A stretch of 64,000 nt of DNA, taken from the NCBI RefSeq assembly GCF_035645195.1, contig NZ_DASQNA010000027.1:62001-126000 (forward strand), given 5' to 3'. How positions within the stretch are numbered: position 1 is the first letter of the stretch; every line of letters begins with the position of its first letter. The position numbers and the translations under genes were made by a program. The notes beneath the pieces were generated by a model, which saw only the letters and a program-made list of their open reading frames with translations, had not been told where the DNA came from and did no database searches. Source of the DNA: Paenibacillus sp. (GTDB lineage: Bacteria > Bacillota > Bacilli > Paenibacillales > YIM-B00363). Of this stretch, positions 1-64,000 are shown one piece after another.

Positions 1-1
1 C

Positions 2-724
2 GACTACAAGCTGTTCGTCAATTCGCCGCCGATTTTGATCAACCACAACAAGAAAGAAGGCAACAGCCCGTACGGGTACAAGGACACGACGCCGCTCGCG
101 CAGCTGACGGAGGATTTCGGGGCGATCGTCGTCGGAGCGGACTCGGCGTTCGACGATTTAGCGGAGCTGCTTGCAGCGATCAAGAACGACCCGTCGTCCG
201 TCACCGTCGCAGGCGGTTCGGCGCCGGGCTCGATGGACCATCTGATCGCCGTTCTGCCGGCATTCAAGTACGGCATCGACCCGAAAGCCGTGAAATATGT
301 GTCGTACGACGGCGGCGGCGAAGCGGTGGCGGCGCTGCTCGGCGGTTCGGCCGACGTGATCGCGACCGACGTTTCGGGCGTCGGGGAGTACTTGAAAGCG
401 GGCAAGGTGAAGGTGCTCGGCATCAGCTCGGCGGAGCGGCTCGGCGGCGAGCTGAGCGAATTGAAGACGTTCAAAGAGCAGGGCGTGGACGCGGAATTCG
501 TCATTTGGCGCGGCGTGTTCGGTCCGAAGAACATGTCGGAAGGCGCGAAGGCGTACTGGACGGAAAAGCTGCAGGCGCTGTCGGCAAGCGACGCGTGGAA
601 GGCGGAGCTCGCGGCCAACGGCTGGGCGAGCGAGTACAAAAACGCGGACGATTTCGCGGCGTTCCTCGGGGAGCAGGACGTCTTGATCCAAGAGCTGCTC
701 GGCGCTCTCGGCATGGCGAAGTAA
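2..724 (+). CDS. tctC: TctC-type tricarboxylate-binding protein, 5' end outside window
   Basis: This is the C-terminal ~240 residues of an extracytoplasmic solute receptor of the Bug/TctC family, which captures a carboxylate and hands it to the TctA/TctB membrane subunits. The frame is open from base 2, so the signal peptide and N-terminal lobe lie upstream of the window; an internal TTG at 35 is not a real start. Visible family features are the segment around AGGSAPGSMDHL (ligand-loop glycine/serine region), VKYVSYDGGGEAVAALLGG and a C-terminal helix-rich lobe. tctB follows 15 bp later in the same direction, giving the usual C-B-A order. The substrate (citrate, tartrate or another carboxylate) cannot be read from sequence. 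Confidence 0.9.
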   Translation, partial: DYKLFVNSPPILINHNKKEGNSPYGYKDTTPLAQLTEDFGAIVVGADSAFDDLAELLAAIKNDPSSVTVAGGSAPGSMDHLIAVLPAFKYGIDPKAVKYVSYDGGGEAVAALLGGSADVIATDVSGVGEYLKAGKVKVLGISSAERLGGELSELKTFKEQGVDAEFVIWRGVFGPKNMSEGAKAYWTEKLQALSASDAWKAELAANGWASEYKNADDFAAFLGEQDVLIQELLGALGMAK

Positions 725-739
725 AGGGGCGAGAAAATC

Positions 740-1207
740 ATGAACCATACGTTCAGCCGCATCGCCGGCGCCGCCTTGTTCGTTCTGGGCGCGGCGTTCG
801 TGTACGAGAGCCGCGGCATCTCGGAAAGCGCCTACGGCAGCAGCGTCGGGCCGAATTTGTTTCCGACGGGGCTCGGCATCGTGCTGATGCTGCTGTGCGC
901 GCGCCTCATCTACGAAACGTTCCGCGAGCCGAAGCAGGCGAAGACGTCGGGGGGCGACGCGCCGCCTCCCGATTATAAGCGGTTCTCGCTCGTCTTGGGC
1001 TCGGCGCTGCTCTATGCGGTGCTGCTGCAGCCGATCGGCTATTTGATCACCACCTTCTTGTTCTTGACGTTTTGTTTTCAAGTGATGGAGAAAGGGAAGC
1101 TGTGGATGAGCGTCTTGATCTCCGGAGCGTTTACGCTCGGCGTCTACTATTTATTCGTCGAAGTGCTGCAAGGCTCGCTGCCCGGTCTCCCGGTCTGGTT
1201 CCGGTAA
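740..1207 (+). CDS. tctB: TctB small membrane subunit of tripartite tricarboxylate transporter
   Basis: The 155-residue protein has about four hydrophobic segments (roughly residues 5-25, 40-55, 80-100 and 105-145), matching the small membrane subunit of TTT transporters. The first helix starts right after NHTFSRIAG, and the loop containing ESRGISESAYGSSVGPN is typical of TctB, where the periplasmic loop follows helix one. It lies between tctC and tctA in the same direction, with a purine-rich ribosome site (AAAGGGGCGAG) before the ATG. TctB is poorly conserved, so the call rests on size, topology and neighbours as much as on residues. Confidence 0.88.
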   Translation: MNHTFSRIAGAALFVLGAAFVYESRGISESAYGSSVGPNLFPTGLGIVLMLLCARLIYETFREPKQAKTSGGDAPPPDYKRFSLVLGSALLYAVLLQPIGYLITTFLFLTFCFQVMEKGKLWMSVLISGAFTLGVYYLFVEVLQGSLPGLPVWFR

Positions 1208-1252
1208 CGCGCGGCCGCGCCGCTAGAGCATGAACGCGGAAGGGAGTTTCGC

Positions 1253-2782
1253 ATGAATACATTTCAATTTTTGATGCAGGGCTTCGCGGAGGCGCTGCAG
1301 TGGCATAATCTCGTCTTCGCCTTCGTCGGCGTCCTGATCGGGACGGCGGTCGGCGTGCTGCCGGGCATCGGGCCGATGAGCGGCGTGGCGCTGCTCATTC
1401 CGGTGACCGCCTCGCTCACCGCGGGCCAGGACCCCGAGTCGGCGGCGGCGAGCGCCATCATTTTGCTGGCGGGCGTCTACTACGGCGCCATGTACGGCGG
1501 CTCGACGACGTCGATCCTGCTGAACACGCCGGGGGAATCGTCCTCCGTCGTCACCGCGCTGGACGGGTACCAGATGGCTCGCCAAGGGCGCGCCGGCGCG
1601 GCGCTCGCGATCGCGGCGATCGGCTCGTTCGCCGCCGGCATCGTCGCCTTGATCGGGCTCGTCGCGCTCGCGCAGCCGCTGTCGGCCGTCGCGCTGAAGT
1701 TCGGGCCGGCCGAATATTTCTCGCTCATGATTCTCGGTTTGTGCGCGGTCAGCGGCCTCGCCGGCAAATCGATGACGAAGGCGCTGATCATGACCGTGCT
1801 CGGGCTGCTGCTCGCGACGATCGGCATCGACAACGTGTCGGGCGTGGCGCGGTTCACGTACGGCGTTCCGGTGCTCTACTCGGGTCTCGAGTTTCTGACG
1901 GTCGCCGTCGGCTTGTTCGCTCTCGGCGAGGTGTTCAAGACGATCCTCGAGCGGGACGGCGGCGGCGGCGCCGCAGTCGCGCGCGTCGGGCGGATTTTGC
2001 CGACGAAGCGGGATTTGAAGGACAGCGCCGGCCCGATCATGCGCGGATCGCTGCTCGGCTTTTTCATCGGCATCCTGCCGGGCGCCGGCGCGACGCTGGC
2101 GTCGTTCTTCTCCTACATTCTGGAGAAGAAGCTCAGCAAAAACCCCAAGGCTTTCGGCCATGGCACGATCGCCGGCGTCGCGGCGCCGGAGTCGGCGAAC
2201 AACGGCGCGTCGGGCGGCGCGCTCATCCCGCTGCTGACGCTCGGCATTCCGGGCTCCGGCACGACGGCGATTCTCATGGGCGCGCTCATCATGTACAACG
2301 TTCAGCCGGGACCGCTGCTGTTTTCGGACCACCCGACGATCGCCTGGGGGCTGATCGCCAGCATGTTTATCGGCAATCTGATGCTGCTGCTTTTGAACAT
2401 GCCGCTCGTCAAAGTGTTCGCGAAAATCATCGAAACGCCGGCGAAATATTTGCTGCCGATCATTATCGCGATTTCGATTTTCGGCGTCTACGCGGTGCAG
2501 TTCACGACGTTCGACTTGGTGCTCTTGATCGGCTGCGGCGTCGCCGGCTACGCGCTGTCGAAGCATGATTTTCCGATCGCGCCGCTCGTCCTCGGCCTCG
2601 TGCTCGGACCGATGATCGAGAACAACCTTCGCCGCGCGCTCACGATCTCGAACGGGGATTTTCTTATTTTCGTGCAAAAGCCGGTGTCTCTCGCCTTTCT
2701 CGCGATCGCGGCGCTGTGGATGCTGATCCCGCTGCTGCTGAAACGCCGGGGGCGCAACGTCATCGTTAACGAGGAAGCATGA
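1253..2782 (+). CDS. tctA: TctA large permease subunit of tripartite tricarboxylate transporter
   Basis: A 509-residue polytopic membrane protein with the two TctA signature blocks: GVLPGIGPMSG near residue 35 followed by YGGSTTSILLNTPGESSS near residue 80, and the matching second-half block GILPGAGATLASF near residue 275 followed by PESANNGASGGALIPLL and LGIPGSGTTAILMGA. This internal duplication is characteristic of the family. It forms the transport channel that works with TctC and TctB, normally driven by an ion gradient. It starts 45 bp after tctB with an AAGGGAG ribosome site, and its stop codon overlaps the next start (ATGA), which couples it to the AEC permease. Confidence 0.97.
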   Translation: MNTFQFLMQGFAEALQWHNLVFAFVGVLIGTAVGVLPGIGPMSGVALLIPVTASLTAGQDPESAAASAIILLAGVYYGAMYGGSTTSILLNTPGESSSVVTALDGYQMARQGRAGAALAIAAIGSFAAGIVALIGLVALAQPLSAVALKFGPAEYFSLMILGLCAVSGLAGKSMTKALIMTVLGLLLATIGIDNVSGVARFTYGVPVLYSGLEFLTVAVGLFALGEVFKTILERDGGGGAAVARVGRILPTKRDLKDSAGPIMRGSLLGFFIGILPGAGATLASFFSYILEKKLSKNPKAFGHGTIAGVAAPESANNGASGGALIPLLTLGIPGSGTTAILMGALIMYNVQPGPLLFSDHPTIAWGLIASMFIGNLMLLLLNMPLVKVFAKIIETPAKYLLPIIIAISIFGVYAVQFTTFDLVLLIGCGVAGYALSKHDFPIAPLVLGLVLGPMIENNLRRALTISNGDFLIFVQKPVSLAFLAIAALWMLIPLLLKRRGRNVIVNEEA

Positions 2783-3705
2783 ACGTCCTGCCGCTGATTT
2801 TGCTCGAGGTGATGCTGCCGTTCCTGTTGCTGGCGGGGCTCGGCGCGCTGCTGCAGCGGAGGCTTCGGTTCGACATGCGCACGCTCTCGAAAATCGTCAA
2901 CGTGTATTTGCTGCCGGCGGTCTGCTTCGCGAAGCTGTACGAAAGTCCGATCGACGCTTCGGCCGCGTTCGTCGCGGTCGGGTTTTGGCTGCTGCTGAAC
3001 GGGACGCTGACGGCGCTCGGCGCCGGGGCGGCGAAGCTGTGGCGCATCCGAGAGGACGACCGCCCGGTCGTGCGCAACGGCTTCGTCCTCAGCAACCAAG
3101 GGAATTACGGGCTGCCGGTGAGCGAGCTCGTGTTCGCGCACAGCCCGCTTGCGATGTCGGTGCAGGCGCTGCTGTCCGTCGTCCAGAACGTCTATACCTA
3201 CACGTTCGGGACGGCGCAGTTCGCGAAACGGGGGAGAGGCGCGGCATTGTTGGCGCTGTCGACGGCGGCGCGAATGCCGGTGATGTACGCGCTGGCGGCG
3301 GCGCTGCTCTGCCGAACGTTCGGCTGGCGGCTGCCGGAACCGGTCTGGGAGCCGATCGCCGGCGTGGCGGACGCGTTCTTCGCGATCGCGATCTTGACGC
3401 TGGGAGCGCAGCTCGCGGACGCGAAAGCGCTCCGCTTGGGGCGCTCGCTGTGGGTCGCCGCGGCGGGGAGGCTGCTGCTGGCGCCCGCGGCCGCGCTGCT
3501 GCTCATCTGGTGCTTCCGCATGGACGGCCCGCTCGCGCAGGCGCTGTTCGCGGCCAGCTCGTACCCGATCTCGCGGAACAGCTCGCTTATTGCGCTAGAA
3601 TACGGGAAAAGTCCGGACCTCGCCGCGCAGCTCGTCGTCGCGACGACGCTGCTCAGCGGCGTCACGGTGACGGCGGTTATCGCCGCGTCGCAGCTGTTGT
3701 GGTGA
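2779..3705 (+). CDS. AEC family transporter (auxin efflux carrier/malate permease type)
   Basis: The 308-residue protein is almost entirely hydrophobic, with about ten predicted membrane segments and a short central loop, the size and topology of the AEC family (PF03547). Family-like stretches are FVLSNQGNYGLPVSEL near residue 103, a conserved Asn/Gly-rich first-half motif, and SYPISRNSSLIALEYG in the second half. Bacterial members include malate and other organic-acid permeases, which fits a gene translationally coupled (ATGA overlap) to tctA and followed 25 bp later by malic enzyme. The substrate is inferred from context only. Confidence 0.85.
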   Translation: MNVLPLILLEVMLPFLLLAGLGALLQRRLRFDMRTLSKIVNVYLLPAVCFAKLYESPIDASAAFVAVGFWLLLNGTLTALGAGAAKLWRIREDDRPVVRNGFVLSNQGNYGLPVSELVFAHSPLAMSVQALLSVVQNVYTYTFGTAQFAKRGRGAALLALSTAARMPVMYALAAALLCRTFGWRLPEPVWEPIAGVADAFFAIAILTLGAQLADAKALRLGRSLWVAAAGRLLLAPAAALLLIWCFRMDGPLAQALFAASSYPISRNSSLIALEYGKSPDLAAQLVVATTLLSGVTVTAVIAASQLLW

Positions 3706-3730
3706 TTTATTTTGAAGGGATGGGATTCTT

Positions 3731-5143
3731 ATGGCAATTCCGGCGAACGCCAGCACGACGATCGTGCTTCGTCTTGAAATCGAGAAAGAGAAAGCTTCGT
3801 TCGGCCACATCGCGACCGCCATCGGGGAAGCCGGCGGCGACATCGTCGCGGTCGACGTCAATCGGCCGGGCAAAACGACGACCGTCCGCGACATTACGGT
3901 GAACGTCGCGGACGCGCTGCAGACGAAGGCGATCGTAGAGGTGCTGCGCGCTCTGGACGGCGTCACCGTGCTGCAGGTGTCCGACCAGACGTTCCTGCTT
4001 CATCTCGGCGGCAAAATCGAGGTGACGCCCAAAATCGCGATCAAGACGCGCGACGATTTGTCCCGCGTTTATACGCCGGGGGTGGCGCGCATTTGCACAG
4101 CCATCCACGAGGAGCCGAGCCGCGCCCACTCGCTGACGATCAAGCGGAATACGATCGCGGTCGTCTCGGACGGCTCCGCGGTGCTCGGCCTCGGCAACAT
4201 CGGGCCGCTCGCGGCGATGCCCGTCATGGAGGGCAAGGCGATGCTGTTCAAGCAGATCGCGGGCGTCGACGCGTTCCCGATCTGTCTCGACACGCAGGAC
4301 ACCGAGGAAATCATCCGCACGATCAAGCTGATCGCGCCGGCGTTCGGCGGCATCAACCTCGAGGATATATCGTCGCCGCGCTGCTTCGAAATCGAAGAGC
4401 GGCTGACGGAGGAGCTCGACATTCCCGTGTTCCACGACGACCAGCACGGGACGGCGGTCGTGCTGCTGGCCGGGCTGTACAACGCGGTGCAGGTCGTGCG
4501 CAAGCGGCTCGAGGATTGCAAAATCGTCCTGTGCGGCGTCGGCGCGGCCGGCATCGCGTGCACGAAAATTTTGCTCGCGGCGGGCGCGACGAACATTATC
4601 GGCGTCGATCGCGGCGGCGCGCTCGTCCGGGGGCAGACGTACGGCCACGACGCCTGGAATTGGTACGCCGAGCATACGAACCCGAACCGGGAAGCCGGCA
4701 CGCTGTCCGACGTCATCGCCGGCGCCGACATTTTCATCGGCGTATCGGGGCCGGGCGTGCTGACCCGCGAGGACGTGCGGCGCATGGCGAGGGACCCGAT
4801 CGTGTTCGCGATGGCGAATCCGACGCCGGAAATTTCGCCGGAGGAAGCCGAAGGCGTCGTGCGCGTCATGGCGACCGGCCGGTCGGACTATCCGAACCAA
4901 ATCAACAACGTGCTCTGCTTCCCGGGGCTGTTCCGCGGCGTGCTGAACTGCCGGGCGTCGCGGGTGACGGAGCGGATGAAGCTGGCGGCGGCGCGCGCGA
5001 TCGCTTCGGTCGTCACGGACGAGGAGCGGAACGAGCACTATATCATCCCGAGCGTGTTCAACCAGTCGGTGGCGGATCGGGTGCGGGACGCGGTCATCGA
5101 GGCGGCGATCGAGGACGGCGTCGCGCGCCGCAGGCCGCGCTGA
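3731..5143 (+). CDS. NAD(P)-dependent malic enzyme with N-terminal ACT domain
   Basis: Oxidatively decarboxylates malate to pyruvate and CO2. Residues ~7-80 form an ACT regulatory domain (IVLRLEIEKEKASFGHIA ... LQVSDQTFLL), and the catalytic part follows. Catalytic and binding features are visible: YTPGVARIC with the catalytic tyrosine near residue 115, MEGKAMLFKQIAGVDAFPI with the general-base lysine near 180, DDQHGTAVV in the metal-binding region, and a Rossmann glycine motif LCGVGAAGIACTKIL near 275. At 470 aa it is the size of the short bacterial malic enzymes (YqkJ-like). Downstream of a TTT transporter and an AEC permease, it probably completes a carboxylate utilisation unit. Whether NAD or NADP is used cannot be decided by eye. 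Confidence 0.95.
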   Translation: MAIPANASTTIVLRLEIEKEKASFGHIATAIGEAGGDIVAVDVNRPGKTTTVRDITVNVADALQTKAIVEVLRALDGVTVLQVSDQTFLLHLGGKIEVTPKIAIKTRDDLSRVYTPGVARICTAIHEEPSRAHSLTIKRNTIAVVSDGSAVLGLGNIGPLAAMPVMEGKAMLFKQIAGVDAFPICLDTQDTEEIIRTIKLIAPAFGGINLEDISSPRCFEIEERLTEELDIPVFHDDQHGTAVVLLAGLYNAVQVVRKRLEDCKIVLCGVGAAGIACTKILLAAGATNIIGVDRGGALVRGQTYGHDAWNWYAEHTNPNREAGTLSDVIAGADIFIGVSGPGVLTREDVRRMARDPIVFAMANPTPEISPEEAEGVVRVMATGRSDYPNQINNVLCFPGLFRGVLNCRASRVTERMKLAAARAIASVVTDEERNEHYIIPSVFNQSVADRVRDAVIEAAIEDGVARRRPR

Positions 5144-5230
5144 TCGCCGCGCCGCCGATTTACCCGCTGCTAATTGATGCGCTGATTTACGGCTAATTCG
5201 GTATTCGGACGAGGGAACGGGGGGAGCGCG

Positions 5231-5473
5231 GTGAGCGGCATCGGCGCGAGCGCGATCGTGAGCATTAACCAGACGGCGAACCGGTTCCAATCCAGCATCG
5301 TGCTGCGATGGAAGGGGAAGGCGATCGACGTCAAAAGCATTCTTGGTCTCAGCCTGACGCTGCTGAGCTCGCAGGAGTATACGCTGGAGGTGCATGGGCC
5401 CGACGAAGCGGAGGCGAAAGCCGCGATGATCGCGGCGTTCGAGAAGCACGGGCTGCGGGTGATCGCGGGATAA
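5231..5473 (+). CDS. HPr-like domain protein lacking the active-site histidine
   Basis: An 80-residue protein that aligns by eye with the PTS phosphocarrier HPr: the stretch INQTANRFQSSI matches HPr's VQTASKF region, and VKSILGL corresponds to the segment around the regulatory Ser46 (KSIMG). The N-terminal strand of HPr that carries His15 is missing, and the only histidines are near the C-terminal half (VHGPD and EKHGL). A GTG start with a strong GGGGGGAG site is the first usable start, since in-frame stops lie just upstream (5171 region), so the truncation is not a mis-called start. It may act as a regulator through the serine site, as Crh does, or have another role. It follows malic enzyme by 87 bp and ends at a terminator. 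Confidence 0.75.
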   Translation: MSGIGASAIVSINQTANRFQSSIVLRWKGKAIDVKSILGLSLTLLSSQEYTLEVHGPDEAEAKAAMIAAFEKHGLRVIAG

Positions 5474-5476
5474 CGA

Positions 5477-5509
5477 GAAGGGCGCCGATGTTCGGCGCCC
5501 TTCTTTTTT
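5477..5509 (+). terminator. Rho-independent terminator after the tct/malic enzyme unit
   Basis: A perfect 12-bp stem (GAAGGGCGCCGA / TCGGCGCCCTTC) with a 3-base loop is followed by six Ts. It begins 3 bp after the HPr-like stop codon and ends the plus-strand unit just before the convergent minus-strand methyltransferase. Confidence 0.93.
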
Positions 5510-5566
5510 GGTTCGGTTACGGGGAACGATTGGAATGCGGTATGTTGCGGCTTGTTGCGGCGCGGC

Positions 5567-6637
5567 TTATTGCGGTGACGCTTCGACGATGCTCCACGGC
5601 GTCGGCGTCGGCACGACCCGGTTCAAGCGGAAGCCCGCCCGCTCCAGCAGCGTCTTGTATTCCGCTTCCGTTCGTTCCTTCCCGGACGTGATCGCCAGCA
5701 TCTCGAGATCGATCCACTTCGCGGGATGCGGCGCGTCGCCCGGCGGCACGACCGTCTCGATAAGCAGCAGCTTGGCGTCCGGGAGCATCGCGCGCCGGCA
5801 ATTCGTTAAGATGAGCGCCGCTTCCGCGTCGTCCCAATCGTGGATGACGGCTTTGAGGACGTAAGCATCTCCGCCGCTCGGCACCGAAACGAAGAAGTCG
5901 CCCGCGACGCAGCGGCACCGCTCCGCGAGCCCTTGCGCCGCCGCGATGGCCGACGCGTCCGCGGCGACGGGCGCAAGGTCGTACAGGGTGCCTTGCGCGG
6001 CAGGGTGGGCTTTCAGAATTTCCGCCAGCAGTCCCCCTTGGCCGCCGCCGACGTCCACGATATGGCGGAACGGGGCGAAATCGTAGGCGGCGACGAGCGC
6101 CGCTTGAGAGCCGGTTAGGCTCGTCATCGCCCGCTGGAAGACGCCCGCGGCTTCCGCGTCGCCCGCGAGAAATTCGAACAGCGGCTTCCCGTGGACGCGC
6201 GCGAAGGCCGTCTCGCCGGTGCGCACGCTGTGCAGCAGCGACGTCCACGCGTCGCGGTGCCACGGCTCCCCGAACATGACGGCCGTATCGCGCAGCGATG
6301 CGGGATGGTCGCTTCGCAGGTAGGTGCCGAGCGGCCCGAGCTCGAATGCGTCCGCCTCGTTGCGGCGGACGATGCCCGCGCTCGCCGCCGCCCGCAGGAC
6401 GCGGTACAGGCTTGGCGCGTGCGCCGCGGTCGCCTCCGCGAGCTCCTCCGCCGTCCGCGGGCCGTCCCGCAGCAGATCGGGAATGCCGAGCTTGGCGACG
6501 ACATACAGCCCCTGCTGCACCATGCCGCCCATGATCATTTGATACAGCTGCCCGATCTCGTGGGCCGCTTGCTCTTGCGCCTTCCTTTGCGATTGCACTT
6601 GCGTTTGCTCTTGCGTTTGCGCGTTATCGTTCGACAA
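5567..6637 (-). CDS. SAM-dependent O-methyltransferase (COMT/acetylserotonin type)
   Basis: A 356-residue class I methyltransferase of the O-methyltransferase_2 family. The N-terminus is Gln-rich and followed by a winged-helix dimerisation domain (residues ~30-110: LGIPDLLRDGPRTAEELAE). The SAM-binding motif is DVGGGQGG at 195-202, and VIHDWDD at 264-270 supplies the histidine that acts as base in this family. Its start lies 14 bp inside the end of the FAD oxidoreductase gene, so both are in one operon. Proteins of this type methylate hydroxyl groups of aromatic or polyketide compounds; the substrate here is unknown. It could be a secondary-metabolite tailoring enzyme standing alone. Confidence 0.88.
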   Translation of the reverse strand: MSNDNAQTQEQTQVQSQRKAQEQAAHEIGQLYQMIMGGMVQQGLYVVAKLGIPDLLRDGPRTAEELAEATAAHAPSLYRVLRAAASAGIVRRNEADAFELGPLGTYLRSDHPASLRDTAVMFGEPWHRDAWTSLLHSVRTGETAFARVHGKPLFEFLAGDAEAAGVFQRAMTSLTGSQAALVAAYDFAPFRHIVDVGGGQGGLLAEILKAHPAAQGTLYDLAPVAADASAIAAAQGLAERCRCVAGDFFVSVPSGGDAYVLKAVIHDWDDAEAALILTNCRRAMLPDAKLLLIETVVPPGDAPHPAKWIDLEMLAITSGKERTEAEYKTLLERAGFRLNRVVPTPTPWSIVEASPQ

Positions 6638-7901
6638 TGTCCTCGCCCTCCGTTTTCGTCCCGGCCTTCGCCGCGATGAGTTTGCCGATTTCCCGTTCGA
6701 TGTCGTCCCAGCTGTAGGAATAGTTATAAAATCCGAGGAATTTCCGCGTCGCCTCCGCGTCGGCGCCGACGAGCGCGTATGCCGCCTCCTGCTCCGGCGC
6801 GATCGGCGTATTTTTCGTCAGCTGGCAGCCCAGGAGGAAGTGCGCCATAAGCCGCTCCTCCATCGTTCGTTGGTATGCGGCCGCCATTGCTTCCCAGCTG
6901 CCGGTCCATTCATTAGGAGTCATGGAGGCGAGCAGTTCGGCGAGCGTTCTCGCCCCGAACAAGGCATCGTGCAGCCCGGTGCCGACCGTCGGGTCCTTGA
7001 ACGTCAGCGCGTCGCCGACGAGCGCCCAGCCGGCGCCCATGCCTTGGTGCCAGTCGTTGTCGTAACCGACGAGCCCGCGCACCGGTGCGTCGAAGCGGGC
7101 GGCGCGCAGCCGCCGCGGCAGCGTCGTGGCGGCGAAGCCTTCGTCCACGAGCGCCCGTACGGCGGCCTCCGGATCGCGCTTCATCCGCTCGGCCCATTCC
7201 TTGTCCGTCAGCGGGAACATGACGCCGAGCGCGTATTGGCCGTCGCTCGTCGGGAAGGCGATCGCGTATTTATCGCCTTGGCGGTACAGCTCCGCGTGAA
7301 GCGGCCCGTCTTGCGTAAACCCGCTGACGTAAGCGACATAAGAGGCGAAGTCGGAAGGGACGTTCCGGAGGCGGGCGCTGCCCGCTAGCTTCCGCACGGT
7401 CGAGAGCCGGCCGTCGGCCCCGACGACCAGCTTCGCGGCGAACGCGGCGTTGCCGCGGCTGCCGCGGCGCTGACCGACGACGCCGGATACTTCGTCGCCG
7501 CGCTTCGTCAGCTCGGCGACGCGGAAGTTCTCGAGCGCCGTCACGTTCGGATGCGATTTCGCCCGCTCGAAGAAGATGCGGTCCAAGTGCGTGCGGCGGA
7601 TGCACAAGCAATCGGCGTAGCCGCCGACGGCCGGGACGACGCCGTCGATGACCGCGCCGCCGAACTGGATGCGCAGTCGATTGTAGGTCGGGGTGTTCGT
7701 CGCGAGCAGCTCGTCGAGCACGCCGAGCTCCTGCAGCATGGCGAGGGAATTATTGAAAAAATTGTGCGTGGACAAGATGTCGCTGGGGAACGAGCCGCGG
7801 TCGCACAGCAACACGTCGAAACCGCGGCGGGCCAAATGACAGGCGAGCGCCGACCCGGCGACCCGGGCCCCAACGATAATGACGTCGTATTCCGTTTTCA
7901 A
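6624..7901 (-). CDS. FAD-dependent oxidoreductase/monooxygenase (group A flavoprotein type)
   Basis: The 425-residue protein has a Rossmann FAD-binding start (VIIVGARVAGSALACHLA, residues ~7-24, the GARxAGS variant seen in this group), a central DG motif (VVGADGRLSTVRKLAG near 165) and the C-terminal FAD-ribityl GD motif (LVGDALTFKDPTVGTG near 290). These are hallmarks of PHBH-like hydroxylases and geranylgeranyl-reductase-like enzymes. Translation begins at TTG 7901 after a GGAGG site. A 7-bp GC hairpin (7925-7944) lies in the leader. The overlapping methyltransferase suggests that hydroxylation (or dehydrogenation) and O-methylation act on one small molecule. Confidence 0.85.
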   Translation of the reverse strand: MKTEYDVIIVGARVAGSALACHLARRGFDVLLCDRGSFPSDILSTHNFFNNSLAMLQELGVLDELLATNTPTYNRLRIQFGGAVIDGVVPAVGGYADCLCIRRTHLDRIFFERAKSHPNVTALENFRVAELTKRGDEVSGVVGQRRGSRGNAAFAAKLVVGADGRLSTVRKLAGSARLRNVPSDFASYVAYVSGFTQDGPLHAELYRQGDKYAIAFPTSDGQYALGVMFPLTDKEWAERMKRDPEAAVRALVDEGFAATTLPRRLRAARFDAPVRGLVGYDNDWHQGMGAGWALVGDALTFKDPTVGTGLHDALFGARTLAELLASMTPNEWTGSWEAMAAAYQRTMEERLMAHFLLGCQLTKNTPIAPEQEAAYALVGADAEATRKFLGFYNYSYSWDDIEREIGKLIAAKAGTKTEGEDIVER

Positions 7902-7924
7902 GCGATACGCCTCCGCTCTTCATT

Positions 7925-7944
7925 CCCGCGCGCCGAGGCGCGGG
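7925..7944 (-). other. GC-rich hairpin in the leader of the FAD oxidoreductase
   Basis: CCCGCGC and GCGCGGG form a perfect 7-bp stem with a 6-base loop, 24 bp before the TTG start of the minus-strand oxidoreductase gene. A TATACT sequence (complement of 7953-7958) could be its -10 box, in which case the hairpin would be at the very 5' end of the mRNA and might stabilise it. No convincing -35 box was seen. Confidence 0.45.
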
Positions 7945-8067
7945 TACGTTCCAGTATATCGAGACGATGAGGAGATCTTCGTGATGCGCGATACGAAAAT
8001 TATGAAGAACCGGCGAAGATTATTCGAAGAAAAACCCGGCTTCGCCGGAGCGGGGCGGGTGCCGATC

Positions 8068-8385
8068 GCCGACGCACGCGTGGGCGCAGGGGGCACTATG
8101 GGAAGGAAGTATGCAAAAGAAGAGGAGGGTGTTGTCTTCTTATGCATACGTGGTCCCCATAATGGGTTTGGATGCGGACGTTCGCGTGGACGCAGGAGGC
8201 ACTATGGGAAGGAAGTATGCAAAAGAAGGGAATGGTGTTGTCTTCTAATGCATACGTGGTTCCCATAATAGGTTCGAATGCGGACGTTCGAGGGAACGCG
8301 GGAGGCACTATGGGAAGGGAGTATGCAAAAGAAGGGAATGGTGTTGTCTTCTTTTGCATACGTGGTTCCCATAATAGGTTCGATT
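8068..8385. repeat. Three tandem 106-bp repeats, each encoding a long hairpin
   Basis: Units begin at 8068, 8174 and 8280 with an exact 106-bp period and differ at few positions. Each contains a two-part inverted repeat. In unit three the outer arms are TATGGGAA (8309-8316) and TTCCCATA (8366-8373), and the inner arms are GTATGCAAAAGAAG (8321-8334) and CTTCTTTTGCATAC (8348-8361), a perfect 14-bp stem with a 13-base loop. Units one and two have one or two mismatches in the inner stem. The array fills the ~550-bp gap between the end of the GNAT gene and the start of the oxidoreductase gene, and would be transcribed as the 3' region of the GNAT message. Open frames here are artefacts of the repetition. 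Confidence 0.9.
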
Positions 8386-8448
8386 CGTCAAGCTCCGCGG
8401 AAAGCCGAGGCGTGATGATGGCAATGCTAGGAATATCGGTTCCGCCGC

Positions 8449-9384
8449 TTACGGGTCGATGCGCTTTTCGCACACCGTGACTTGGAACACGGGCTTCATT
8501 CCCGCCTTCTCGTAAAGACGGTACGCGCCCGTCGGGTTGTCGGCGTCGACGCCGAGGGACACGACCGGCTGTCCCGCGCGGTACGAAGCCGCGAACGCTT
8601 GCCGGAGCAGCGCGAGGGCGAGACCGCGCCCGCGGTGCGGCCGGCGGACGCCGATGTGGTCGATGTAGAGCGTGTCGTCGTGCATGCGTCCGAGCGCGAA
8701 GCCGGCGACGCCGCCGTCGCCGCCGCGGGCGATCAGCCACCAGGCGGGCGAGAAGGACGGCCGGCGTGTCCGCTCGACCCAATCGTCGAAGGCCGGCCGC
8801 GCGAAATCCCAATGGTCCGCGAACGCCTCGGTGAAGGCTTCGTACACTTCGCGCTCGTCGCGGCCGGGGACGAACGCACGGACGACGACGCCTTCGGGCA
8901 AAGACGGCTCGGCCGGCGGCGCGTCCAGCTCGATGCGCATCCGGCGGAAATAGCGCGCCGGCGCGAAGCCTCGCGCGCGGAGCAGCGCCTGCGCGTCCTC
9001 GCGGGGCGTCGGGATGACGTTCTGCAGCCGTTGCGCCGCGCCGCTGTCCGCCGCGATCGCCGCCGCGCGCGCCTCGAGCAGCGACAGCAGCAGCGCGCCG
9101 ACGCCTCGGCCCCGCGCCTCCGGCAGCACGAAGCCGTAGCTGGACAGCTTGTCGCCGCCGTCCTCCTCCAGGAAGGCGTAGCCGACGAGGCGGCCGTCGC
9201 CCGCGGCTTCAATGAGCCAAACGTTGTTGTTCAGGTCGAATTCCGACCACATGTCGAGCACGTCCTGCAGCACGATGTCGGGCGCGCCGACGTCTTCGAG
9301 GTCGCAGGCGGCGACGAGGTCGCATACCGCTTGCGCGTCTTCCGGCGTCGGCCGGCGCACGCGCCATTCGTCGTTCGTCGTCAA
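8449..9384 (-). CDS. GNAT family protein with two acetyltransferase domains
   Basis: A 311-residue protein with two GNAT folds in tandem. The first (residues ~5-150) has VLPEARGRGVGALLL, and the second (~155-305) has GVRRPHRGRGLALALL, each carrying the acetyl-CoA-binding R/Q-x-x-G-x-G/A loop. The second domain ends with the common ADNPTGAYRLYEKAGMKP element. This layout resembles mycothiol-synthase-like double GNATs, but the acceptor is unknown. It is transcribed away from thiL, with about 135 bp between the two starts, and is followed by the tandem hairpin repeats. Confidence 0.88.
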   Translation of the reverse strand: MTTNDEWRVRRPTPEDAQAVCDLVAACDLEDVGAPDIVLQDVLDMWSEFDLNNNVWLIEAAGDGRLVGYAFLEEDGGDKLSSYGFVLPEARGRGVGALLLSLLEARAAAIAADSGAAQRLQNVIPTPREDAQALLRARGFAPARYFRRMRIELDAPPAEPSLPEGVVVRAFVPGRDEREVYEAFTEAFADHWDFARPAFDDWVERTRRPSFSPAWWLIARGGDGGVAGFALGRMHDDTLYIDHIGVRRPHRGRGLALALLRQAFAASYRAGQPVVSLGVDADNPTGAYRLYEKAGMKPVFQVTVCEKRIDP

Positions 9385-9462
9385 AGGCTTCGTCTCCTCG
9401 CATTTTCGAATCGTGACGTCTTCGACGCGGGGACGCGCTTCTCCTGCCGCTACGGCGCTTGC

Positions 9463-9492
9463 TTGCTTGCGGCGGCCCGCAGTCGCTATAAT
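9463..9492 (+). promoter_or_regulatory. SigA-type promoter of thiL
   Basis: TTGCTT (9463-9468), an 18-bp spacer and a perfect TATAAT (9487-9492) lie immediately upstream of thiL. Transcription would start near 9499, leaving a ~20-base leader. Confidence 0.65.
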
Positions 9493-9519
9493 GTAGGGAA
9501 AGTTTGTCGGAAGCGGGCG

Positions 9520-10518
9520 GTGGCGGTGGACGAGTTTGCGTTAATCCGGCGGTTGACGGGCGGTCGCACGGGAGCGGAAGGGCCGCGCGGCGAGCGCGTC
9601 GTCGTCGGGATCGGCGACGATGCGGCGGTCGTCGCGCCGACGCCCGGGAAGCATATGGTTTTGACGGTCGACGCGATGGTGGAGATCGTCGATTTTCTCC
9701 CTTGGACGATGGACGACGAATCGATCGGCTGGAAGGCGATGGCGCAGAACGTCAGCGATTTGGCGGCGATGGGCGCGGAGCCGCGGTACGCGCTGGTCGC
9801 GCTCGCGGCGCCGAAGGGCTTCCCGCCGGAGCGGCTCGCGCGCTTGTACGCAGGCTTGTACGCCTGCGCGGACTTCTACGGCGTCGCGGTCGTCGGCGGC
9901 GATATGTCGACGTCTCCGGAGCGGGTGAGCGTCACGATTACGGCGGTCGGCGAAGTCGAGCCGGGCCGGGCGCTGCTGCGTTCGGGCGCGCGTCCCGGCG
10001 ACGCCGTGTTCGTGACGGGGCCGCTCGGTCTCTCCGCCGCCGGGCTCGATTGGCTGCTGCGGCGCGAAGCGCCGGCGGAAGCGTGGGCGCCGCTCGTAGC
10101 GGCGCATCAGCGGCCGCGGCCGCGCCCGGAAGCGGGCCGCGCGCTCGTCGGGCTCGCGAACGCGCTCAACGACGTGAGCGACGGCCTCGCGAGCGAAGCG
10201 GGCGAAATCGCCGAAGCGTCGGGCGCGCGAGTCGTGCTGGACCTCGCAGCGATCCCGGTCGCTCCGGCTCTAGCCGACTACGCGGCGTTCGCGGGGCGCG
10301 ACCCGCTCGATTTTATTTTGAGCGGCGGGGAAGATTACGAGCTCGTCGGCACGGTCGCGCCGGAGCGCGCGGAGGAGCTGCTTGCGGCGCTGCGCGAGGC
10401 GGGGGCGGAGCCCGCGATCATCGGCTTCGTCGAAGCGGGCGAGCCGGGCGCGGCGCTGCGCCGTCCGGACGGGAACATAGAGCCGCTCGGGAAGCGGGGG
10501 TACAACCATTTCGGTTGA
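9520..10518 (+). CDS. thiL: Thiamine-monophosphate kinase
   Basis: Phosphorylates thiamine monophosphate to thiamine diphosphate with ATP, the last step of coenzyme synthesis. Family motifs are GIGDDAAVV near residue 30, LTVDAMVEIVDF, VGGDMSTSPERV with the metal-binding aspartate near 130, DVSDGLASE near 220 and SGGEDYELVGTV near 270. The frame is open far upstream, but homology begins at DEFALIRRL. GTG 9520 has the better-spaced purine site (GGAAG), while GTG 9526 (giving M-D-E-F) is the main alternative. At ~330 aa it is of normal length. It heads the thiL-tsaE-tsaB-rimI-tsaD block known from Bacillus (ydiA onward). Confidence 0.93.
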   Translation: MAVDEFALIRRLTGGRTGAEGPRGERVVVGIGDDAAVVAPTPGKHMVLTVDAMVEIVDFLPWTMDDESIGWKAMAQNVSDLAAMGAEPRYALVALAAPKGFPPERLARLYAGLYACADFYGVAVVGGDMSTSPERVSVTITAVGEVEPGRALLRSGARPGDAVFVTGPLGLSAAGLDWLLRREAPAEAWAPLVAAHQRPRPRPEAGRALVGLANALNDVSDGLASEAGEIAEASGARVVLDLAAIPVAPALADYAAFAGRDPLDFILSGGEDYELVGTVAPERAEELLAALREAGAEPAIIGFVEAGEPGAALRRPDGNIEPLGKRGYNHFG

Positions 10519-10593
10519 TCTTTCGCCGGAGTCGGGGTTGACGCTCGCAGGCTGCGTTCCGCGGGAACATTTTCATCATAAAAGGGGTTGTCG

Positions 10594-11079
10594 GTGTTGA
10601 CGGAGTATCGATTCGAGGCGCGGGACGAGGCGGATACGGAACGGCTGGCGGCGCGGCTTGCGGCTCGGCTCGGTCCGGGCTCGGTGCTGGCGCTCGACGG
10701 CGATCTCGGGGCGGGGAAGACGCGGTTTTCCCAGGCGCTCGCGAAGGCGCTCGGCGTGAAGGAGCCGGTCAATTCGCCGACGTTCACGATCATTAAGGAG
10801 TATGAGGGGCGCGAGCTGCCCTTTTATCATATGGACGTGTATCGCATTTCGCAGGAAGAAGCGGAGGAGCTCGGTCTGGAGGAATATTTTTTCGGGTCCG
10901 GGGTGTGCGCGGTCGAGTGGGCGAGCTTGATCCCGGATGTGCTGCCGGCGGATTATTTGGAACTATACATCGGCACGGCGGGGGCGACGGAGCGGTCGTT
11001 CCTCGTGCGGCCGCACGGCGAGCCGTATGCCGCATGGTGCGCGGCGCTGGCGGACGAGGGGGTGCTTACGCGTGAGTGA
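10594..11079 (+). CDS. tsaE: tRNA t6A biosynthesis ATPase TsaE
   Basis: The 161-residue P-loop protein carries Walker A GDLGAGKTRF near residue 38, the conserved NSPTFTIIKEY block, and VEWA near the end. TsaE is the ATPase that drives the TsaB-TsaD complex in N6-threonylcarbamoyladenosine (t6A37) formation on tRNA. GTG 10594 is chosen because AAAGGGG ends 6 bases before it; TTG 10588 overlaps the ribosome site. The next gene, tsaB, overlaps its end by 8 bp, so the two are coupled. Confidence 0.93.
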   Translation: MLTEYRFEARDEADTERLAARLAARLGPGSVLALDGDLGAGKTRFSQALAKALGVKEPVNSPTFTIIKEYEGRELPFYHMDVYRISQEEAEELGLEEYFFGSGVCAVEWASLIPDVLPADYLELYIGTAGATERSFLVRPHGEPYAAWCAALADEGVLTRE

Positions 11080-11881
11080 GGAGCGAATGACGGCGGTTCC
11101 GGAAGGGCCGATGCTGGCGATCGATACGTCGACGGCGGCGCTGACGATGGCGCTCGTCGACGGGGAAACGGCGCTGGCCGAACGGACGGTGCAGGCCGAG
11201 CGCAACCATTCGGTGCGGCTGCTGCCGGAACTGGACGAGCTGCTGCGGTCGGCGGGGATGACGCCGCGCGATTTGCGGTCGATCGCGGTCGGCTGCGGAC
11301 CCGGCTCGTACACGGGCGTGCGCATCGGCGTGACGATGGCGAAGACGTTCGCGTGGGCGCTCGGCTTGCCGGTGTACGGCGTATCGTCGCTGGCGGCGCT
11401 CGCGCTCGGCGGCTGGCGCGACGCGCTGGCGGGCACGGCGTCGGTGGACGCGCCCGCTTGGGTGGTGCCGGCGCTCGACGCGCGGCGCGGCCAGGCGTAT
11501 ACGGCGCTGTTCGCGGCGGACGACGCCGAAGGGCGCGCGCTGCGGCGGCTTCATGCGGACGCGGTGCTGCCGTTTCGCGAGCACGCTGCGGCATGGCTGC
11601 GGTCGGCGGAGCGGCCGGGGACGGTCGTGTTCGTCGGCGACGTAGAGGGCGGCTTCGCCGACATGCTCGACGCCGAAGCGGCGGGCTCCGGCGCGGTCGT
11701 GCTGCGGCGGGCGTGGACGATGTCGGCGCGGGACGTCGCCGCGGTCGCGCGGCAGCTCGGCGCGGCGGCTTTCGTACGCGATCCGCACGCGCTTGCGCCG
11801 AATTACGCGCAGCTGGCGGAAGCGGAAGTGAAGCTGATCGAAGCGGCCGCGGCGGCGGCGAAGGAGCGGGAACAGCTGTAG
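11072..11881 (+). CDS. tsaB: tRNA t6A biosynthesis protein TsaB (YeaZ)
   Basis: An ASKHA-fold paralogue of TsaD that acts as its non-catalytic partner in t6A synthesis. The signature N-terminus LAIDTSTAALTMALVDG and the GCGPGSYTGVRIGVTMAK block near residue 75 identify it. It lacks the metal-binding histidines of TsaD, as expected. GTG 11072 overlaps the tsaE stop, and ATG 11087 behind GAGGAG and ATG 11111 are alternatives; homologues usually start just before the LAIDTS strand, so the first ~13 residues are uncertain. The C-terminal part is alanine-rich. The gene sits directly between tsaE and rimI. Confidence 0.92.
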   Translation: MSEERMTAVPEGPMLAIDTSTAALTMALVDGETALAERTVQAERNHSVRLLPELDELLRSAGMTPRDLRSIAVGCGPGSYTGVRIGVTMAKTFAWALGLPVYGVSSLAALALGGWRDALAGTASVDAPAWVVPALDARRGQAYTALFAADDAEGRALRRLHADAVLPFREHAAAWLRSAERPGTVVFVGDVEGGFADMLDAEAAGSGAVVLRRAWTMSARDVAAVARQLGAAAFVRDPHALAPNYAQLAEAEVKLIEAAAAAAKEREQL

Positions 11882-11968
11882 GCGGCGCCGGCTGGCTGCC
11901 TTCGAATCCGGCAGTCGTACGGCTGCAACGGATCGGATTGGGACGGTTTCGGAGAAAGGGGCGACGGC

Positions 11969-12448
11969 ATGACTGCGGCGAAGGCGCCGGACGTGACGTT
12001 TCGGATGATGCGGTACGAGGATATACCGGAGGTGTGCGCGATCGAGATCGAGTCGTTCGCGACGCCGTGGTCGGAGCAGGCGTTCATGAACGAGCTGACG
12101 CATAATCAGTTCGCTCATTACGTCGTCATGGAGCACGAAGGGCGCTTGATCGGCTACGGCGGCATGTGGGTCATCATCGACGAGGCGCACGTGACCAACA
12201 TTGCGGTGACGGGGGAGTTTCGCGGACGCAAGCTCGGCGAACGAATGCTGGCCGAGCTGGGCGATCGGGCCCGCCGTCTCGGCGCGAACCGAATTACCCT
12301 CGAGGTGCGGCCCAGCAACGTCGTCGCGAGACGGTTGTACGAGAAGTTCGGCTTCGAGGCGGTCGGCATTCGCCCGGGCTACTATTCCGACAACGGCGAA
12401 GACGCCATCATCATGTGGGCGGAGCTTCCGTTCGGGAACCACACGTAA
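11969..12448 (+). CDS. rimI: Ribosomal protein S18-alanine N-acetyltransferase RimI
   Basis: A single-domain GNAT protein of 159 residues. The N-terminal block MRYEDIPEVCAIEIESFATPWS and the middle block ITLEVRPSNVVARRLYEKFGF are characteristic of RimI, with acetyl-CoA contacts around EFRGRKLGERML. It is annotated in homologues as the enzyme acetylating the N-terminal alanine of ribosomal protein S18. It lies between tsaB and tsaD, its usual place in Bacillota. The ATG follows a GAGAAAGGGG site. Confidence 0.92.
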   Translation: MTAAKAPDVTFRMMRYEDIPEVCAIEIESFATPWSEQAFMNELTHNQFAHYVVMEHEGRLIGYGGMWVIIDEAHVTNIAVTGEFRGRKLGERMLAELGDRARRLGANRITLEVRPSNVVARRLYEKFGFEAVGIRPGYYSDNGEDAIIMWAELPFGNHT

Positions 12449-12508
12449 CGCCGCTTCCGGTCCGCTAGGATCGGGGGCGTTCTTGCTTCTATAGGAGGAA
12501 TGGAAACC

Positions 12509-13552
12509 ATGCAATCGAACGCGCGTAAGCGTGAGCTGATTTTGGCGGTGGAGACGAGCTGCGACGAGACGTCGGCGGCCGTCGTGGAGAACGGGACGAC
12601 GATTTTGTCGAACGTCATCTCGAGCCAAATCGAAACGCACAAAAAATTCGGCGGCGTCGTCCCCGAAATCGCGTCCCGCAAACATGTGGAGACGATTACC
12701 CGCATTCTGGAGGAAGCGGTGCGCGAAGCCGGCGTGGAACTGCGGGACGTCGGCGCCGTCGCCGTGACGCAGGGCCCCGGCCTCGTCGGCTCGCTGCTCG
12801 TCGGCGTCATCGCCGCGAAATCGCTCGCGTACGCGCTCGGCGTGCCGCTCATCGGGGTGCATCATATCGCGGGACACATTTACGCGAACGCGCTCGTGCA
12901 GCCGCTGGAGTACCCGCTGACCGCGCTCGTCGTGTCGGGCGGCCATACCGAGCTCGTGCAGGTGGAGCGGGAGGGCGCGTTCCGCATCATCGGCCGGACG
13001 CGGGACGACGCGGTCGGGGAGGCGTACGACAAAGTCGCGCGCGCGATGGGGCTGCCGTACCCCGGCGGGCCGCACGTGGACAAGCTTGCGCAGCAGGCGG
13101 ACGAGGAAATCGAGCTGCCGCGCGCCTGGCTTGAGGAAGATTCGTACGACTTCAGCTTCAGCGGCATCAAGTCGGCGGTGCTCGCGCAAGTGAACCAAGC
13201 GAAAATGAAAGGCGACGTCGTCAATAAGGCGGGCCTCTCGCTCGGCTTCCAGCGCTCCGCGATCGACGTGCTCGTCACGAAGGCGATGCGGGCGGTGCGG
13301 GAGCACGGCTCGCGGCAGCTGCTGCTGTGCGGCGGCGTGGCCGCCAACCAAGGCTTGCGTAAGGCGCTTGCCGAGGCGTGCGGGCAGGCGGGCGTGCCGC
13401 TCGCCGTGCCGCCGCTGTCGCTGTGCACGGACAACGCCGCGATGATCGCCGCCGCGGGCTATTTGAAGTGGAAGCGCGGCGAGTACGCCGCGCTCGACAT
13501 GAAGGCGGAGCCGCTGTTTTCGCTCGAGGACTGGTCGGTTTCGGAGGGGTAA
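12509..13552 (+). CDS. tsaD: tRNA t6A transferase catalytic subunit TsaD
   Basis: Transfers the threonylcarbamoyl group from threonylcarbamoyl-AMP to A37 of ANN-decoding tRNAs. The iron-binding HxxxH motif is in GVHHIAGHIYAN near residue 108. VETSCDETSAAVV at the start, GGHTELVQV, LPYPGGPHVD and the C-terminal CGGVAANQGLR and CTDNAAMIA blocks complete the family pattern. ATG 12509 is preferred because AGGAGG (12493-12498) is then 10 bases away; ATG 12500 has almost no spacing. It is the last gene of the block before the inserted Tad locus. Confidence 0.96.
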   Translation: MQSNARKRELILAVETSCDETSAAVVENGTTILSNVISSQIETHKKFGGVVPEIASRKHVETITRILEEAVREAGVELRDVGAVAVTQGPGLVGSLLVGVIAAKSLAYALGVPLIGVHHIAGHIYANALVQPLEYPLTALVVSGGHTELVQVEREGAFRIIGRTRDDAVGEAYDKVARAMGLPYPGGPHVDKLAQQADEEIELPRAWLEEDSYDFSFSGIKSAVLAQVNQAKMKGDVVNKAGLSLGFQRSAIDVLVTKAMRAVREHGSRQLLLCGGVAANQGLRKALAEACGQAGVPLAVPPLSLCTDNAAMIAAAGYLKWKRGEYAALDMKAEPLFSLEDWSVSEG

Positions 13553-13605
13553 AAAGCGGCGCGTCACTGGGTAGTCGGCACTGGATAGCCGTTCCAAATT
13601 TCCCG

Positions 13606-13634
13606 TTGACGGGCCTTACGACCCATGCTACATT
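13606..13634 (+). promoter_or_regulatory. Promoter of the Tad pilus operon
   Basis: TTGACG (13606-13611), a 17-bp spacer and TACATT (13629-13634) form a near-consensus SigA promoter. Transcription near 13641 would make a ~120-base leader that includes the hairpin terminator at 13670-13713. Confidence 0.65.
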
Positions 13635-13669
13635 TAAATTAATCGAATCAACGCACGGAGCGAAAGCAT

Positions 13670-13713
13670 CGCCCGGTTACTGCTTAGGAATAAGCGGTAG
13701 CTGGGCGTTTTTT
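13670..13713 (+). terminator. Strong intrinsic terminator inside the Tad operon leader
   Basis: A 16-bp stem (13670-13685 with 13692-13707, three G-U pairs, 6-base loop) is followed by six Ts and more T-rich sequence. It lies between the promoter at 13606-13634 and cpaB at 13762, so it must be read through or antagonised for the pilus genes to be expressed. It could instead end tsaD transcripts. A short GAGC-GAAA-GCATC hairpin-like element (13658-13670 region) precedes it and may belong to a sensor, but no known riboswitch class was recognised with confidence. Confidence 0.8.
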
Positions 13714-13761
13714 GTTTTCGGCGTCCGGGAACCACGGGCTGTCAAGACGGAGGAGAGAGGC

Positions 13762-14532
13762 ATGAGGAGATGGAGCGCGACGGGGCTGGGGCTGCTGCTG
13801 ATGGCCGCCTCGGTGTTCGGTTTCAACCGGTACGCGGAACGGGTGGAACGGCAGGCGGCGACGGTAGAGGCGATCATGCCGACCCGGTTGATCGCGAGCG
13901 GGGAGACGGTGGACGCTTCGCTGCTGCGCCGCGTGCGCATCCCGAAGGAGGCGCTGCCGGACGACGCGCTTCGAGATGAAGGAAGCATCGTCGGCCGCAC
14001 GGCGGTCGCGCCGATCGGCCCGAACGAGACGTTCGCCGCTTGGAAGCTGGCGAATCGGCAGCTGACGCCGAAGCCGGGAGAGCGGTACGTCAGCTTCCCG
14101 ACGACGGACGTCACGAACGTCGGCAATATGCTGAGGCGCGGCGACCGCGTCGACGTGTGGGTCGAATTCGAGTCGCCCGTCATGCTGGGCGGAGCGGCGA
14201 AGGGCGCGCTGAAGGTGGCCGAGGGGGTGCGCGTCGCCAGCGTTCGGACCTCGGAAGGCGCGGAGGTCGGGGATACGTACGGGTACGACGCGCCGTTCCA
14301 GTCCGCTTCGACGCAGCGAGAGCGGGTGAGGGCGAGCGCGAACGGGAAGCCCGGCATGAATACGTTCATCATGACCGAACCGATTTACGAGGCGTTCGCG
14401 CTCGCGTCGCTCGTCGGCACGATCAAGCTGGCGCTGCCCGAGCCTTCGCTCGAGAGCGAAGCCGACGCGCGGGTCACCGACGAATTCGAAGCATATCGGA
14501 ATCAATTGATGGCGGGGGAGGAGCCGACATGA
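13762..14532 (+). CDS. CpaB/RcpC-like Flp pilus assembly protein with SAF domain
   Basis: A 256-residue protein with one N-terminal membrane helix (residues ~5-22) and an SAF domain at ~38-105 (AIMPTRLIASGETVDASLL ... VGRTAVAPIGPNE), as in CpaB/RcpC. The segment GNMLRRGDRVDVWVEF matches the CpaB C-terminal domain. CpaB is thought to sit outside the membrane and organise Tad pilus assembly. The open frame extends upstream, but ATG 13762 follows a GGAGGAGAG site and begins the membrane helix. Its end overlaps the TadZ-like start (ATGA). Confidence 0.85.
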   Translation: MRRWSATGLGLLLMAASVFGFNRYAERVERQAATVEAIMPTRLIASGETVDASLLRRVRIPKEALPDDALRDEGSIVGRTAVAPIGPNETFAAWKLANRQLTPKPGERYVSFPTTDVTNVGNMLRRGDRVDVWVEFESPVMLGGAAKGALKVAEGVRVASVRTSEGAEVGDTYGYDAPFQSASTQRERVRASANGKPGMNTFIMTEPIYEAFALASLVGTIKLALPEPSLESEADARVTDEFEAYRNQLMAGEEPT

Positions 14533-15758
14533 GCCTATTGATCGGAATGAAGGAAGGCGAGGAGCTGGACCGGCTGCTCGAGGCGCTGCCGGCGGGGGCG
14601 GACCGGCGGACGGTCGCCCGTTCGAAGGAGTCGTTCTGGCGCGCGGCGGAGCAGCGGTTCGACGCCGTCCTGCTCCATGCGGAGCTCGTCGCGGACATGT
14701 ATCCGTGGGAGTGGGCGGCGCGGCTGCGGGAGCGGCAGCCTTACGCGAAGATCGTTGTGTTTTTATGCGAAGAAGTGTACGACTCGCTATGGCTTGAGGT
14801 GGTTGAGCGGCTGTCGACGGAAGCGGGATTCGTCGCGACGCCGGTCGGGTGCGGTATGGAAGAACGGCGAGGCATCGCGCTGCAGACGCTGCTCGGGGAA
14901 GCGCCGCCGGCGGACGTCTCCCGAACGGGCGTCGTCGCCGCGGTGTGGTCCGCCGCCTGCAAGGACGGGGCGACGACGGTCGCCGCGAACGCGGCGTTGA
15001 CGCTGGCCAGGGAAGCGCCCGGGCTCAGCGTCGGGCTGCTCGATTTGAACTTGAAAAATCCGGAGCTGCGGCTGCTGCTCGGCCATGCGGACGCCGGGCG
15101 GTCGAACGCGTCGCTGCGGCCGAAGCTGCAGACCGGGTCGCTGACGACCGCGGAGCTGCTCGCCGCGACGGCGCCGTTCCGCAGAACGCCGAATTTGCGG
15201 CTGCTGTGCGGCACGCACCGGCGCGACACGGCGGGGGACGTGAGCGCCGATATGATGGGCACGCTGCTGGCCGTGTGCCGCCGGACGTTCGACGTGACGG
15301 TCGTCGACGTCTCCTCGTACCCGGACAACGCCGCTACCGTCTGCGCCGTACGCGGAGCGGACGCGCGTTGGCTTGTGGCGTCCAATCGGCCGAGCTCTTA
15401 CCTCTGGAGCTGGGGCGAATGGTACGAGTGCTACTGGAAGCACTGCGGGATCTCTCCCGCGGACGCGGAGCTCGTCTGCAACCGGTACGACCCGGCGGGC
15501 GATCCGCCGGAGAAGGCGGCCGCGGCGATCGGCATGAAGCTCGCGGCCGTGCTGCCGAACGTGCCGGGCGGCGCGGGACTCCGGCTGTCGGAGCTCGGGA
15601 AGCCGCTGGCGGACGCGCCGCAGGCGGAGCCGTTCGCGGCGGAAATGTACCGGCTCGCGAGCCGGCTGCACGTGCTGGCGGGCAAGGCGCCGCTCCCGGA
15701 GCGGCGGTCGGCGCGCCGGCGCTACGGCTTCATGTCGATGATTTCAAGCTTATTTTAA
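14529..15758 (+). CDS. TadZ/CpaE-like ParA-family ATPase
   Basis: A 409-residue protein. Residues ~1-125 resemble a degenerate receiver domain (FDAVLLHAELV ... KIVVFLCEEVYD). Residues ~135-400 are MinD/ParA-like: AAVWSAACKDGATTVAAN is the Walker A region, with lysine placed as in the deviant P-loop, VGLLDLNLKNPELRLLLG follows, and FDVTVVDVSSYPDNAA is the Walker B-like strand. TadZ proteins place the Tad machine in the cell. It overlaps cpaB by 4 bp and precedes the CpaF ATPase by 12 bp. The P-loop lacks the usual G-K-[ST], so ATPase activity may be weak. Confidence 0.82.
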   Translation: MSLLIGMKEGEELDRLLEALPAGADRRTVARSKESFWRAAEQRFDAVLLHAELVADMYPWEWAARLRERQPYAKIVVFLCEEVYDSLWLEVVERLSTEAGFVATPVGCGMEERRGIALQTLLGEAPPADVSRTGVVAAVWSAACKDGATTVAANAALTLAREAPGLSVGLLDLNLKNPELRLLLGHADAGRSNASLRPKLQTGSLTTAELLAATAPFRRTPNLRLLCGTHRRDTAGDVSADMMGTLLAVCRRTFDVTVVDVSSYPDNAATVCAVRGADARWLVASNRPSSYLWSWGEWYECYWKHCGISPADAELVCNRYDPAGDPPEKAAAAIGMKLAAVLPNVPGGAGLRLSELGKPLADAPQAEPFAAEMYRLASRLHVLAGKAPLPERRSARRRYGFMSMISSLF

Positions 15759-15770
15759 GGAGGCGGGAAC

Positions 15771-17156
15771 ATGACAGGGTTGTCGATGCGGCCGAGGGCC
15801 CGGTTCGATCCCGCCAAATATCGGCGCGAGCTGCTTCAGGCGGAACGGTCCGCTCCCGGCGGCGAAGCGCAGCGCACGGTGTCGCTGCAGGAGGCGTCCC
15901 GCATCGTATATGAGCGCCTGACCGAACGATCGAAACGAGACGAGAGCTTGTATAACGATATTTTGAACGCCGGACTCGGCGAGCCGGGGGCGCAGGCGCG
16001 AATGAAGGCGACGATCGATACGCTGTTGTCCGAATTTCGGCTGGAAATCGACCCGAGCACGATGATCGACGATTTGTCGCCGACAGACTGCGTGTTCGCC
16101 ACCGCCTGCGGCGCCGGCTTGATCGAAGATTTGAAGCAGCAGCCGGACGTGGAGGAGGTGCAGGTGATCGGCCGATCCATCTACGTCATTCGGGAAGGGA
16201 GGCAGACGCTGCACCATCGGACGTTCTCGAGCCTCGAGGAGGTGCGGCTTGTCCAAGACCGGTTGGCGCTTTGCGGCAAGAAACCGATCAGCGAACGTCA
16301 GCCGTTCGTACAGTCGTACTTATGGAACCGGTCCCGGCTGGTTATGACGAGGGAGCCGTATACGGACGTGCCGAGCATTCATATCCGCAACTTTATCGTG
16401 AAGGACGTCACGCTCGCCAAGCTGGTCGAGCTCGGCACGATCGATGCGCGAACCGCGGAACTGCTGGCGCTGCTCGTTCGTTACCACGCCAGCTTTCTGA
16501 TCGGAGGCGGGACGAACACGGGGAAGACGACGTTCTTGTATGCGCTGGCTTCGGAAATTCCGGAGGAAGAGCGGATTCGGACGCTGGAGAAAGAGTTCGA
16601 AATCGCGCTGCGGGAGCGGCTCGGCGGCCGGAGGAACATTTTGGCCGCGCGCGAGACGCTCGAAGCGGATCTGCCCATGGAGGAAGCCTTCAAACCGCTG
16701 CTCGTCATGAGCCCCGAGTGGGTCATCGTCGGCGAGGCGAAAGGGGCGGAAGTCGCGCAGATGGTGCAAGGCGCGCTGCGGGGGCACGACGTGATGGGGA
16801 CGATGCATACGAAGTACAGGGAGTCGTTCCTCTCCGACGTCGTCGACATGTTGAAGCAGGACGGGAGAAGCCACGATACGCTAGATGCGAAACGGCGAAT
16901 CGCGCGAGCGTTCAATATCCTGATCTTTCTGCGCCTCGTGAAGGACGGCGAACGAATGCGGCGGGTCGCGACCGAGGTGACGGAGCTGCACGTCGACGAA
17001 GACGGGAAGCCGGCCGCCAAACCGCTAGTGCTGTGGGACTACGAACGCAAAACGTGGACCTTCACCGGGACCTCGCTCAGCGCGCCGCTGCGAAATCACT
17101 TGCTATCTCGCGGAGCCGACCCGGAGCCGTTCCGCAGACTGGGGGTATGGCCGTGA
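15771..17156 (+). CDS. cpaF: CpaF/TadA secretion ATPase
   Basis: The 461-residue hexameric motor ATPase powers Tad pilus assembly. The Walker A motif is GGGTNTGKTTFL near residue 245. Walker B lies in SPEWVIVGEAKGAEVA near 320, followed by the conserved HDVMGTMHTKY segment. The N-terminal ~180 residues form the linker domain (EEVQVIGRSIYVIREG, then the P-x-V-x-I-R-like HIRNFIVKDVTL). It begins after a perfect AAGGAGG site and its stop overlaps the TadB start (GTGA). It is the best-conserved marker of the locus. Confidence 0.95.
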   Translation: MTGLSMRPRARFDPAKYRRELLQAERSAPGGEAQRTVSLQEASRIVYERLTERSKRDESLYNDILNAGLGEPGAQARMKATIDTLLSEFRLEIDPSTMIDDLSPTDCVFATACGAGLIEDLKQQPDVEEVQVIGRSIYVIREGRQTLHHRTFSSLEEVRLVQDRLALCGKKPISERQPFVQSYLWNRSRLVMTREPYTDVPSIHIRNFIVKDVTLAKLVELGTIDARTAELLALLVRYHASFLIGGGTNTGKTTFLYALASEIPEEERIRTLEKEFEIALRERLGGRRNILAARETLEADLPMEEAFKPLLVMSPEWVIVGEAKGAEVAQMVQGALRGHDVMGTMHTKYRESFLSDVVDMLKQDGRSHDTLDAKRRIARAFNILIFLRLVKDGERMRRVATEVTELHVDEDGKPAAKPLVLWDYERKTWTFTGTSLSAPLRNHLLSRGADPEPFRRLGVWP

Positions 17157-18124
17157 CCGAGATGTGGATCGCCAGGGCCGCGTTCACGGCGATGTGGCTG
17201 GCCGGTTCCGGCGTCGCCGTCGTCGTTTGGGTGTCTTGGCTGTCGATGCGTTGGAGGGATTGGCGGCTCCGTACATCGTTATTGGGACCGGTGCGACGGC
17301 AGACGGGCGGCTCGTTTCGCGAAATGGCGTTCGTGCGCAAGCTGGCCGACGATATGGAAATCGCCGGGGTGCGGCTCCCGCCGGAGGCGGCGATCGGAAT
17401 GATGCTGTTGATCGGCGCGATCGGCTGGTTCGCCGTCGACGGCGCGATCGACGGCATGCAGCGGAGGTACGCGCTGGATGCCGATCGGCTGACGCCGGTC
17501 AACTCCTGGCTGCTCAATTCGGCGTCGGCGGGGCTGGCAGGGTCTCTCCCGTATTTTTACGTCAAATTCCGTCTCCAGCGCAAACGGCATCGGATCGCGC
17601 TCGATATGATCAAGCTCGTCCAAAATGTCGTCGGCCACTACTCGGACAAGCGTACGGTGCAGGAGCTGATCAGCCGTTCGGCGAACTCCATGCCCGAGTA
17701 CGTCCGCGACGAATGGAAGCGGCTCGAGCTCCGCTCGCATATGGGCGCTTCCTTGGAGGAGGCGCTGTACGAGTTCGCGAGGCGGGCCGACAACGAGTGG
17801 GCGGAAGATATAGCCGATATTTTGCTCATTAAGCATAAGTACGGCAATGACGTCATCGACGCGCTTCATAAGCTGATCGTCGACATGCAGCGAGCCCGTA
17901 AGAACGAGGAGCGCCGGCTCGCGATGGTGACGGTGTACCGCATCGGCACGGCGGTCATGGTGGCGTTCGCGTTCGGCATCGTGTACTTCAACGTGTACGC
18001 GGACGGCTCGAACTACCGCCATTATTTCGTCAACCCGACCGGGCAATGGATCATGCTGGGTTCGGCTGCCGTGCTGTTCGCGTCGATGGTGCTCGTCGTC
18101 AAATCGGGCCGACGCACATTCTGA
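17153..18124 (+). CDS. TadB-like membrane platform protein (T2SSF domain)
   Basis: The 323-residue protein has an N-terminal helix, a pair of membrane segments near residues 80-130, a cytoplasmic T2SSF-like helical bundle (~140-270: LDMIKLVQNVVGHYSDKRT ... MGASLEEALYEFARRADNE) and C-terminal helices. This is the TadB inner-membrane platform layout. GTG 17153 overlaps the cpaF stop and has GGGGG 7 bases upstream; ATG 17147 and ATG 17162 are alternatives. Paired with the TadC-like protein that follows, it would form the pilus base. Confidence 0.85.
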   Translation: MTEMWIARAAFTAMWLAGSGVAVVVWVSWLSMRWRDWRLRTSLLGPVRRQTGGSFREMAFVRKLADDMEIAGVRLPPEAAIGMMLLIGAIGWFAVDGAIDGMQRRYALDADRLTPVNSWLLNSASAGLAGSLPYFYVKFRLQRKRHRIALDMIKLVQNVVGHYSDKRTVQELISRSANSMPEYVRDEWKRLELRSHMGASLEEALYEFARRADNEWAEDIADILLIKHKYGNDVIDALHKLIVDMQRARKNEERRLAMVTVYRIGTAVMVAFAFGIVYFNVYADGSNYRHYFVNPTGQWIMLGSAAVLFASMVLVVKSGRRTF

Positions 18125-18143
18125 TTTGCGGGAGGTGATGCAT

Positions 18144-19007
18144 GTGAAGTGGGTGTGGCTGACGCTGTTCGGCGTCGGGGCGTTCGCCGCAAGTTATTCG
18201 GCGCTGCAGCCGCTCGCGCGGATGCGGACGAACGCCGTGCATGCGCTGCTGGAGCGGATTTGGAAGCGCGATTCGCAGGACGAGCTGGCGCTTCCCGAGC
18301 TGTCTTCGGCCGAGCGGCAGTTTCTCGAGCGGGCACGTCTCGCCGGCGTGAGCTGGTCGTACAGAAACTATACGTGGGGCTGCCGGGGAGCGGCGCTGGC
18401 CGGCGTGTATTTGTGGTCGGCGGCGATGCTGCCGAATGCGGCAGGTTGGGCGGAGGCGGTCCGTTTCGCCTTCGGCGCCGTCTTGTCGGCGGCGATTTGC
18501 CGCCTGCTGCCCCCTGCAGCGATCGCGCTGCTGGCGGCTAGACGCCGCATGCTGATGTTAAGCGAAATTTCGAAGTTCGCGCATCGTCTGTCGATTTGCA
18601 TGACGGAGCAAACCGATATGCGGGAGCTCATTCTTCGCGCCGGGAGGCCGCTGAGGTTATTGAAGCCGCCATTGCAGCAGCTGGCCGCGCAGTGGGGTAA
18701 CGACCAGCGGGAGGCGATTCTCGCATTCAAGGACGCCGTCGGCATATCAGAGGTGTACCCGCTCGTCAACGCGTTCGCCGCCGTCAGCCGCGCGAAGCCG
18801 TCGGACGTCAGGAGGCTACTCGTCGAACATTCGAAAGCGATCGACGCGACGTTGGAGGCGGAAATTACCAAACGAATCGAAAACGCGCCCGTTTGGATCA
18901 GTTTCTATATCATGATCCCGTTCCTAGTGTGTTTGGTGCTATTCGTGTACCCGTGGATGCTTACCGTGCTGGAGCAGATGGCCGTAAGCTTCTCGTCGCC
19001 GGGGTAA
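18144..19007 (+). CDS. TadC-like membrane platform protein
   Basis: A 287-residue membrane protein with helices near the N-terminus, ~75-130 and at the C-terminus (ENAPVWISFYIMIPFLVCLV), and a cytoplasmic helical region (MLMLSEISKFAHRLSICMTEQ) typical of the second T2SSF-type platform protein in Tad loci. GTG 18144 is selected because GGGAGG lies 8 bases upstream. It follows TadB by 19 bp. Similarity to TadC is by position and topology more than by residues. Confidence 0.72.
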   Translation: MKWVWLTLFGVGAFAASYSALQPLARMRTNAVHALLERIWKRDSQDELALPELSSAERQFLERARLAGVSWSYRNYTWGCRGAALAGVYLWSAAMLPNAAGWAEAVRFAFGAVLSAAICRLLPPAAIALLAARRRMLMLSEISKFAHRLSICMTEQTDMRELILRAGRPLRLLKPPLQQLAAQWGNDQREAILAFKDAVGISEVYPLVNAFAAVSRAKPSDVRRLLVEHSKAIDATLEAEITKRIENAPVWISFYIMIPFLVCLVLFVYPWMLTVLEQMAVSFSSPG

Positions 19008-19150
19008 CGGCGGGGTACGCAGGGGAGGGAGATCGGCAACGGTTCGCTGATCCGGCTGGGGCGGGAACTTGGTAGGAAACGGCACGGCAGCCGGGGTGGA
19101 TCGGCGTCATATCCTTTAGGCGCGGCGGAAGCGGGAGGGGGGATTGAACG

Positions 19151-19288
19151 ATGGGAAAGCTGGTAACGGCGCTGGCATTGACCGTGCTTGTGTTGGGCGC
19201 TGCGTTGTACACGTTCGGCGAAGTCATCTTGCCTGCGGCAGGGGAGGCGGGACGATCGACGGCGGCGCAAATCGAAGCTTCTTTTTGA
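19151..19288 (+). CDS. Small single-helix protein 1 of Tad locus (45 aa)
   Basis: A 45-residue product: a two- or three-residue basic start (MGKL), one long hydrophobic helix (residues ~5-27) and a short polar tail ending AAQIEASF. It has a strong ribosome site (GGAGGGGGG) 8 bases before ATG. Two similar small genes follow. Size and layout recall Flp pilins, but the Flp cleavage pattern (G followed by E-Y five residues on) is absent. It could be a non-canonical pilin, a minor pilin, or an assembly peptide. Confidence 0.6.
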   Translation: MGKLVTALALTVLVLGAALYTFGEVILPAAGEAGRSTAAQIEASF

Positions 19289-19342
19289 CGACGATGTCGA
19301 GTCCGTATTCATTATCCATTTAAAATATAGGAGGAATGGTTC

Positions 19343-19522
19343 ATGAGTAAAATCGGGGTAGCTTTGGCGTTGTGCGTGCTGTTGTTAGGAGCGGTGCTGG
19401 TCATCGGCAACGGGGTGGCGACCCAAGCGGTCGACCGCGGCAACGATATCGGCGCGTCGCTGTCGGATGCGAACTTGGGCGTGAACCAAACGAGCGGCGC
19501 GATCACGATCGACACGCCGTAA
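19343..19522 (+). CDS. Small single-helix protein 2 of Tad locus (59 aa)
   Basis: A 59-residue product starting MSKIG, with a hydrophobic helix over residues ~4-24 and a 35-residue polar tail rich in Asn, Asp, Gly and Ser (GNDIGASLSDANLGVNQTSG). ATG 19343 follows a good AGGAGG site (19329-19334). It looks like a paralogue of the small proteins on each side in its N-terminal half. Having the longest exposed tail, it is the most likely of the three to be a structural subunit, but no known prepilin peptidase site is visible. Confidence 0.6.
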   Translation: MSKIGVALALCVLLLGAVLVIGNGVATQAVDRGNDIGASLSDANLGVNQTSGAITIDTP

Positions 19523-19526
19523 CGTC

Positions 19527-19682
19527 ATGTCGAAGCTGCTGGTTTCGTTGTCGCTGCTGGTGCTCGTGTTCGGCATCGCCCTGTACATCTTTCAAGGAGG
19601 CGCCGGCGTGAACGACGCCGTGCGGGAGGGTCACGCCTCCGTGTTGGACGCGGCGCGCGGCTTCGATTACGTTTCGAATTGA
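19527..19682 (+). CDS. Small single-helix protein 3 of Tad locus (51 aa)
   Basis: A 51-residue product starting MSKLL, with a hydrophobic helix over residues ~3-23 (VSLSLLVLVFGIALYIF) and a polar tail ending FDYVSN. It starts only 4 bp after the previous stop, so translation is probably coupled; there is no separate strong ribosome site. It is the third of three look-alike small membrane proteins between TadC and the TadE-like genes. Confidence 0.55.
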   Translation: MSKLLVSLSLLVLVFGIALYIFQGGAGVNDAVREGHASVLDAARGFDYVSN

Positions 19683-19707
19683 TGTTTGCGATACGGGGGG
19701 AAATTAG

Positions 19708-20160
19708 GTGCGATTGCGGAACGAACGGGGAGGAGCCGATACGATGCTGGTCACGCTGTTCGTGTTCCCCCTGCTTTTGTTTGCATGCTTTGCGGGCGTC
19801 CCGTTCTTCGTATACTTGATGAAAGGGACCCATGTGAACGTCGCGGCCAACCATGCGCTGAAGGAAGCAGAAACCGTCGGGTACGTCAGTCCGGAGGTAG
19901 CGGATCGGACCGTCGCGAGACTGGCCTCCCTCGGCATAGAGCCGATTACGCTCAATGGCGTGACGTATCCGTCGTTCGCGGGCAGCACGATGCAGAAGGT
20001 GCTGCGTGACGACGCCGACGCGGTCGTCACCGTCGTACTCACGTACCCTGCGCCGAACGTAGCTGCACTGCTCGGTCTCGTCGGAGGCGGCGGAGGAGGC
20101 GGGGAGACCGAGGGATTTTACCGGGTCGTTCTCCATGGGAAAAGCGAAGCGTATGAGTAA
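19708..20160 (+). CDS. TadE-like pseudopilin
   Basis: A 150-residue protein with a short basic start followed by NERGGADTMLVTLFVFPLLL, the Arg-Gly-Gly-(A/S) plus hydrophobic helix pattern of TadE-type minor pilins, then an extracytoplasmic domain. A run of seven glycines (near residues 127-133) interrupts the C-terminal part. Translation starts at GTG 19708. It overlaps the next gene, whose N-terminus carries the same NERGSA pattern. Expected role: minor subunit at the pilus tip or base. Confidence 0.68.
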   Translation: MRLRNERGGADTMLVTLFVFPLLLFACFAGVPFFVYLMKGTHVNVAANHALKEAETVGYVSPEVADRTVARLASLGIEPITLNGVTYPSFAGSTMQKVLRDDADAVVTVVLTYPAPNVAALLGLVGGGGGGGETEGFYRVVLHGKSEAYE

Positions 20161-20701
20161 GCGGGGGGCGCTGCTCGCCAACGAACGCGGCTCGGCGCAT
20201 GTGCTGCTGTTCGCGCTGCTTGCGGCGGTATTCGGCGTGCTGCTGTTCGTCACGTCGATCGAATGGATGCTTCAGTCCGCGAACAAGACGAAGTCGAAGC
20301 TGGCGCTGGACCGCGCCGCGCATGCTGCGGCGGTACACGTCGATTTGACGGAAGCCGCCTTCGGACGATTGGCTTGGGACGAGGACGCCGGACGCGCCGA
20401 ATTCGATCGGTTCATGAGGTTGAATTTCGGGCTCGGCGCGGACGGTCGGCCGACGGACGGCAGCTGGCTGGAATTTCCGCCCGTCGTCCATCGGCTCGAG
20501 TTCGTCGAAGCTCCCGCGTATCCGGCGACGATTCGCCGAACCGTCGTGACGCACGAGGGAGAGCGGACCGAAACGACGCGGCATGTCGACGTTACCGTAT
20601 ACGGTCCTTCCGTTGTGGCGATCGTAGAGGTGCACCAACGCGTGCGCGGAGAGCCGGAGCCGATCGTGCTCTCCAGCGTCGCCAGCGTGCGCTTTCGATG
20701 A
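20153..20701 (+). CDS. TadE/TadG-like pilus accessory protein
   Basis: Around 182 residues from ATG 20153 (ATG 20135 would add six). The N-terminus ANERGSAHVLLFALLAAVFG repeats the pattern of the preceding TadE-like protein, and LALDRAAHAAAVHVDLTEA is the common helix after the membrane segment in TadE/TadG-type proteins, followed by a domain with several beta strands. It ends the Tad operon 3 bp before a terminator hairpin. The start overlaps the previous stop (ATGAGTAA), which indicates coupling. Confidence 0.65.
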   Translation: MSKRGALLANERGSAHVLLFALLAAVFGVLLFVTSIEWMLQSANKTKSKLALDRAAHAAAVHVDLTEAAFGRLAWDEDAGRAEFDRFMRLNFGLGADGRPTDGSWLEFPPVVHRLEFVEAPAYPATIRRTVVTHEGERTETTRHVDVTVYGPSVVAIVEVHQRVRGEPEPIVLSSVASVRFR

Positions 20702-20703
20702 AG

Positions 20704-20745
20704 AAAGGCTTCGCGATTCGATGGTCGCGAAGCCCTTCATTTTTT
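20704..20745 (+). terminator. Terminator of the Tad operon
   Basis: AAGGCTTCGCGA pairs with TCGCGAAGCCCTT (one bulge) around an 8-base loop, followed by CATTTTTT. It begins 3 bp after the last pilus gene. Confidence 0.85.
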
Positions 20746-20751
20746 GTCGAA

Positions 20752-20839
20752 CTATCCACAATGACAACTATGCATTTAACGCCGTAAAGAATCGGTTACC
20801 CACATTATCCACAGCCAGTTACCCCAATATTGTGGATAA
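20752..20839. promoter_or_regulatory. Cluster of DnaA-box-like 9-mers
   Basis: Within 88 bp there are two perfect DnaA boxes facing each other, TTATCCACA (20805-20813) and its complement TGTGGATAA (20831-20839), and two one-mismatch copies, CTATCCACA (20752-20760) and TTACCCACA (20796-20804). The perfect pair could also form a 9-bp stem with a 17-base loop. The cluster lies between the Tad terminator and the end of the convergent ABC-F gene. dnaA and dnaN are not nearby, so it is not called an origin. Confidence 0.6.
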
Positions 20840-20875
20840 GTGGTGCGGATAAAGCTGCAGTATTAAGATCATGCG

Positions 20876-22864
<1,989 letters not shown>

Positions 22865-22963
22865 GAAAGTTCCCTCCGCGTCTTGCGTAAATCGCTGTTT
22901 CCAGTGTATCGGAATCGACGGCGGCGCGCCAGTCGCGGATTCGGCGCAACTCCCCGCGTCTCG

Positions 22964-22994
22964 TTGCAGCCTGCGTCCCACAATATGTTACAAT
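22964..22994 (+). promoter_or_regulatory. Possible promoter of the cyclo-ligase gene
   Basis: TTGCAG (22964-22969) and TACAAT (22989-22994) are separated by 19 bp and lie ~50 bp before the start codon. The spacer is slightly long. Confidence 0.4.
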
Positions 22995-23043
22995 AAGGAC
23001 AACATCACTGTCGGGGAAACCGAACGCTGGGGGGCGTCCACGA

Positions 23044-23673
23044 ATGAACGAGGCGAAGCGGGAGCTGCGCGCGCGCATGGCCGCGGCGCGGAACGCGATC
23101 GCGCCGGAGGCGCGGGCGGCGCGTTCCGAGGCAATCGCCCGGCATGCAATCGCCGCTTGGGAGGCGGGCGCGTTCGCCTGGGGCGCCGCGCCGGAGGGCG
23201 AGCGGCCGCTGCGGCTCGCCTGCTACATCCCGATCCGCTCGGAAGCGGATCCGCTGCCGCTCGCGCGCTGGTGCTGGTCGCGCGGCATCCCCGTGGCGGC
23301 GCCGCGAGTCGACGCCGCCGCGCGGACCATGACCCTGCACGACATTGCAGGGGAAGCGGAGCTGCGGCCTGGCGCGTACGGCATCCGGGAACCGGATGCC
23401 TCATCGCCCGAGGCCGCGCTCGCGCCGGGGACGCTCGTGCTCGTCCCCGGCCTCGCCTTCGACGCCCGCGGCGGGCGTCTCGGATACGGCGGAGGCTACT
23501 ACGATCGCCTCCTCGCGCGCCACCGCGCCGCCATCGACGCCGGCGCGGTGCAGCTCGCCGCGCCGGCGTTCGCGGCGCAGGTCGTCGACGCGGTGCCCGT
23601 CGAACCGCATGACGTGCGCGTCCGTTTCGTCATAACGGAGAACGGCTTGATCGATTGCAGCAAGGGAGTATAG
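23044..23673 (+). CDS. 5-formyltetrahydrofolate cyclo-ligase
   Basis: Converts 5-formyl-THF to 5,10-methenyl-THF using ATP, returning a storage folate to the active pool. The 209-residue protein has the basic N-terminal helix [12 protein letters not shown] used for ATP contact and the family signature [15 protein letters not shown] near residue 145. [11 protein letters not shown] precedes the signature, as in other members. It is unusually alanine- and arginine-rich, in keeping with local G+C. A GGGGGGCG site precedes the ATG. moaC starts 14 bp downstream. Confidence 0.93.
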
Positions 23674-23687
23674 GGGAGGAGATGCGC

Positions 23688-24161
23688 ATGGAATCATTGA
23701 CGCATTTTAACGAACAGGGCAGGGCCAGAATGGTCGATATTTCCGACAAAGCCGAAACGACGCGCACGGCGGTCGCGACGAGCGCCGTCGTCATGCGGCC
23801 GGAGACGCTGCAGGCGATCAAGGCCGGCACGGCCGCCAAGGGCGACGTGCTCGCGGTCGCGCAAGTAGCAGGCATCATGGCGGCGAAGAAGACGTCGGAC
23901 CTCATCCCGATGTGCCATCCGATCCGCATCACCGGCGTCGACATCGCCTTCGAGGACAACGGCGCCGACACGCTGCGCATCGCCGCGACCGTCCGCACGA
24001 CCGGCGGCACCGGCGTCGAAATGGAGGCGCTCACCGCCGCGTCCGTCGCCGCGTTGACCGTGTACGACATGTGCAAGGCGATGGACAAGGCGATGACGAT
24101 CGGGCCGACGCAGCTGGAGAGGAAAACGGGCGGCAAGAGCGGGGACTTCATCCGCATATAA
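23688..24161 (+). CDS. moaC: Cyclic pyranopterin monophosphate synthase MoaC
   Basis: Makes cyclic pyranopterin monophosphate in molybdenum cofactor synthesis, acting after MoaA. At 157 aa it is full length. Diagnostic blocks: [20 protein letters not shown], the active-site [15 protein letters not shown] near residue 65, [15 protein letters not shown] near 105, and [10 protein letters not shown] near 125. ATG 23688 is preferred over ATG 23682 because GGGGAGGAG then sits 6 bases upstream. It begins a short run of cofactor genes, although moaA, moaD/E and moeA are not in the window. Confidence 0.96.
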
Positions 24162-24198
24162 AAGGCGCCGGCCGACAAGAGAAGGAGAGGGGAGAGAA

Positions 24199-24696
24199 AT
24201 GATGCGGTGGAAGGTAGCGATATTGACGACCAGCGATCGCGGCGCCCGAGGAGAGCGGGAATCCACGAGCGCGCTCGTCATCAGGGAGCTCGTCGAGGAG
24301 GAGCTGCACGGGGACATCGTCGAAGACCGCGTCGTGCCTGATGAAATCGACGACGTCATGGCGGCGCTCATCGAAATGTCCGAATACCACGAAGCCCACC
24401 TGATCTTAACGACCGGCGGGTCCGGGCTCGGCGCCCGCGACATTACGCCGGAGGCGACGCGCCAAGTGATCGACCGCGAAATTCCGGGGTTTCCCGAGCT
24501 GATTCGCGCCAGCCAAGCGGCCCGGAACATCCGTCCCGCGCTGTTTCGCGGCACGGCGGGACAGCGCGGCCGCACGTTGATCGTCAATCTTCCGGGGCGT
24601 CCGAAGGGCGTCAGTACGGCGATGATGGCGATCATAGCGGACTTGGAGGCGGCGATGCGGAAGCTGTCGGGCAAGGAGGATGATTTCGAGGAATGA
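24199..24696 (+). CDS. MogA/MoaB-type molybdopterin biosynthesis protein
   Basis: The 165-residue MoCF-fold protein adenylylates molybdopterin in homologues. Signatures are ILTTSDRGARGERES near the N-terminus and LTTGGSGLGARDITPEAT near residue 72, and LIVNLPGRPKGV near 138 matches the C-terminal block. An ATG pair (24199, 24202) follows a long GA-rich ribosome site. The stop overlaps the next start (ATGA). MoaB and MogA cannot be separated by eye. Confidence 0.92.
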   Translation: MMRWKVAILTTSDRGARGERESTSALVIRELVEEELHGDIVEDRVVPDEIDDVMAALIEMSEYHEAHLILTTGGSGLGARDITPEATRQVIDREIPGFPELIRASQAARNIRPALFRGTAGQRGRTLIVNLPGRPKGVSTAMMAIIADLEAAMRKLSGKEDDFEE

Positions 24697-25709
24697 AGGA
24701 TCAACCTTTTTTAAAGGAAGTTCCGGTTCGGGAGGCCGTGGGCTTGCGACTCGGGCATGATCTCACCCGCATCGTGCCCGGCGAATTCAAAGGGCGGGCG
24801 TTCCGCAAAGGTCACGTCATTGCGGCCGAGGATATTCCGCTCTTGCTCGACATCGGCAAGGAGCATATTTACATCATGGACCTGCCCGAAGGCTGGGTGC
24901 ATGAGGAAGACGCGGCGCTGCGCATGGCGCGGGCCGCGGCCGGCGACAACGTCGAGCTGTCCGAGCCGAGCGAAGGCAAGGTCATGCTGAAGGCGGCCAT
25001 CCCGGGGCTTGCGAAAATCGACGAAACGTTCGTCCATCTCGCGAACGACATCGAGCACGTCGTGTTTAGCACGATCAAAACCGACGCCGTCGTCCGAGCG
25101 GGCGCTTCGCTCGCGGCCGCCCGCGTCGTTCCTCTCGTCGTCGAAGAAGAGATCGTCGCCCGGTTCGAAACGACCGCGCAGCAGCACCGCTACAGGACGA
25201 ACGCGGCGCCGATCGTCGCGGTGAAGCCGTTCCGCGCGCTGAAGGCCGGCGTCGTCACGACCGGCGGGGAAGTGTTCTCCGGCCGCATCGAGGACAAGTT
25301 CGGTCCCGTCCTGCGGGACAAGCTCGCCGCGCTCGGCTCCGAAATCGTCGAGCAGCGCTTTTCGGCCGACAACACGGAAAGCATCGCCGAACAGATCCGC
25401 TATTTCCAAGGGAAGAACGTCGATTTGATCCTCGTGACCGGCGGCATGTCCGTCGACCCCGACGACCGAACGCCCGGCGCGATCAAGCAGGCGGGCGCCG
25501 ACATCGTCTCCTACGGAACGCCGATGCTGCCCGGCTCGATGATGCTGTTCGGCTATTTGCCGGGCGGCGTGCCGATCTTCGGATTGCCCGGCGCCGTCAT
25601 TTACGAAAACTTTACATCCTTCGATGTGCTCCTGCCGCGCGTTTGCGCCGGAGAACGTATCGAACGAGCCGATATCGTGAAGCTGGGATACGGCGGATTG
25701 TTGAAATAA
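24693..25709 (+). CDS. Molybdopterin-binding (MoeA-like C-domain) protein
   Basis: A 338-residue protein with an unassigned N-terminal half (beginning VPVREAVGLRLGHDLTRIVP) and a C-terminal MoCF-type domain: VVTTGGEVFSGRIEDKFGP near residue 190 and LVTGGMSVDPDDRTPGAI near 245. The segment GLRLGHDLTRIVPGEFKGR recalls the opening of MoeA, but the protein is shorter than MoeA (~400 aa). It may insert molybdate or bind the cofactor for delivery. It is translationally coupled to the MogA-type gene. Confidence 0.82.
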   Translation: MKDQPFLKEVPVREAVGLRLGHDLTRIVPGEFKGRAFRKGHVIAAEDIPLLLDIGKEHIYIMDLPEGWVHEEDAALRMARAAAGDNVELSEPSEGKVMLKAAIPGLAKIDETFVHLANDIEHVVFSTIKTDAVVRAGASLAAARVVPLVVEEEIVARFETTAQQHRYRTNAAPIVAVKPFRALKAGVVTTGGEVFSGRIEDKFGPVLRDKLAALGSEIVEQRFSADNTESIAEQIRYFQGKNVDLILVTGGMSVDPDDRTPGAIKQAGADIVSYGTPMLPGSMMLFGYLPGGVPIFGLPGAVIYENFTSFDVLLPRVCAGERIERADIVKLGYGGLLK

Positions 25710-25733
25710 TCGCTTAAAGGAGGCAACAACGCC

Positions 25734-25991
25734 ATGCAAAGCATCGGTGTCCCGGGATTAATCCTCATCCTGCTGGTAGCGCTCATCCTGTTCGGCCCGA
25801 AAAAGCTGCCCGAGCTCGGCCGCGCGTTCGGCCGCACGCTGCGTGAATTCAAAGAAGGCACACGGGAGCTATTGAAAGAAGAAGACGACGACGACAAGCC
25901 GAAGCCGAACGCGTCAGCCGCCGCGCCTTCCGCCGTCGTCGAAGCCGAACGCGTCGAGCCGAAGAAAGACGACAAGCGGCTGCCGGAATAA
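25734..25991 (+). CDS. tatA: Twin-arginine translocase subunit TatA/TatE
   Basis: An 85-residue protein with an N-terminal membrane helix ([12 protein letters not shown], residues ~8-20), the FG-P hinge motif [11 protein letters not shown] and an amphipathic helix ([19 protein letters not shown]), then an acidic, lysine-rich tail. It polymerises to form the pore that exports folded proteins. Coming after molybdenum cofactor genes makes sense, because many molybdoenzymes are Tat substrates. No tatC gene is adjacent, unlike the tatAY-tatCY pair at this place in B. subtilis. A GGAGG site precedes the ATG. Confidence 0.94.
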
Positions 25992-26000
25992 CCGGCGACG

Positions 26001-26026
26001 AACGCATCGAACGAGATGCGTTTTTT
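26001..26026 (+). terminator. Terminator after tatA
   Basis: AACGCATC and GATGCGTT form an 8-bp stem with a 6-base loop, and the second arm runs into a T tract ending at 26026. Confidence 0.85.
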
Positions 26027-26110
26027 GTTGCGTCTAGCAGGATAAACCGTTCCTGCGAAGGCAACAATGGGTGAGGTGACAAATCACGGAAAATTTTTTT
26101 ACCTGTCCCC

Positions 26111-26139
26111 TTGAAATCGGAAATCAAAATGAGTAAAAT
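26111..26139 (+). promoter_or_regulatory. SigA promoter of groESL
   Basis: TTGAAA (26111-26116), a 17-bp spacer and TAAAAT (26134-26139) lie just upstream of the CIRCE operator. Confidence 0.8.
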
Positions 26140-26153
26140 TTGAATCGTGAGTG

Positions 26154-26180
26154 TTAGCACTAACCACTGTCGAGTGCTAA
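26154..26180 (+). promoter_or_regulatory. CIRCE operator (HrcA-binding site)
   Basis: TTAGCACTA - 9 bases - GAGTGCTAA. The right arm is perfect, and the left arm has A instead of C at its last position. It lies about 8 bases after the expected transcription start, the usual place for HrcA repression of groESL. Confidence 0.95.
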
Positions 26181-26227
26181 CAGAAGGTAAATTATTGAAG
26201 ACCCATTTTGAAGGAGGCCATTTAGTC

Positions 26228-26509
26228 ATGATCAAGCCTTTGGGAGACCGCGTAGTCATCGAAGCCATCGCCAAGGAGGAAACGACGGCAAGCGGGATCG
26301 TTCTGCCGGAGACGGCGAAGGAGAAGCCGCAAGAAGGCAAAGTCGTAGCCGTCGGCGCTGGCGTTTACAAAGACGGCGCTCGCGTGCCGCTGGACGTGAA
26401 AGAAGGCGATCGCGTCATTTTCTCGAAATACGCGGGCACGGAAGTGAAATTCGAAGGCCGCGAACTGTTGATCATGCGGGAGAGCGACATCCTCGCCATC
26501 CTCGGCTGA
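26228..26509 (+). CDS. groES: Co-chaperonin GroES
   Basis: The 93-residue lid of the chaperonin. [14 protein letters not shown] at the N-terminus, the mobile loop [19 protein letters not shown] near residues 15-33, and [18 protein letters not shown] near 60-80 are standard. The frame is open upstream to 26147, but ATG 26228 follows GAAGGAGG and gives the canonical start. It is transcribed with groEL, 62 bp downstream, under the CIRCE-controlled promoter. Confidence 0.98.
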
Positions 26510-26556
26510 TCCGGATTACACATACGCACGAACCTTTTTCCGATCTAACAATCTAG

Positions 26557-28200
<1,644 letters not shown>

Positions 28201-28203
<3 letters not shown>

Positions 28204-28224
28204 TAAGGGATTAAACCCTTATTA
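28201..28224 (+). terminator. Hairpin overlapping the groEL stop
   Basis: TAATAAGGG and CCCTTATTA form a perfect 9-bp stem with a 6-base loop that includes the groEL stop codon. There is no T tract, so it is more likely an mRNA-stabilising 3' hairpin than a terminator. Confidence 0.5.
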
Positions 28225-28262
28225 TATGAATGTCTAACCAAATAAAAAGTTAACCATACAAG

Positions 28263-28305
28263 AAGGTCCCTCATCAGTTGACGCAACTGTTGGGGGCCTT
28301 TTTTT
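28263..28305 (+). terminator. Terminator of groESL
   Basis: A two-part stem (AAGGTCCC with GGGGCCTT, then CAGTTG with CAACTG around ACG) is followed by seven Ts. Confidence 0.9.
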
Positions 28306-28404
28306 GTATATTGGCGGGGAAGCGGCGAAAATTTGTTTTTGCCAGGGGGTTTGCTAAGATGGTAAGGAAATATTTTTAATCGATAGTGAATTGGGGGTTT
28401 CCTG

Positions 28405-29340
28405 TTGTTGTCCGTTCAAACCAAAATGGAGCAATTGCGATCGCTTGCCGAAAGAACTTTACTGTTTCGGATTCTTTTCTTGAGCTTCTTGCCGGTGGCA
28501 TTGTATATAGATTCTGTTACTCATAAACCGATGAGTGCCTTTTATATCATTCTCATGATTTTTGCAGGCTTTTCTTTCCGCCACATCGGATTTTTAATAA
28601 TGCTCAGCGGAATGGTGACCTTCTTTCGGTTTTACCTTGAGTCAACGGTAGTTCTGGAATGGGATACATTCGTATACCAGTGGATTTCTTTTTTCTTCAT
28701 TTCTTTTTCCATTAAGACGCTGCAGCAAAAATATATGAATCAAAAGACCAATGTCGTCCAACTCACTACTGTGTTGGCGAAGGCGTTAGACTCAAGGGAT
28801 CCTTACACTGCAAATCACTCGGAGAATGTAGCGCGCTACTCGAAAATGATCGCAGAGGAAATGGGTATTCCAAGTACTCAATTAGAGGATCTGTATTATG
28901 GCGGACTTCTGCACGACATCGGAAAAATTGGAATATCGGAATCCGTTTTGACCTAACCTGCGCGTTTGACGGATGCGGAGTTCGAGCAAATCAAAAAACA
29001 TCCCGCGATCGGATACAACATTATAAAAGCGGTACCCACGTTTAGGGAAAAGGGGATATTAGACATTGTCCTGTACCATCATGAGAGAGTGGACGGCAAA
29101 GGATATCCGAAAGGATTAAAAGGCGAAGAAATACCTCTTCCTGCCCGGATTGTATCCCTTGCCGATGCGTTCGATGCGATGACGACAAGACGCACCTATA
29201 GAGATAAGCAAAACTTTGAATATGCGATCAACGAAATTAAGAAAAGCAGAGGTACTCAATTTGACGAAAAAGTTGTGGATGCTTTTTTGAAGGTAGTAGC
29301 CAAACGGGGTCCAGAGAGCGCAACGAACGATCCATTGTAG
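28405..29340 (+). pseudogene. HD-GYP domain protein interrupted by an in-frame stop
   Basis: Residues 1-183 contain about four membrane helices (~17-35, 44-58, 60-78, 88-105) and the start of an HD-GYP phosphodiesterase domain (HSENVARYSKM near 138, LLHDIGKIGI with the HD pair at 170-171). A TAA at 28954-28956 ends this frame. The same frame continues straight on with PARLTDAEFEQIKKHPAIG, YHHERVDGKGYP (the GYP motif) and PARIVSLADAFDAM to 29340. The stop falls where relatives have a lysine (T-K-P-x-R/x-L-T), so one A-to-T change explains it. Intact proteins of this type hydrolyse cyclic di-GMP or act as signalling phosphohydrolases. Start is TTG 28405; a possible promoter is TTGTTT-N16-TAAGAT ending at 28360. 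Confidence 0.85.
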
Positions 29341-29431
29341 TGCTCGGTGAGACCGAGCGGTACGCTGTTTGTCCGCTACATTGGGGTCCTCCGGCCGGAA
29401 GAGGACGCTTCCTAGCCTAGTCCGCCCGCGC

Positions 29432-29959
29432 TTATTTCGCCTTTTGCCTTCTAAAGATTTTCTTTAAGACCATACCGAACGCATCGTTATTTGCTGATTG
29501 AACGCCTCCTTTGAAAATACCTTCCTGCCACTTTTGGTAAAGGAAAATAGTTAATGCAAGTCCAACCATCAGGAGGAACACCTGGAACTCATTAAAGTTG
29601 ACCAGTTTGTAAATCCGTCCTTCGAAGAAATGGTGTAGCACAAACGCAAACACTCCATCAATAACCACGTTAGTAGCCATGTAAAGCCAAAAATTACGGT
29701 ATGTGAGATGGAAGATCCAGATGGTTCCAACTAAGAAAACGCCGTATACAAACGAAACGTTGGTGATGTATCCCCAAGGAACTATACGGTCTATCATCAC
29801 CCACCATTTCAGGGCGTGAGCCGCTTCGAAAAGAATGGTAACCAGCAGAGAGACAAATATCGCTACCGGCATGTACCGTTTGACGGTTTCTTTGCTCAGG
29901 AAAAACAAGGTTGGCCAAGGGGCGATCAAGAAGGCCCATAGCATGATTTTGTTAAACAT
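29432..29959 (-). CDS. CBO0543-like small multi-pass membrane protein
   Basis: A 175-residue protein with about five hydrophobic helices, and aromatic-rich stretches such as APWPTLFFLSKETVKRYMPV, IVPWGYITNVSFVYGVF and WIFHLTYRNFWLYM. The pattern resembles the CBO0543 family of unknown function found in Bacilli; this is from memory and not certain. The ATG at 29959 follows GGAAGG; an upstream ATG (29977) or the far start at 30013 are less likely. It is convergent with the HD-GYP pseudogene. The C-terminus is basic (KKIFRRQKAK). Confidence 0.65.
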   Translation of the reverse strand: MFNKIMLWAFLIAPWPTLFFLSKETVKRYMPVAIFVSLLVTILFEAAHALKWWVMIDRIVPWGYITNVSFVYGVFLVGTIWIFHLTYRNFWLYMATNVVIDGVFAFVLHHFFEGRIYKLVNFNEFQVFLLMVGLALTIFLYQKWQEGIFKGGVQSANNDAFGMVLKKIFRRQKAK

Positions 29960-30153
29960 CGTATTCGTACCTTCCATAGTAAGGTGATTAACTACATTAT
30001 TCACCCGGAACAAGAAGAGTAAACATTTTGAGAAAGTGATGGAGTCGCAAAAAAGAGAGGCTTTTCAGAGCTGTGCTCACGAAAGCCCCCCTTTTATTTC
30101 CACCGGTGCGGGAGAGTGCTCTCCCCGGGTCGGCTCAAACAAAACTTGTGCCG

Positions 30154-31776
30154 TTATAGTTGACCGTATACGGTCTCCGTCACCGTCGTCGGCGGCGGAA
30201 CAGGAACCGGAATCGCGATCGGCGGTTGAGTCGGAAGCGTCCCCGGCACGCCCGCTGGGAGCGGAAATTCTACTTTGACCCGGTTAGCCTGCTGCTCCGT
30301 TTTCGTATCGCTCCCGAATTGATAAGCTCGGTGCAGCATAGCGGCCGCTTGGGCGCGAGTGACGGGCAGTTGCGCCCGGAACGTATCGTCCGGAAAACCG
30401 GATACCAGTTTCGATTCCACCGCGATCGAGACGTAATTTCTCGCATACGACGATATACTCGAAACATCCGTAAACATGGCATCCAAAATACTGTGATCCG
30501 GAAAATGCGTAGCGTCGTAGCCTTTTAGTTTAACGATCGCTACTGCAAGATCCTCCCGGAGAGCGGGCGCATCCGGATCATAAATCAAACGACCGTCGGG
30601 CAGCGCGTACCCGTTCAAATAAAACTTAGCCGCTTCCACGAACGGCGCATGCCAATCTCCCGGTTTCACGTCCGCGAAGGACGTTTGCGTGACCGGCTCT
30701 ACCGTTAGCCCTGCGGCCAGTACCATGATCTTCGCCAGCTCTGCGCGGGTCACCGTCCGTTCAGGCCTAAACTTGCCGTCCGGATAACCTCCCAAGACGC
30801 CTCGGCTGGACAGGTCGTTAATCGAGGAGAGAGCCCAGTACGACGCATCGACATCGCTGAACAATTGTTGGGCCGGTTTGTTCAGCAGGTTAGGGTCGAT
30901 GTCGCTCCCGTAATCTAACGGATTCCGAGGTGGCTGGGGATTCGCCGGCGGCTGCTGCGGAACCGTCCCGCCATTTTCCCCGACTTGAAATACGTCCTCT
31001 CGAAACCCTAACGGTTTGAACTCATTATCGTACAGAATCGTTAATGCGTAAGTTTGCCCCGAACGCGGAATCGAGGATCCGTACCCTGTTTGATCGTTAT
31101 ACACCTCGGAAAAATTTGTAAACTGGTGGATCGTGCCGCTCGAACGGATGTTCAAGTCGCGGTCGGAGCTCATCACCCGAATGCGAGTAAACCGTTTCAT
31201 AGATTCAGGAAGCTTCGATCGGTCGACGTACGTCTTAAACGATTTCGGTCCTTCCGGTACATGCGTCACCCCCGATTCGATCCACGGGACTGCGCCGCTC
31301 GTCACCGGCGGTTTGCTTCCGCTGACTCTAATCAACGTCACATCGCTTGCCACTTCCCATCGGTACACGGTGCTCGCGGAGGGAGCGATCAACCGGTAAG
31401 CCGTACCGACTTCCATGGAATCGATATTGGCGATCTCGAACCCGAAGCCGCTGATGGTGTTCGTGCTGAACCCTCCGGTAATTTGCGCGTACACTTCAGG
31501 CTTGCCGTCGGCTTGAAGCACGAAATTCGTCCCGGCGTAATTAATGAAATCCATGTCTTCCCCGTGAATGACTTGGGCGGTAGCTACGATAAAATCGTAC
31601 ATCGTGTGCGCCAGTTCCGGAGGCATGTCGGAGGAGTTACCCCAGATCGAATCGATGATTTGCACGGTGCGAAGGTTCGTCCCTTCGGCGTACGAATTCC
31701 CCGGTACGGAGAAAACCGAGGCGAATAATGTCAATATACAAGCTAGGACTAGGGGCACAATCTGTTTGCTTACCAT
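30154..31776 (-). CDS. Secreted SLH-domain surface protein
   Basis: A 540-residue protein. A signal peptide spans residues 1-30 (hydrophobic core LVLACILTLFASVFS, ending near SYAEG). The middle part (~35-275) is unrecognised and beta-rich. A proline-rich linker (PQQPPANPQPPRNP) follows. Residues ~310-495 hold three SLH domains (FSDVDASYWALSSINDL; FADVKPGDWHAPFVEAA; FTDVSSISSYARNYVSIA). The second and third SLH repeats are divergent. The tail is again proline-rich (PIPVPVPPPTT). SLH domains bind pyruvylated secondary cell-wall polymer, so it should sit on the outside of the wall. It is transcribed divergently from the next SLH gene. Confidence 0.85.
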   Translation of the reverse strand: MVSKQIVPLVLACILTLFASVFSVPGNSYAEGTNLRTVQIIDSIWGNSSDMPPELAHTMYDFIVATAQVIHGEDMDFINYAGTNFVLQADGKPEVYAQITGGFSTNTISGFGFEIANIDSMEVGTAYRLIAPSASTVYRWEVASDVTLIRVSGSKPPVTSGAVPWIESGVTHVPEGPKSFKTYVDRSKLPESMKRFTRIRVMSSDRDLNIRSSGTIHQFTNFSEVYNDQTGYGSSIPRSGQTYALTILYDNEFKPLGFREDVFQVGENGGTVPQQPPANPQPPRNPLDYGSDIDPNLLNKPAQQLFSDVDASYWALSSINDLSSRGVLGGYPDGKFRPERTVTRAELAKIMVLAAGLTVEPVTQTSFADVKPGDWHAPFVEAAKFYLNGYALPDGRLIYDPDAPALREDLAVAIVKLKGYDATHFPDHSILDAMFTDVSSISSYARNYVSIAVESKLVSGFPDDTFRAQLPVTRAQAAAMLHRAYQFGSDTKTEQQANRVKVEFPLPAGVPGTLPTQPPIAIPVPVPPPTTVTETVYGQL

Positions 31777-31988
31777 AAATGATGACGTCCTTTCCTACCT
31801 TTTTCATAGTCTAGTAAGTATTTTATACCAGAACTTAACAGAAATGAATGAATAATTCACTTGTTTTAAAAAGGGGCCTATTTTTTACACGTCTCAATTT
31901 CAAAAACTATTAACGTCATAAGGTAGCGAAAAAGGCACCGATTCTGGTAAGGTGGAACTAGAGATATTTTTTGTAAGGAGAGGTCGCA

Positions 31989-33788
31989 ATGCCCACAAGA
32001 AGTTGGCTTCGGATGATCACGGCCTCCGTCGTCGCTTTCGCGGTGTCGGTTCCTGTTACCCAAAGCGCGAAGCCGACCTTCGCCGACGTCGCAAGGGATG
32101 CTTCGTGGTCGCTGCCGTCCGTCGTCGAGCTGACGCATCGGGGCATTTTCACCGGATACGAGGACGGCAGCTTCGCGCCGAACCGCGCGGTCACGCGCAT
32201 CGAGGCGCTGGCGGCGATCGTTCGTCATATGGGTCTTCGGGCGGAGGCCGAATCGGACAAAACGCGGAGAGCTCGGTTGTCCGCCGCAGACACCGATCTG
32301 ATCAAGCGGGATTACGACTGGGCGACGGGGTATGTCGAAATCGCGGAGAAATACAACCTGTTGGACGACGAAAAGGCTGCATTCGGACCCGGGGAGCAGG
32401 CGAATCGCCTCTGGACGACGAAACTGCTTGTCCGCGCTCTAGGCCTTCAGAGGGAGGCGGAGCGGACTATGGCCGCTGTACTGCCCTTTCAAGACCGTAC
32501 GGCGGTCGCGGAAGGCGACATCGGGTACGTCGCTGTGGCGGTGCAACGCGAGCTGTTGACGGGATATGAAGATGGCACGTTCCGTCCTTCCCGCCGCGTC
32601 AGCCGCGCCGAATTGGCCGCGCTCCTCGACCGGGCCGGCAATCTATATCCAGACCCGACGGGGGAGTTCGGGCAGCTGCAAGGAACCGCGATGAGCGCGA
32701 GCGGCGGCAACATTACCGTAAAGCAGCTTCGCGCCGAGCAAACGTTCCCGGTCGATCCGGCAGCGACGGTGGTGCGGGGAGGGAAACTGGCGTCCATCGG
32801 TGACATCATTCCCGGCGATGAAGTCAGCGTACTTCTGAAAGCAGGGAAGGCCATACACCTGGCCGTCACCGCCTCGGCAACCGTTACCGACGGCACGAAG
32901 AGCGGCACGGTTTCGTCTTTCGGCAACGACTACATCACCCTTTACGAGCAGGAAGGGGTGACCCGAAGCTATAAGGTGGGCAGCGCCGTCGCCGTTTCTC
33001 TGAAAGGCAGCCCCGCCGTATGGACCGACCTTCGAATCGGAGACGAGGTGGCCGTTACGGTAGCCGCAGGAACAGTCACGAGTGTAGATGTGCTTCGGTC
33101 GACCGCATTGGACGGGCGCTACCAGGGCAAGGTGAAATCGATTGAAGCCGACCGCCTGACGTTGACCGTGAACGGAAGCGACATGACCTTCGATGCAAAT
33201 AAGGAGGGCGTTACCGTCCTTTTCAACAACATCCCGGGTGACTGGACCAACATTCAAATCGGCAGCGATGCGGCAATCATCGTATCCGGCGGAGTGGTCT
33301 ACCACGTCAGCGTAACGCAAAACACTCCGGTCACGCAGGACGGGGAGGGGCATGTTACCGCAGTATACCCGAAGCTGCAGCAAATCGTGGTGTTCCGAAA
33401 CGGGGTTAACGAATTGTATACGATCTCCAGGTCAGCGGATATTTTCCGAAGCGGCGTTGAATCCAGTCTGGACAAGATCATGCCGGGCGACAAAGTCGGT
33501 CTGGTCGTGGAGAACGGGGTCGTCACGTTCATCGCCGTCTCCGAACCGGCGAAAGAACAAGTTCGGAACGGGATCGTCAAGGGGATCTACATGTCGCATA
33601 CGTATACGGGCCGGAGCATCGCTCAGGTCACCATCCGGATGGATCAGGACGGAATACCGATCCATTACACGTACGAAGCATTGCCTGACGCAACGGTCGT
33701 CGGAGGCGTGGAGAAGCTGTATTCGGATCGGACGGAAGTCGAGCTGCTGTTGTCCGACGGCAAGGTGTCGCACATCTTCGTTCGTTAA
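31989..33788 (+). CDS. SLH-domain protein with five C-terminal beta repeats
   Basis: The 599-residue secreted protein begins with a signal peptide (residues 1-27). Three SLH domains then occupy ~28-220 (FADVARDASWSLPSVVELTH with GIFTGYEDGSFAPNRAVTR; a degenerate second copy; GDIGYVAVAVQRELLTGYED). From ~225 to the end there are five repeats of about 65 residues, each ending in a strand such as VAVTVAAGTVTSVDV, AAIIVSGGVVYHVSV or VGLVVENGVVTFIAV. Unlike the other SLH proteins here, the anchor is N-terminal and the repeats are displayed outward. A good AAGGAGAGG site precedes the ATG. The repeat region's function is unknown. Confidence 0.83.
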   Translation: MPTRSWLRMITASVVAFAVSVPVTQSAKPTFADVARDASWSLPSVVELTHRGIFTGYEDGSFAPNRAVTRIEALAAIVRHMGLRAEAESDKTRRARLSAADTDLIKRDYDWATGYVEIAEKYNLLDDEKAAFGPGEQANRLWTTKLLVRALGLQREAERTMAAVLPFQDRTAVAEGDIGYVAVAVQRELLTGYEDGTFRPSRRVSRAELAALLDRAGNLYPDPTGEFGQLQGTAMSASGGNITVKQLRAEQTFPVDPAATVVRGGKLASIGDIIPGDEVSVLLKAGKAIHLAVTASATVTDGTKSGTVSSFGNDYITLYEQEGVTRSYKVGSAVAVSLKGSPAVWTDLRIGDEVAVTVAAGTVTSVDVLRSTALDGRYQGKVKSIEADRLTLTVNGSDMTFDANKEGVTVLFNNIPGDWTNIQIGSDAAIIVSGGVVYHVSVTQNTPVTQDGEGHVTAVYPKLQQIVVFRNGVNELYTISRSADIFRSGVESSLDKIMPGDKVGLVVENGVVTFIAVSEPAKEQVRNGIVKGIYMSHTYTGRSIAQVTIRMDQDGIPIHYTYEALPDATVVGGVEKLYSDRTEVELLLSDGKVSHIFVR

Positions 33789-33806
33789 CGCCTCCTCTAA
33801 CAGGAA

Positions 33807-33835
33807 GAACCCCCGCGCACTAGGCACAGGGGTTC
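33807..33835. terminator. Possible bidirectional terminator between convergent genes
   Basis: GAACCCC and GGGGTTC form a 7-bp stem around a 15-base loop between the SLH gene and the convergent small gene. The following T content is poor, so the call is weak. Confidence 0.35.
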
Positions 33836-33855
33836 GTTCGGAGACGGCGTCAGAC

Positions 33856-34143
33856 TTATTTCGCTTCAGCCGCGAGCGCTTCCTGAAGATGCTCGCCTTC
33901 GACCAGCTGGCGCTCAATATCCACGCTGTGTCGTTCGAAGCACTTGCAGTAGTAATCCTTGCGGCAGATCGTGCATGGAATGTTTAAGAGCCTGTTGATA
34001 CTGGTGATTTTCCAAGCCGGATCCTTCCGCATAAAGACGCGCGCTTTCGTTCGGTCCTTAAACGTTACGATGAACTGATACAGACCGAGCTCCTCGTTAT
34101 GATCGGACAGGGAGACAGTATCGACGACAAGTTTCGTTCTCAA
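33856..34143 (-). CDS. Small cysteine-cluster protein of unknown function
   Basis: A 95-residue protein that I do not recognise. It begins at TTG 34143 after AAAGGAG (9 bases away). The first half reads as beta strands (LYQFIVTFKDRTKARVFM), and residues ~57-72 hold a metal-binding-like cluster CTICRKDYYCKCFERH with four cysteines and a histidine, suggesting a zinc site. The end is acidic and helical. It is 100 bp downstream of the minus-strand DNA-binding gene and may share its transcript. Confidence 0.6.
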   Translation of the reverse strand: MRTKLVVDTVSLSDHNEELGLYQFIVTFKDRTKARVFMRKDPAWKITSINRLLNIPCTICRKDYYCKCFERHSVDIERQLVEGEHLQEALAAEAK

Positions 34144-34243
34144 GGCAGATGGCTCCTTTGTTTAATGAATGTACTGTAGCCGATACATTAGTTTAATCAT
34201 TTTCTGAGGCTAAAGTCAAAGCCTGCAGCGGCAAGCAGGGACA

Positions 34244-34669
34244 TTATTCGTCCTGATCTTGCGCGGAGGTCAGAATCGGAAAGCCGAGCACCTTCTTCAG
34301 ATCGTTCAGCTCTCTGCGAAGCGCTCGAACCTGCTGGCGAAGCGACAGCACCTCTTCCTCGAGCCGGACGACGTGCGGATCGACCATCGTGGGCGTCCCG
34401 TCCGGCCCGTCGTGGGGCTGCTCCAACCGCAGCTGAAGCGTCACCGAAGGCTTCCTTCGCTGCTGCAGTTCTTCGAACTCGCCGGCTTCGAATCGTTGAA
34501 TGAACGTTTGAAGGGCATCCGCCCGTATTTTCCATCCGATTCTGCGGTTTTCCGGAGGATCCGCTTGAATGTAGCCGGCGTTGAGCCACTTGCGGACCTC
34601 CTGCTTGTCCCTTGCGATGCCGCGTTCCTTGAGCAATTGGAATGCATCACGGACGCTGTAGATGGTCAT
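34244..34669 (-). CDS. Putative helix-turn-helix DNA-binding protein with C-terminal coiled coil
   Basis: A 141-residue protein. Residues ~1-60 (YSVRDAFQLLKERGIARDKQ ... RRIGWKIRADALQTFIQRFE) resemble the MerR/excisionase-type winged helix in which a variant helix is followed by a wing (ENRRIGWKI). Residues ~100-130 form a coiled coil with leucine heptads (VRLEEEVLSLRQQVRALRRE). A GGGGG site precedes the ATG. It is a likely small regulator; its target is unknown. It lies next to an AT-rich, repeat-bearing gap of ~450 bp that precedes the surface polysaccharide locus. Confidence 0.65.
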   Translation of the reverse strand: MTIYSVRDAFQLLKERGIARDKQEVRKWLNAGYIQADPPENRRIGWKIRADALQTFIQRFEAGEFEELQQRRKPSVTLQLRLEQPHDGPDGTPTMVDPHVVRLEEEVLSLRQQVRALRRELNDLKKVLGFPILTSAQDQDE

Positions 34670-34768
34670 TATAAACCCCCTGACGTATCGTAAAATGTTA
34701 ATATAACTATTATAGAAAAGTATGGTGGTTTCATCAATGAACAGTTCATTATCGATATTAAACCTTTT

Positions 34769-34822
34769 TCCATCATTAGGGATAACTTACGACTAAAGTG
34801 GTAGATTATCCCTAATGATGGA
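34769..34822. repeat. Perfect 17-bp inverted repeat
   Basis: TCCATCATTAGGGATAA (34769-34785) and its exact complement (34806-34822) flank a 20-base spacer. There is no T tract beyond it. It lies in the gap upstream of the minus-strand HTH gene and could be an operator for a dimeric regulator, a hairpin in an RNA, or the ends of a small excised element. Confidence 0.75.
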
Positions 34823-34900
34823 GTCGGGCTTTAATACTTTTTAGTTAAAGAAATAGGTAAGTAGTTGGTTAGATGAAAAGATTTTTGCGCTTAGAGTAGA

Positions 34901-35095
34901 AAGTGGACACACCGTAAGAGCGAACCTGTTAGAATAAAAACAACGAAAAGGTCGAGGTGTGCCACGAGGGAGTACCGCCAGCATTTTGATGAGGAATTTA
35001 AGGCGGGAACACGGCCGGCATGAAAATCGGGTAAAAAGACTCGGGCATGCGTTTATTCGCAAACATAGCTCCCGGTTTCGCGTTGATCTACGGAT
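34901..35095 (+). mobile_element. Decayed IS3-family-like transposase remnant
   Basis: Two short stretches look like the N-termini of IS3-type OrfA and OrfB. 34964-35005 reads TREYRQHFDEEFKA, and 35046-35087 reads HAFIRKHSSRFRVD, in different frames with stops between. Intervening sequence is deleted (only ~40 bp separates them). The element is therefore a relic without a usable gene, lying just before the phosphatase gene and at the change in base composition. The stretches are short, so confidence is moderate. Confidence 0.45.
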
Positions 35096-35119
35096 TATTC
35101 ATGGAGAAAGGTGATCTTA

Positions 35120-35890
35120 TTGATTGATATACATTGCCATATACTCCCCCAAGCTGACGATGGACCGGATACGCTTGAAAAATCTCTTGCTATGGCTAAA
35201 AAAGCAGTTCGCGATGGTATAAAGACGATTGTTGCGACACCTCACCATTTAAACGGGAGGTATACAAATAATAAGTTTAATATCGAAAAGGATGTGCGTG
35301 AACTTCAAACGAATCTCGATAAACATGGGATAGACCTTAATGTCCTACCTGGGCAAGAGTTGCATTGTTCTTCATCGTTATCTAGTTACATATATAATGA
35401 CTCTGGGATCCTAACATTAAATAACTCTCGGTATTTATTGCTCGAACTTCCATCAGGCGAAATTCCCTTGGGATTTTGGGAAATTATCCATGAAATACGA
35501 GTTATGAACTTAACCCCTATTATTGCTCATCCGGAGAGAAATAAGGAGATATTAGGTAAAGTTGATATCCTTTCATCATTTGTAGAGGAAGGTGTCTTGA
35601 TTCAAGTAACAGCTCAGTCCCTATTGGGGGGATTCGGGCCAACTATTCAGAAAGCGGCAAGGAGAATGTGTCAACAGAACACAATTCACTTTATTGCTTC
35701 TGATGCCCATAATAATTCTACAAGACCGTTTTTAATGAAGGAAGCCTGCAACTGGGTTCTTAACGAGATGGGGAATGATTACGTAGAATATTACCTTGAT
35801 AATGCAGAAAGGGTTATACGTAATCAGGAGGTAGTCCCGATGACACCTCAACTTAAAAAAAAGAATCGCTTATTCTTTTGGATGAAATAA
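35120..35890 (+). CDS. PHP-type tyrosine-protein phosphatase (CpsB/CapC/YwqE family)
   Basis: A 256-residue metal-dependent phosphatase of the PHP fold, which removes phosphate from the tyrosine tail of BY-kinases. The metal ligands are visible in IDIHCHILPQADDGP at the start, IVATPHHLNGRY near residue 37, LPGQELH near 78, IAHPERNKEI near 136 and IASDAHN near 195. TTG 35120 gives the family-typical M-I-D-I-H-C-H start with AAAGGTGA in front; GTG 35111 is the alternative. Its partner kinase is 3.4 kb downstream, separated by an SLH gene. Confidence 0.9.
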   Translation: MIDIHCHILPQADDGPDTLEKSLAMAKKAVRDGIKTIVATPHHLNGRYTNNKFNIEKDVRELQTNLDKHGIDLNVLPGQELHCSSSLSSYIYNDSGILTLNNSRYLLLELPSGEIPLGFWEIIHEIRVMNLTPIIAHPERNKEILGKVDILSSFVEEGVLIQVTAQSLLGGFGPTIQKAARRMCQQNTIHFIASDAHNNSTRPFLMKEACNWVLNEMGNDYVEYYLDNAERVIRNQEVVPMTPQLKKKNRLFFWMK

Positions 35891-36009
35891 TTCTTTAATT
35901 TTGTCGAATTCATTGCCCGCTAAAGAGAAACTGTGTTATTCTGTATTTAACCAAGTTACATAAAAATGGAATTTCGTAGTTTGCTGATACGACCATAAGA
36001 GGTGAAGAG

Positions 36010-38493
36010 ATGAAGAAAGTACTAAAGACGACAGTTGCAGCTTCGCTCGTATTTGGGACAGTGACGGGGTTGCCGATTGCTGGATTGCACCCGATTACTG
36101 GGGCAAAGGTCGTACATGCAGCCACTACATATACGCCGGTAGCACTGCCGGAGTCTGCAAAGAATTGGCTTAAAAAGTTGGAAGCTGCCTATGATCTCCT
36201 AGATGCTGATGAGAAGCAAGCTATCGAACAAGCACGTACGAATTTGTTGCAAAGTAATCCGGGTACTGGGGTAGTTGACCCGATCGTTGAGTTTCTGAAT
36301 GCGAATTCCCAAGGTGTAACCTTTACCCGGGACGAAGTGGCAAGCGTGGTCTGGTCATTCGCGCATTTCCTTTCGACGACGGATGATGCGCAGTTGGAGA
36401 CGTTCCTCGACCAGTTCCGTCAATCCTCGTCTGTTCGCGCGTTCTTTACGAAGTTGCTTGAGCCTACGGATATTGATTTGAACGGAGCCAACGGCTTGGA
36501 CGTCGACGACGCAATTGAATTCTTTGTTGCATACCAAGCAGCTCTCTTGAGCTCTGTAAATCCATCCGACGCTTTAAAATATTTGGCTGGCACGACTACA
36601 GGGAATGACTTGACAAATCTTAAGACACAGCTTAAATCCGATATTCAGGAAGCCTTCACACAGGTGATGGCCAATAATACTTTAAATCTTTCCAAAGTAT
36701 TAAGCTATTACGCACCAAATACAGCAGATAAAGCTGAACTGGCTGAAGCATTCGCAGAGACGATGCTGGCTATGACGAATCAATACGATCCTCAATTGAA
36801 AGCGACGCGTGCATTCGTTAAGGCGTCCGTCCTTAGCGAAGTCCAATTTTCGACCTCCGTTACGAATAATGGCCGCACTTTAACGCCACAGTTGAAGATT
36901 TCGAATGTAAACATCCCGAACACGTTAGTAACTTGGTCCGTAGTCCAAAGCACGAACAGTATGATTGCCGTTAGCAACAATACGTTCGTTCTTGCAACAA
37001 CTGCTCAGGCCAATCAAGTGTATACGGCAACAGTGCGGGCGGTTGACTCGATGTTCAATGTAAAGTTGTATGAAGGCAGCATCTCTATGACATACGTACC
37101 GCCAGTTGATAACGGTGGTAATAACAACGATGGCGGTAACAATCCTGGTGGCGGAGTTCCAGTAACAAACACGCCCACACCGGTAGTTGATCGCCAAGAG
37201 GTCGCAACCCGGGTTACGAACACGATTAACAACTTCAAGAACCAAATTGATACTGCGGCACCGGCTCAACGGGCAAGCCTAGTGAAAGAGGCCGTCAAAG
37301 AGGTTAAAGAAGCCCTTAAATCAATTGGTAAGTTGAATCTGTCCAATGCCGTTACCCGCACGGGGAACCAAGCAACGGTCGCGGTCACTGCCAGCGCCAT
37401 TATCGAGCAAATCAACCAAATTAAAGAACAGGCGGAAGCTCTCGCAGTAGCGTTGAGGGAGCTTGACCCGAACGCGAAAGTGAAGCCGGTCCTTGTCCTA
37501 GATCTCGGAACCGTTGATGCGTCAAGCTTGTCCGTGCCGCTCGCCAAAGAAATTCTAGATGCAGCGAAAGCTGCAGGTTTAGACGTAAGCATCGCTGCGA
37601 ACGGTGTCAGCATCGCATTTAATCCGTCGGTCTTCTCCGATACAACGACGCTGACGATTGAAACCCAAGACGAGAGTGTCGCTACGGAAGTGACGGATCT
37701 GCCTCTCGCATCCGACGTTTACGAGTTTACATTTACGGACGAGTCCGGAGAAATCGAAAACTTCGAACAACCGGTAGAAATGGTACTTACGTTGGAAGAC
37801 AACGGGGACTTGGAAGAGGACTTCTTGACGGTTGCTAAGATCGATAATGGAAGTTTGATTATCTACGGCGGCAGCGTGACGGAAGGCTCGATTCGCGTCC
37901 ACAGAACCTCGTTCTCGACGTACACGGTCGTTGAGAATAAGGTGACATTCGAAGATACGGCATCCGTTAATGCATGGGCCGGTCGACAAATTCAGTCGAT
38001 CGCTGCGAAAGGGATCGTTGAGGGACGCGGGGAAGGGCAGTTCGATCCGAATGCCTATGTAACGCGCGCAGAATTCGCGAAAATGATCGCGAAGACGCTG
38101 GGGATCGAAGGCGGGGAAGAGAATTTCAGCGACGTCTCCTCGACGGATTGGTTCCAGCCGTATGTCGGAGCGGTGCAGAAGTGGGGCATTACGAACGGTC
38201 GCTCTGCAGGGCAATTCGCACCGAACGAAAATATTACTCGCGCGGAAATGGCGACAATGATCGCGCGTGCGCTTGAGCAAGTTCGCGGCGTACAAAGCTT
38301 TGCGGAGAGCGAAGCGATGTTGGAACAGTTTACGGATGCCGATTCCATCCACGCGACGCTCCAGGACGGAGTTGCTTATGCCGTTGACCAAGGCATCGTT
38401 ATCGGTCTCCCGGACGGCAATTTCGCGCCTGATAGCTATACGACTCGAGCACAGGCCGCCGTTATGATTTACCGAGCATTAAACCTCGAATAA
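36010..38493 (+). CDS. Large secreted protein with three C-terminal SLH domains
   Basis: The 827-residue protein starts with a signal peptide (residues 1-38, ending VVHAA). The region ~45-270 is helical and unrecognised. A beta domain lies around 270-360 (LTPQLKISNVNIPNTLVTW). A Gly/Asn-rich linker follows (PPVDNGGNNNDGGNNPGGG). Residues ~395-640 are alpha/beta. Three SLH domains occupy ~645-825 (AGRQIQSIAAKGIVEGRGEG; FSDVSSTDWFQPYVGAVQKW; FTDADSIHATLQDGVAYAV). It is a wall-anchored surface protein. A terminator follows. An AGAGGTGAAG site precedes the ATG. Confidence 0.88.
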   Translation: MKKVLKTTVAASLVFGTVTGLPIAGLHPITGAKVVHAATTYTPVALPESAKNWLKKLEAAYDLLDADEKQAIEQARTNLLQSNPGTGVVDPIVEFLNANSQGVTFTRDEVASVVWSFAHFLSTTDDAQLETFLDQFRQSSSVRAFFTKLLEPTDIDLNGANGLDVDDAIEFFVAYQAALLSSVNPSDALKYLAGTTTGNDLTNLKTQLKSDIQEAFTQVMANNTLNLSKVLSYYAPNTADKAELAEAFAETMLAMTNQYDPQLKATRAFVKASVLSEVQFSTSVTNNGRTLTPQLKISNVNIPNTLVTWSVVQSTNSMIAVSNNTFVLATTAQANQVYTATVRAVDSMFNVKLYEGSISMTYVPPVDNGGNNNDGGNNPGGGVPVTNTPTPVVDRQEVATRVTNTINNFKNQIDTAAPAQRASLVKEAVKEVKEALKSIGKLNLSNAVTRTGNQATVAVTASAIIEQINQIKEQAEALAVALRELDPNAKVKPVLVLDLGTVDASSLSVPLAKEILDAAKAAGLDVSIAANGVSIAFNPSVFSDTTTLTIETQDESVATEVTDLPLASDVYEFTFTDESGEIENFEQPVEMVLTLEDNGDLEEDFLTVAKIDNGSLIIYGGSVTEGSIRVHRTSFSTYTVVENKVTFEDTASVNAWAGRQIQSIAAKGIVEGRGEGQFDPNAYVTRAEFAKMIAKTLGIEGGEENFSDVSSTDWFQPYVGAVQKWGITNGRSAGQFAPNENITRAEMATMIARALEQVRGVQSFAESEAMLEQFTDADSIHATLQDGVAYAVDQGIVIGLPDGNFAPDSYTTRAQAAVMIYRALNLE

Positions 38494-38513
38494 TTGAAGG
38501 AATCATCCAAACT

Positions 38514-38546
38514 AGCCTTCCTCCTTGCAGGGGGAAGGCTTTCTTA
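38514..38546 (+). terminator. Terminator after the large SLH gene
   Basis: AGCCTTCCTCC pairs with GGGGGAAGGCT (one G-U pair) around a 5-base loop, then TTCTT. It separates the SLH gene from the Wzz/kinase pair. Confidence 0.75.
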
Positions 38547-38633
38547 ATCTAAGTTTTCTCACTATCTATTCATCCCTGGATCAGTTAGAATGGTAGAAAC
38601 ACGAGAGATTATTAAGGGAGTTAATAGGCAATC

Positions 38634-39386
38634 ATGGAACTCGATCTGAAAGACTACTTCAAAATTATCCGGAAGCGGCTGGCTTGGATTATAGTGGTGG
38701 TATTGTTGGCGAGCCTGGCCTCGGGTGTCGTGAGCGCCTTCTATTTGAAACCTGTATATGAAGCTTCTACGAAATTGATTGTCAATCAATCCAATGACAC
38801 AAGTTCCATGGGGCAGTTGGACATCAATCAGGTCAATCTAAACCTTCGATTAATAGATACATATAAGGAAATTATCCGTACGCCGGCGATTATGCAGGTT
38901 GTAGCCGAGGAAAATCCTGAATTCGATTTGACTGCAGACCAATTGATCGCGAAGGTGAGAGTCAGTTCGGTAAATAATACGCAAGTGATGACGCTAGTCG
39001 TCGAAGACGGATCTTATGAAAAGGCGGCAGCTATCGTGAATGCGATCTCCTATGTGTTCCAAAGGGAGATCCCAAAGATCATGAACGTAGATAACGTCTC
39101 GATATTGAACGAAGCCCCCCTTGAGGTCAACCCTTCCCCAGTTAAGCCGAACGTCCTTTTGAACATAGCAATAGCGTTCATCGTCTCGTTAATGGCAGTC
39201 ATTGGATGGGTGTTCCTTATGGAATATTTGGACGATACGATAAAAACCGAGAATGATGTCAGCGAAATCATCGGACTTCCGACGTTGTCGTTGGTCGCTC
39301 GGACGACGAATGAAGATTTTGTACCCCACGGCGGGAAAAGCTTAAAACGGAAGGTGACGGACAGCCATGCCGCTCCAAACCAATAA
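38634..39386 (+). CDS. Wzz/CapA-type chain-length regulator and kinase adaptor
   Basis: A 250-residue polysaccharide co-polymerase. ELDLKDYFKIIRKRLAWII begins the first membrane helix (~16-36); the extracytoplasmic part is ~37-175, with the proline-rich PLEVNPSPVKPN before the second helix (~180-200). The short cytoplasmic tail activates the separate BY-kinase in Bacillota (YwqC/CapA type). Its 3' end overlaps the kinase gene by 20 bp. It starts the main polysaccharide gene run. Confidence 0.92.
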   Translation: MELDLKDYFKIIRKRLAWIIVVVLLASLASGVVSAFYLKPVYEASTKLIVNQSNDTSSMGQLDINQVNLNLRLIDTYKEIIRTPAIMQVVAEENPEFDLTADQLIAKVRVSSVNNTQVMTLVVEDGSYEKAAAIVNAISYVFQREIPKIMNVDNVSILNEAPLEVNPSPVKPNVLLNIAIAFIVSLMAVIGWVFLMEYLDDTIKTENDVSEIIGLPTLSLVARTTNEDFVPHGGKSLKRKVTDSHAAPNQ

Positions 39387-40062
39387 CAACCAGAGAAAAA
39401 TCATAACGGTATCCAACCCGAAATCCCCCATCTCCGAATCGTACGTAAGACTCCGTACCAATATAGAATTGTCAGCTGTCGACGAGCCGATTCAGGTGAT
39501 CATGGTCACATCGGCCAACCCTGGAGAAGGGAAGTCGACGACGGCGGCAAATCTAGCGGTAGTCTATGCTCAAGCTGACAAACAAGTGTTGTTAATCGAT
39601 GCCGATTTGCGGAAACCGACGATGCATCATCATTTCATGCTAAGCAACCGGAACGGCCTGACAAGCGTGCTTACTAACCAAGTTTCAATCGGTGGAGCGA
39701 TCAGAGAAACGAGCGTTCCTAATCTGCGGGCGTTGACCTCTGGTCCAATTCCGCCCAATCCTTCGGAGCTTCTTTCTTCGAAAAGAATGGAGTCGCTGAT
39801 CGCGGAGTTGCGCAGCGAGTTCGATATTATTATCATTGACACCCCCCCGACACTTGCCGTAGCTGACGCGCAAATCATTTCAACGCGGTCGGACGGTGCA
39901 ATCTTGGTGCTTAACTCCGGAAATGTTAAGCGCGAGCTTGCTTTGAAGGCGAAGCAAAGTTTGGAGCATGCGAAGGCCAGAATCCTAGGTGTCGTCCTCA
40001 ACAATGTAGACCGGAAAAACGCCGATTCTTATTACTATTATTATTACGGCGAGGGACAATAA
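39367..40062 (+). CDS. BY-kinase, CpsD/CapB family tyrosine kinase
   Basis: A 231-residue bacterial tyrosine kinase. Walker A is SANPGEGKSTTAANLA near residue 48, Walker A' is LLIDADLRKPT near 76, and Walker B lies in FDIIIIDTPPT near 152. The C-terminal autophosphorylation cluster has six adjacent tyrosines (YYYYYYGEGQ). It needs the CapA-type activator encoded just upstream, is reversed by the PHP phosphatase, and controls polymer length and export. An AAGGTGACGG site lies inside the upstream gene. Confidence 0.95.
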   Translation: MPLQTNNNQRKIITVSNPKSPISESYVRLRTNIELSAVDEPIQVIMVTSANPGEGKSTTAANLAVVYAQADKQVLLIDADLRKPTMHHHFMLSNRNGLTSVLTNQVSIGGAIRETSVPNLRALTSGPIPPNPSELLSSKRMESLIAELRSEFDIIIIDTPPTLAVADAQIISTRSDGAILVLNSGNVKRELALKAKQSLEHAKARILGVVLNNVDRKNADSYYYYYYGEGQ

Positions 40063-40133
40063 ACCGGCTGCGTAACTATCTAGTATGGTCGAAGTAAAGA
40101 GGTTTAATAAAACATACTCGGAATGGTGAAGAA

Positions 40134-41957
40134 ATGACGACGGCACAAAGGGTAACTCTTCTTGTCTTTCTCGATTCAATTTTAGTCGGGATATCGGTTA
40201 TAAGTTCTTATGTAATTAAGTATTATGGAGAGATCACGCCAGCCATTTGGTATGAAGCATCCATTTCCACTTTAGTATCGGTTGTTTGTTTAGGGGCATG
40301 TCTCTACAAATTCGGCTTATACCATCGGGTTTGGCGATATGCAAGTATTGGCGAGATCGTATCGATTCTACGCGCTACCGTTATCGGTTGTATTATTGCT
40401 TATTGCGTAGGTTCGTTGATCGTCATGCAATGGATGCCATGGCAAGTAGCCACTCGTTCCTTCGAAACGACGATCTTGCTTGTGGGCGGAGCGCGATTCG
40501 TTTGGAGAGTTTACCGTGATCACTACATAACTGAAAAGCAAACTGCGCAGCGAAGGGCATTGATTGTAGGAGCCGGCGACTGCGGTTCGATCATCGTGAA
40601 AGAGTTGAGAAACAATCCCTCCTCGAATCAAAAACCGGTTGCCTTCATCGATGATGATCCTCATAAACAAAAGATGCAGCTACACGGGCTTCCCGTTATT
40701 GGCACCCGCGAAACGATTGCTCGGACCGTCGAAAGTTTGCATATCGACGACATCATTATCGCAATGCCGTCCGTTTCGCAACGACAAATTGTCGATATCA
40801 TTGAAGTCTGTAAGCGCACGTCTGCCAAATTGAAAATCATCCCGCCGTTAAGCCATCTGTTCGAAGGCAAAGTGAATATTCGTTCGATTCGGGACGTTCA
40901 GGTCGAGGATTTGTTAGGCAGAGATCCGGTTAACGTCGACCTGAAAGGAATAACCGAGTATGTAAAAGATCGCGTCGTTTTGGTTACCGGAGCCGGCGGC
41001 TCGATCGGTTCGGAACTTTGCCGCCAGTTGCTGTTTTTTAAGCCTTCTAAGTTGCTCCTGTTGGGCCATGGGGAGAACAGCATTTATCAAATTGATAATG
41101 AACTGAGCCAATTGAAGATGAACATCCCAGTGGAGACCATCATCGCCGATATCCAGGATAAAAAGAGAATGCAGGATATTTTTACGCATTACCGGCCACA
41201 AGTGGTGTTCCACGCAGCTGCGCATAAACATGTGCCGTTAATGGAACAAAACCCCTCGGAATCTATTAAAAATAACGTTTTCGGGACCAAAAACGTTGCA
41301 GACTGCTCTGTGAAATTTGGGGTTGAACGCTTTGTACTGATCTCTTCCGACAAGGCAGTCAACCCAACCAGCGTGATGGGTGTCACCAAACGGATCGCGG
41401 AGATGATCGTCCAGTGTATGAACGTGAACAGCGCGACGAAGTTTACGGCAGTCCGGTTCGGCAATGTGCTCGGCAGCCGGGGCAGCGTCATTCCGCGGTT
41501 TAAAGATCAAATCGCTAAGGGCGGTCCCGTCACGGTGACGCATCCGGAAATGGTCCGTTATTTTATGACTATTCCGGAAGCGGTACAGCTTGTGATCCAA
41601 GCCGGGGCTTACGCGCAAGGCGGGGAAGTGTTTATATTGGATATGGGGAAGCCGGTAAAGATTAACACGCTCGCTGAAGATTTAATCCGCTTCTCTGGTT
41701 TTGAGCCCCATATCGATATTAAAATCGAGTATACGGGGATCCGCCCCGGCGAGAAGCTGTATGAGGAGCTCCTTACGGAAGAGGAAGGGCTGACGACGAC
41801 AAAGCATGATCGAATCTTTATCGGGAAACCGACAAATTTGAGCCGCTCGGAGCTTGATTTCGAATTGAAACGTTTGGAGCAAGTATTAGGCGAGGATCAA
41901 AAGGTGATACGGGATTTGTTAAAGATGATCGTTCCGACGTATCAAAATGTTTCATAA
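40134..41957 (+). CDS. Membrane-bound sugar-nucleotide 4,6-dehydratase (WbpM/CapD type)
   Basis: The 607-residue protein has four N-terminal helices (~5-115), a first Rossmann-like domain (RALIVGAGDCGSIIVKEL near 140) and a catalytic SDR domain (VLVTGAGGSIGSELCRQLL near 282). The catalytic segment ISSDKAVNPTSVMGVTKR carries Met in place of the usual Tyr, as in WbpM-type UDP-GlcNAc 4,6-dehydratases. It would make UDP-4-keto-6-deoxy-GlcNAc, the first step to many N-acetylated deoxysugars. It could supply the lipid-linked first sugar. No partner aminotransferase is in the window. Confidence 0.93.
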   Translation: MTTAQRVTLLVFLDSILVGISVISSYVIKYYGEITPAIWYEASISTLVSVVCLGACLYKFGLYHRVWRYASIGEIVSILRATVIGCIIAYCVGSLIVMQWMPWQVATRSFETTILLVGGARFVWRVYRDHYITEKQTAQRRALIVGAGDCGSIIVKELRNNPSSNQKPVAFIDDDPHKQKMQLHGLPVIGTRETIARTVESLHIDDIIIAMPSVSQRQIVDIIEVCKRTSAKLKIIPPLSHLFEGKVNIRSIRDVQVEDLLGRDPVNVDLKGITEYVKDRVVLVTGAGGSIGSELCRQLLFFKPSKLLLLGHGENSIYQIDNELSQLKMNIPVETIIADIQDKKRMQDIFTHYRPQVVFHAAAHKHVPLMEQNPSESIKNNVFGTKNVADCSVKFGVERFVLISSDKAVNPTSVMGVTKRIAEMIVQCMNVNSATKFTAVRFGNVLGSRGSVIPRFKDQIAKGGPVTVTHPEMVRYFMTIPEAVQLVIQAGAYAQGGEVFILDMGKPVKINTLAEDLIRFSGFEPHIDIKIEYTGIRPGEKLYEELLTEEEGLTTTKHDRIFIGKPTNLSRSELDFELKRLEQVLGEDQKVIRDLLKMIVPTYQNVS

Positions 41958-41960
41958 CTA

Positions 41961-42000
41961 AAGGAGTCATTATGAATATAAAGGAGTCATTATGAATATA
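41961..42000 (+). repeat. 20-bp tandem duplication of a ribosome site and start codon
   Basis: AAGGAGTCATTATGAATATA occurs twice back to back (41961-41980 and 41981-42000). The first ATG (41972) opens a 7-codon frame, MNIKESL, whose stop overlaps the second ATG (TTATGA). The duplication thus created an upstream mini-frame in front of the damaged gene that follows. Confidence 0.9.
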
Positions 42001-42647
42001 AAGCGGTGGACGATGGTTGCGGGTGTCGTTGCGGGCGTTGCAGTAGGCGCAGGCAATCGGATACTGGGCGTTGGACACCGCTGTTTCGTATACGCTGAAG
42101 CAGCTCTCCGCCTCGGCGGAGGCAGAGTCGGTGCTTGGCGACGATGCAGCGGTGGTTGACCAGGAGCAGGTGGTAAGTAATGCACCGAAGGACCGCCCTA
42201 CTCATAAGGCAGCGGAAGAGGCGACGGAGTCCGTAGAAGTTGTAGTCGACCAAGGGGGTTCGGCAGCCTCGCAGGAGAATCATGATGAACAGCCGCCGCC
42301 TTCAGCTCCAAACGCGCGGTAAGTGATACAAACACAACCGGAAACATCAGGGGAAATCACTCCCGTGCTTGCCGACCGTGCGGAAAAAAATCACTGCAAA
42401 GGAAAAAGCGGTAGTTGCCAACGTACTGCTGAAAAGTTTCTCCCCGAATGAATTGCGTACATTTGCTGAAATTGCTAAAGACGGAATCACCGTGGAGGAG
42501 AAAAAGGCAACCCGGGGGATGTTCATAGAACGGTTAAGCGAAGAGGAATACAACCGGTTAATTGCCATAGCCGCAAAATATGGGTTAAGCCAAGGAAAGC
42601 AATACAAGGATGTAATTCAAGAAGAGACAGCGGAGGGAACGCCATAA
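41992..42647 (+). pseudogene. Small membrane-anchored protein gene with several lesions
   Basis: Reading in three steps gives one plausible ~215-residue protein. Frame one from ATG 41992 reads MNIKRWTMVAGVVAGVAVGA, a membrane anchor. A frameshift near 42050 is needed to continue as AIGYWALDTAVSYTLKQLSA and on to PPPSAPNAR, where TAA (42320-42322) stops the frame. The same frame continues VIQTQPETSGEITPVLADRA, then a run of seven As near 42382 shifts into the 42369-42647 frame (KKITAKEKAVVANVLLKSFS ... KYGLSQGKQYKDVIQEE). The last piece has a TTG start with no ribosome site, supporting decay rather than a separate gene. Sequencing error at the A run remains possible. Function unknown. Confidence 0.6.
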
Positions 42648-43628
42648 ATGAACATCCGATGGAGAAAGACTTGTTTAGCGTTAGTAGTCGTATCATCCCT
42701 GTTGGGGGGGGCTCTAATCACTCACGCAGCGGAAGACGTTGGGCAGGCGATTATAGTCTCGGCAACGGTCAAATCCCTGCAACTCGAGTTTGACGGACGG
42801 CAATTGGCGCCAACCGAGGGAGAGTCCGCTTTCGTGATCGACGGGGTCACTTACGTTCCGCTTCGGTTCATGGCCAACACGGCGGAATTGAGCGTTTCTT
42901 GGGATGAGGCGACGTCTACAGTAAAGGTGAAAGAGCCGTCTACAGCGGAACGCATTGCCCTTAAAGAACGGAACATGAACATGTCGTCCGTCTCTGAAAA
43001 CAAGAAACCGACTGACGCGGTCAAAAATCTGGTCGTCTATCGGCGTGCGATAACGTATCATTTCGGCGATATTCGCAAGGAAACGTCGCAAGGTAAAGAG
43101 GGTCTAATCTATAGTAACCGGTTATATATTCCGCTTCGTTTCTTCAGCGAGTCGATTGGGAAACAAGTCGCATGGGATCCGATAACGTTCAAAATTACGA
43201 TTACAACACCTGAACGCATGCCCGAACCAACGATAGCAGAATCCGACAAAGCCAAAGCGGAGGACAAGAAATCTGCACCTGTAACGCCAGCCCTGCCAAT
43301 CGGCGCGATAGGAGGCGTAGGCGGGGGAAGCAAGCCGTCTTACGAGTCGTTAACAGCGACTGCGGAAGTTCAGCTGGAGCAGCTAAAAACTCGGTGCGAA
43401 AGTAATATGACTTCGATATTAAACCGGTATAATGAAACGAAGGATATGCAATTAATGGCGGAAGGTTACGCGGAGTTGGCTGCTTGCAATAGTGCATTCA
43501 ACCAAATCGTGAATGCTTTGCAAAGCGAGTTGACGAATAACGGTTACGATACGGCCATTATCATCCAGTACCGCACTGCTTATGATCAGATGAAAGAACA
43601 AAAGAAGAAGGAAATCTTGGGGAATTAG
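42648..43628 (+). CDS. Secreted stalk-domain protein (copper amine oxidase N-domain type)
   Basis: A 326-residue protein with a signal peptide (residues 1-27, ending ITHAAE). Two stalk-domain (PF07833-like) units follow: FVIDGVTYVPLRFMANTAEL near 62 and GLIYSNRLYIPLRFFSESIG near 146, each followed by a V/A-x-W-D motif. A Pro/Gly-rich linker (ALPIGAIGGVGGGSK) leads to a helical, possibly coiled-coil C-terminal domain (~235-326). It is likely a wall-associated surface protein. It starts immediately after the stop of the damaged gene, and its ribosome site lies inside that gene. Confidence 0.82.
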   Translation: MNIRWRKTCLALVVVSSLLGGALITHAAEDVGQAIIVSATVKSLQLEFDGRQLAPTEGESAFVIDGVTYVPLRFMANTAELSVSWDEATSTVKVKEPSTAERIALKERNMNMSSVSENKKPTDAVKNLVVYRRAITYHFGDIRKETSQGKEGLIYSNRLYIPLRFFSESIGKQVAWDPITFKITITTPERMPEPTIAESDKAKAEDKKSAPVTPALPIGAIGGVGGGSKPSYESLTATAEVQLEQLKTRCESNMTSILNRYNETKDMQLMAEGYAELAACNSAFNQIVNALQSELTNNGYDTAIIIQYRTAYDQMKEQKKKEILGN

Positions 43629-43630
43629 AT

Positions 43631-44163
43631 ATGAATACAAGATGGGATGTCATAGGAAGCAAAACCACAGAATTCCGCCATTTTGAAATCGTAGAGGAGC
43701 ACGTCGTTACCTCGCAGGGCAACTCCATGAATATGGAGTATGTGAAGATGCGTCCTGGCGTCTGTATTTTACCTCTGCTGGACGGGGGAACCCGAGTTGT
43801 GTGCATTCGCCAGTACCGTCATATCCTGCGAGAGTGGCAATGGGAGCTTCCAGCCGGCGGCCTTGATGAAGGTGTGGAACCATTGGAAATGGCAAAAGGG
43901 AGTTAGCTGAGGAGACAGGCTACATAGCCCAAAAATGGACGTCATTAGGCTCGGTATATCCTTCATTCGGCTCCACGGATCAAATCATTCATCTCTTCGC
44001 TGCAGAAGATCTGACAATGGGACAGCAGCGGTTGGAGCCCGGGGAAGAAATCGAAGTGGTCACCATGCCAATCGAACAATTCCGTGAACTTGTACAAAAT
44101 GGGCAATTTCAGCATGGCGCTGGGTTAGCCTGCGTTGCGCGTTGGTGGGCAATGGGCAAATAA
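43631..44163 (+). pseudogene. Nudix hydrolase gene with a frameshift in the Nudix box
   Basis: The first frame (43631-43906) reads RHFEIVEEHVVTSQGNSMNM ... RQYRHILREWQWELPAGGLDEG, typical of ADP-ribose pyrophosphatases, and stops at TAG just after MAKGS. The next frame supplies the rest of the Nudix box and body: RELAEETGYIAQKWTSLGSV, QIIHLFAAEDL, then to TAA at 44161-44163. The Nudix pattern G-x5-E-x7-REUxEE is one residue short, so about four bases seem lost near 43895. Without the shift the protein would be ~178 aa, normal for the family. It is probably inactive unless this is a sequence error. Confidence 0.82.
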
Positions 44164-44281
44164 TGAATATAATATTAAGATACCCCTTCACCAAAAATTG
44201 ACTGGCGAATATATTCTATCCATTGGGATGGTTGCTTCGCAGCTATTGATGAAGGGGTTTCTCTAATTGAGGGGTGATGAA

Positions 44282-45292
44282 GTGGCTATTCTGGTTACAG
44301 GCGGGGCAGGGTATATTGGAACGCATGTATGCTTAGAGTTGCTCGAGTCTAGTTACGATGTCGTTGTGATGGATAATTTCGTTAACAGTCATCCGGAGGC
44401 TTTAAAACGTGTCGAGGAATTAGCGGGTAAACGAGTAACATTGTATGCGGTCGATCTCCTGAATCGGGAAGAGATGGTCCGCATTTTCGAGAGAGAAGAG
44501 ATTGAGGCCGTTATCCACTTAGGCGGTTTAAAGGCGGTAGGAGAGTCGGTAGAGAAGCCGCTGGAGTATTATCATGTGAATGTGACCGGTACCCTTCATT
44601 TATGCTCGGTCATGAAACAATTCGGGGTTAAAAAGTTTGTATTTAGTTCTTCAGCAACCGTGTACGGGATGCCGGAACAGGTGCCGATTACCGAAGATGC
44701 GGAGCTTAAGGCATTGAATCCGTACGGATGGACAAAATTAATGATTGAGCAAATCTTAACTGATTTGTCGTCGTCTGATAGGGATTGGAGTGTGGCTTTG
44801 CTTCGTTACTTTAATCCAATTGGAGCACACCCTAGCGGAAGGTTGGGCGAAGACCCTAGAGGGACCCCCAATAATTTAATGCCTTATTTAACACAAGTAG
44901 CTGTTGGAAAACGTGAATATCTCCAAGTGTACGGGGACGACTATCCCACTGTGGACGGCACAGGGGTAAGGGATTATATCCATATCGTCGATTTGGCGAA
45001 GGGTCATTTAGCCGCACTGCGGTATGTGATGAAGGTGAACGGAGTGGAAGCATTTAATTTAGGTACTGGTCGTGGGTGCAGTGTTCTAGAAGTCATCACA
45101 ACGTTCGAGGAAGCATCGGGCATAAAGATCCCGTACCAGGTCGTGGAGCGACGAAAGGGAGACGCAGCGGTATGTTACGCTAGTCCCGAGAAAGCGAAGC
45201 AAACGCTCGGCTGGAAGGCGAAGAAGAGCCTGAAAGAGATGTGCGAGGACGCCTGGAGATGGCAGAGAGAAAATCCTAACGGTTATCAATAA
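44282..45292 (+). CDS. galE: UDP-glucose 4-epimerase
   Basis: Interconverts UDP-glucose and UDP-galactose (or the N-acetyl forms). The 336-residue extended SDR has the NAD-binding LVTGGAGYIGTHVCLELL, FSSSATVYG near residue 120, the catalytic Y-x-x-x-K in LNPYGWTKLM near 148, and the GalE-typical RYFNPIGAHPSG near 178. GTG 44282 follows GAGGGGTGATG and begins one residue before the Rossmann strand; TTG 44267 is upstream of the ribosome site. A bidirectional terminator follows. Confidence 0.95.
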   Translation: MAILVTGGAGYIGTHVCLELLESSYDVVVMDNFVNSHPEALKRVEELAGKRVTLYAVDLLNREEMVRIFEREEIEAVIHLGGLKAVGESVEKPLEYYHVNVTGTLHLCSVMKQFGVKKFVFSSSATVYGMPEQVPITEDAELKALNPYGWTKLMIEQILTDLSSSDRDWSVALLRYFNPIGAHPSGRLGEDPRGTPNNLMPYLTQVAVGKREYLQVYGDDYPTVDGTGVRDYIHIVDLAKGHLAALRYVMKVNGVEAFNLGTGRGCSVLEVITTFEEASGIKIPYQVVERRKGDAAVCYASPEKAKQTLGWKAKKSLKEMCEDAWRWQRENPNGYQ

Positions 45293-45294
45293 AA

Positions 45295-45325
45295 AAATCC
45301 CCGAAGCATTCGCTTCGGGGATTTT
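45295..45325. terminator. Bidirectional terminator between galE and SLH gene
   Basis: CCCCGAAGC (45299-45307) pairs with GCTTCGGGG (45312-45320) around ATTC, with A tracts before and T tracts after, so it can end both converging transcripts. Confidence 0.9.
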
Positions 45326-45330
45326 CGTTA

Positions 45331-46959
45331 TTACTCGTTGATGAAGCCTGCGTTTACCAAGAAACGTTGGATCATCGTGGAAGCTTCTGCGCGCGTCGCC
45401 GTTTTCACAGCGCCGAACGAACCGTCCTCGTAGCCTTCTACGATGCCGGCATTGATTGCAGCCGCGATTTCAGCGCGAGCCCAAACGATGCTGCTAGCAT
45501 CCTTAACACCAGCGAGGATGGAGGAAACTTGGCTTGCGTTTACGGACAACTCCGTACCAGCGAATGCGCTAGCGCGAACGACCATCGCTGCGAGTTCTTC
45601 GCGAGTGATGACCTTGTTCGGCTGGAACGTACCGTCTTCGTAACCGTTGACGATACCAGCTTCAGCTGCAAGCGCTACTGCGCCAGCGAACCAATCGTTG
45701 GACGAAACGTCCGAGAAGTTCGCTTCGCCAGCTGCTTTACCGCTCAGGCCGAGGGCGCGAACGATCAGCGTAGCGAATTCCGCACGAGTGATTTGACGGT
45801 CCGGACCGAAGGTGCCGTTCTCGTAGCCTTCAACGATGAGCTTGTTAGCCATCGTTTCGACATACGATTGAGCCCAGTGGCCGTTCACGTCAGCGAAGCT
45901 GTTGTCGAGTTCGAGAACAACGTAGATGGAGTTCGTCGTGCTCTTCAATGTAGCAACGCCGTCTGCAAACGTAGCAGGAATGAAGGAGAACTCACCAGTT
46001 GCAGGATCGTAAAGTACGCCCGTTGCACTCGAGTCAGCGTCAACGTTGATCGTACGCTCTACGTACGTCGAACCGAAGTCGGAAATCGCAACCGTTTCGT
46101 TACCAGCTACTGCTTCTACGGAGAATTCAACGGAAGCAAGCGCTTCGCCACCGAATTCCTCGGCTGCTGCAGCAACTTCTTCTGCTTCTTCACCTTTCAG
46201 CGCTGCGATGATAACACGGATATCGAGATCCTCTACATCCACGCCAAGCTCTTCAGCCAAAGCGTCGAAGTCGATCGCGGATACAGGGAGCACGTAAGAA
46301 CCAACGCTGCTCTTAACTACAACTACGGCACCTTCCGGAGCGTTACGCAACGCGGATACCGGAAGCGTAGCGGATTCGCCGGAAATCTCAACCGTTACCG
46401 TTGCGCTTTGAGCAAACGCAGCGGAAAGCTGAGAAGCGCTGACGACACCGTTGCTGCCGACCGTGATCACTCCGTTGCTAGGCGTCAGGACAAAGCCCCC
46501 GCCAGTGTTACCGGAAGGCGTAGTGTCGTACACACGCTTCGTTACGGAATCGTAGTAAACGCTATTGGATACCGATTGATATTGCGCGAACAAATCGAGG
46601 TATGTAGCACCCGTGACAGTTTGACTGAAATCGTAATATACGATGCCATTTACAGTGTTGCGGTAAACAGCTTCGTATACCGACCACGTACCGTTGTCAT
46701 TCTTTTCGATTTGCACCCAGATCTTCTTATTTACCGCATCATCGTAGACCGCTTTGGTAACGTAGACCTCACCTGTTACCGTACCATTTTGGTAAGTGAA
46801 AGTACCCAGGTTTACTCCAGCGAAAGCCAAAACTGGGAGGAGAGCCGACAACATCAAAAAAGTTGCCAACAGTCCAGAAGTTTTTCTTAAAAACGATGGT
46901 TTCAAGAACAATTCACTCCTAGTAATAGTGCTATTATTATGATAAGTCTCAGTTTGCAT
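45331..46959 (-). CDS. Probable abundant S-layer-type protein with three SLH domains
   Basis: A 542-residue protein: signal peptide (hydrophobic core LLATFLMLSALLPVLAF, cleavage near residue 48), an N-terminal beta region (YQNGTVTGEVYVTKAVYDD), a domain ~180-360, and three SLH domains ~365-540 (FADVNGHWAQSYVETMANK; FSDVSSNDWFAGAVALAA; KDASSIVWARAEIAAAIN), each with a G-Y-E-[ND]-G-[ST]-F-type element. The ATG at 46959 has an exceptionally strong site (AAAGGAGGTG). Codon choice is narrower and unlike the GC-rich genes. Both points suggest high expression and make this the best candidate for a main surface-layer subunit. The longer frame to 47022 has no ribosome site. Confidence 0.85.
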   Translation of the reverse strand: MQTETYHNNSTITRSELFLKPSFLRKTSGLLATFLMLSALLPVLAFAGVNLGTFTYQNGTVTGEVYVTKAVYDDAVNKKIWVQIEKNDNGTWSVYEAVYRNTVNGIVYYDFSQTVTGATYLDLFAQYQSVSNSVYYDSVTKRVYDTTPSGNTGGGFVLTPSNGVITVGSNGVVSASQLSAAFAQSATVTVEISGESATLPVSALRNAPEGAVVVVKSSVGSYVLPVSAIDFDALAEELGVDVEDLDIRVIIAALKGEEAEEVAAAAEEFGGEALASVEFSVEAVAGNETVAISDFGSTYVERTINVDADSSATGVLYDPATGEFSFIPATFADGVATLKSTTNSIYVVLELDNSFADVNGHWAQSYVETMANKLIVEGYENGTFGPDRQITRAEFATLIVRALGLSGKAAGEANFSDVSSNDWFAGAVALAAEAGIVNGYEDGTFQPNKVITREELAAMVVRASAFAGTELSVNASQVSSILAGVKDASSIVWARAEIAAAINAGIVEGYEDGSFGAVKTATRAEASTMIQRFLVNAGFINE

Positions 46960-47105
46960 ATTGTTTTCACCTCCTTTCAAAGAGAACATGTAGGTTATTT
47001 CACAAGCGTTTAACGATAACATAAATATAATATCACTTTGTAAATAACATTCATAGAGTTGGGTTTACCAAAAAACTATTGTATGGATATGCTTAAGGTT
47101 CTAAT

Positions 47106-49568
47106 TTAGGGAGTAAGTTTAATTTCAACGGGTGATTGGTTAATCATCGCATCGTATCTGTTTTGGTATTCAGAATTTTTTGAAACTAAACCTTGGAGTA
47201 AGTTAGGATCAGGGTCGTTACCAATCTGATGTTGAGCTGCAAGATTTAGCAAGACAATTTCATGATCGATGGGTTCGGTGAGCTCTGGATTGACTAACGG
47301 CATGATAGTTTCCAAGGCGTTTTCGTAAGATCCGGTTAGATAATAAATGTGACTAACGTTAAGAGCTATCGGCTTGGTAACGGAAAAAGGTCTACCTTGG
47401 TATTGTCCTGCGGGAAGATTTTCCAAGGTTGCGATTTTATCGAGCACTTCTGAATATTTTTGAATCGATTTTCTCCAGTACTTTTCCGCCCCTCCAATGT
47501 CATTGGTTTGCAGTTTTGAGTATCCGATCTGGAAAGCGTGGGATATAAAATATTCGTACATTTGGATATCCCATTGATAATTGGATATGTTTTTTTCGAG
47601 CAACTCGAAAGATGCCTCCGACTGGCCACCCGACAGTTGGTATTCCATCAGGAATAGATCCTTATTATAAGGTTCTCGGTTTCTTGCTTCAATGATCGTA
47701 TCTAGTGCCTGCTGTAGATACTGAGGGTCGGAGGTATGTTGGTACGCCTGAGCAAGAAAGTAAGTTTTTTGATAATAAACTTCGGGATGCTTTATTTTGC
47801 TTAATGCTTCGTTGAATGTCTTTATAATTTGCGGGAGTGGATTTGATTCTGCCATCATTTTTCTAGCTTGGGAATAAGTTTGCATTCCCGATAATAAGCT
47901 CACGCTGATGGCGAAAATCACCAATGAAATACTAAATAGGAATCCAGGATAGATAAATCTTTTAACCGATGTTATCGTTTTAACATTCCCTTCTTCCACG
48001 TGAACAAACGGACTAGTAGAAAATGCCCCCAAACAAATAAACGCAATAAATGATAGGTACACGTAACTGAAATCAAAGTCAATTAAACTATGGATGAACA
48101 AACTTAAGAAAATTGAGAAGTAAAGTAGTGTTTTCTGATTATCGAATATCTGATGATTACTGTAACTCCTTATTAGTTGGCGAATCGAGAAAAATAAAAC
48201 TGTGAGCAACGAAACAAGTCCTATCATCCCTGTTTCAACAACCAGTTGGAGTATGAAGTTATGTGCCTGTCTACTTGTATAAGGGTTACCCTGGTATTTC
48301 TCATATAGCTCAGACCATGCGCCACCACCCGCGCCAATAATTGGTTTGTCTTGAATCATTTTAACAGCGTCTTTATAAAATGCAACACGTTCCAATAAAC
48401 TATGTTGTTGTAAGTTGATGTTTTTGATCCTATTTTCCAATGCATCGGGTAACGGAGTCAACAAATGCGGTTGGGTAAAAAGCAAAACTGCCGTTAGCGC
48501 CGAGAGTGCAACTAAAGCAATAGGAACAATGATCCGCTTAAGTATAGGAGAGGAAGTCTCCTCTGCATTTGATGAAAACCACTTCTCAACAACGTAAACG
48601 ATAACTGAAAAAACCAATGAAAGACCTATAAAAATTAACCATGCAATCAAGTAGTTTGTCGGATTATAATTCTGTTGAAGGGCAAGCCCCTTCGCTTCTA
48701 TCACCTTGTACGTCACAAAAGAAATAATTGCGTTGCTAAAAAGATAAATAAGAAACTTATACTGTTTTTTTAGATGTAGAAACGGCAAAATCATTACTAT
48801 AACGATTGGTGCAATTAAATATGCCCCTCTAGATAGCGTCAAAAGGAGTGAGACAACTATGGGAGTTACCATAAAAGCACAGATTATTTGTAGTTTGAAT
48901 TTATTAGATTGAACCAAAAACAATAAAGATGCAATCCAAAGCGCAATCAAGAAAGCCGCATAGCTATTAGAGTATTGAAACACAGAGGTCAACCTTGCAC
49001 CCTCGTACCCGTACATTACAGCATCAGTGTAAACTTTTGAAGATGTGAAAGGATCGTTGGACCAATCGATTAACCCAAAAAATGACGCATTGCCAAACCA
49101 GTTTGCCATACCGAATAATACGACCAAGTAACCTGATGAAAAAATGACCGTTAACAACGTTCTACTTCCAATATCGGATTGATTCCAATGCAACCCAATA
49201 AGAAAGCCAACTGCTAGGATCAATGCAATAAGAAAAGAAATATTAGAATTTGATTGAGATGCCGGTTGCATTGTGGAAATTAAATAACTTAAAGGAATTA
49301 ACCATATCGCCGACTTCCACACCCCTGACTTCCAATCCCATTTTGCGAAATAAATGGAATAAATAGCGATACAAAAAAGAATTATAGAGACCCAAAGCGC
49401 TGTGTTAAGGATCGGGGTTAAAAAGGTCAATCCTTCACCGTTAAAGAGACCTCTAGAGAAAGGCGAAATTAGCAGAACCCCTGCAAGTACGAAGGAAGCT
49501 ACCCAAAAGTTGATGGATTTTCTCACCTCCATATTTTGTTTAGAAGTTCTAATTACACTGGTTCCCAT
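47106..49568 (-). CDS. Wzy-like O-antigen polymerase/ligase family protein with TPR-like tail
   Basis: An 820-residue protein. The first ~570 residues have about thirteen membrane helices, and a Wzy_C-type loop GAGGGAWSELYEKYQGNP followed by SRQAHNFILQLVVETGMIGL near 400-440. After the last helix (~545-565) the remaining ~250 residues are helical repeats resembling TPRs (YYQKTYFLAQAYQHTSDPQY; LNVSHIYYLTGSYENALE). It probably joins repeat units into polymer. It points opposite to the flanking polysaccharide genes. ATG follows AAAGGAG. Confidence 0.85.
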   Translation of the reverse strand: MGTSVIRTSKQNMEVRKSINFWVASFVLAGVLLISPFSRGLFNGEGLTFLTPILNTALWVSIILFCIAIYSIYFAKWDWKSGVWKSAIWLIPLSYLISTMQPASQSNSNISFLIALILAVGFLIGLHWNQSDIGSRTLLTVIFSSGYLVVLFGMANWFGNASFFGLIDWSNDPFTSSKVYTDAVMYGYEGARLTSVFQYSNSYAAFLIALWIASLLFLVQSNKFKLQIICAFMVTPIVVSLLLTLSRGAYLIAPIVIVMILPFLHLKKQYKFLIYLFSNAIISFVTYKVIEAKGLALQQNYNPTNYLIAWLIFIGLSLVFSVIVYVVEKWFSSNAEETSSPILKRIIVPIALVALSALTAVLLFTQPHLLTPLPDALENRIKNINLQQHSLLERVAFYKDAVKMIQDKPIIGAGGGAWSELYEKYQGNPYTSRQAHNFILQLVVETGMIGLVSLLTVLFFSIRQLIRSYSNHQIFDNQKTLLYFSIFLSLFIHSLIDFDFSYVYLSFIAFICLGAFSTSPFVHVEEGNVKTITSVKRFIYPGFLFSISLVIFAISVSLLSGMQTYSQARKMMAESNPLPQIIKTFNEALSKIKHPEVYYQKTYFLAQAYQHTSDPQYLQQALDTIIEARNREPYNKDLFLMEYQLSGGQSEASFELLEKNISNYQWDIQMYEYFISHAFQIGYSKLQTNDIGGAEKYWRKSIQKYSEVLDKIATLENLPAGQYQGRPFSVTKPIALNVSHIYYLTGSYENALETIMPLVNPELTEPIDHEIVLLNLAAQHQIGNDPDPNLLQGLVSKNSEYQNRYDAMINQSPVEIKLTP

Positions 49569-49732
49569 TTTGATAAACTCCTTTTGTAAGATCGTTTACA
49601 ATAAATACAATTATCCGGATGAATAGATTTTGACTTTTTCGTCTGTTAGAATAAAAATACCTTAACTATATAAAAGATACACTTTCGCACTACGCTAGGG
49701 CAAGGCTTATAGGAAATCGGAGGAGATTATCG

Positions 49733-50746
49733 ATGCAAGACGAAATCAACCTGAAGGCATTCATCACTTTACTTTGGTTGAAGAGGAAAATTATTGCAAC
49801 AGTAACATTTGTTGGATTGTCGACGTCTGTTTTGTTGGCTTTTGTGCTTCCAGAAACTTATGAAACAGAGACGCTGGTGATGGTAAATGAGATTGAAGAT
49901 GTAAAAAGAAACTATAGTGCGATTGCCGAACAAGTGAAGAGTAATTTCATCCTAAATAAACTGATGGTCTCTTTGGAACTAGACAAGGAGGGATATACTC
50001 TTAACGGCTTGAAGGATAATATCCAAGTGTCACCAAGCGCGGATGGTGCTTCCGTTACTTTGAAAGTTACCGGTACATCGAAAAAAATAGTATCAAACGT
50101 GGCAAACAGCTTGGCTAACGAGATGGCGACAATCATTCAAATTTCGTCCATGTTAGACTCGACTATTTTAAACAAAAAGAGGTTAAGGGAAGTTGAGGAT
50201 GAACTTACAGTTGCTCTAATGGAACTTGATCAGATCAACAAAGAGCTGGAGACGACTGAAAAAGTTTTAGTGACCAAAAAATCTTTGACTGACGAAAACT
50301 TCCTGCTAGATGTCAGTATGGATGAAACCGAACGCTCGGCCTCTGCCGTAGGTGGTATAGAGTATTCGGACGAGGAAATCAACCCGGTATATACGGCGCT
50401 TAAAGGAAAGCAGGCCGAAACTTCCATATTAATTACCAAGTTGGAAACGGAAAAGGAATATCTCCAAAGCAAGATTACGACGGACGAACAGAAAATAGCC
50501 GAGTTGCAATCGCAACAACGCTCTTCCGAAGCCGTTGGTTATGGCAATTATTCCAACAAGAATAACGCAATATTTATTATTCCTTCGCAAGAAAATCTTG
50601 AAGCAATAAGCCCTAAAAAATCGGTTGTCGTCGCTTTGGGGCTTATCCTATCCTTCGGTTTAGCCGTCCTAATCGTATTGCTGATTGCACTGTTTAAACG
50701 TGATTCAAACTTTGCAGATGCGGCAACCAATACATTCTCTGGTTAG
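49733..50746 (+). CDS. Second Wzz-type chain-length determinant with coiled coil
   Basis: The 337-residue protein has two membrane helices (~16-38 and ~297-318) and a long extracytoplasmic part containing a coiled coil (~145-260). NLKAFITLLWLKRKIIATV opens the Wzz domain, and SPKKSVVVALGLILSFGLAV gives the conserved proline-containing entry to helix two. It is longer than the CapA-type protein at 38634, closer to classical Wzz proteins. No kinase follows. It is divergent from the Wzy-like gene and 16 bp upstream of the initiating transferase. GGAGGAG precedes the ATG. Confidence 0.87.
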   Translation: MQDEINLKAFITLLWLKRKIIATVTFVGLSTSVLLAFVLPETYETETLVMVNEIEDVKRNYSAIAEQVKSNFILNKLMVSLELDKEGYTLNGLKDNIQVSPSADGASVTLKVTGTSKKIVSNVANSLANEMATIIQISSMLDSTILNKKRLREVEDELTVALMELDQINKELETTEKVLVTKKSLTDENFLLDVSMDETERSASAVGGIEYSDEEINPVYTALKGKQAETSILITKLETEKEYLQSKITTDEQKIAELQSQQRSSEAVGYGNYSNKNNAIFIIPSQENLEAISPKKSVVVALGLILSFGLAVLIVLLIALFKRDSNFADAATNTFSG

Positions 50747-50761
50747 GGAAAGGGAATTCGC

Positions 50762-52216
50762 ATGCAAACACAAGTAGACTTTAGTTTATTAGAATCTTTA
50801 GCGCGCAGTAAAAAACGTTCGGCAGCCTTACTATCTATTATTAATGTTGTATTGACTTGCATAGAGTTTATTCTCTATGCGGGCGGGTTTTATTGGCTAT
50901 ACTACTGGAGGGTTATAGCGCAGTTTCCAAACGGACCCCAGGAGTTGTTTTTCTTGGCTGAATATCTGTTTTTATTTGTGGTAATACATGTTTGTTTTAT
51001 AGCCCTTTTGATTGATAAAGGGATTTTCCGGTTGGAACGTCAACGAAGTCTGATTGATGAACTGTTTTTAATAATCAAGAGTGCGTTCTTATCATACATG
51101 TTTGCAATTGGACTTATGTTTATTCTTCAAACTAGCGTTGTATATTCAAGGCTGCATTTGCTTATCTATTTCTTTATCATGATTTTCATCGCGACAGTTT
51201 TTCGATCAGCTAAAGCTCTAATTCTCGCGAAGTTATCGAAAAACGAAAGGTACGTCCGTAACGTCCTTATTGTTGGCGCCGGCAGGATAGGGGAGCAAGT
51301 GAAAGCTTTCTTGCTGGGCCGGAAAAACATGGGATACAACTTAGTAGGAATGCTCGACGACCACAAAGAAGGGGATTGCATTATAGGGACCTTGGATGAT
51401 TTAGAGCAGCAGTTGTGGGACAGGGGTGTCCATGAAGTGTACATCACTATTCCATCAGAAAAGAAGGTCATTCATGATCTGCTGATGAGAATTAGAAAAT
51501 ACGATGTACAAATTAAAGTGATTCCCGAAATGTATGACTATCTGCCTGGTACTGTTAACTACGAAAAGAACGATGCATTCCCTTATATGGAGTTTTACAA
51601 AAGTCCCCTTCGGGGAATGAAATTTTATGGTAAACGTCTGTTCGATATTATTGTTTCGTTGATCGGGATTATATTGTGTTTGCCCGTATTTAGCGTTATT
51701 GCGTTGTTAATAAAGCTAGATTCGAAGGGCCCCGTAATTTTTAAGCAAAAGAGGATTGGACAACATGGGGTGCCTTTCCAGATGTATAAATTTCGGTCTA
51801 TGGTCGTAGACGCGGAAGAACTGAAAGCGAAGTTGGTAAGTCAGAATGAAGCCGACGGTCCGGTGTTTAAAATCAAAAGCGATCCTAGGGTTACGCGTGT
51901 CGGGCATTTTATTAGAAAGTATTCCCTCGACGAGTTACCTCAACTTTTTAATGTTTTGTTTGGGAGTATGAGCTTGATCGGGCCCAGACCACCGCTTCCC
52001 CAGGAAGTGGAGCAGTACAGCGATCATCAGTGGAGACGACTCGATTTACTTCCAGGGATCACAGGGCTGTGGCAAGTCAGCGGTCGAAGCGATTTGAGCT
52101 TTGAAGAATGGGTGTCTTTGGACATTTACTACATCCAGCATTGGAGCTTTGGGTTGGATCTTAAAATATTACTTAGAACAGTACCTGTAGTTCTTTTTAG
52201 CAAAGGGGCTTACTAA
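50762..52216 (+). CDS. Polyprenyl-phosphate sugar-1-phosphate transferase (WcaJ/PssY-type)
   Basis: A 484-residue initiating enzyme that places the first sugar-phosphate on undecaprenyl phosphate. Four N-terminal helices (~25-135) and a Rossmann-like domain (NVLIVGAGRIGEQVKAFLL near 160) precede the catalytic bacterial sugar transferase domain: KRLFDIIVSLIGIILCLPVF near 295, KFRSMVVDAEEL near 345, and SLDELPQLFNVLFGSMSLIG followed by PRPPLP near 395-415. It heads the run of assembly genes in which neighbours overlap or nearly touch. Confidence 0.95.
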   Translation: MQTQVDFSLLESLARSKKRSAALLSIINVVLTCIEFILYAGGFYWLYYWRVIAQFPNGPQELFFLAEYLFLFVVIHVCFIALLIDKGIFRLERQRSLIDELFLIIKSAFLSYMFAIGLMFILQTSVVYSRLHLLIYFFIMIFIATVFRSAKALILAKLSKNERYVRNVLIVGAGRIGEQVKAFLLGRKNMGYNLVGMLDDHKEGDCIIGTLDDLEQQLWDRGVHEVYITIPSEKKVIHDLLMRIRKYDVQIKVIPEMYDYLPGTVNYEKNDAFPYMEFYKSPLRGMKFYGKRLFDIIVSLIGIILCLPVFSVIALLIKLDSKGPVIFKQKRIGQHGVPFQMYKFRSMVVDAEELKAKLVSQNEADGPVFKIKSDPRVTRVGHFIRKYSLDELPQLFNVLFGSMSLIGPRPPLPQEVEQYSDHQWRRLDLLPGITGLWQVSGRSDLSFEEWVSLDIYYIQHWSFGLDLKILLRTVPVVLFSKGAY

Positions 52217-52234
52217 TACTCGGGGGTGCACATT

Positions 52235-53035
52235 GTGAAGGTTGTAATATTAGCGGGTGGTTTTGGTACAAGGATTAGCGAAGAATCGCATTTGAAACCC
52301 AAACCGATGATCGAAATCGGTGGAAAGCCGATTCTATGGCATATTATGAAATCATATTCCCATTATGGTTTTAACGATTTTGTGATTTGTTTAGGGTACA
52401 AAGGGTATTATATTAAGGAATATTTTGCTCATTATTTTTTACATGAATCCGATGTAACCTTTGACTTTAGGAATAATAACGATCGCATAATCCATAACCA
52501 TTCCGCCGAGCCTTGGCGGGTAACATTGGTCGACACCGGTATGGATACAATGACGGGTGGGCGCGTCAAAAGGGTCCAGCCTTACATCGGAAACGAAACG
52601 TTTATGATGACATACGGGGATGGAGTGGCTGACGTCAATATAACTGATTTAGTCAGATATCATAAAACCCATGGTAAGTTAGCAACTGTTACTTCGACGC
52701 AACCTGGCGGAAGATTTGGAGCGCTAGATCTGGATGGAAGCAGCCAAGTGTTGGGTTTTCAAGAAAAGCCGAAGGGTGACGGAGCTTGGATTAATGCGGG
52801 ATATTTTGTTCTAGAGCCTGAGGTGTTTAATTACATTGATGGAGACAGTACCATTTTTGAGAAAGAGCCTCTTGAAAATTTGGCCAGAGACGGAGAATTA
52901 GTCGCCTATAAACACCAAGGCTTCTGGCAACCTATGGACACATTACGGGACAAAACTCTTCTGGAATCCTTGTGGCAAAGCAAAAAGAGCCCGTGGAAAG
53001 TATGGGGAGAAAAGGGTAAAACGGTGAATGTATGA
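52235..53035 (+). CDS. rfbF: Glucose-1-phosphate cytidylyltransferase
   Basis: Makes CDP-glucose from CTP and glucose-1-phosphate, the first step to CDP-deoxyhexoses. The 266-residue protein has the nucleotide-binding GGFGTRISEESHLKPKPM and the family-specific DVTFDFRNNNDRIIHNH, TYGDGVADVNI and GFQEKPKGDGAWINAGYFV stretches. GTG 52235 is favoured because CGGGGGTG then lies at normal spacing; GTG 52226 overlaps that site. Its stop overlaps the rfbG start (ATGA). Confidence 0.96.
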   Translation: MKVVILAGGFGTRISEESHLKPKPMIEIGGKPILWHIMKSYSHYGFNDFVICLGYKGYYIKEYFAHYFLHESDVTFDFRNNNDRIIHNHSAEPWRVTLVDTGMDTMTGGRVKRVQPYIGNETFMMTYGDGVADVNITDLVRYHKTHGKLATVTSTQPGGRFGALDLDGSSQVLGFQEKPKGDGAWINAGYFVLEPEVFNYIDGDSTIFEKEPLENLARDGELVAYKHQGFWQPMDTLRDKTLLESLWQSKKSPWKVWGEKGKTVNV

Positions 53036-54114
53036 TTAATAATGCGTTCTGGTCAGGGAAAAAAGTTTTTCTTACTGGGCATACTGGCTTCAAAGGCGCT
53101 TGGTTATGCCTTTGGTTGCATAGTCTTGGCGCGAAGGTTACCGGTTATGCGTTGCAACCCCCATCAAAACCGAATTTATTTGAATTGGCAAGGGTAGACG
53201 AGTTGATTTATTCTGTAATCGGAGATATCACGGATGGACCGTTTTTGAAGAAAGCGATGATGGAAGCCGATCCGGATATCGTCATTCATATGGCGGCACA
53301 ACCCCTGGTCAGGGAGTCGTACCTCTTACCCGTAGAGACTTATGCTACGAATGTTATGGGGACAGTTCATCTTCTAGAAGCCGTCAGAAGTTGCCGGAAC
53401 GTTAAAGCGGTTGTGAATGTGACGACGGATAAATGTTACGAGAATAAGGAATGGGTTTGGGGATACCGTGAAAACGAACCCATGGGTGGCTACGACCCTT
53501 ATTCGAACAGTAAAGCCTGCTCTGAATTGGTGACGTCCGCATATAGGAGTTCTTATTTTAATCCAAGCAAATATGAAGAACACGGGGTTGCGCTGGCATC
53601 CGCAAGAGCGGGTAACGTGATCGGCGGGGGAGATTGGGCTACGGACAGGCTGATACCTGATTGTGTTCGTTCACTGTTAAATGGCGAAAAAATCGTTATT
53701 AGAAATCCAAGCGCTATTAGGCCTTGGCAGCATGTTTTGGAACCGCTCAGCGGTTACCTATTGCTTGCTGAAAAGCTATTCGAGGGTAACGGCAAATATG
53801 CGGAAGGTTGGAATTTCGGTCCGAACGACGATGACGCCAAACCGGTCGAGTGGATTGTGCGGAAATTGTGTGAAAAATGGCCCGATTCAGCTGGTTATAA
53901 TGTTGATAACAACCCACATCCACATGAAGCTAATTTCTTAAAGTTGGATTGCTCTAAAGCTAAAACAGTTTTGGGATGGCATCCGGCTTGGAGTCTCGAT
54001 GAGGCGCTTAGTCAAATACTCAAATGGGTATATGCATATCGGGATGGGGAAGACATGAGGAAGATATCCATGGAACAAATTGCAGAGTATACGAGGACGA
54101 AAACATATGTTTGA
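53032..54114 (+). CDS. rfbG: CDP-glucose 4,6-dehydratase
   Basis: Converts CDP-glucose to CDP-4-keto-6-deoxyglucose. The 360-residue extended SDR has the characteristic LTGHTGFKGAWLCLWLHSLG at the N-terminus, MAAQPLVRESY near residue 86, the catalytic Y-x-x-x-K in YDPYSNSKACSE near 160, and RPWQHVLEPLSGYL near 235, specific to this enzyme. It is coupled to rfbF, and the RmlC-like gene begins inside its last codons. Confidence 0.96.
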   Translation: MINNAFWSGKKVFLTGHTGFKGAWLCLWLHSLGAKVTGYALQPPSKPNLFELARVDELIYSVIGDITDGPFLKKAMMEADPDIVIHMAAQPLVRESYLLPVETYATNVMGTVHLLEAVRSCRNVKAVVNVTTDKCYENKEWVWGYRENEPMGGYDPYSNSKACSELVTSAYRSSYFNPSKYEEHGVALASARAGNVIGGGDWATDRLIPDCVRSLLNGEKIVIRNPSAIRPWQHVLEPLSGYLLLAEKLFEGNGKYAEGWNFGPNDDDAKPVEWIVRKLCEKWPDSAGYNVDNNPHPHEANFLKLDCSKAKTVLGWHPAWSLDEALSQILKWVYAYRDGEDMRKISMEQIAEYTRTKTYV

Positions 54115-54652
54115 ACTTAAAAAGACGATCTTTGACGGTTGCTACGAAATGATCCCCCGCGTCCTATCGGACCAACGGGGGAAATTCATAAAAACATTTC
54201 ATAGCATTGCATTCTCAACTTTGGGACTTGATTTCCAATCACAGGAAGAGTACTATTCTGTGTCACACAAGAACGTGATCCGCGGGCTCCATTTCCAGAT
54301 TCCGCCGATGGACCATAAAAAAATAGTCTACTGCGTATCAGGAGAAGTATTGGACGTTGTCGTCGACCTTAGGGTCGGTTCACCGACCTATGGTCAATTT
54401 CAAATGTTTGAACTTAATGAGGCTAAGGCGAATATGATCTACATCCCGAGCGGGTTAGCACATGGATTCCTTACTTTAAGCGAATCCGCGATTTTATTGT
54501 ACAAAGTGACGTCAGTCTATTCACCAGAGCATGATGGAGGAATTCATTGGAATTCCATTGGGATCCCTTGGGGGGTTGATCGACCGATCATTTCGGATCG
54601 AGACAAATCTTTTCCGAGTCTGGTGGACTTCGAAAGTCCATTTACATTTTAA
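54107..54652 (+). CDS. RmlC-like sugar-nucleotide epimerase (possible AscE role)
   Basis: A 181-residue cupin-fold epimerase of the dTDP-4-dehydrorhamnose 3,5-epimerase family. RGLHFQ places the catalytic histidine at residue 62, with K72 in DHKKIVY and the conserved VSGEVLDVVVDLRVGSPTYG following. Between rfbG and an SDR gene, and with rfbH in the same locus, it may act on a CDP-linked 4-keto sugar, as AscE does in CDP-ascarylose synthesis. A normal dTDP-rhamnose role is less likely because rmlA, rmlB and rmlD are not seen. ATG 54107 overlaps the rfbG stop by 8 bp behind a GAGGA site. Confidence 0.88.
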   Translation: MFELKKTIFDGCYEMIPRVLSDQRGKFIKTFHSIAFSTLGLDFQSQEEYYSVSHKNVIRGLHFQIPPMDHKKIVYCVSGEVLDVVVDLRVGSPTYGQFQMFELNEAKANMIYIPSGLAHGFLTLSESAILLYKVTSVYSPEHDGGIHWNSIGIPWGVDRPIISDRDKSFPSLVDFESPFTF

Positions 54653-54667
54653 TAGGGGATTGCGGAT

Positions 54668-55582
54668 ATGTTTAACAACGTAGTGGTGACGGGTGGAACT
54701 GGTTTTGTCGGATCCCATCTGGTGAAACGTTTGGTAGATTTAGATTGTCAAGTTCATGTAATAGTTAGGCCCTCTTCGGAACTACACTTACTGAAGTCCG
54801 TCGAAAACAAAGTCAACTTTCATGTGTTTAGCGGTGAAACGAACCACCTATCCGAAATGTTCAAGCAATTTCAACCAGAACTTGTGTTCCATCTAGCCTC
54901 GTTATTTATTTCCGAACATACTTCGGAACAGGTCTTGCCATTAATTGGTAGTAATGTCGCTTTTTCCGCGCAAATCCTTGAGGCAATGGCGGTATCGGGT
55001 ACCAATTATATCGTGAACACAGGAACAGCGTGGCAGCATTTTAAGGGCGAAGATTACAACCCAGTAAATTTGTATGCTGCAACCAAACAGGCGTTTGAAA
55101 GTATTTTAACATACTATGTTGAGGCTAGAGGGGTTAGGGCTACAACACTAAAATTATTTGATACTTACGGGCCCGATGATCCGAGAAAGAAATTGTTTCA
55201 TTTGTTGCACCATGTCTCAATGAGTGGACAAAGATTGGATATGTCACCGGGGGAACAACTTATTAACGTCGTTTACATCGATGATGTAGTCGACGCTTTC
55301 ATATTAGCCGGTCGGTTATTGATAGAACAAGCGATAGGGAATAATTCACACTTTGCTGTAGCTTCTAATGAAGTAGTTTCTCTAAGAAAACTAGTATCTA
55401 TATATTCTGAGCTAACTGGAAGAGATTTAAATATTAATTGGGGCGGGAGACAGTACCGCTCGCGCGAAGTAATGTTTCCCTGGAGTAATGGACCAACATT
55501 ACCTGGCTGGACACCCAAAGTAAGCCTTGAGAAAGGGATTAGATTGCTTGAACAAGCGGTCAGATCGAATAGCAAGATATGA
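54668..55582 (+). CDS. NAD-dependent epimerase/dehydratase, likely CDP-4-keto-deoxyhexose reductase
   Basis: A 304-residue extended SDR with VVTGGTGFVGSHLVKRL at the N-terminus, active-site NTGTAW near 117-122 and Y136-x-x-x-K140 in LYAATKQAFE. DTYGPDDPRKKLFHLL and VVYIDDVVDAFILAG are usual for sugar-nucleotide SDRs. In size and position it resembles RfbJ/Prt/AscF-type reductases that finish CDP-3,6-dideoxyhexoses. Which product isomer it would make cannot be read from sequence. Its stop overlaps the flippase start (ATGA). Confidence 0.8.
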   Translation: MFNNVVVTGGTGFVGSHLVKRLVDLDCQVHVIVRPSSELHLLKSVENKVNFHVFSGETNHLSEMFKQFQPELVFHLASLFISEHTSEQVLPLIGSNVAFSAQILEAMAVSGTNYIVNTGTAWQHFKGEDYNPVNLYAATKQAFESILTYYVEARGVRATTLKLFDTYGPDDPRKKLFHLLHHVSMSGQRLDMSPGEQLINVVYIDDVVDAFILAGRLLIEQAIGNNSHFAVASNEVVSLRKLVSIYSELTGRDLNINWGGRQYRSREVMFPWSNGPTLPGWTPKVSLEKGIRLLEQAVRSNSKI

Positions 55583-57114
55583 GTCCCATAGCAAAGAAAA
55601 TCGCATTCGGCATCCTTAGCGGTGGCGGGTTAACCCTCATCCAAATCTTTGTGTCCTTGGTTCAAATTCGGTTGGTTGTCGAATTTTTGCCTGATAGTCT
55701 CGGCGGAGTTTGGTTTTTGTTTCTAACGTTTGGATTATATATATCCTTTTTTGATTTGGGGATAAGTCCCACTATAAGTAGGGAAATTAGTTTTATTCGC
55801 GGAACAGCAAACGTTTCGGAACCGGAAAAACAAACACAAATTGCCGACTTAATCCAAACAAATTTACGGATGTTTCAAATCATTGCCTTAATCGTTTTTG
55901 TAGTTGGTTTGTTTGCCGGGGAGGGGTATTTCCATGCAATCGGTCATGAGGGCGTTTGGTGGGCTTGGTTCGTCTTCATGCTGGGCGCTTCCTTTAACCT
56001 TTGGGGAAATGCGAATTTTTCAGCTTTGTACGGTCTCGGCAATGTTGCCGAGGAACGAGTGATCCGCTCAGTTACTCAAATCATTGGGTTAATCTTGAGC
56101 ATCGTTTTATTGTACTTAGGGTTTGACTTGTTGGGCCTGGCTTTTGCCTGGACGTTGCAAAATTCGTTGGCAAGAGTAATTGGAAGAATAGTGTTATATC
56201 GGAGATATCCATTTCTTCGGGAAGTACAAGGAAGATACTCGAAGGAGCTCCTTAAAAAAATTGTAATGCCCAGTTTAAAATGGGCAATTACGAGTTTAGG
56301 GGCTTTATTAATTTTGAATACAGGAAATGTCATTATTTCCATAAATCTTGGAACAGAAAAAATTCCGTCATATGAGGCTGTAGTTAAAATTGTAACAACA
56401 CTATCGACACTGTCCATCATGATCATTAATACTTCGACCCCTTTCGTTTCAAATGCTTTTGCTGCCGGAAAAATTGAGGATGTAAAGCAATTGTTCACGC
56501 GAAATGTAAAGTTGGGTATGGCTTTAATGATCTCCTTAGTTTCATTCATCGCGGTGTTCGGTAGGGGGATCGTCGGTATTTGGCTTGGGGAAGAGAATTT
56601 CGCCGGGGAACTAGTCTTATGGACTCTGCTACTTATGCTTACATTGGAAGTTCATCATGTCATACACGCTACAGTCATAATGGCTTGCGGTAAAGTTATT
56701 TTCCACTGGGTTGCCATTTTTGCGGGAATTTTTAATGTTATCTTAGCAACTGTTCTTGTAAAGCATTATGACCTTTGGGGCGTTGCCTTAGCAATTTTTC
56801 TAGCCCAAATTTTAACGAATAATTGGTACGCACCATATAAAACGTTACGTTTTTTCAAGATGTCTATACGTAAATATATATTGAGTACAGGGTTACCGTT
56901 AACGATTTATTCCATAATCGGGTTATGCGTGGCGGTAGGATTACAATTAGTAACTCAAGGACTTCCCTCTATTTTGTCGATTGTAATTTCGTTCCTCTGC
57001 TGCATTGCGGTATCTGTGGCTCTAACATACATTTTACTGCTGAACGAGAAGGATAAAGACGCAATAAAAGCGGTGTTTACAAAATGGAGGCTTGTTTATG
57101 GCACCAACCGATAA
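55579..57114 (+). CDS. Wzx-type polysaccharide flippase
   Basis: A 511-residue protein with about 12-14 membrane helices of the MATE/MVF superfamily, beginning KKIAFGILSGGGLTLIQIFV. SFFDLGISPTISREIS near residue 55 matches the conserved early loop of Wzx proteins. It flips lipid-linked repeat units across the membrane for polymerisation. It is coupled to the SDR gene upstream and overlaps the glycosyltransferase downstream by 17 bp. Confidence 0.9.
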   Translation: MSPIAKKIAFGILSGGGLTLIQIFVSLVQIRLVVEFLPDSLGGVWFLFLTFGLYISFFDLGISPTISREISFIRGTANVSEPEKQTQIADLIQTNLRMFQIIALIVFVVGLFAGEGYFHAIGHEGVWWAWFVFMLGASFNLWGNANFSALYGLGNVAEERVIRSVTQIIGLILSIVLLYLGFDLLGLAFAWTLQNSLARVIGRIVLYRRYPFLREVQGRYSKELLKKIVMPSLKWAITSLGALLILNTGNVIISINLGTEKIPSYEAVVKIVTTLSTLSIMIINTSTPFVSNAFAAGKIEDVKQLFTRNVKLGMALMISLVSFIAVFGRGIVGIWLGEENFAGELVLWTLLLMLTLEVHHVIHATVIMACGKVIFHWVAIFAGIFNVILATVLVKHYDLWGVALAIFLAQILTNNWYAPYKTLRFFKMSIRKYILSTGLPLTIYSIIGLCVAVGLQLVTQGLPSILSIVISFLCCIAVSVALTYILLLNEKDKDAIKAVFTKWRLVYGTNR

Positions 57115-58111
57115 TATGTTGATCAGTGTTGCTGTCCCTACATTGAACCGTTGCGCCTATCTTAGAGAAGCGCTCGAGAGCATCTTAAGCCAGACCTACA
57201 CCAATATTGAAGTCATTGTTTCTAATAACCAATCTACGGATGAAACACGGGAATTTCTTGATTTAATAAGAGACCCGAGGGTAGCGGTCTTCCACCATGA
57301 AAAAAGGCTCTCTATGGTGGAGAATTGGAATTTCTGCCTTAGCAAGAGTTCCGGTGTTTATTTCCTTCTGTTATCCGACGACGATTTTCTGGACGCGAAA
57401 TTTATCGAGGAATGTATATCGGCTATTAATAGGCTCCGAGTGGAGGAGAAGGAAGACATTTCAGTAATATATGGGAATGTCATAACAGTTGATACTCACG
57501 GGATGCAATTATACAGTCGAAAGAATGAAAGTATTACAGAACCCGAATTAGGTTGGCAGTTTCTTGCGGGTTGGTTCCGTGAAAACCGAAATGTTCAACT
57601 ATGTTCTACGCTTTTTGAAACGGAACAATTGAAGGCCATCGGAGGCTTCACAAGTGATAATTTATATGCACCGGATGCGATTTCCAGGAATTTGTTATTA
57701 ATTAATGCGAAAACGCTGTTTGTTCCGAATGCCAAATCCTATTACCGAGTGCACCTCTCAAGCGAAACCAATTCGACTTTTAGTGCTTCGACAAGATTAG
57801 ATTGGGATTTGAAGATGGTATCACTGATCTTATCAAAGATGGATAAAGCCGAATATATCCCTTGGTTAACGAAACTTGGTTTCAGGTACGCAAAAAAACG
57901 GTATATTTTAAGTTCTTTGGAACGCATTCAATCGGGGAATTGGCTGGAAAACCTAAGTTCCTTCAACCAAAAATATGTTCGGGTTTTTGGGCGCAAGGAC
58001 TTATTCTTGCTGGGATTGCCGGAGTTGGCGCTGCGCTTTATATTGAACAACAGATTAGGCCGACAATTTAAAGGTGTTGTAAGAAATGTTATAAACTTAA
58101 GGAGTGCTTGA
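57098..58111 (+). CDS. Family 2 glycosyltransferase
   Basis: A 337-residue GT-A transferase. ISVAVPTLNRCAYLREALES opens the nucleotide-sugar domain, SNNQSTDETREF follows, and FLLLSDDDFLDAKFIEE near residue 90 carries the metal-binding aspartates. ATG 57098 is chosen because GGAGG lies 7 bases upstream; TTG 57092 is closer to it. Donor and acceptor are unknown. It overlaps the flippase gene, so it belongs to the same transcript. Confidence 0.9.
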   Translation: MAPTDNMLISVAVPTLNRCAYLREALESILSQTYTNIEVIVSNNQSTDETREFLDLIRDPRVAVFHHEKRLSMVENWNFCLSKSSGVYFLLLSDDDFLDAKFIEECISAINRLRVEEKEDISVIYGNVITVDTHGMQLYSRKNESITEPELGWQFLAGWFRENRNVQLCSTLFETEQLKAIGGFTSDNLYAPDAISRNLLLINAKTLFVPNAKSYYRVHLSSETNSTFSASTRLDWDLKMVSLILSKMDKAEYIPWLTKLGFRYAKKRYILSSLERIQSGNWLENLSSFNQKYVRVFGRKDLFLLGLPELALRFILNNRLGRQFKGVVRNVINLRSA

Positions 58112-58112
58112 G

Positions 58113-59033
58113 GTGAGTGAAAGGAACGAACCGGAAATCTCAATCGTAATATGCACGTATAACAGGGCAGACGTCCTTGAAAGAACGCTAACGTATTTGT
58201 TAGGAGTTAACGGGATCAACCTTACTGAAGTGATTATTGTTGATAATAATTCAACGGATCATACGCGGCAAATCGTCGAGAAGTTCGTACCTCGCTTTCA
58301 GCGGATGATTTATGTATTGGAGATTAAGCAAGGCCTTTCCATTGCTAGGAATACTGGAGTCAAGCGTGCGCAAGCACCCATTATTGCATTTTTAGACGAT
58401 GACGCTTTTCCGGAAAAACATTGGTGTAAAAGCATTCTTGAGGGATTCCAGGTAAATGATAAGATCATGGCGCTTGGCGGAATCATAGAATTGGAGTTCG
58501 ATGGGGAAAGGCCTTCATGGCTGTTGCCCCAACTGGAACCTTTATACTCCTGCTTGGATTTAGGAGATACACAGGGTCCGTTTCCAAACTTGCTCCACCC
58601 GCTAGGGGCTAACATGGCCTTTAGGTGCGAAGTGTTCCACCAACATAAGTTTCCAGAAAATTTAGGTAGGAAAGGGAAGTCGTTGTTATCGGGTGAGGAG
58701 TCGTATCTATTTTCCTTAATACGTAGAGACAAGGGAATTATATATTATTTTCCTAAAATGAAGGTTAGGCATTTTGTAGCAAAAGATAGGCTTTCTAAAG
58801 ATTGGTTAATCAGGCGATACAAGGCGGAGGGGGTTTCTAAGGCGATGGGGGCAATGACCATTTTCCGACGGTTCGCTCTGTTTGCCGTCACCATCACTAA
58901 AATTCTCCTTCTGATCGCTGAGAAACCGTTTCTCAAACTAAAAGGGGACGGGCACACTTTGTTAAATAATTGCAGGCTAACAAGTCAATTTGCTGCAATG
59001 AATGAATTGTTTCGTGGGAAGACAGGTACGTGA
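58113..59033 (+). CDS. Family 2 glycosyltransferase
   Basis: A 306-residue GT-A protein: ISIVICTYNRADVLERTLTY near the N-terminus, DNNSTDHTRQIVEKF, and APIIAFLDDDAFPEKHWCK near 85-100 with the DDD metal site. A C-terminal segment includes EKPFLKLKGDG. GTG 58113 has AAGGAG 8 bases upstream; GTG 58104 overlaps that site. It begins 1 bp after the preceding transferase stop. Substrate not known. Confidence 0.9.
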   Translation: MSERNEPEISIVICTYNRADVLERTLTYLLGVNGINLTEVIIVDNNSTDHTRQIVEKFVPRFQRMIYVLEIKQGLSIARNTGVKRAQAPIIAFLDDDAFPEKHWCKSILEGFQVNDKIMALGGIIELEFDGERPSWLLPQLEPLYSCLDLGDTQGPFPNLLHPLGANMAFRCEVFHQHKFPENLGRKGKSLLSGEESYLFSLIRRDKGIIYYFPKMKVRHFVAKDRLSKDWLIRRYKAEGVSKAMGAMTIFRRFALFAVTITKILLLIAEKPFLKLKGDGHTLLNNCRLTSQFAAMNELFRGKTGT

Positions 59034-59057
59034 CAAGTATAAGAGGAGGGTTTCCAC

Positions 59058-60221
59058 ATGGATATACTTGTCGTTACCGACAAGCTATACCCCGATGAAT
59101 CAGGTGGTTCCTGCACCTACGCATTTGAAACAACAAACCACTTGACCAAACTAGGGAATAACGTAAGTATTTTTACGGGTTATCCGGAGAAACGAACGAA
59201 TGATGCCTTTTTCCCTGGTATTACCATATACAGAGATCTTGAAAAGAAAAACTTGTTAAAATCCGCTAAAAGTTTAGAGACGGTCTTGAAGTCAAATCAT
59301 TACGACGTTATTATCTTCCATTCCATTATATCATGGTTTCTATATTATCTTGCTGTACGTCTCTTTAACCACAGGAAAACGTACACCACGCTCGGCATTT
59401 ACCATGGGCCGTGGTACAAAGAGGCTTTATTAAAATTCAAGGGGAATAAATCCTATTTTAAATATTCGTTAGTTCCGGTAATGAGATTGTTAGAATATTT
59501 TTATGCGAATTCAGTCGATTCTTTCCTTTTCTTGAGTAATTACATGAAACATCAACTGGCGAATACAAATAAAAGAGTATTGAATAAAACCTCCAAAATA
59601 ATTCCAGGAGGTGTCAATGTTGCTGAATTTCAGAGGAGGATGGACAAAGCCAATGCCCGAAAGATCCTCAAAATACCAGAAAATAAATTTGTAATCTTTT
59701 CACTTAGAAGATTAGAATATAGGATGGGAATACAGAATGGCATTGAAGCTATTTCAAGAATCCCAAATGATAATATAATATTTATGGTTGGCGGCAAGGG
59801 TCCTTACGAAACAGTTTTAAAGGAGAAGGCGGCAACATCAGGAATCGATTGCGTGTTTCTTGGCTATATCCCTCAGGATCAGTTGCATCTATATTTTTGC
59901 GCCGCGGACCTTTTCTTGGTACCGTCCATCGATCTAGAGGGCTTCGGTTTGGTTAATCTCGAAGCATTGGCTATGGAATTGCCCGTATTAGTAACCCCAC
60001 AAGGCGGTATGAAGGAAATCCAGGGTGTATTTAAATACTTTTACGTGTCAGAGAGCAATACCGTAGAAGACTTGGCAATAAAAATTAAAGAACTGCAAGA
60101 TAATCTAAGAGGAACGGAATCATTCGTTGATGAAACAATCAAAAGGTTTGATTGGAGTCATATAACGGAGGAAATATACCTATATGTTAAAGAACTCGCA
60201 GCTCGAACCCAAGCAGATTAA
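59058..60221 (+). CDS. Family 4 glycosyltransferase
   Basis: The 387-residue GT-B retaining transferase has an N-terminal acceptor domain (VTDKLYPDESGGSCTYAFET) and a C-terminal donor domain with FSLRRLEYRMGIQNGIEAI near 210 and the E-x7-E signature in DLEGFGLVNLEALAMELPVL near 295. GAGGAGGG precedes the ATG. It overlaps the next gene by 38 bp. Confidence 0.92.
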   Translation: MDILVVTDKLYPDESGGSCTYAFETTNHLTKLGNNVSIFTGYPEKRTNDAFFPGITIYRDLEKKNLLKSAKSLETVLKSNHYDVIIFHSIISWFLYYLAVRLFNHRKTYTTLGIYHGPWYKEALLKFKGNKSYFKYSLVPVMRLLEYFYANSVDSFLFLSNYMKHQLANTNKRVLNKTSKIIPGGVNVAEFQRRMDKANARKILKIPENKFVIFSLRRLEYRMGIQNGIEAISRIPNDNIIFMVGGKGPYETVLKEKAATSGIDCVFLGYIPQDQLHLYFCAADLFLVPSIDLEGFGLVNLEALAMELPVLVTPQGGMKEIQGVFKYFYVSESNTVEDLAIKIKELQDNLRGTESFVDETIKRFDWSHITEEIYLYVKELAARTQAD

Positions 60222-61293
60222 CTCACTGTTATGGCTTTTTATTTTATATTGCGGAAGTATTGGATTTGCTTACCTTGTGCCGCATATATTGCATGGAAAA
60301 TTTTATATTGATAGTTACTCGATTATTCATAGCCCGTCCGCCATTGGGATCGGGGTAGGGTCTTACCCATCTACAAAATTTCTGTTGTCACCGATTTTAG
60401 CATTTTTGGAACTATTGGGTGCGGATGTGGAGCAATATTCGCTAAGATATGACTTGGATTTCATGCTGGTCAATACGGTCTTTATTTTCTTGTTCTTAGC
60501 TACATTTACGGTTACGTTTTTGTCGAAGCCGATGAAGTGGAATGTTATCGGCATTTTCACGTTGTTCATGATGATTGTTATCTATGCCCCGTATTACGGC
60601 GTGCCTAACAAAGAAGTCATTCCGTACTTCATAACGTTTCTGTTTGTGTTGAAGGTTGTCAGAAACGAAACAAGGAATATACCTATTCAAACCGTATTAC
60701 TAATCTACAGCTTATTAATTTGCATTTATTCTGTTTATGGGAGATTTTATTATCTAATTTTCGTGATTTTATTTTTAACGCATTGGTTCTTCAGAAAAAG
60801 CTATCCAAAAATATTACTGGTATATTTCCTTGGATGCTTAGGAGTTTTGCTTGTATTTGATAAAAGCTTTTTCTCAATCATTTATTATGCAAGACCGTCA
60901 ACTATAATAGATATTACGAACACGTGGATACACTATTACTTTCCTGATGACCAATACATTGGATTTATGCTGAACAGAGGTACGGAGCTATTTAGATTGC
61001 TGTTTCCGTTTGAGCTGCTATTAAGTTCGCCTGAGTACCTCCCATTCGTATTTTTCCAGCTCATGACGACATACTTAGTCTTCCTTTATATCGTGAAACG
61101 TAAATATAATATCACTTATATTTCCGCGATTGGTGTTCTTGCGTTTACAATAAGCCAAGCTGTTTTCGAACCCGATTTCGGATCTTATTTTAGGCATAAA
61201 ATATTTATATTTCCATTCTTATATATTCTGTTTTATCAATTTGCTAAGGATTATAAGGGGACCGTTTTCGGCAAGAAAATTACTTTCAAATAG
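60184..61293 (+). CDS. Polytopic membrane protein, possible second polymerase
   Basis: A 369-residue protein with about nine or ten hydrophobic helices and no motif that I recognise. A hydrophilic loop HILHGKFYIDSYSIIHSPSA follows the first helix, and another lies around residues 240-270 (IHYYFPDDQYIGFMLNRGTE). Its size, topology and place between two family 4 glycosyltransferases are typical of Wzy-type polymerases, which are very diverse. It may instead be an accessory membrane protein. It begins inside the end of the upstream transferase gene. Confidence 0.6.
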   Translation: MLKNSQLEPKQINSLLWLFILYCGSIGFAYLVPHILHGKFYIDSYSIIHSPSAIGIGVGSYPSTKFLLSPILAFLELLGADVEQYSLRYDLDFMLVNTVFIFLFLATFTVTFLSKPMKWNVIGIFTLFMMIVIYAPYYGVPNKEVIPYFITFLFVLKVVRNETRNIPIQTVLLIYSLLICIYSVYGRFYYLIFVILFLTHWFFRKSYPKILLVYFLGCLGVLLVFDKSFFSIIYYARPSTIIDITNTWIHYYFPDDQYIGFMLNRGTELFRLLFPFELLLSSPEYLPFVFFQLMTTYLVFLYIVKRKYNITYISAIGVLAFTISQAVFEPDFGSYFRHKIFIFPFLYILFYQFAKDYKGTVFGKKITFK

Positions 61294-61313
61294 GGCTAGG
61301 AGCTTACGCGACT

Positions 61314-62381
61314 ATGAGAATACTGCATATCGGCGAATATGCCAAAGGTGGGGTGGCAACGTACTTAAGAGGTGTCATCGACTGTCAACTGCAAAACCAT
61401 GATGTTCACTTAATGGTATCAGACAACAGTGAAGAGTTTCCGAACATACCTCCTGAAAAATTACATCGGTACCAATATAGAAGGAGTGTTGGCGATCTCA
61501 TTCGGGGGGCATTACAAATTCACAAGGTAATCCGCAAAATTCGACCCGATGTGATCCATGTTCATAGCAGTTTTGCGGGATTCATGGTTAGGGCAATGTT
61601 ATTAATTAAAAAAAAAGGATCGTATAAATTGATATACTGTCCTCATGGATGGTCTTTTTTAATGGAAACAGGATCGGTTCGTAAATGGATCTATTCTTTA
61701 ATCGAAAGAATCTTATCCGTTAAAACAGACATTATTATTAACATATCGAAGTTTGAATTAGATCAAGCTTTAGCCAGAAAATTGCCTAGTTCCAAAAACG
61801 TGCTCGTGTATAACGGAACTAAAGAATGTCCTGTGAAGATGGATAGGAATGGACTGGAACCGGGGAAGGAGATACGGTTATTATTCGTCGGGCGACTAGA
61901 CCGCCAGAAAGGACTCGATATACTTCTTGATATTTTCCGTGAGTATCCAATGGGGCACATTAAATTATTTGTTGTAGGGGATAGCGTTCTTAAAGATCAA
62001 AAGATAGATTTCCCCAAAAACGTGGTACACATCGGTTGGGTAGAAAATGATCGAATTGACGAGTATTATATAAGGTGCGACGCCGTCATTATCCCGTCTC
62101 GCTGGGAAGGCTTTGGCCTGGTTGCTATTGAAGCAATGCGGAATAAAAGAGCGGTACTTGCCAGCAATCGAGGCGCGTTGCCGGAACTCGTGGAGCATGG
62201 GGTTAATGGCTACATTTTTGATATCAACAACAAGTCGGAAGTTGCCGATTTGCTGTCGAATATAAGTAAGGATACTTTAATTCAGATGGGGGATAAGGGT
62301 TATAGCTTATTTCAAAAGAAATTTACATTGGAAAGAATGAATGAGGAAATACTTAGATTATATACGAATGGAGTGCGGTAA
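61314..62381 (+). CDS. Family 4 glycosyltransferase
   Basis: A 355-residue GT-B transferase. The N-terminal domain has ILHIGEYAKGGVATYLRGVI and VIHVHSSFAGFMVRAMLL, as in EpsD/EpsF-like enzymes. The donor domain has LLFVGRLDRQKGLDILLDIF near residue 195 and the E-x7-E signature in RWEGFGLVAIEAMRNKRAVL near 265. rfbH follows with no gap, starting at the base after the stop codon. Substrate not known. Confidence 0.92.
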   Translation: MRILHIGEYAKGGVATYLRGVIDCQLQNHDVHLMVSDNSEEFPNIPPEKLHRYQYRRSVGDLIRGALQIHKVIRKIRPDVIHVHSSFAGFMVRAMLLIKKKGSYKLIYCPHGWSFLMETGSVRKWIYSLIERILSVKTDIIINISKFELDQALARKLPSSKNVLVYNGTKECPVKMDRNGLEPGKEIRLLFVGRLDRQKGLDILLDIFREYPMGHIKLFVVGDSVLKDQKIDFPKNVVHIGWVENDRIDEYYIRCDAVIIPSRWEGFGLVAIEAMRNKRAVLASNRGALPELVEHGVNGYIFDINNKSEVADLLSNISKDTLIQMGDKGYSLFQKKFTLERMNEEILRLYTNGVR

Positions 62382-63893
62382 ATGAAACAGGGAGATCTGT
62401 TGAAGATAAAGGGAGAATTGTTTGTTGTTGTCGAAGTGCTTAAGGCAAGCTTGAAAACAATTCGGGTGACGGAAAATCCAGAAAGTGAATACAGTTTCCA
62501 CGATGAAATGGAGTGGACACATGAAGAGCTGAAGCAAATCGGTGGTTTTACACAAGCAGGGCAATTAACGCAACAACATCTTAACAAGGCAAAACGGGAA
62601 GAAATTTTCAACAAAGTGAAGCAATTTTACAACCTATTTCATCAGCGTCCTGATTTTGTCCCCGGAAGTTCTCATATAAACTATGCAGGAAAAGTGTATG
62701 ACGAGAAAGAAATGGTCGCGCTCGCCGACGCCTCGTTGGATTTTTGGCTTACATCAGGGAGATTCAGTAAAAAGTTCGAGCAAGAATTTGCAAGGTTTTT
62801 AGGAGTTAGATATGCATTATTAACGAATTCCGGTTCATCGGCGAACTTGTTGGCAATGTCTGCTTTGACATCGCCAAAACTTGGTGAACGCAGACTGCGC
62901 CCGGGGGATGAAGTGATTACGGTTGCTGCAGGGTTTCCTACGACTGTTGCACCAATTGTACAAAATAAGCTGATTCCGGTTTTTGTTGATGTAGATTTGG
63001 CGACTTACAATATCAGCGTGAATGAAATTGAGCAGGCAATTTCACCTAAGACCAAAGCAATTATGATTGCTCATACAATGGGCAACCCGTTTAATCTTAA
63101 AGCTGTTATGGAAATCGCCGAAAAGTACAAACTTTGGGTTGTCGAGGATAACTGTGACGCACTTGGCTCTAAATACGACGGAAAATTAACGGGGACCTTC
63201 GGGCATATCGGCACATCCAGCTTTTACCCACCACATCATATTACGATGGGAGAAGGTGGGGCTGTATATACTAATGATCCCATTTTGAAAATGGCGATCG
63301 AATCATTCAGAGACTGGGGAAGGGATTGTTGGTGCCCATCTGGATGTGACAATACATGCAACAAACGTTTCGGTTGGCAGTTAGGCCAGTTGCCGCACGG
63401 GTACGATCACAAATATACTTATTCGCATTTAGGATATAACTTAAAAGTAACGGATATGCAGGCAGCAATAGGATTGGAGCAACTAAAGAAACTGCCGGAA
63501 TTCGTTGAAAGACGGATTCATAATTTCAACCGTTTGAAAGAGAAGCTTAGTGTTTTGGAGGACATTGTTATACTGCCGGAAGCAACGACAAACACTGAGC
63601 CAAGCTGGTTTGGGTTTATTATGACGGTGCGCGACGGGAATATGTATTCTAGAAACAAAATCACTCAAATGCTAGAAGCATCTAATGTGCAAACGAGAAT
63701 GCTCTTTGCCGGAAATTTAATAAAACAGCCTGCATTTGAAGGCGTCGAATATAGACAGGCGTCTCATTTAACGAATACAGACAAAATTATGAACGATACC
63801 TTCTTGGTCGGTGTTTATCCGGGTTTGAACGATGATATGATTGACCACATGGCGGAAAAAATAATTGAATCTGTAAACAAGGCGAAGTTATGA
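62382..63893 (+). CDS. rfbH: CDP-4-keto-6-deoxyglucose 3-dehydrase (E1) with N-terminal extension
   Basis: A PMP-dependent [2Fe-2S] enzyme that removes the C-3 hydroxyl in 3,6-dideoxyhexose synthesis. The usual aminotransferase lysine is replaced by histidine in FYPPHHITMGEGG (H285/H286). The iron-sulfur ligands fit C-x57-C-x-C-x7-C exactly (C258, C316, C318, C326), which separates it from ordinary DegT aminotransferases. At 503 residues it is ~65 longer than known RfbH proteins. The extra N-terminal part (~1-65; KGELFVVVEVLKASLKTIRV) looks like a small beta domain of unknown role. Its reductase partner (DdhD/E3) is not in the window. Confidence 0.95.
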   Translation: MKQGDLLKIKGELFVVVEVLKASLKTIRVTENPESEYSFHDEMEWTHEELKQIGGFTQAGQLTQQHLNKAKREEIFNKVKQFYNLFHQRPDFVPGSSHINYAGKVYDEKEMVALADASLDFWLTSGRFSKKFEQEFARFLGVRYALLTNSGSSANLLAMSALTSPKLGERRLRPGDEVITVAAGFPTTVAPIVQNKLIPVFVDVDLATYNISVNEIEQAISPKTKAIMIAHTMGNPFNLKAVMEIAEKYKLWVVEDNCDALGSKYDGKLTGTFGHIGTSSFYPPHHITMGEGGAVYTNDPILKMAIESFRDWGRDCWCPSGCDNTCNKRFGWQLGQLPHGYDHKYTYSHLGYNLKVTDMQAAIGLEQLKKLPEFVERRIHNFNRLKEKLSVLEDIVILPEATTNTEPSWFGFIMTVRDGNMYSRNKITQMLEASNVQTRMLFAGNLIKQPAFEGVEYRQASHLTNTDKIMNDTFLVGVYPGLNDDMIDHMAEKIIESVNKAKL

Positions 63894-64000
63894 ATCCGGC
63901 AACTCAAAACATGCATTTAGTTTTGTTGTCCGGGGGTTCGGGCAAACGGCTTTGGCCCCTCTCAAATGACTCCCGCTCAAAACAGTTTTTGAAAGTGTTG
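63890..64000 (+). CDS. Sugar-phosphate nucleotidyltransferase (ManC-like), 3' end outside window
   Basis: Only the first 37 codons are present. HLVLLSGGSGKRLWPLSNDS followed by RSKQF is the nucleotide-binding signature of mannose-1-phosphate guanylyltransferase-type enzymes. The ATG overlaps the rfbH stop (ATGA), so it continues the operon. Whether it makes GDP-mannose or another sugar nucleotide cannot be decided from this fragment. Confidence 0.85.
   Translation, partial: MNPATQNMHLVLLSGGSGKRLWPLSNDSRSKQFLKVL

Follow-up and report, generated by a model that had tools for sequence, protein, structure and literature searches.

Type IV filaments are commonly defined by the processing of their prepilins, and the question raised by the locus described here is what stands in for the pilin in a Tad-type gene cluster that encodes neither Flp nor a prepilin peptidase. 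The window, that is, the whole 64-kb stretch of Paenibacillus sp. DNA that was analysed (G000:C27:62001-126000), contains a compact, divergent Tad-type locus spanning positions 13762-20701, in which all genes lie on the + strand in the order cpaB, cpaE-like, cpaF/tadA, tadB, tadC, S1, S2, S3, tadE-like and tadF/G-like. An initial annotation had reported canonical Flp and a prepilin peptidase gene to be missing from this locus, and this was borne out, no Flp_Fap or Peptidase_A24 match being found within it. The same annotation had singled out three ORFs of 45, 59 and 51 residues at 19151-19682, here termed S1, S2 and S3, and had suggested that they may be pilins of a non-canonical kind or else peptides peculiar to the Tad systems of Gram-positive bacteria.

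A TadA/CpaF secretion ATPase and an RcpC/CpaB protein, as expected of a Tad (type IVc) machine, were both present. The cpaB/rcpC-like gene (13762..14532, +) was identified through Pfam RcpC (PF16976; E=9.6e-9, 35.6 bits against a cut-off of 28.8), with SAF also over its cut-off, and its product scored 59.1 bits with NCBIfam pilus_cpaB, below that model's cut-off of 71. The product of the cpaF/tadA-like gene (15771..17156, +) matched Pfam T2SSE (E=1.4e-25) and the NCBIfam TadA-family ATPase model (E=2e-31, 109.5 bits against a cut-off of 373), and that of the tadB-like platform gene (17147..18124, +) matched Pfam T2SSF over cut-off (E=1.6e-6). The divergent cpaE/tadZ-like gene (14529..15758, +) was assigned by its position and by an NCBIfam CpaE_hom_Actino match far below cut-off (E=8.1e-6), and the very divergent tadC-like gene (18138..19007, +) by position, its product matching no Pfam family at E<=1; ORF clustering nevertheless placed both genes in 35/35 of the orthologous loci described below. 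Family matches were clear for CpaB and CpaF and recognisable for TadB, with TadC, CpaE and both pseudopilins being very divergent, and the machine is Tad-like as judged by its ATPase, its CpaB and its gene order. Clustering of ORFs of at least 90 aa around CpaF in the 35 loci revealed no extra dedicated gene common to all beyond this core, and Rfam and tRNA scans of the 64-kb window gave no match. In a group of loci a Ser/Thr-kinase-like gene was seen upstream of cpaB (an ORF cluster in 20 loci, e.g. L064 and L065); in L065 it apparently continues in the same frame into a ParA/MinD-like part, named by eye. Elsewhere in the window, a divergently transcribed pair of genes (30154-31776, -, and 31989-33788, +) encodes S-layer-homology-domain-like proteins, again by eye.

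The three small genes were found as annotated, both in coordinates and on the + strand, and each product was confirmed to consist of a single N-terminal hydrophobic helix followed by a short polar tail. S1 (19151..19288, +; 45 aa) has an in-frame stop 1 codon upstream, and S2 (19343..19522, +; 59 aa), whose start is preceded by a Shine-Dalgarno-like AGGAGG, has one 4 codons upstream. S3 (19527..19682, +; 51 aa) starts 4 bases past the S2 stop, with its upstream in-frame stop 14 codons away, inside S2. All three were classed as leaderless single-helix proteins and occupy the position of Flp, between TadC and TadE, a placement which is kept across orthologous loci.

To find these loci, the CpaF sequence was used to query 392 genomes of the order, of which 41 matched at E<=1e-40 and 33 (E<1e-120) were counted as orthologues; among the relatives with a window-type locus are Paenibacillus alkalitolerans, P. 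thermotolerans, P. psychroresistens, P. athensensis and two Cohnella. In total, 35 orthologous loci were read, window included, with L054 left out as its contig ends inside tadC. The check proposed in the initial annotation, a search for conserved triplets of small ORFs in related Bacillota Tad loci, gave a positive result: S2 was present in 35/35 loci, and S1 and S3 in 33/35. These counts include L063, where S2 was missed by a stricter pattern search and yet is present at the locus, and L085, where it is a 70-aa variant. The copy number of S2 ranged from 1 to 3, with two or three copies in several loci. In two split loci, G034 (L118) and G050 (L117), S2 and the TadG-like gene stay with the ATPase genes, and S1, S3 and the TadE-like gene lie far away, accompanied in G034 by an apparent degenerate S2. 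An S3 profile matched 36 of the 392 genomes, namely 33/33 with a CpaF orthologue and 3/359 of the others (G217 strongly, E=6.6e-19; G006 and G056 weakly). When 398 genomes sampled across the class were searched with a TadE-like profile, 3 matched; one of these, G731, does not belong to the order and carries a syntenic set with three small proteins. Pooled pN/pS values, from 12, 12 and 11 pairs selected by the analyst, were 0.28 for S1, 0.24 for S2 and 0.21 for S3, indicating purifying selection. Given their synteny in orthologous loci, these low ratios and the tie of the S3 profile to the ATPase, S1, S2 and S3 are not chance ORFs.

The three families are mutually related, with hhalign probabilities of 98.9, 97.5 and 97.6 % for the three pairs and pair scores above all of 20 column-shuffled controls each, which keep the start and the composition of the helix. 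Against Flp, on the other hand, hhalign probabilities did not exceed about 1 %, a level that shuffled columns reached as well, and no match of S1-S3 to PF04964 was seen at E<=1. A PF04964 (Flp_Fap) search of the window genome at E<=10 returned six matches, none on the window's contig, and canonical Flp proteins from seven genomes were found to carry a polar leader and a GQG(M/L)xEYG motif. By every sequence test made, S1-S3 are not members of the Flp family. The initial annotation had named two findings that would together speak against its own proposal, a co-expressed flp gene elsewhere and a lack of conservation of the small ORFs. Their conservation is strong; as for flp, other contigs of the same genome carry three Flp_Fap-type genes (two over the Pfam cut-off, one below) and one Flp1-like gene (an ORF read by the analyst). 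Four other Tad-type loci with leader-bearing small pilins, three of them Flp_Fap-like and one Flp1-like in the analyst's reading, were seen in this genome (L019, L020, L021 and L023, on G000 C15, C21, C10 and C52), each with an A24 gene nearby.

The N-termini of the small proteins were then compared. A pattern search, which itself demands K, Q, T or R at position 3, gathered 116 S ORFs, with Lys at this position in 114 and with residue 2 being S in 60, G in 37, T in 13, A in 3 and D in 3. No acidic residue was found at positions 3-21 in any of the 116, hence no Glu5, and in the alignments the S1-S3 ORFs begin at the helix and show no class III leader, whose last residue ahead of the helix would be Gly or Ala. 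In the window, an ordinary leader would not fit between S1 or S2 and the in-frame stops 1 and 4 codons before them. Elsewhere, a stop no more than 10 codons upstream was seen in 39/50 ORFs classed as S2 and in 23/33 of S3, but in only 12/30 of S1, and several S1 and S3 frames are open upstream for more than 20 codons. Removal of Met by methionine aminopeptidase was considered as a general substitute for cleavage and rejected: residue 2 is small (S, G, T or A) in 113/116 window-type ORFs, but it is Asp in L085, Gln or Asp in G731 and mostly Arg in the Sa and Sb proteins described below, so that Met removal would not be general. S1, S2 and S3 are real, conserved and paralogous genes, have no visible leader or Glu5 and are tied to a Tad-like machine.

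Different starts were found in the two genes which follow, candidates for TadE/TadF pseudopilins by their position. The products of the tadE-like gene (19708..20160, +; leader MRLRNERG) and the tadF/tadG-like gene (20135..20701, +; Gly before the helix) both have a short leader ending in NERG, with the Gly invariant in 26 aligned TadG-like sequences and almost invariant among 25 TadE-like sequences. Five residues past this Gly, neither alignment has a Glu or Asp (the analyst's reading), whereas TadE-type proteins of canonical loci in the same genome do. Alignments A2-A5 comprised 32, 25, 26 and 25 rows and A8 six of the eight available, near-duplicates and doubtful starts having been omitted by choice. 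AlphaFold2 predicted a pilin-like combination of a long N-terminal helix and a beta sheet for both proteins (mean pLDDT 84.6 for the TadE-like and 87.8 for the TadG-like protein), and Foldseek searches with these models against the PDB returned nothing below E=0.001. A Pfam scan of the TadE-like protein, Pfam TadE included, gave no match, and the TadG-like protein reached only E=0.025 with NCBIfam tadE_like.

Following up weaker CpaF matches, which share about 30 % identity, revealed loci of a second type in which the gene order is the same. A tree of CpaF built by a quick method from 60 of 70 rows (10 near-identical window-type rows were dropped) separated the window type, this second type and canonical TadA into three groups without settling the branching among them, and the second type is therefore termed "related" rather than "sister". 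It usually encodes two small proteins, Sa (MRNILITVMM-type) and Sb (MRSILVTVML-type), followed by a TadE-like protein of about 141 aa (MKQILVF-type) and a TadG-like protein of about 160 aa (MYKLLL-type). A profile of this TadE-like protein (8 rows) matched 116 of the 392 genomes of the order, in 26/49 genera, and G077 is the sole genome both among these and among the 33 of the window type. In 28/28 related-type loci read, a start codon at the helix opens the homologous part of the TadE-like protein; 15 of the 28 have a stop no more than 5 codons upstream, and the other 13 frames are open for longer (up to 111 codons), making an upstream start possible, with upstream residues that are not alike. 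The TadG-like protein starts at the helix in most of the 28 loci (ATA, ATC or CTG stands there in three, and L166 is truncated), with a stop within 5 codons upstream in 11/28. An Sa match was found in 24/28 loci, 10 of them with a stop within 5 codons upstream, and several of the 19 rows collected for Sb are in fact Sa genes. In the 28 loci, the TadE-like and mostly also the TadG-like proteins thus appear to start directly at the membrane helix.

Homology between the two types was supported by hhalign for the TadE-like (93.4 %) and TadG-like proteins (99.1 %), the TadE-like alignment placing leaderless residue 4 on window residue 13, just past ERG. Sb was similar to S3 along its length (96.2 %; score 41.8, highest control 20.5) and Sa weakly to S2 (70.7 %; 26.0, highest control 23.4), with the scores of Sa against S1 and S3 and of Sb against S1 and S2 not exceeding those of shuffled controls. 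For one Sb protein, a typical Pilin_N match reached only E=0.058. Downstream of the tadG-like gene in L064, L090-L093, L095, L120 and L121 lies a gene which we take to encode an M24-family, Xaa-Pro peptidase-like protein. Such a gene comes after many loci of both types, which suggests one ancestral genomic site, and it looks like a mark of this shared site rather than a partner of the machine.

A24 peptidase genes are present in most of these genomes. The window genome carries five A24 genes, all on other contigs and none on the window's own; at least one was found in 32/33 window-type genomes, the exception (G131) being 85 % complete, and in 79 of the 80 related-type genomes searched among the 116. 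For the related type, no A24 gene on the same contig came within about 41 kb of the locus (coordinates compared by eye). In G360, a single contig of 5.75 Mb with a completeness of 100, no Peptidase_A24 match was obtained at E<=0.01 and one chance-level match (E=6.6) at E<=10, an absence that applies to the A24 family in this one genome. G360 carries a related-type locus in which all nine core genes were found by tblastn, with open frames for cpaB, cpaE, tadC, Sb, TadE-like and TadG-like; the Walker A motif GPTNSGKT is present in a CpaF frame of 521 aa. In three loci, P. athensensis L059 (= G081), the second G147 copy and G077, an A24 gene lies about 5-12 kb upstream of cpaF. In L059 (337-3385), the stretch directly upstream of cpaB contains A24, a gene of 540 aa and one that by eye looks PP2C-like. 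As this cassette resembles the tail of the Flp1-like locus of G050, its A24 gene was not counted as part of the window-type system, which it may still serve.

Taken together, S1, S2 and S3 are probably pilin-type subunits without a leader, which in Gram-positive bacteria belong to a divergent filament machine of the Tad-like (type IVc) kind. Of the two possibilities raised by the initial annotation, the specific set held good, being conserved in one Bacillota lineage and tied to the machine, and the pilins are the best-supported reading of what the set does. That the small proteins work like a pilin is considered likelier than any rival explanation because of their Flp position and their co-occurrence with the machine, to which the S3 profile in 33/33 genomes with a CpaF orthologue attests; their three paralogous families with tandem S2 copies, the retention of the small set even where S1, S3 and the TadE-like gene have moved elsewhere and the same kind of start in the related-type S-like, TadE-like and TadG-like proteins point the same way, as do the stops close before S1 and S2 in the window, the cross-type homology of the TadE-like and TadG-like proteins, the likeness of Sb to S3 and the A24-free G360 with its related-type locus. 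Against it stand the missing sequence relation to Flp, the lack of Glu5, the lack of a PDB relative of the two AlphaFold2 models, the nearby upstream stop in only 12/30 S1 ORFs, the cross-type pairs of small proteins at or barely above control level, the branching left unsettled by the CpaF tree, the Gly kept in the window TadE-like and TadG-like proteins, usable by a peptidase in trans, and the A24 genes in most genomes tested. From this pattern we infer a membrane topology, polymerisation, a major subunit, absence of later processing and a biological role, as follows. As a signal anchor, each S protein would span the membrane N-in/C-out and would begin, by the position of its start codon, about where a prepilin-peptidase cut would normally make the N-terminus, and the CpaF ATPase and the TadB/TadC platform would pull the helices from the membrane into a thin filament or short pseudopilus. 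S2, present in 1-3 copies and the sole small subunit left in the two split main loci, would be the main subunit. Minor or tip positions may fall to S1, to S3 and to the TadE-like and TadG-like proteins.

It is also conceivable, though unlikely, that the S proteins are no part of the filament and instead assist the machine from within the membrane, by stabilising its platform or as regulators, and that the pseudopilins form the filament or a secretion piston. This would explain why the S proteins have no similarity to Flp, and it agrees with the long helix and sheet predicted for the pseudopilins, with the Gly retained before the helix in the window type and with the structural role proposed for TadE-like subunits where flp is missing, in the part of Imam et al. 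(2011, PMC3244431) considered here. However, it is three paralogues, with tandem copies, that take the place of Flp, S2 and not the TadE-like gene was retained in both split main loci, and the related-type S-like and pseudopilin N-termini look alike. Far less probable is that they are ordinary prepilins whose leader was missed, through an upstream translation start or a peptidase that takes a two-residue leader (M-G or M-S): A24 peptidases elsewhere in the window genome and the S1 and S3 frames open for more than 20 codons would allow it, but the nearby stops before S1 and S2 in the window and before most S2 and S3 ORFs, the varied residue 2 (S, G, T, A or D, and mostly Arg in Sa and Sb) and the absence of Glu5 speak against it. 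We give equally little credence to a machine of Tad descent that exports the small proteins as bacteriocin-, holin- or signal-like peptides, either secreted or acting on membranes, an idea that fits the small size, the single hydrophobic helix and one weak holin-family match (E=0.048) among 30 S1 members scanned, yet conflicts with the strict co-occurrence with the ATPase, the paralogy of the three families and the lack of a further common gene beyond the core.

A wider proposal may be advanced tentatively, as a possibility slightly short of an even chance: that one lineage of type IV filaments no longer relies on a prepilin peptidase, placing the start codon at the former cleavage site and making its pilins "mature" and free of Glu5, for the small subunits in the window type and for every subunit in the related type, which is widespread in the order, with at least one single-contig genome, G360, carrying such a machine without A24. 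For the lineage as a whole, this proposal draws on the missing leaders and on the one genome lacking A24. If true, the leaderless lineage and the A24-free genome would make the need for cleavage, for a processed N-terminus and for Glu5 in assembly directly testable, and would explain why pilin finders based on the prepilin motif would miss the small pilins of such loci.

Full-text searches of the open-licence literature found no paper on "leaderless pilin" or "prepilin peptidase-independent", and titles and opening lines of open-licence abstracts on Tad with Paenibacillus contained nothing describing S1-S3-like proteins. The defining feature of prepilins is a leader whose last residue is Gly or Ala, with Glu5 "often, but not always" present (Pelicic 2023, PMC10191384), and the peptidase can be encoded apart or shared (Denise 2019, PMC6668835); PMC4858521, in the part considered, concerns archaeal systems. 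Compared with Tad/type IVc systems with Flp (PF04964) and TadV, the window locus is alike in CpaB, the CpaE-like protein, CpaF/TadA, TadB, the gene in the TadC position, two pseudopilin-like genes and very small single-helix proteins at the Flp position; it differs in that these small proteins have no leader, Gly-1, Glu5 or Flp match, that the locus itself lacks a peptidase and that the pseudopilins are without Glu5. Small pilins of the Flp1-like kind, known from Tad loci of Bacillota such as G000 C52 and G050, are likewise small single-helix proteins beside a Tad machine, but have their own polar leader, Gly-1 and Glu5 (KDESG/VGTLEILL and EEDGLGTLEILL; the cut site is the analyst's reading). 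The clostridial tad-like loci, compared by description only (Imam et al. 2011, PMC3244431), are also Gram-positive and yielded no protein with a prepilin signal motif, but were reported with tadV and species-specific unknown genes, and section 12 of that paper describes no leaderless small set like S1-S3 for them. As far as that description goes, the few clostridial tad-like loci without the prepilin motif, but with tadV, are the nearest precedent for the locus reported here.
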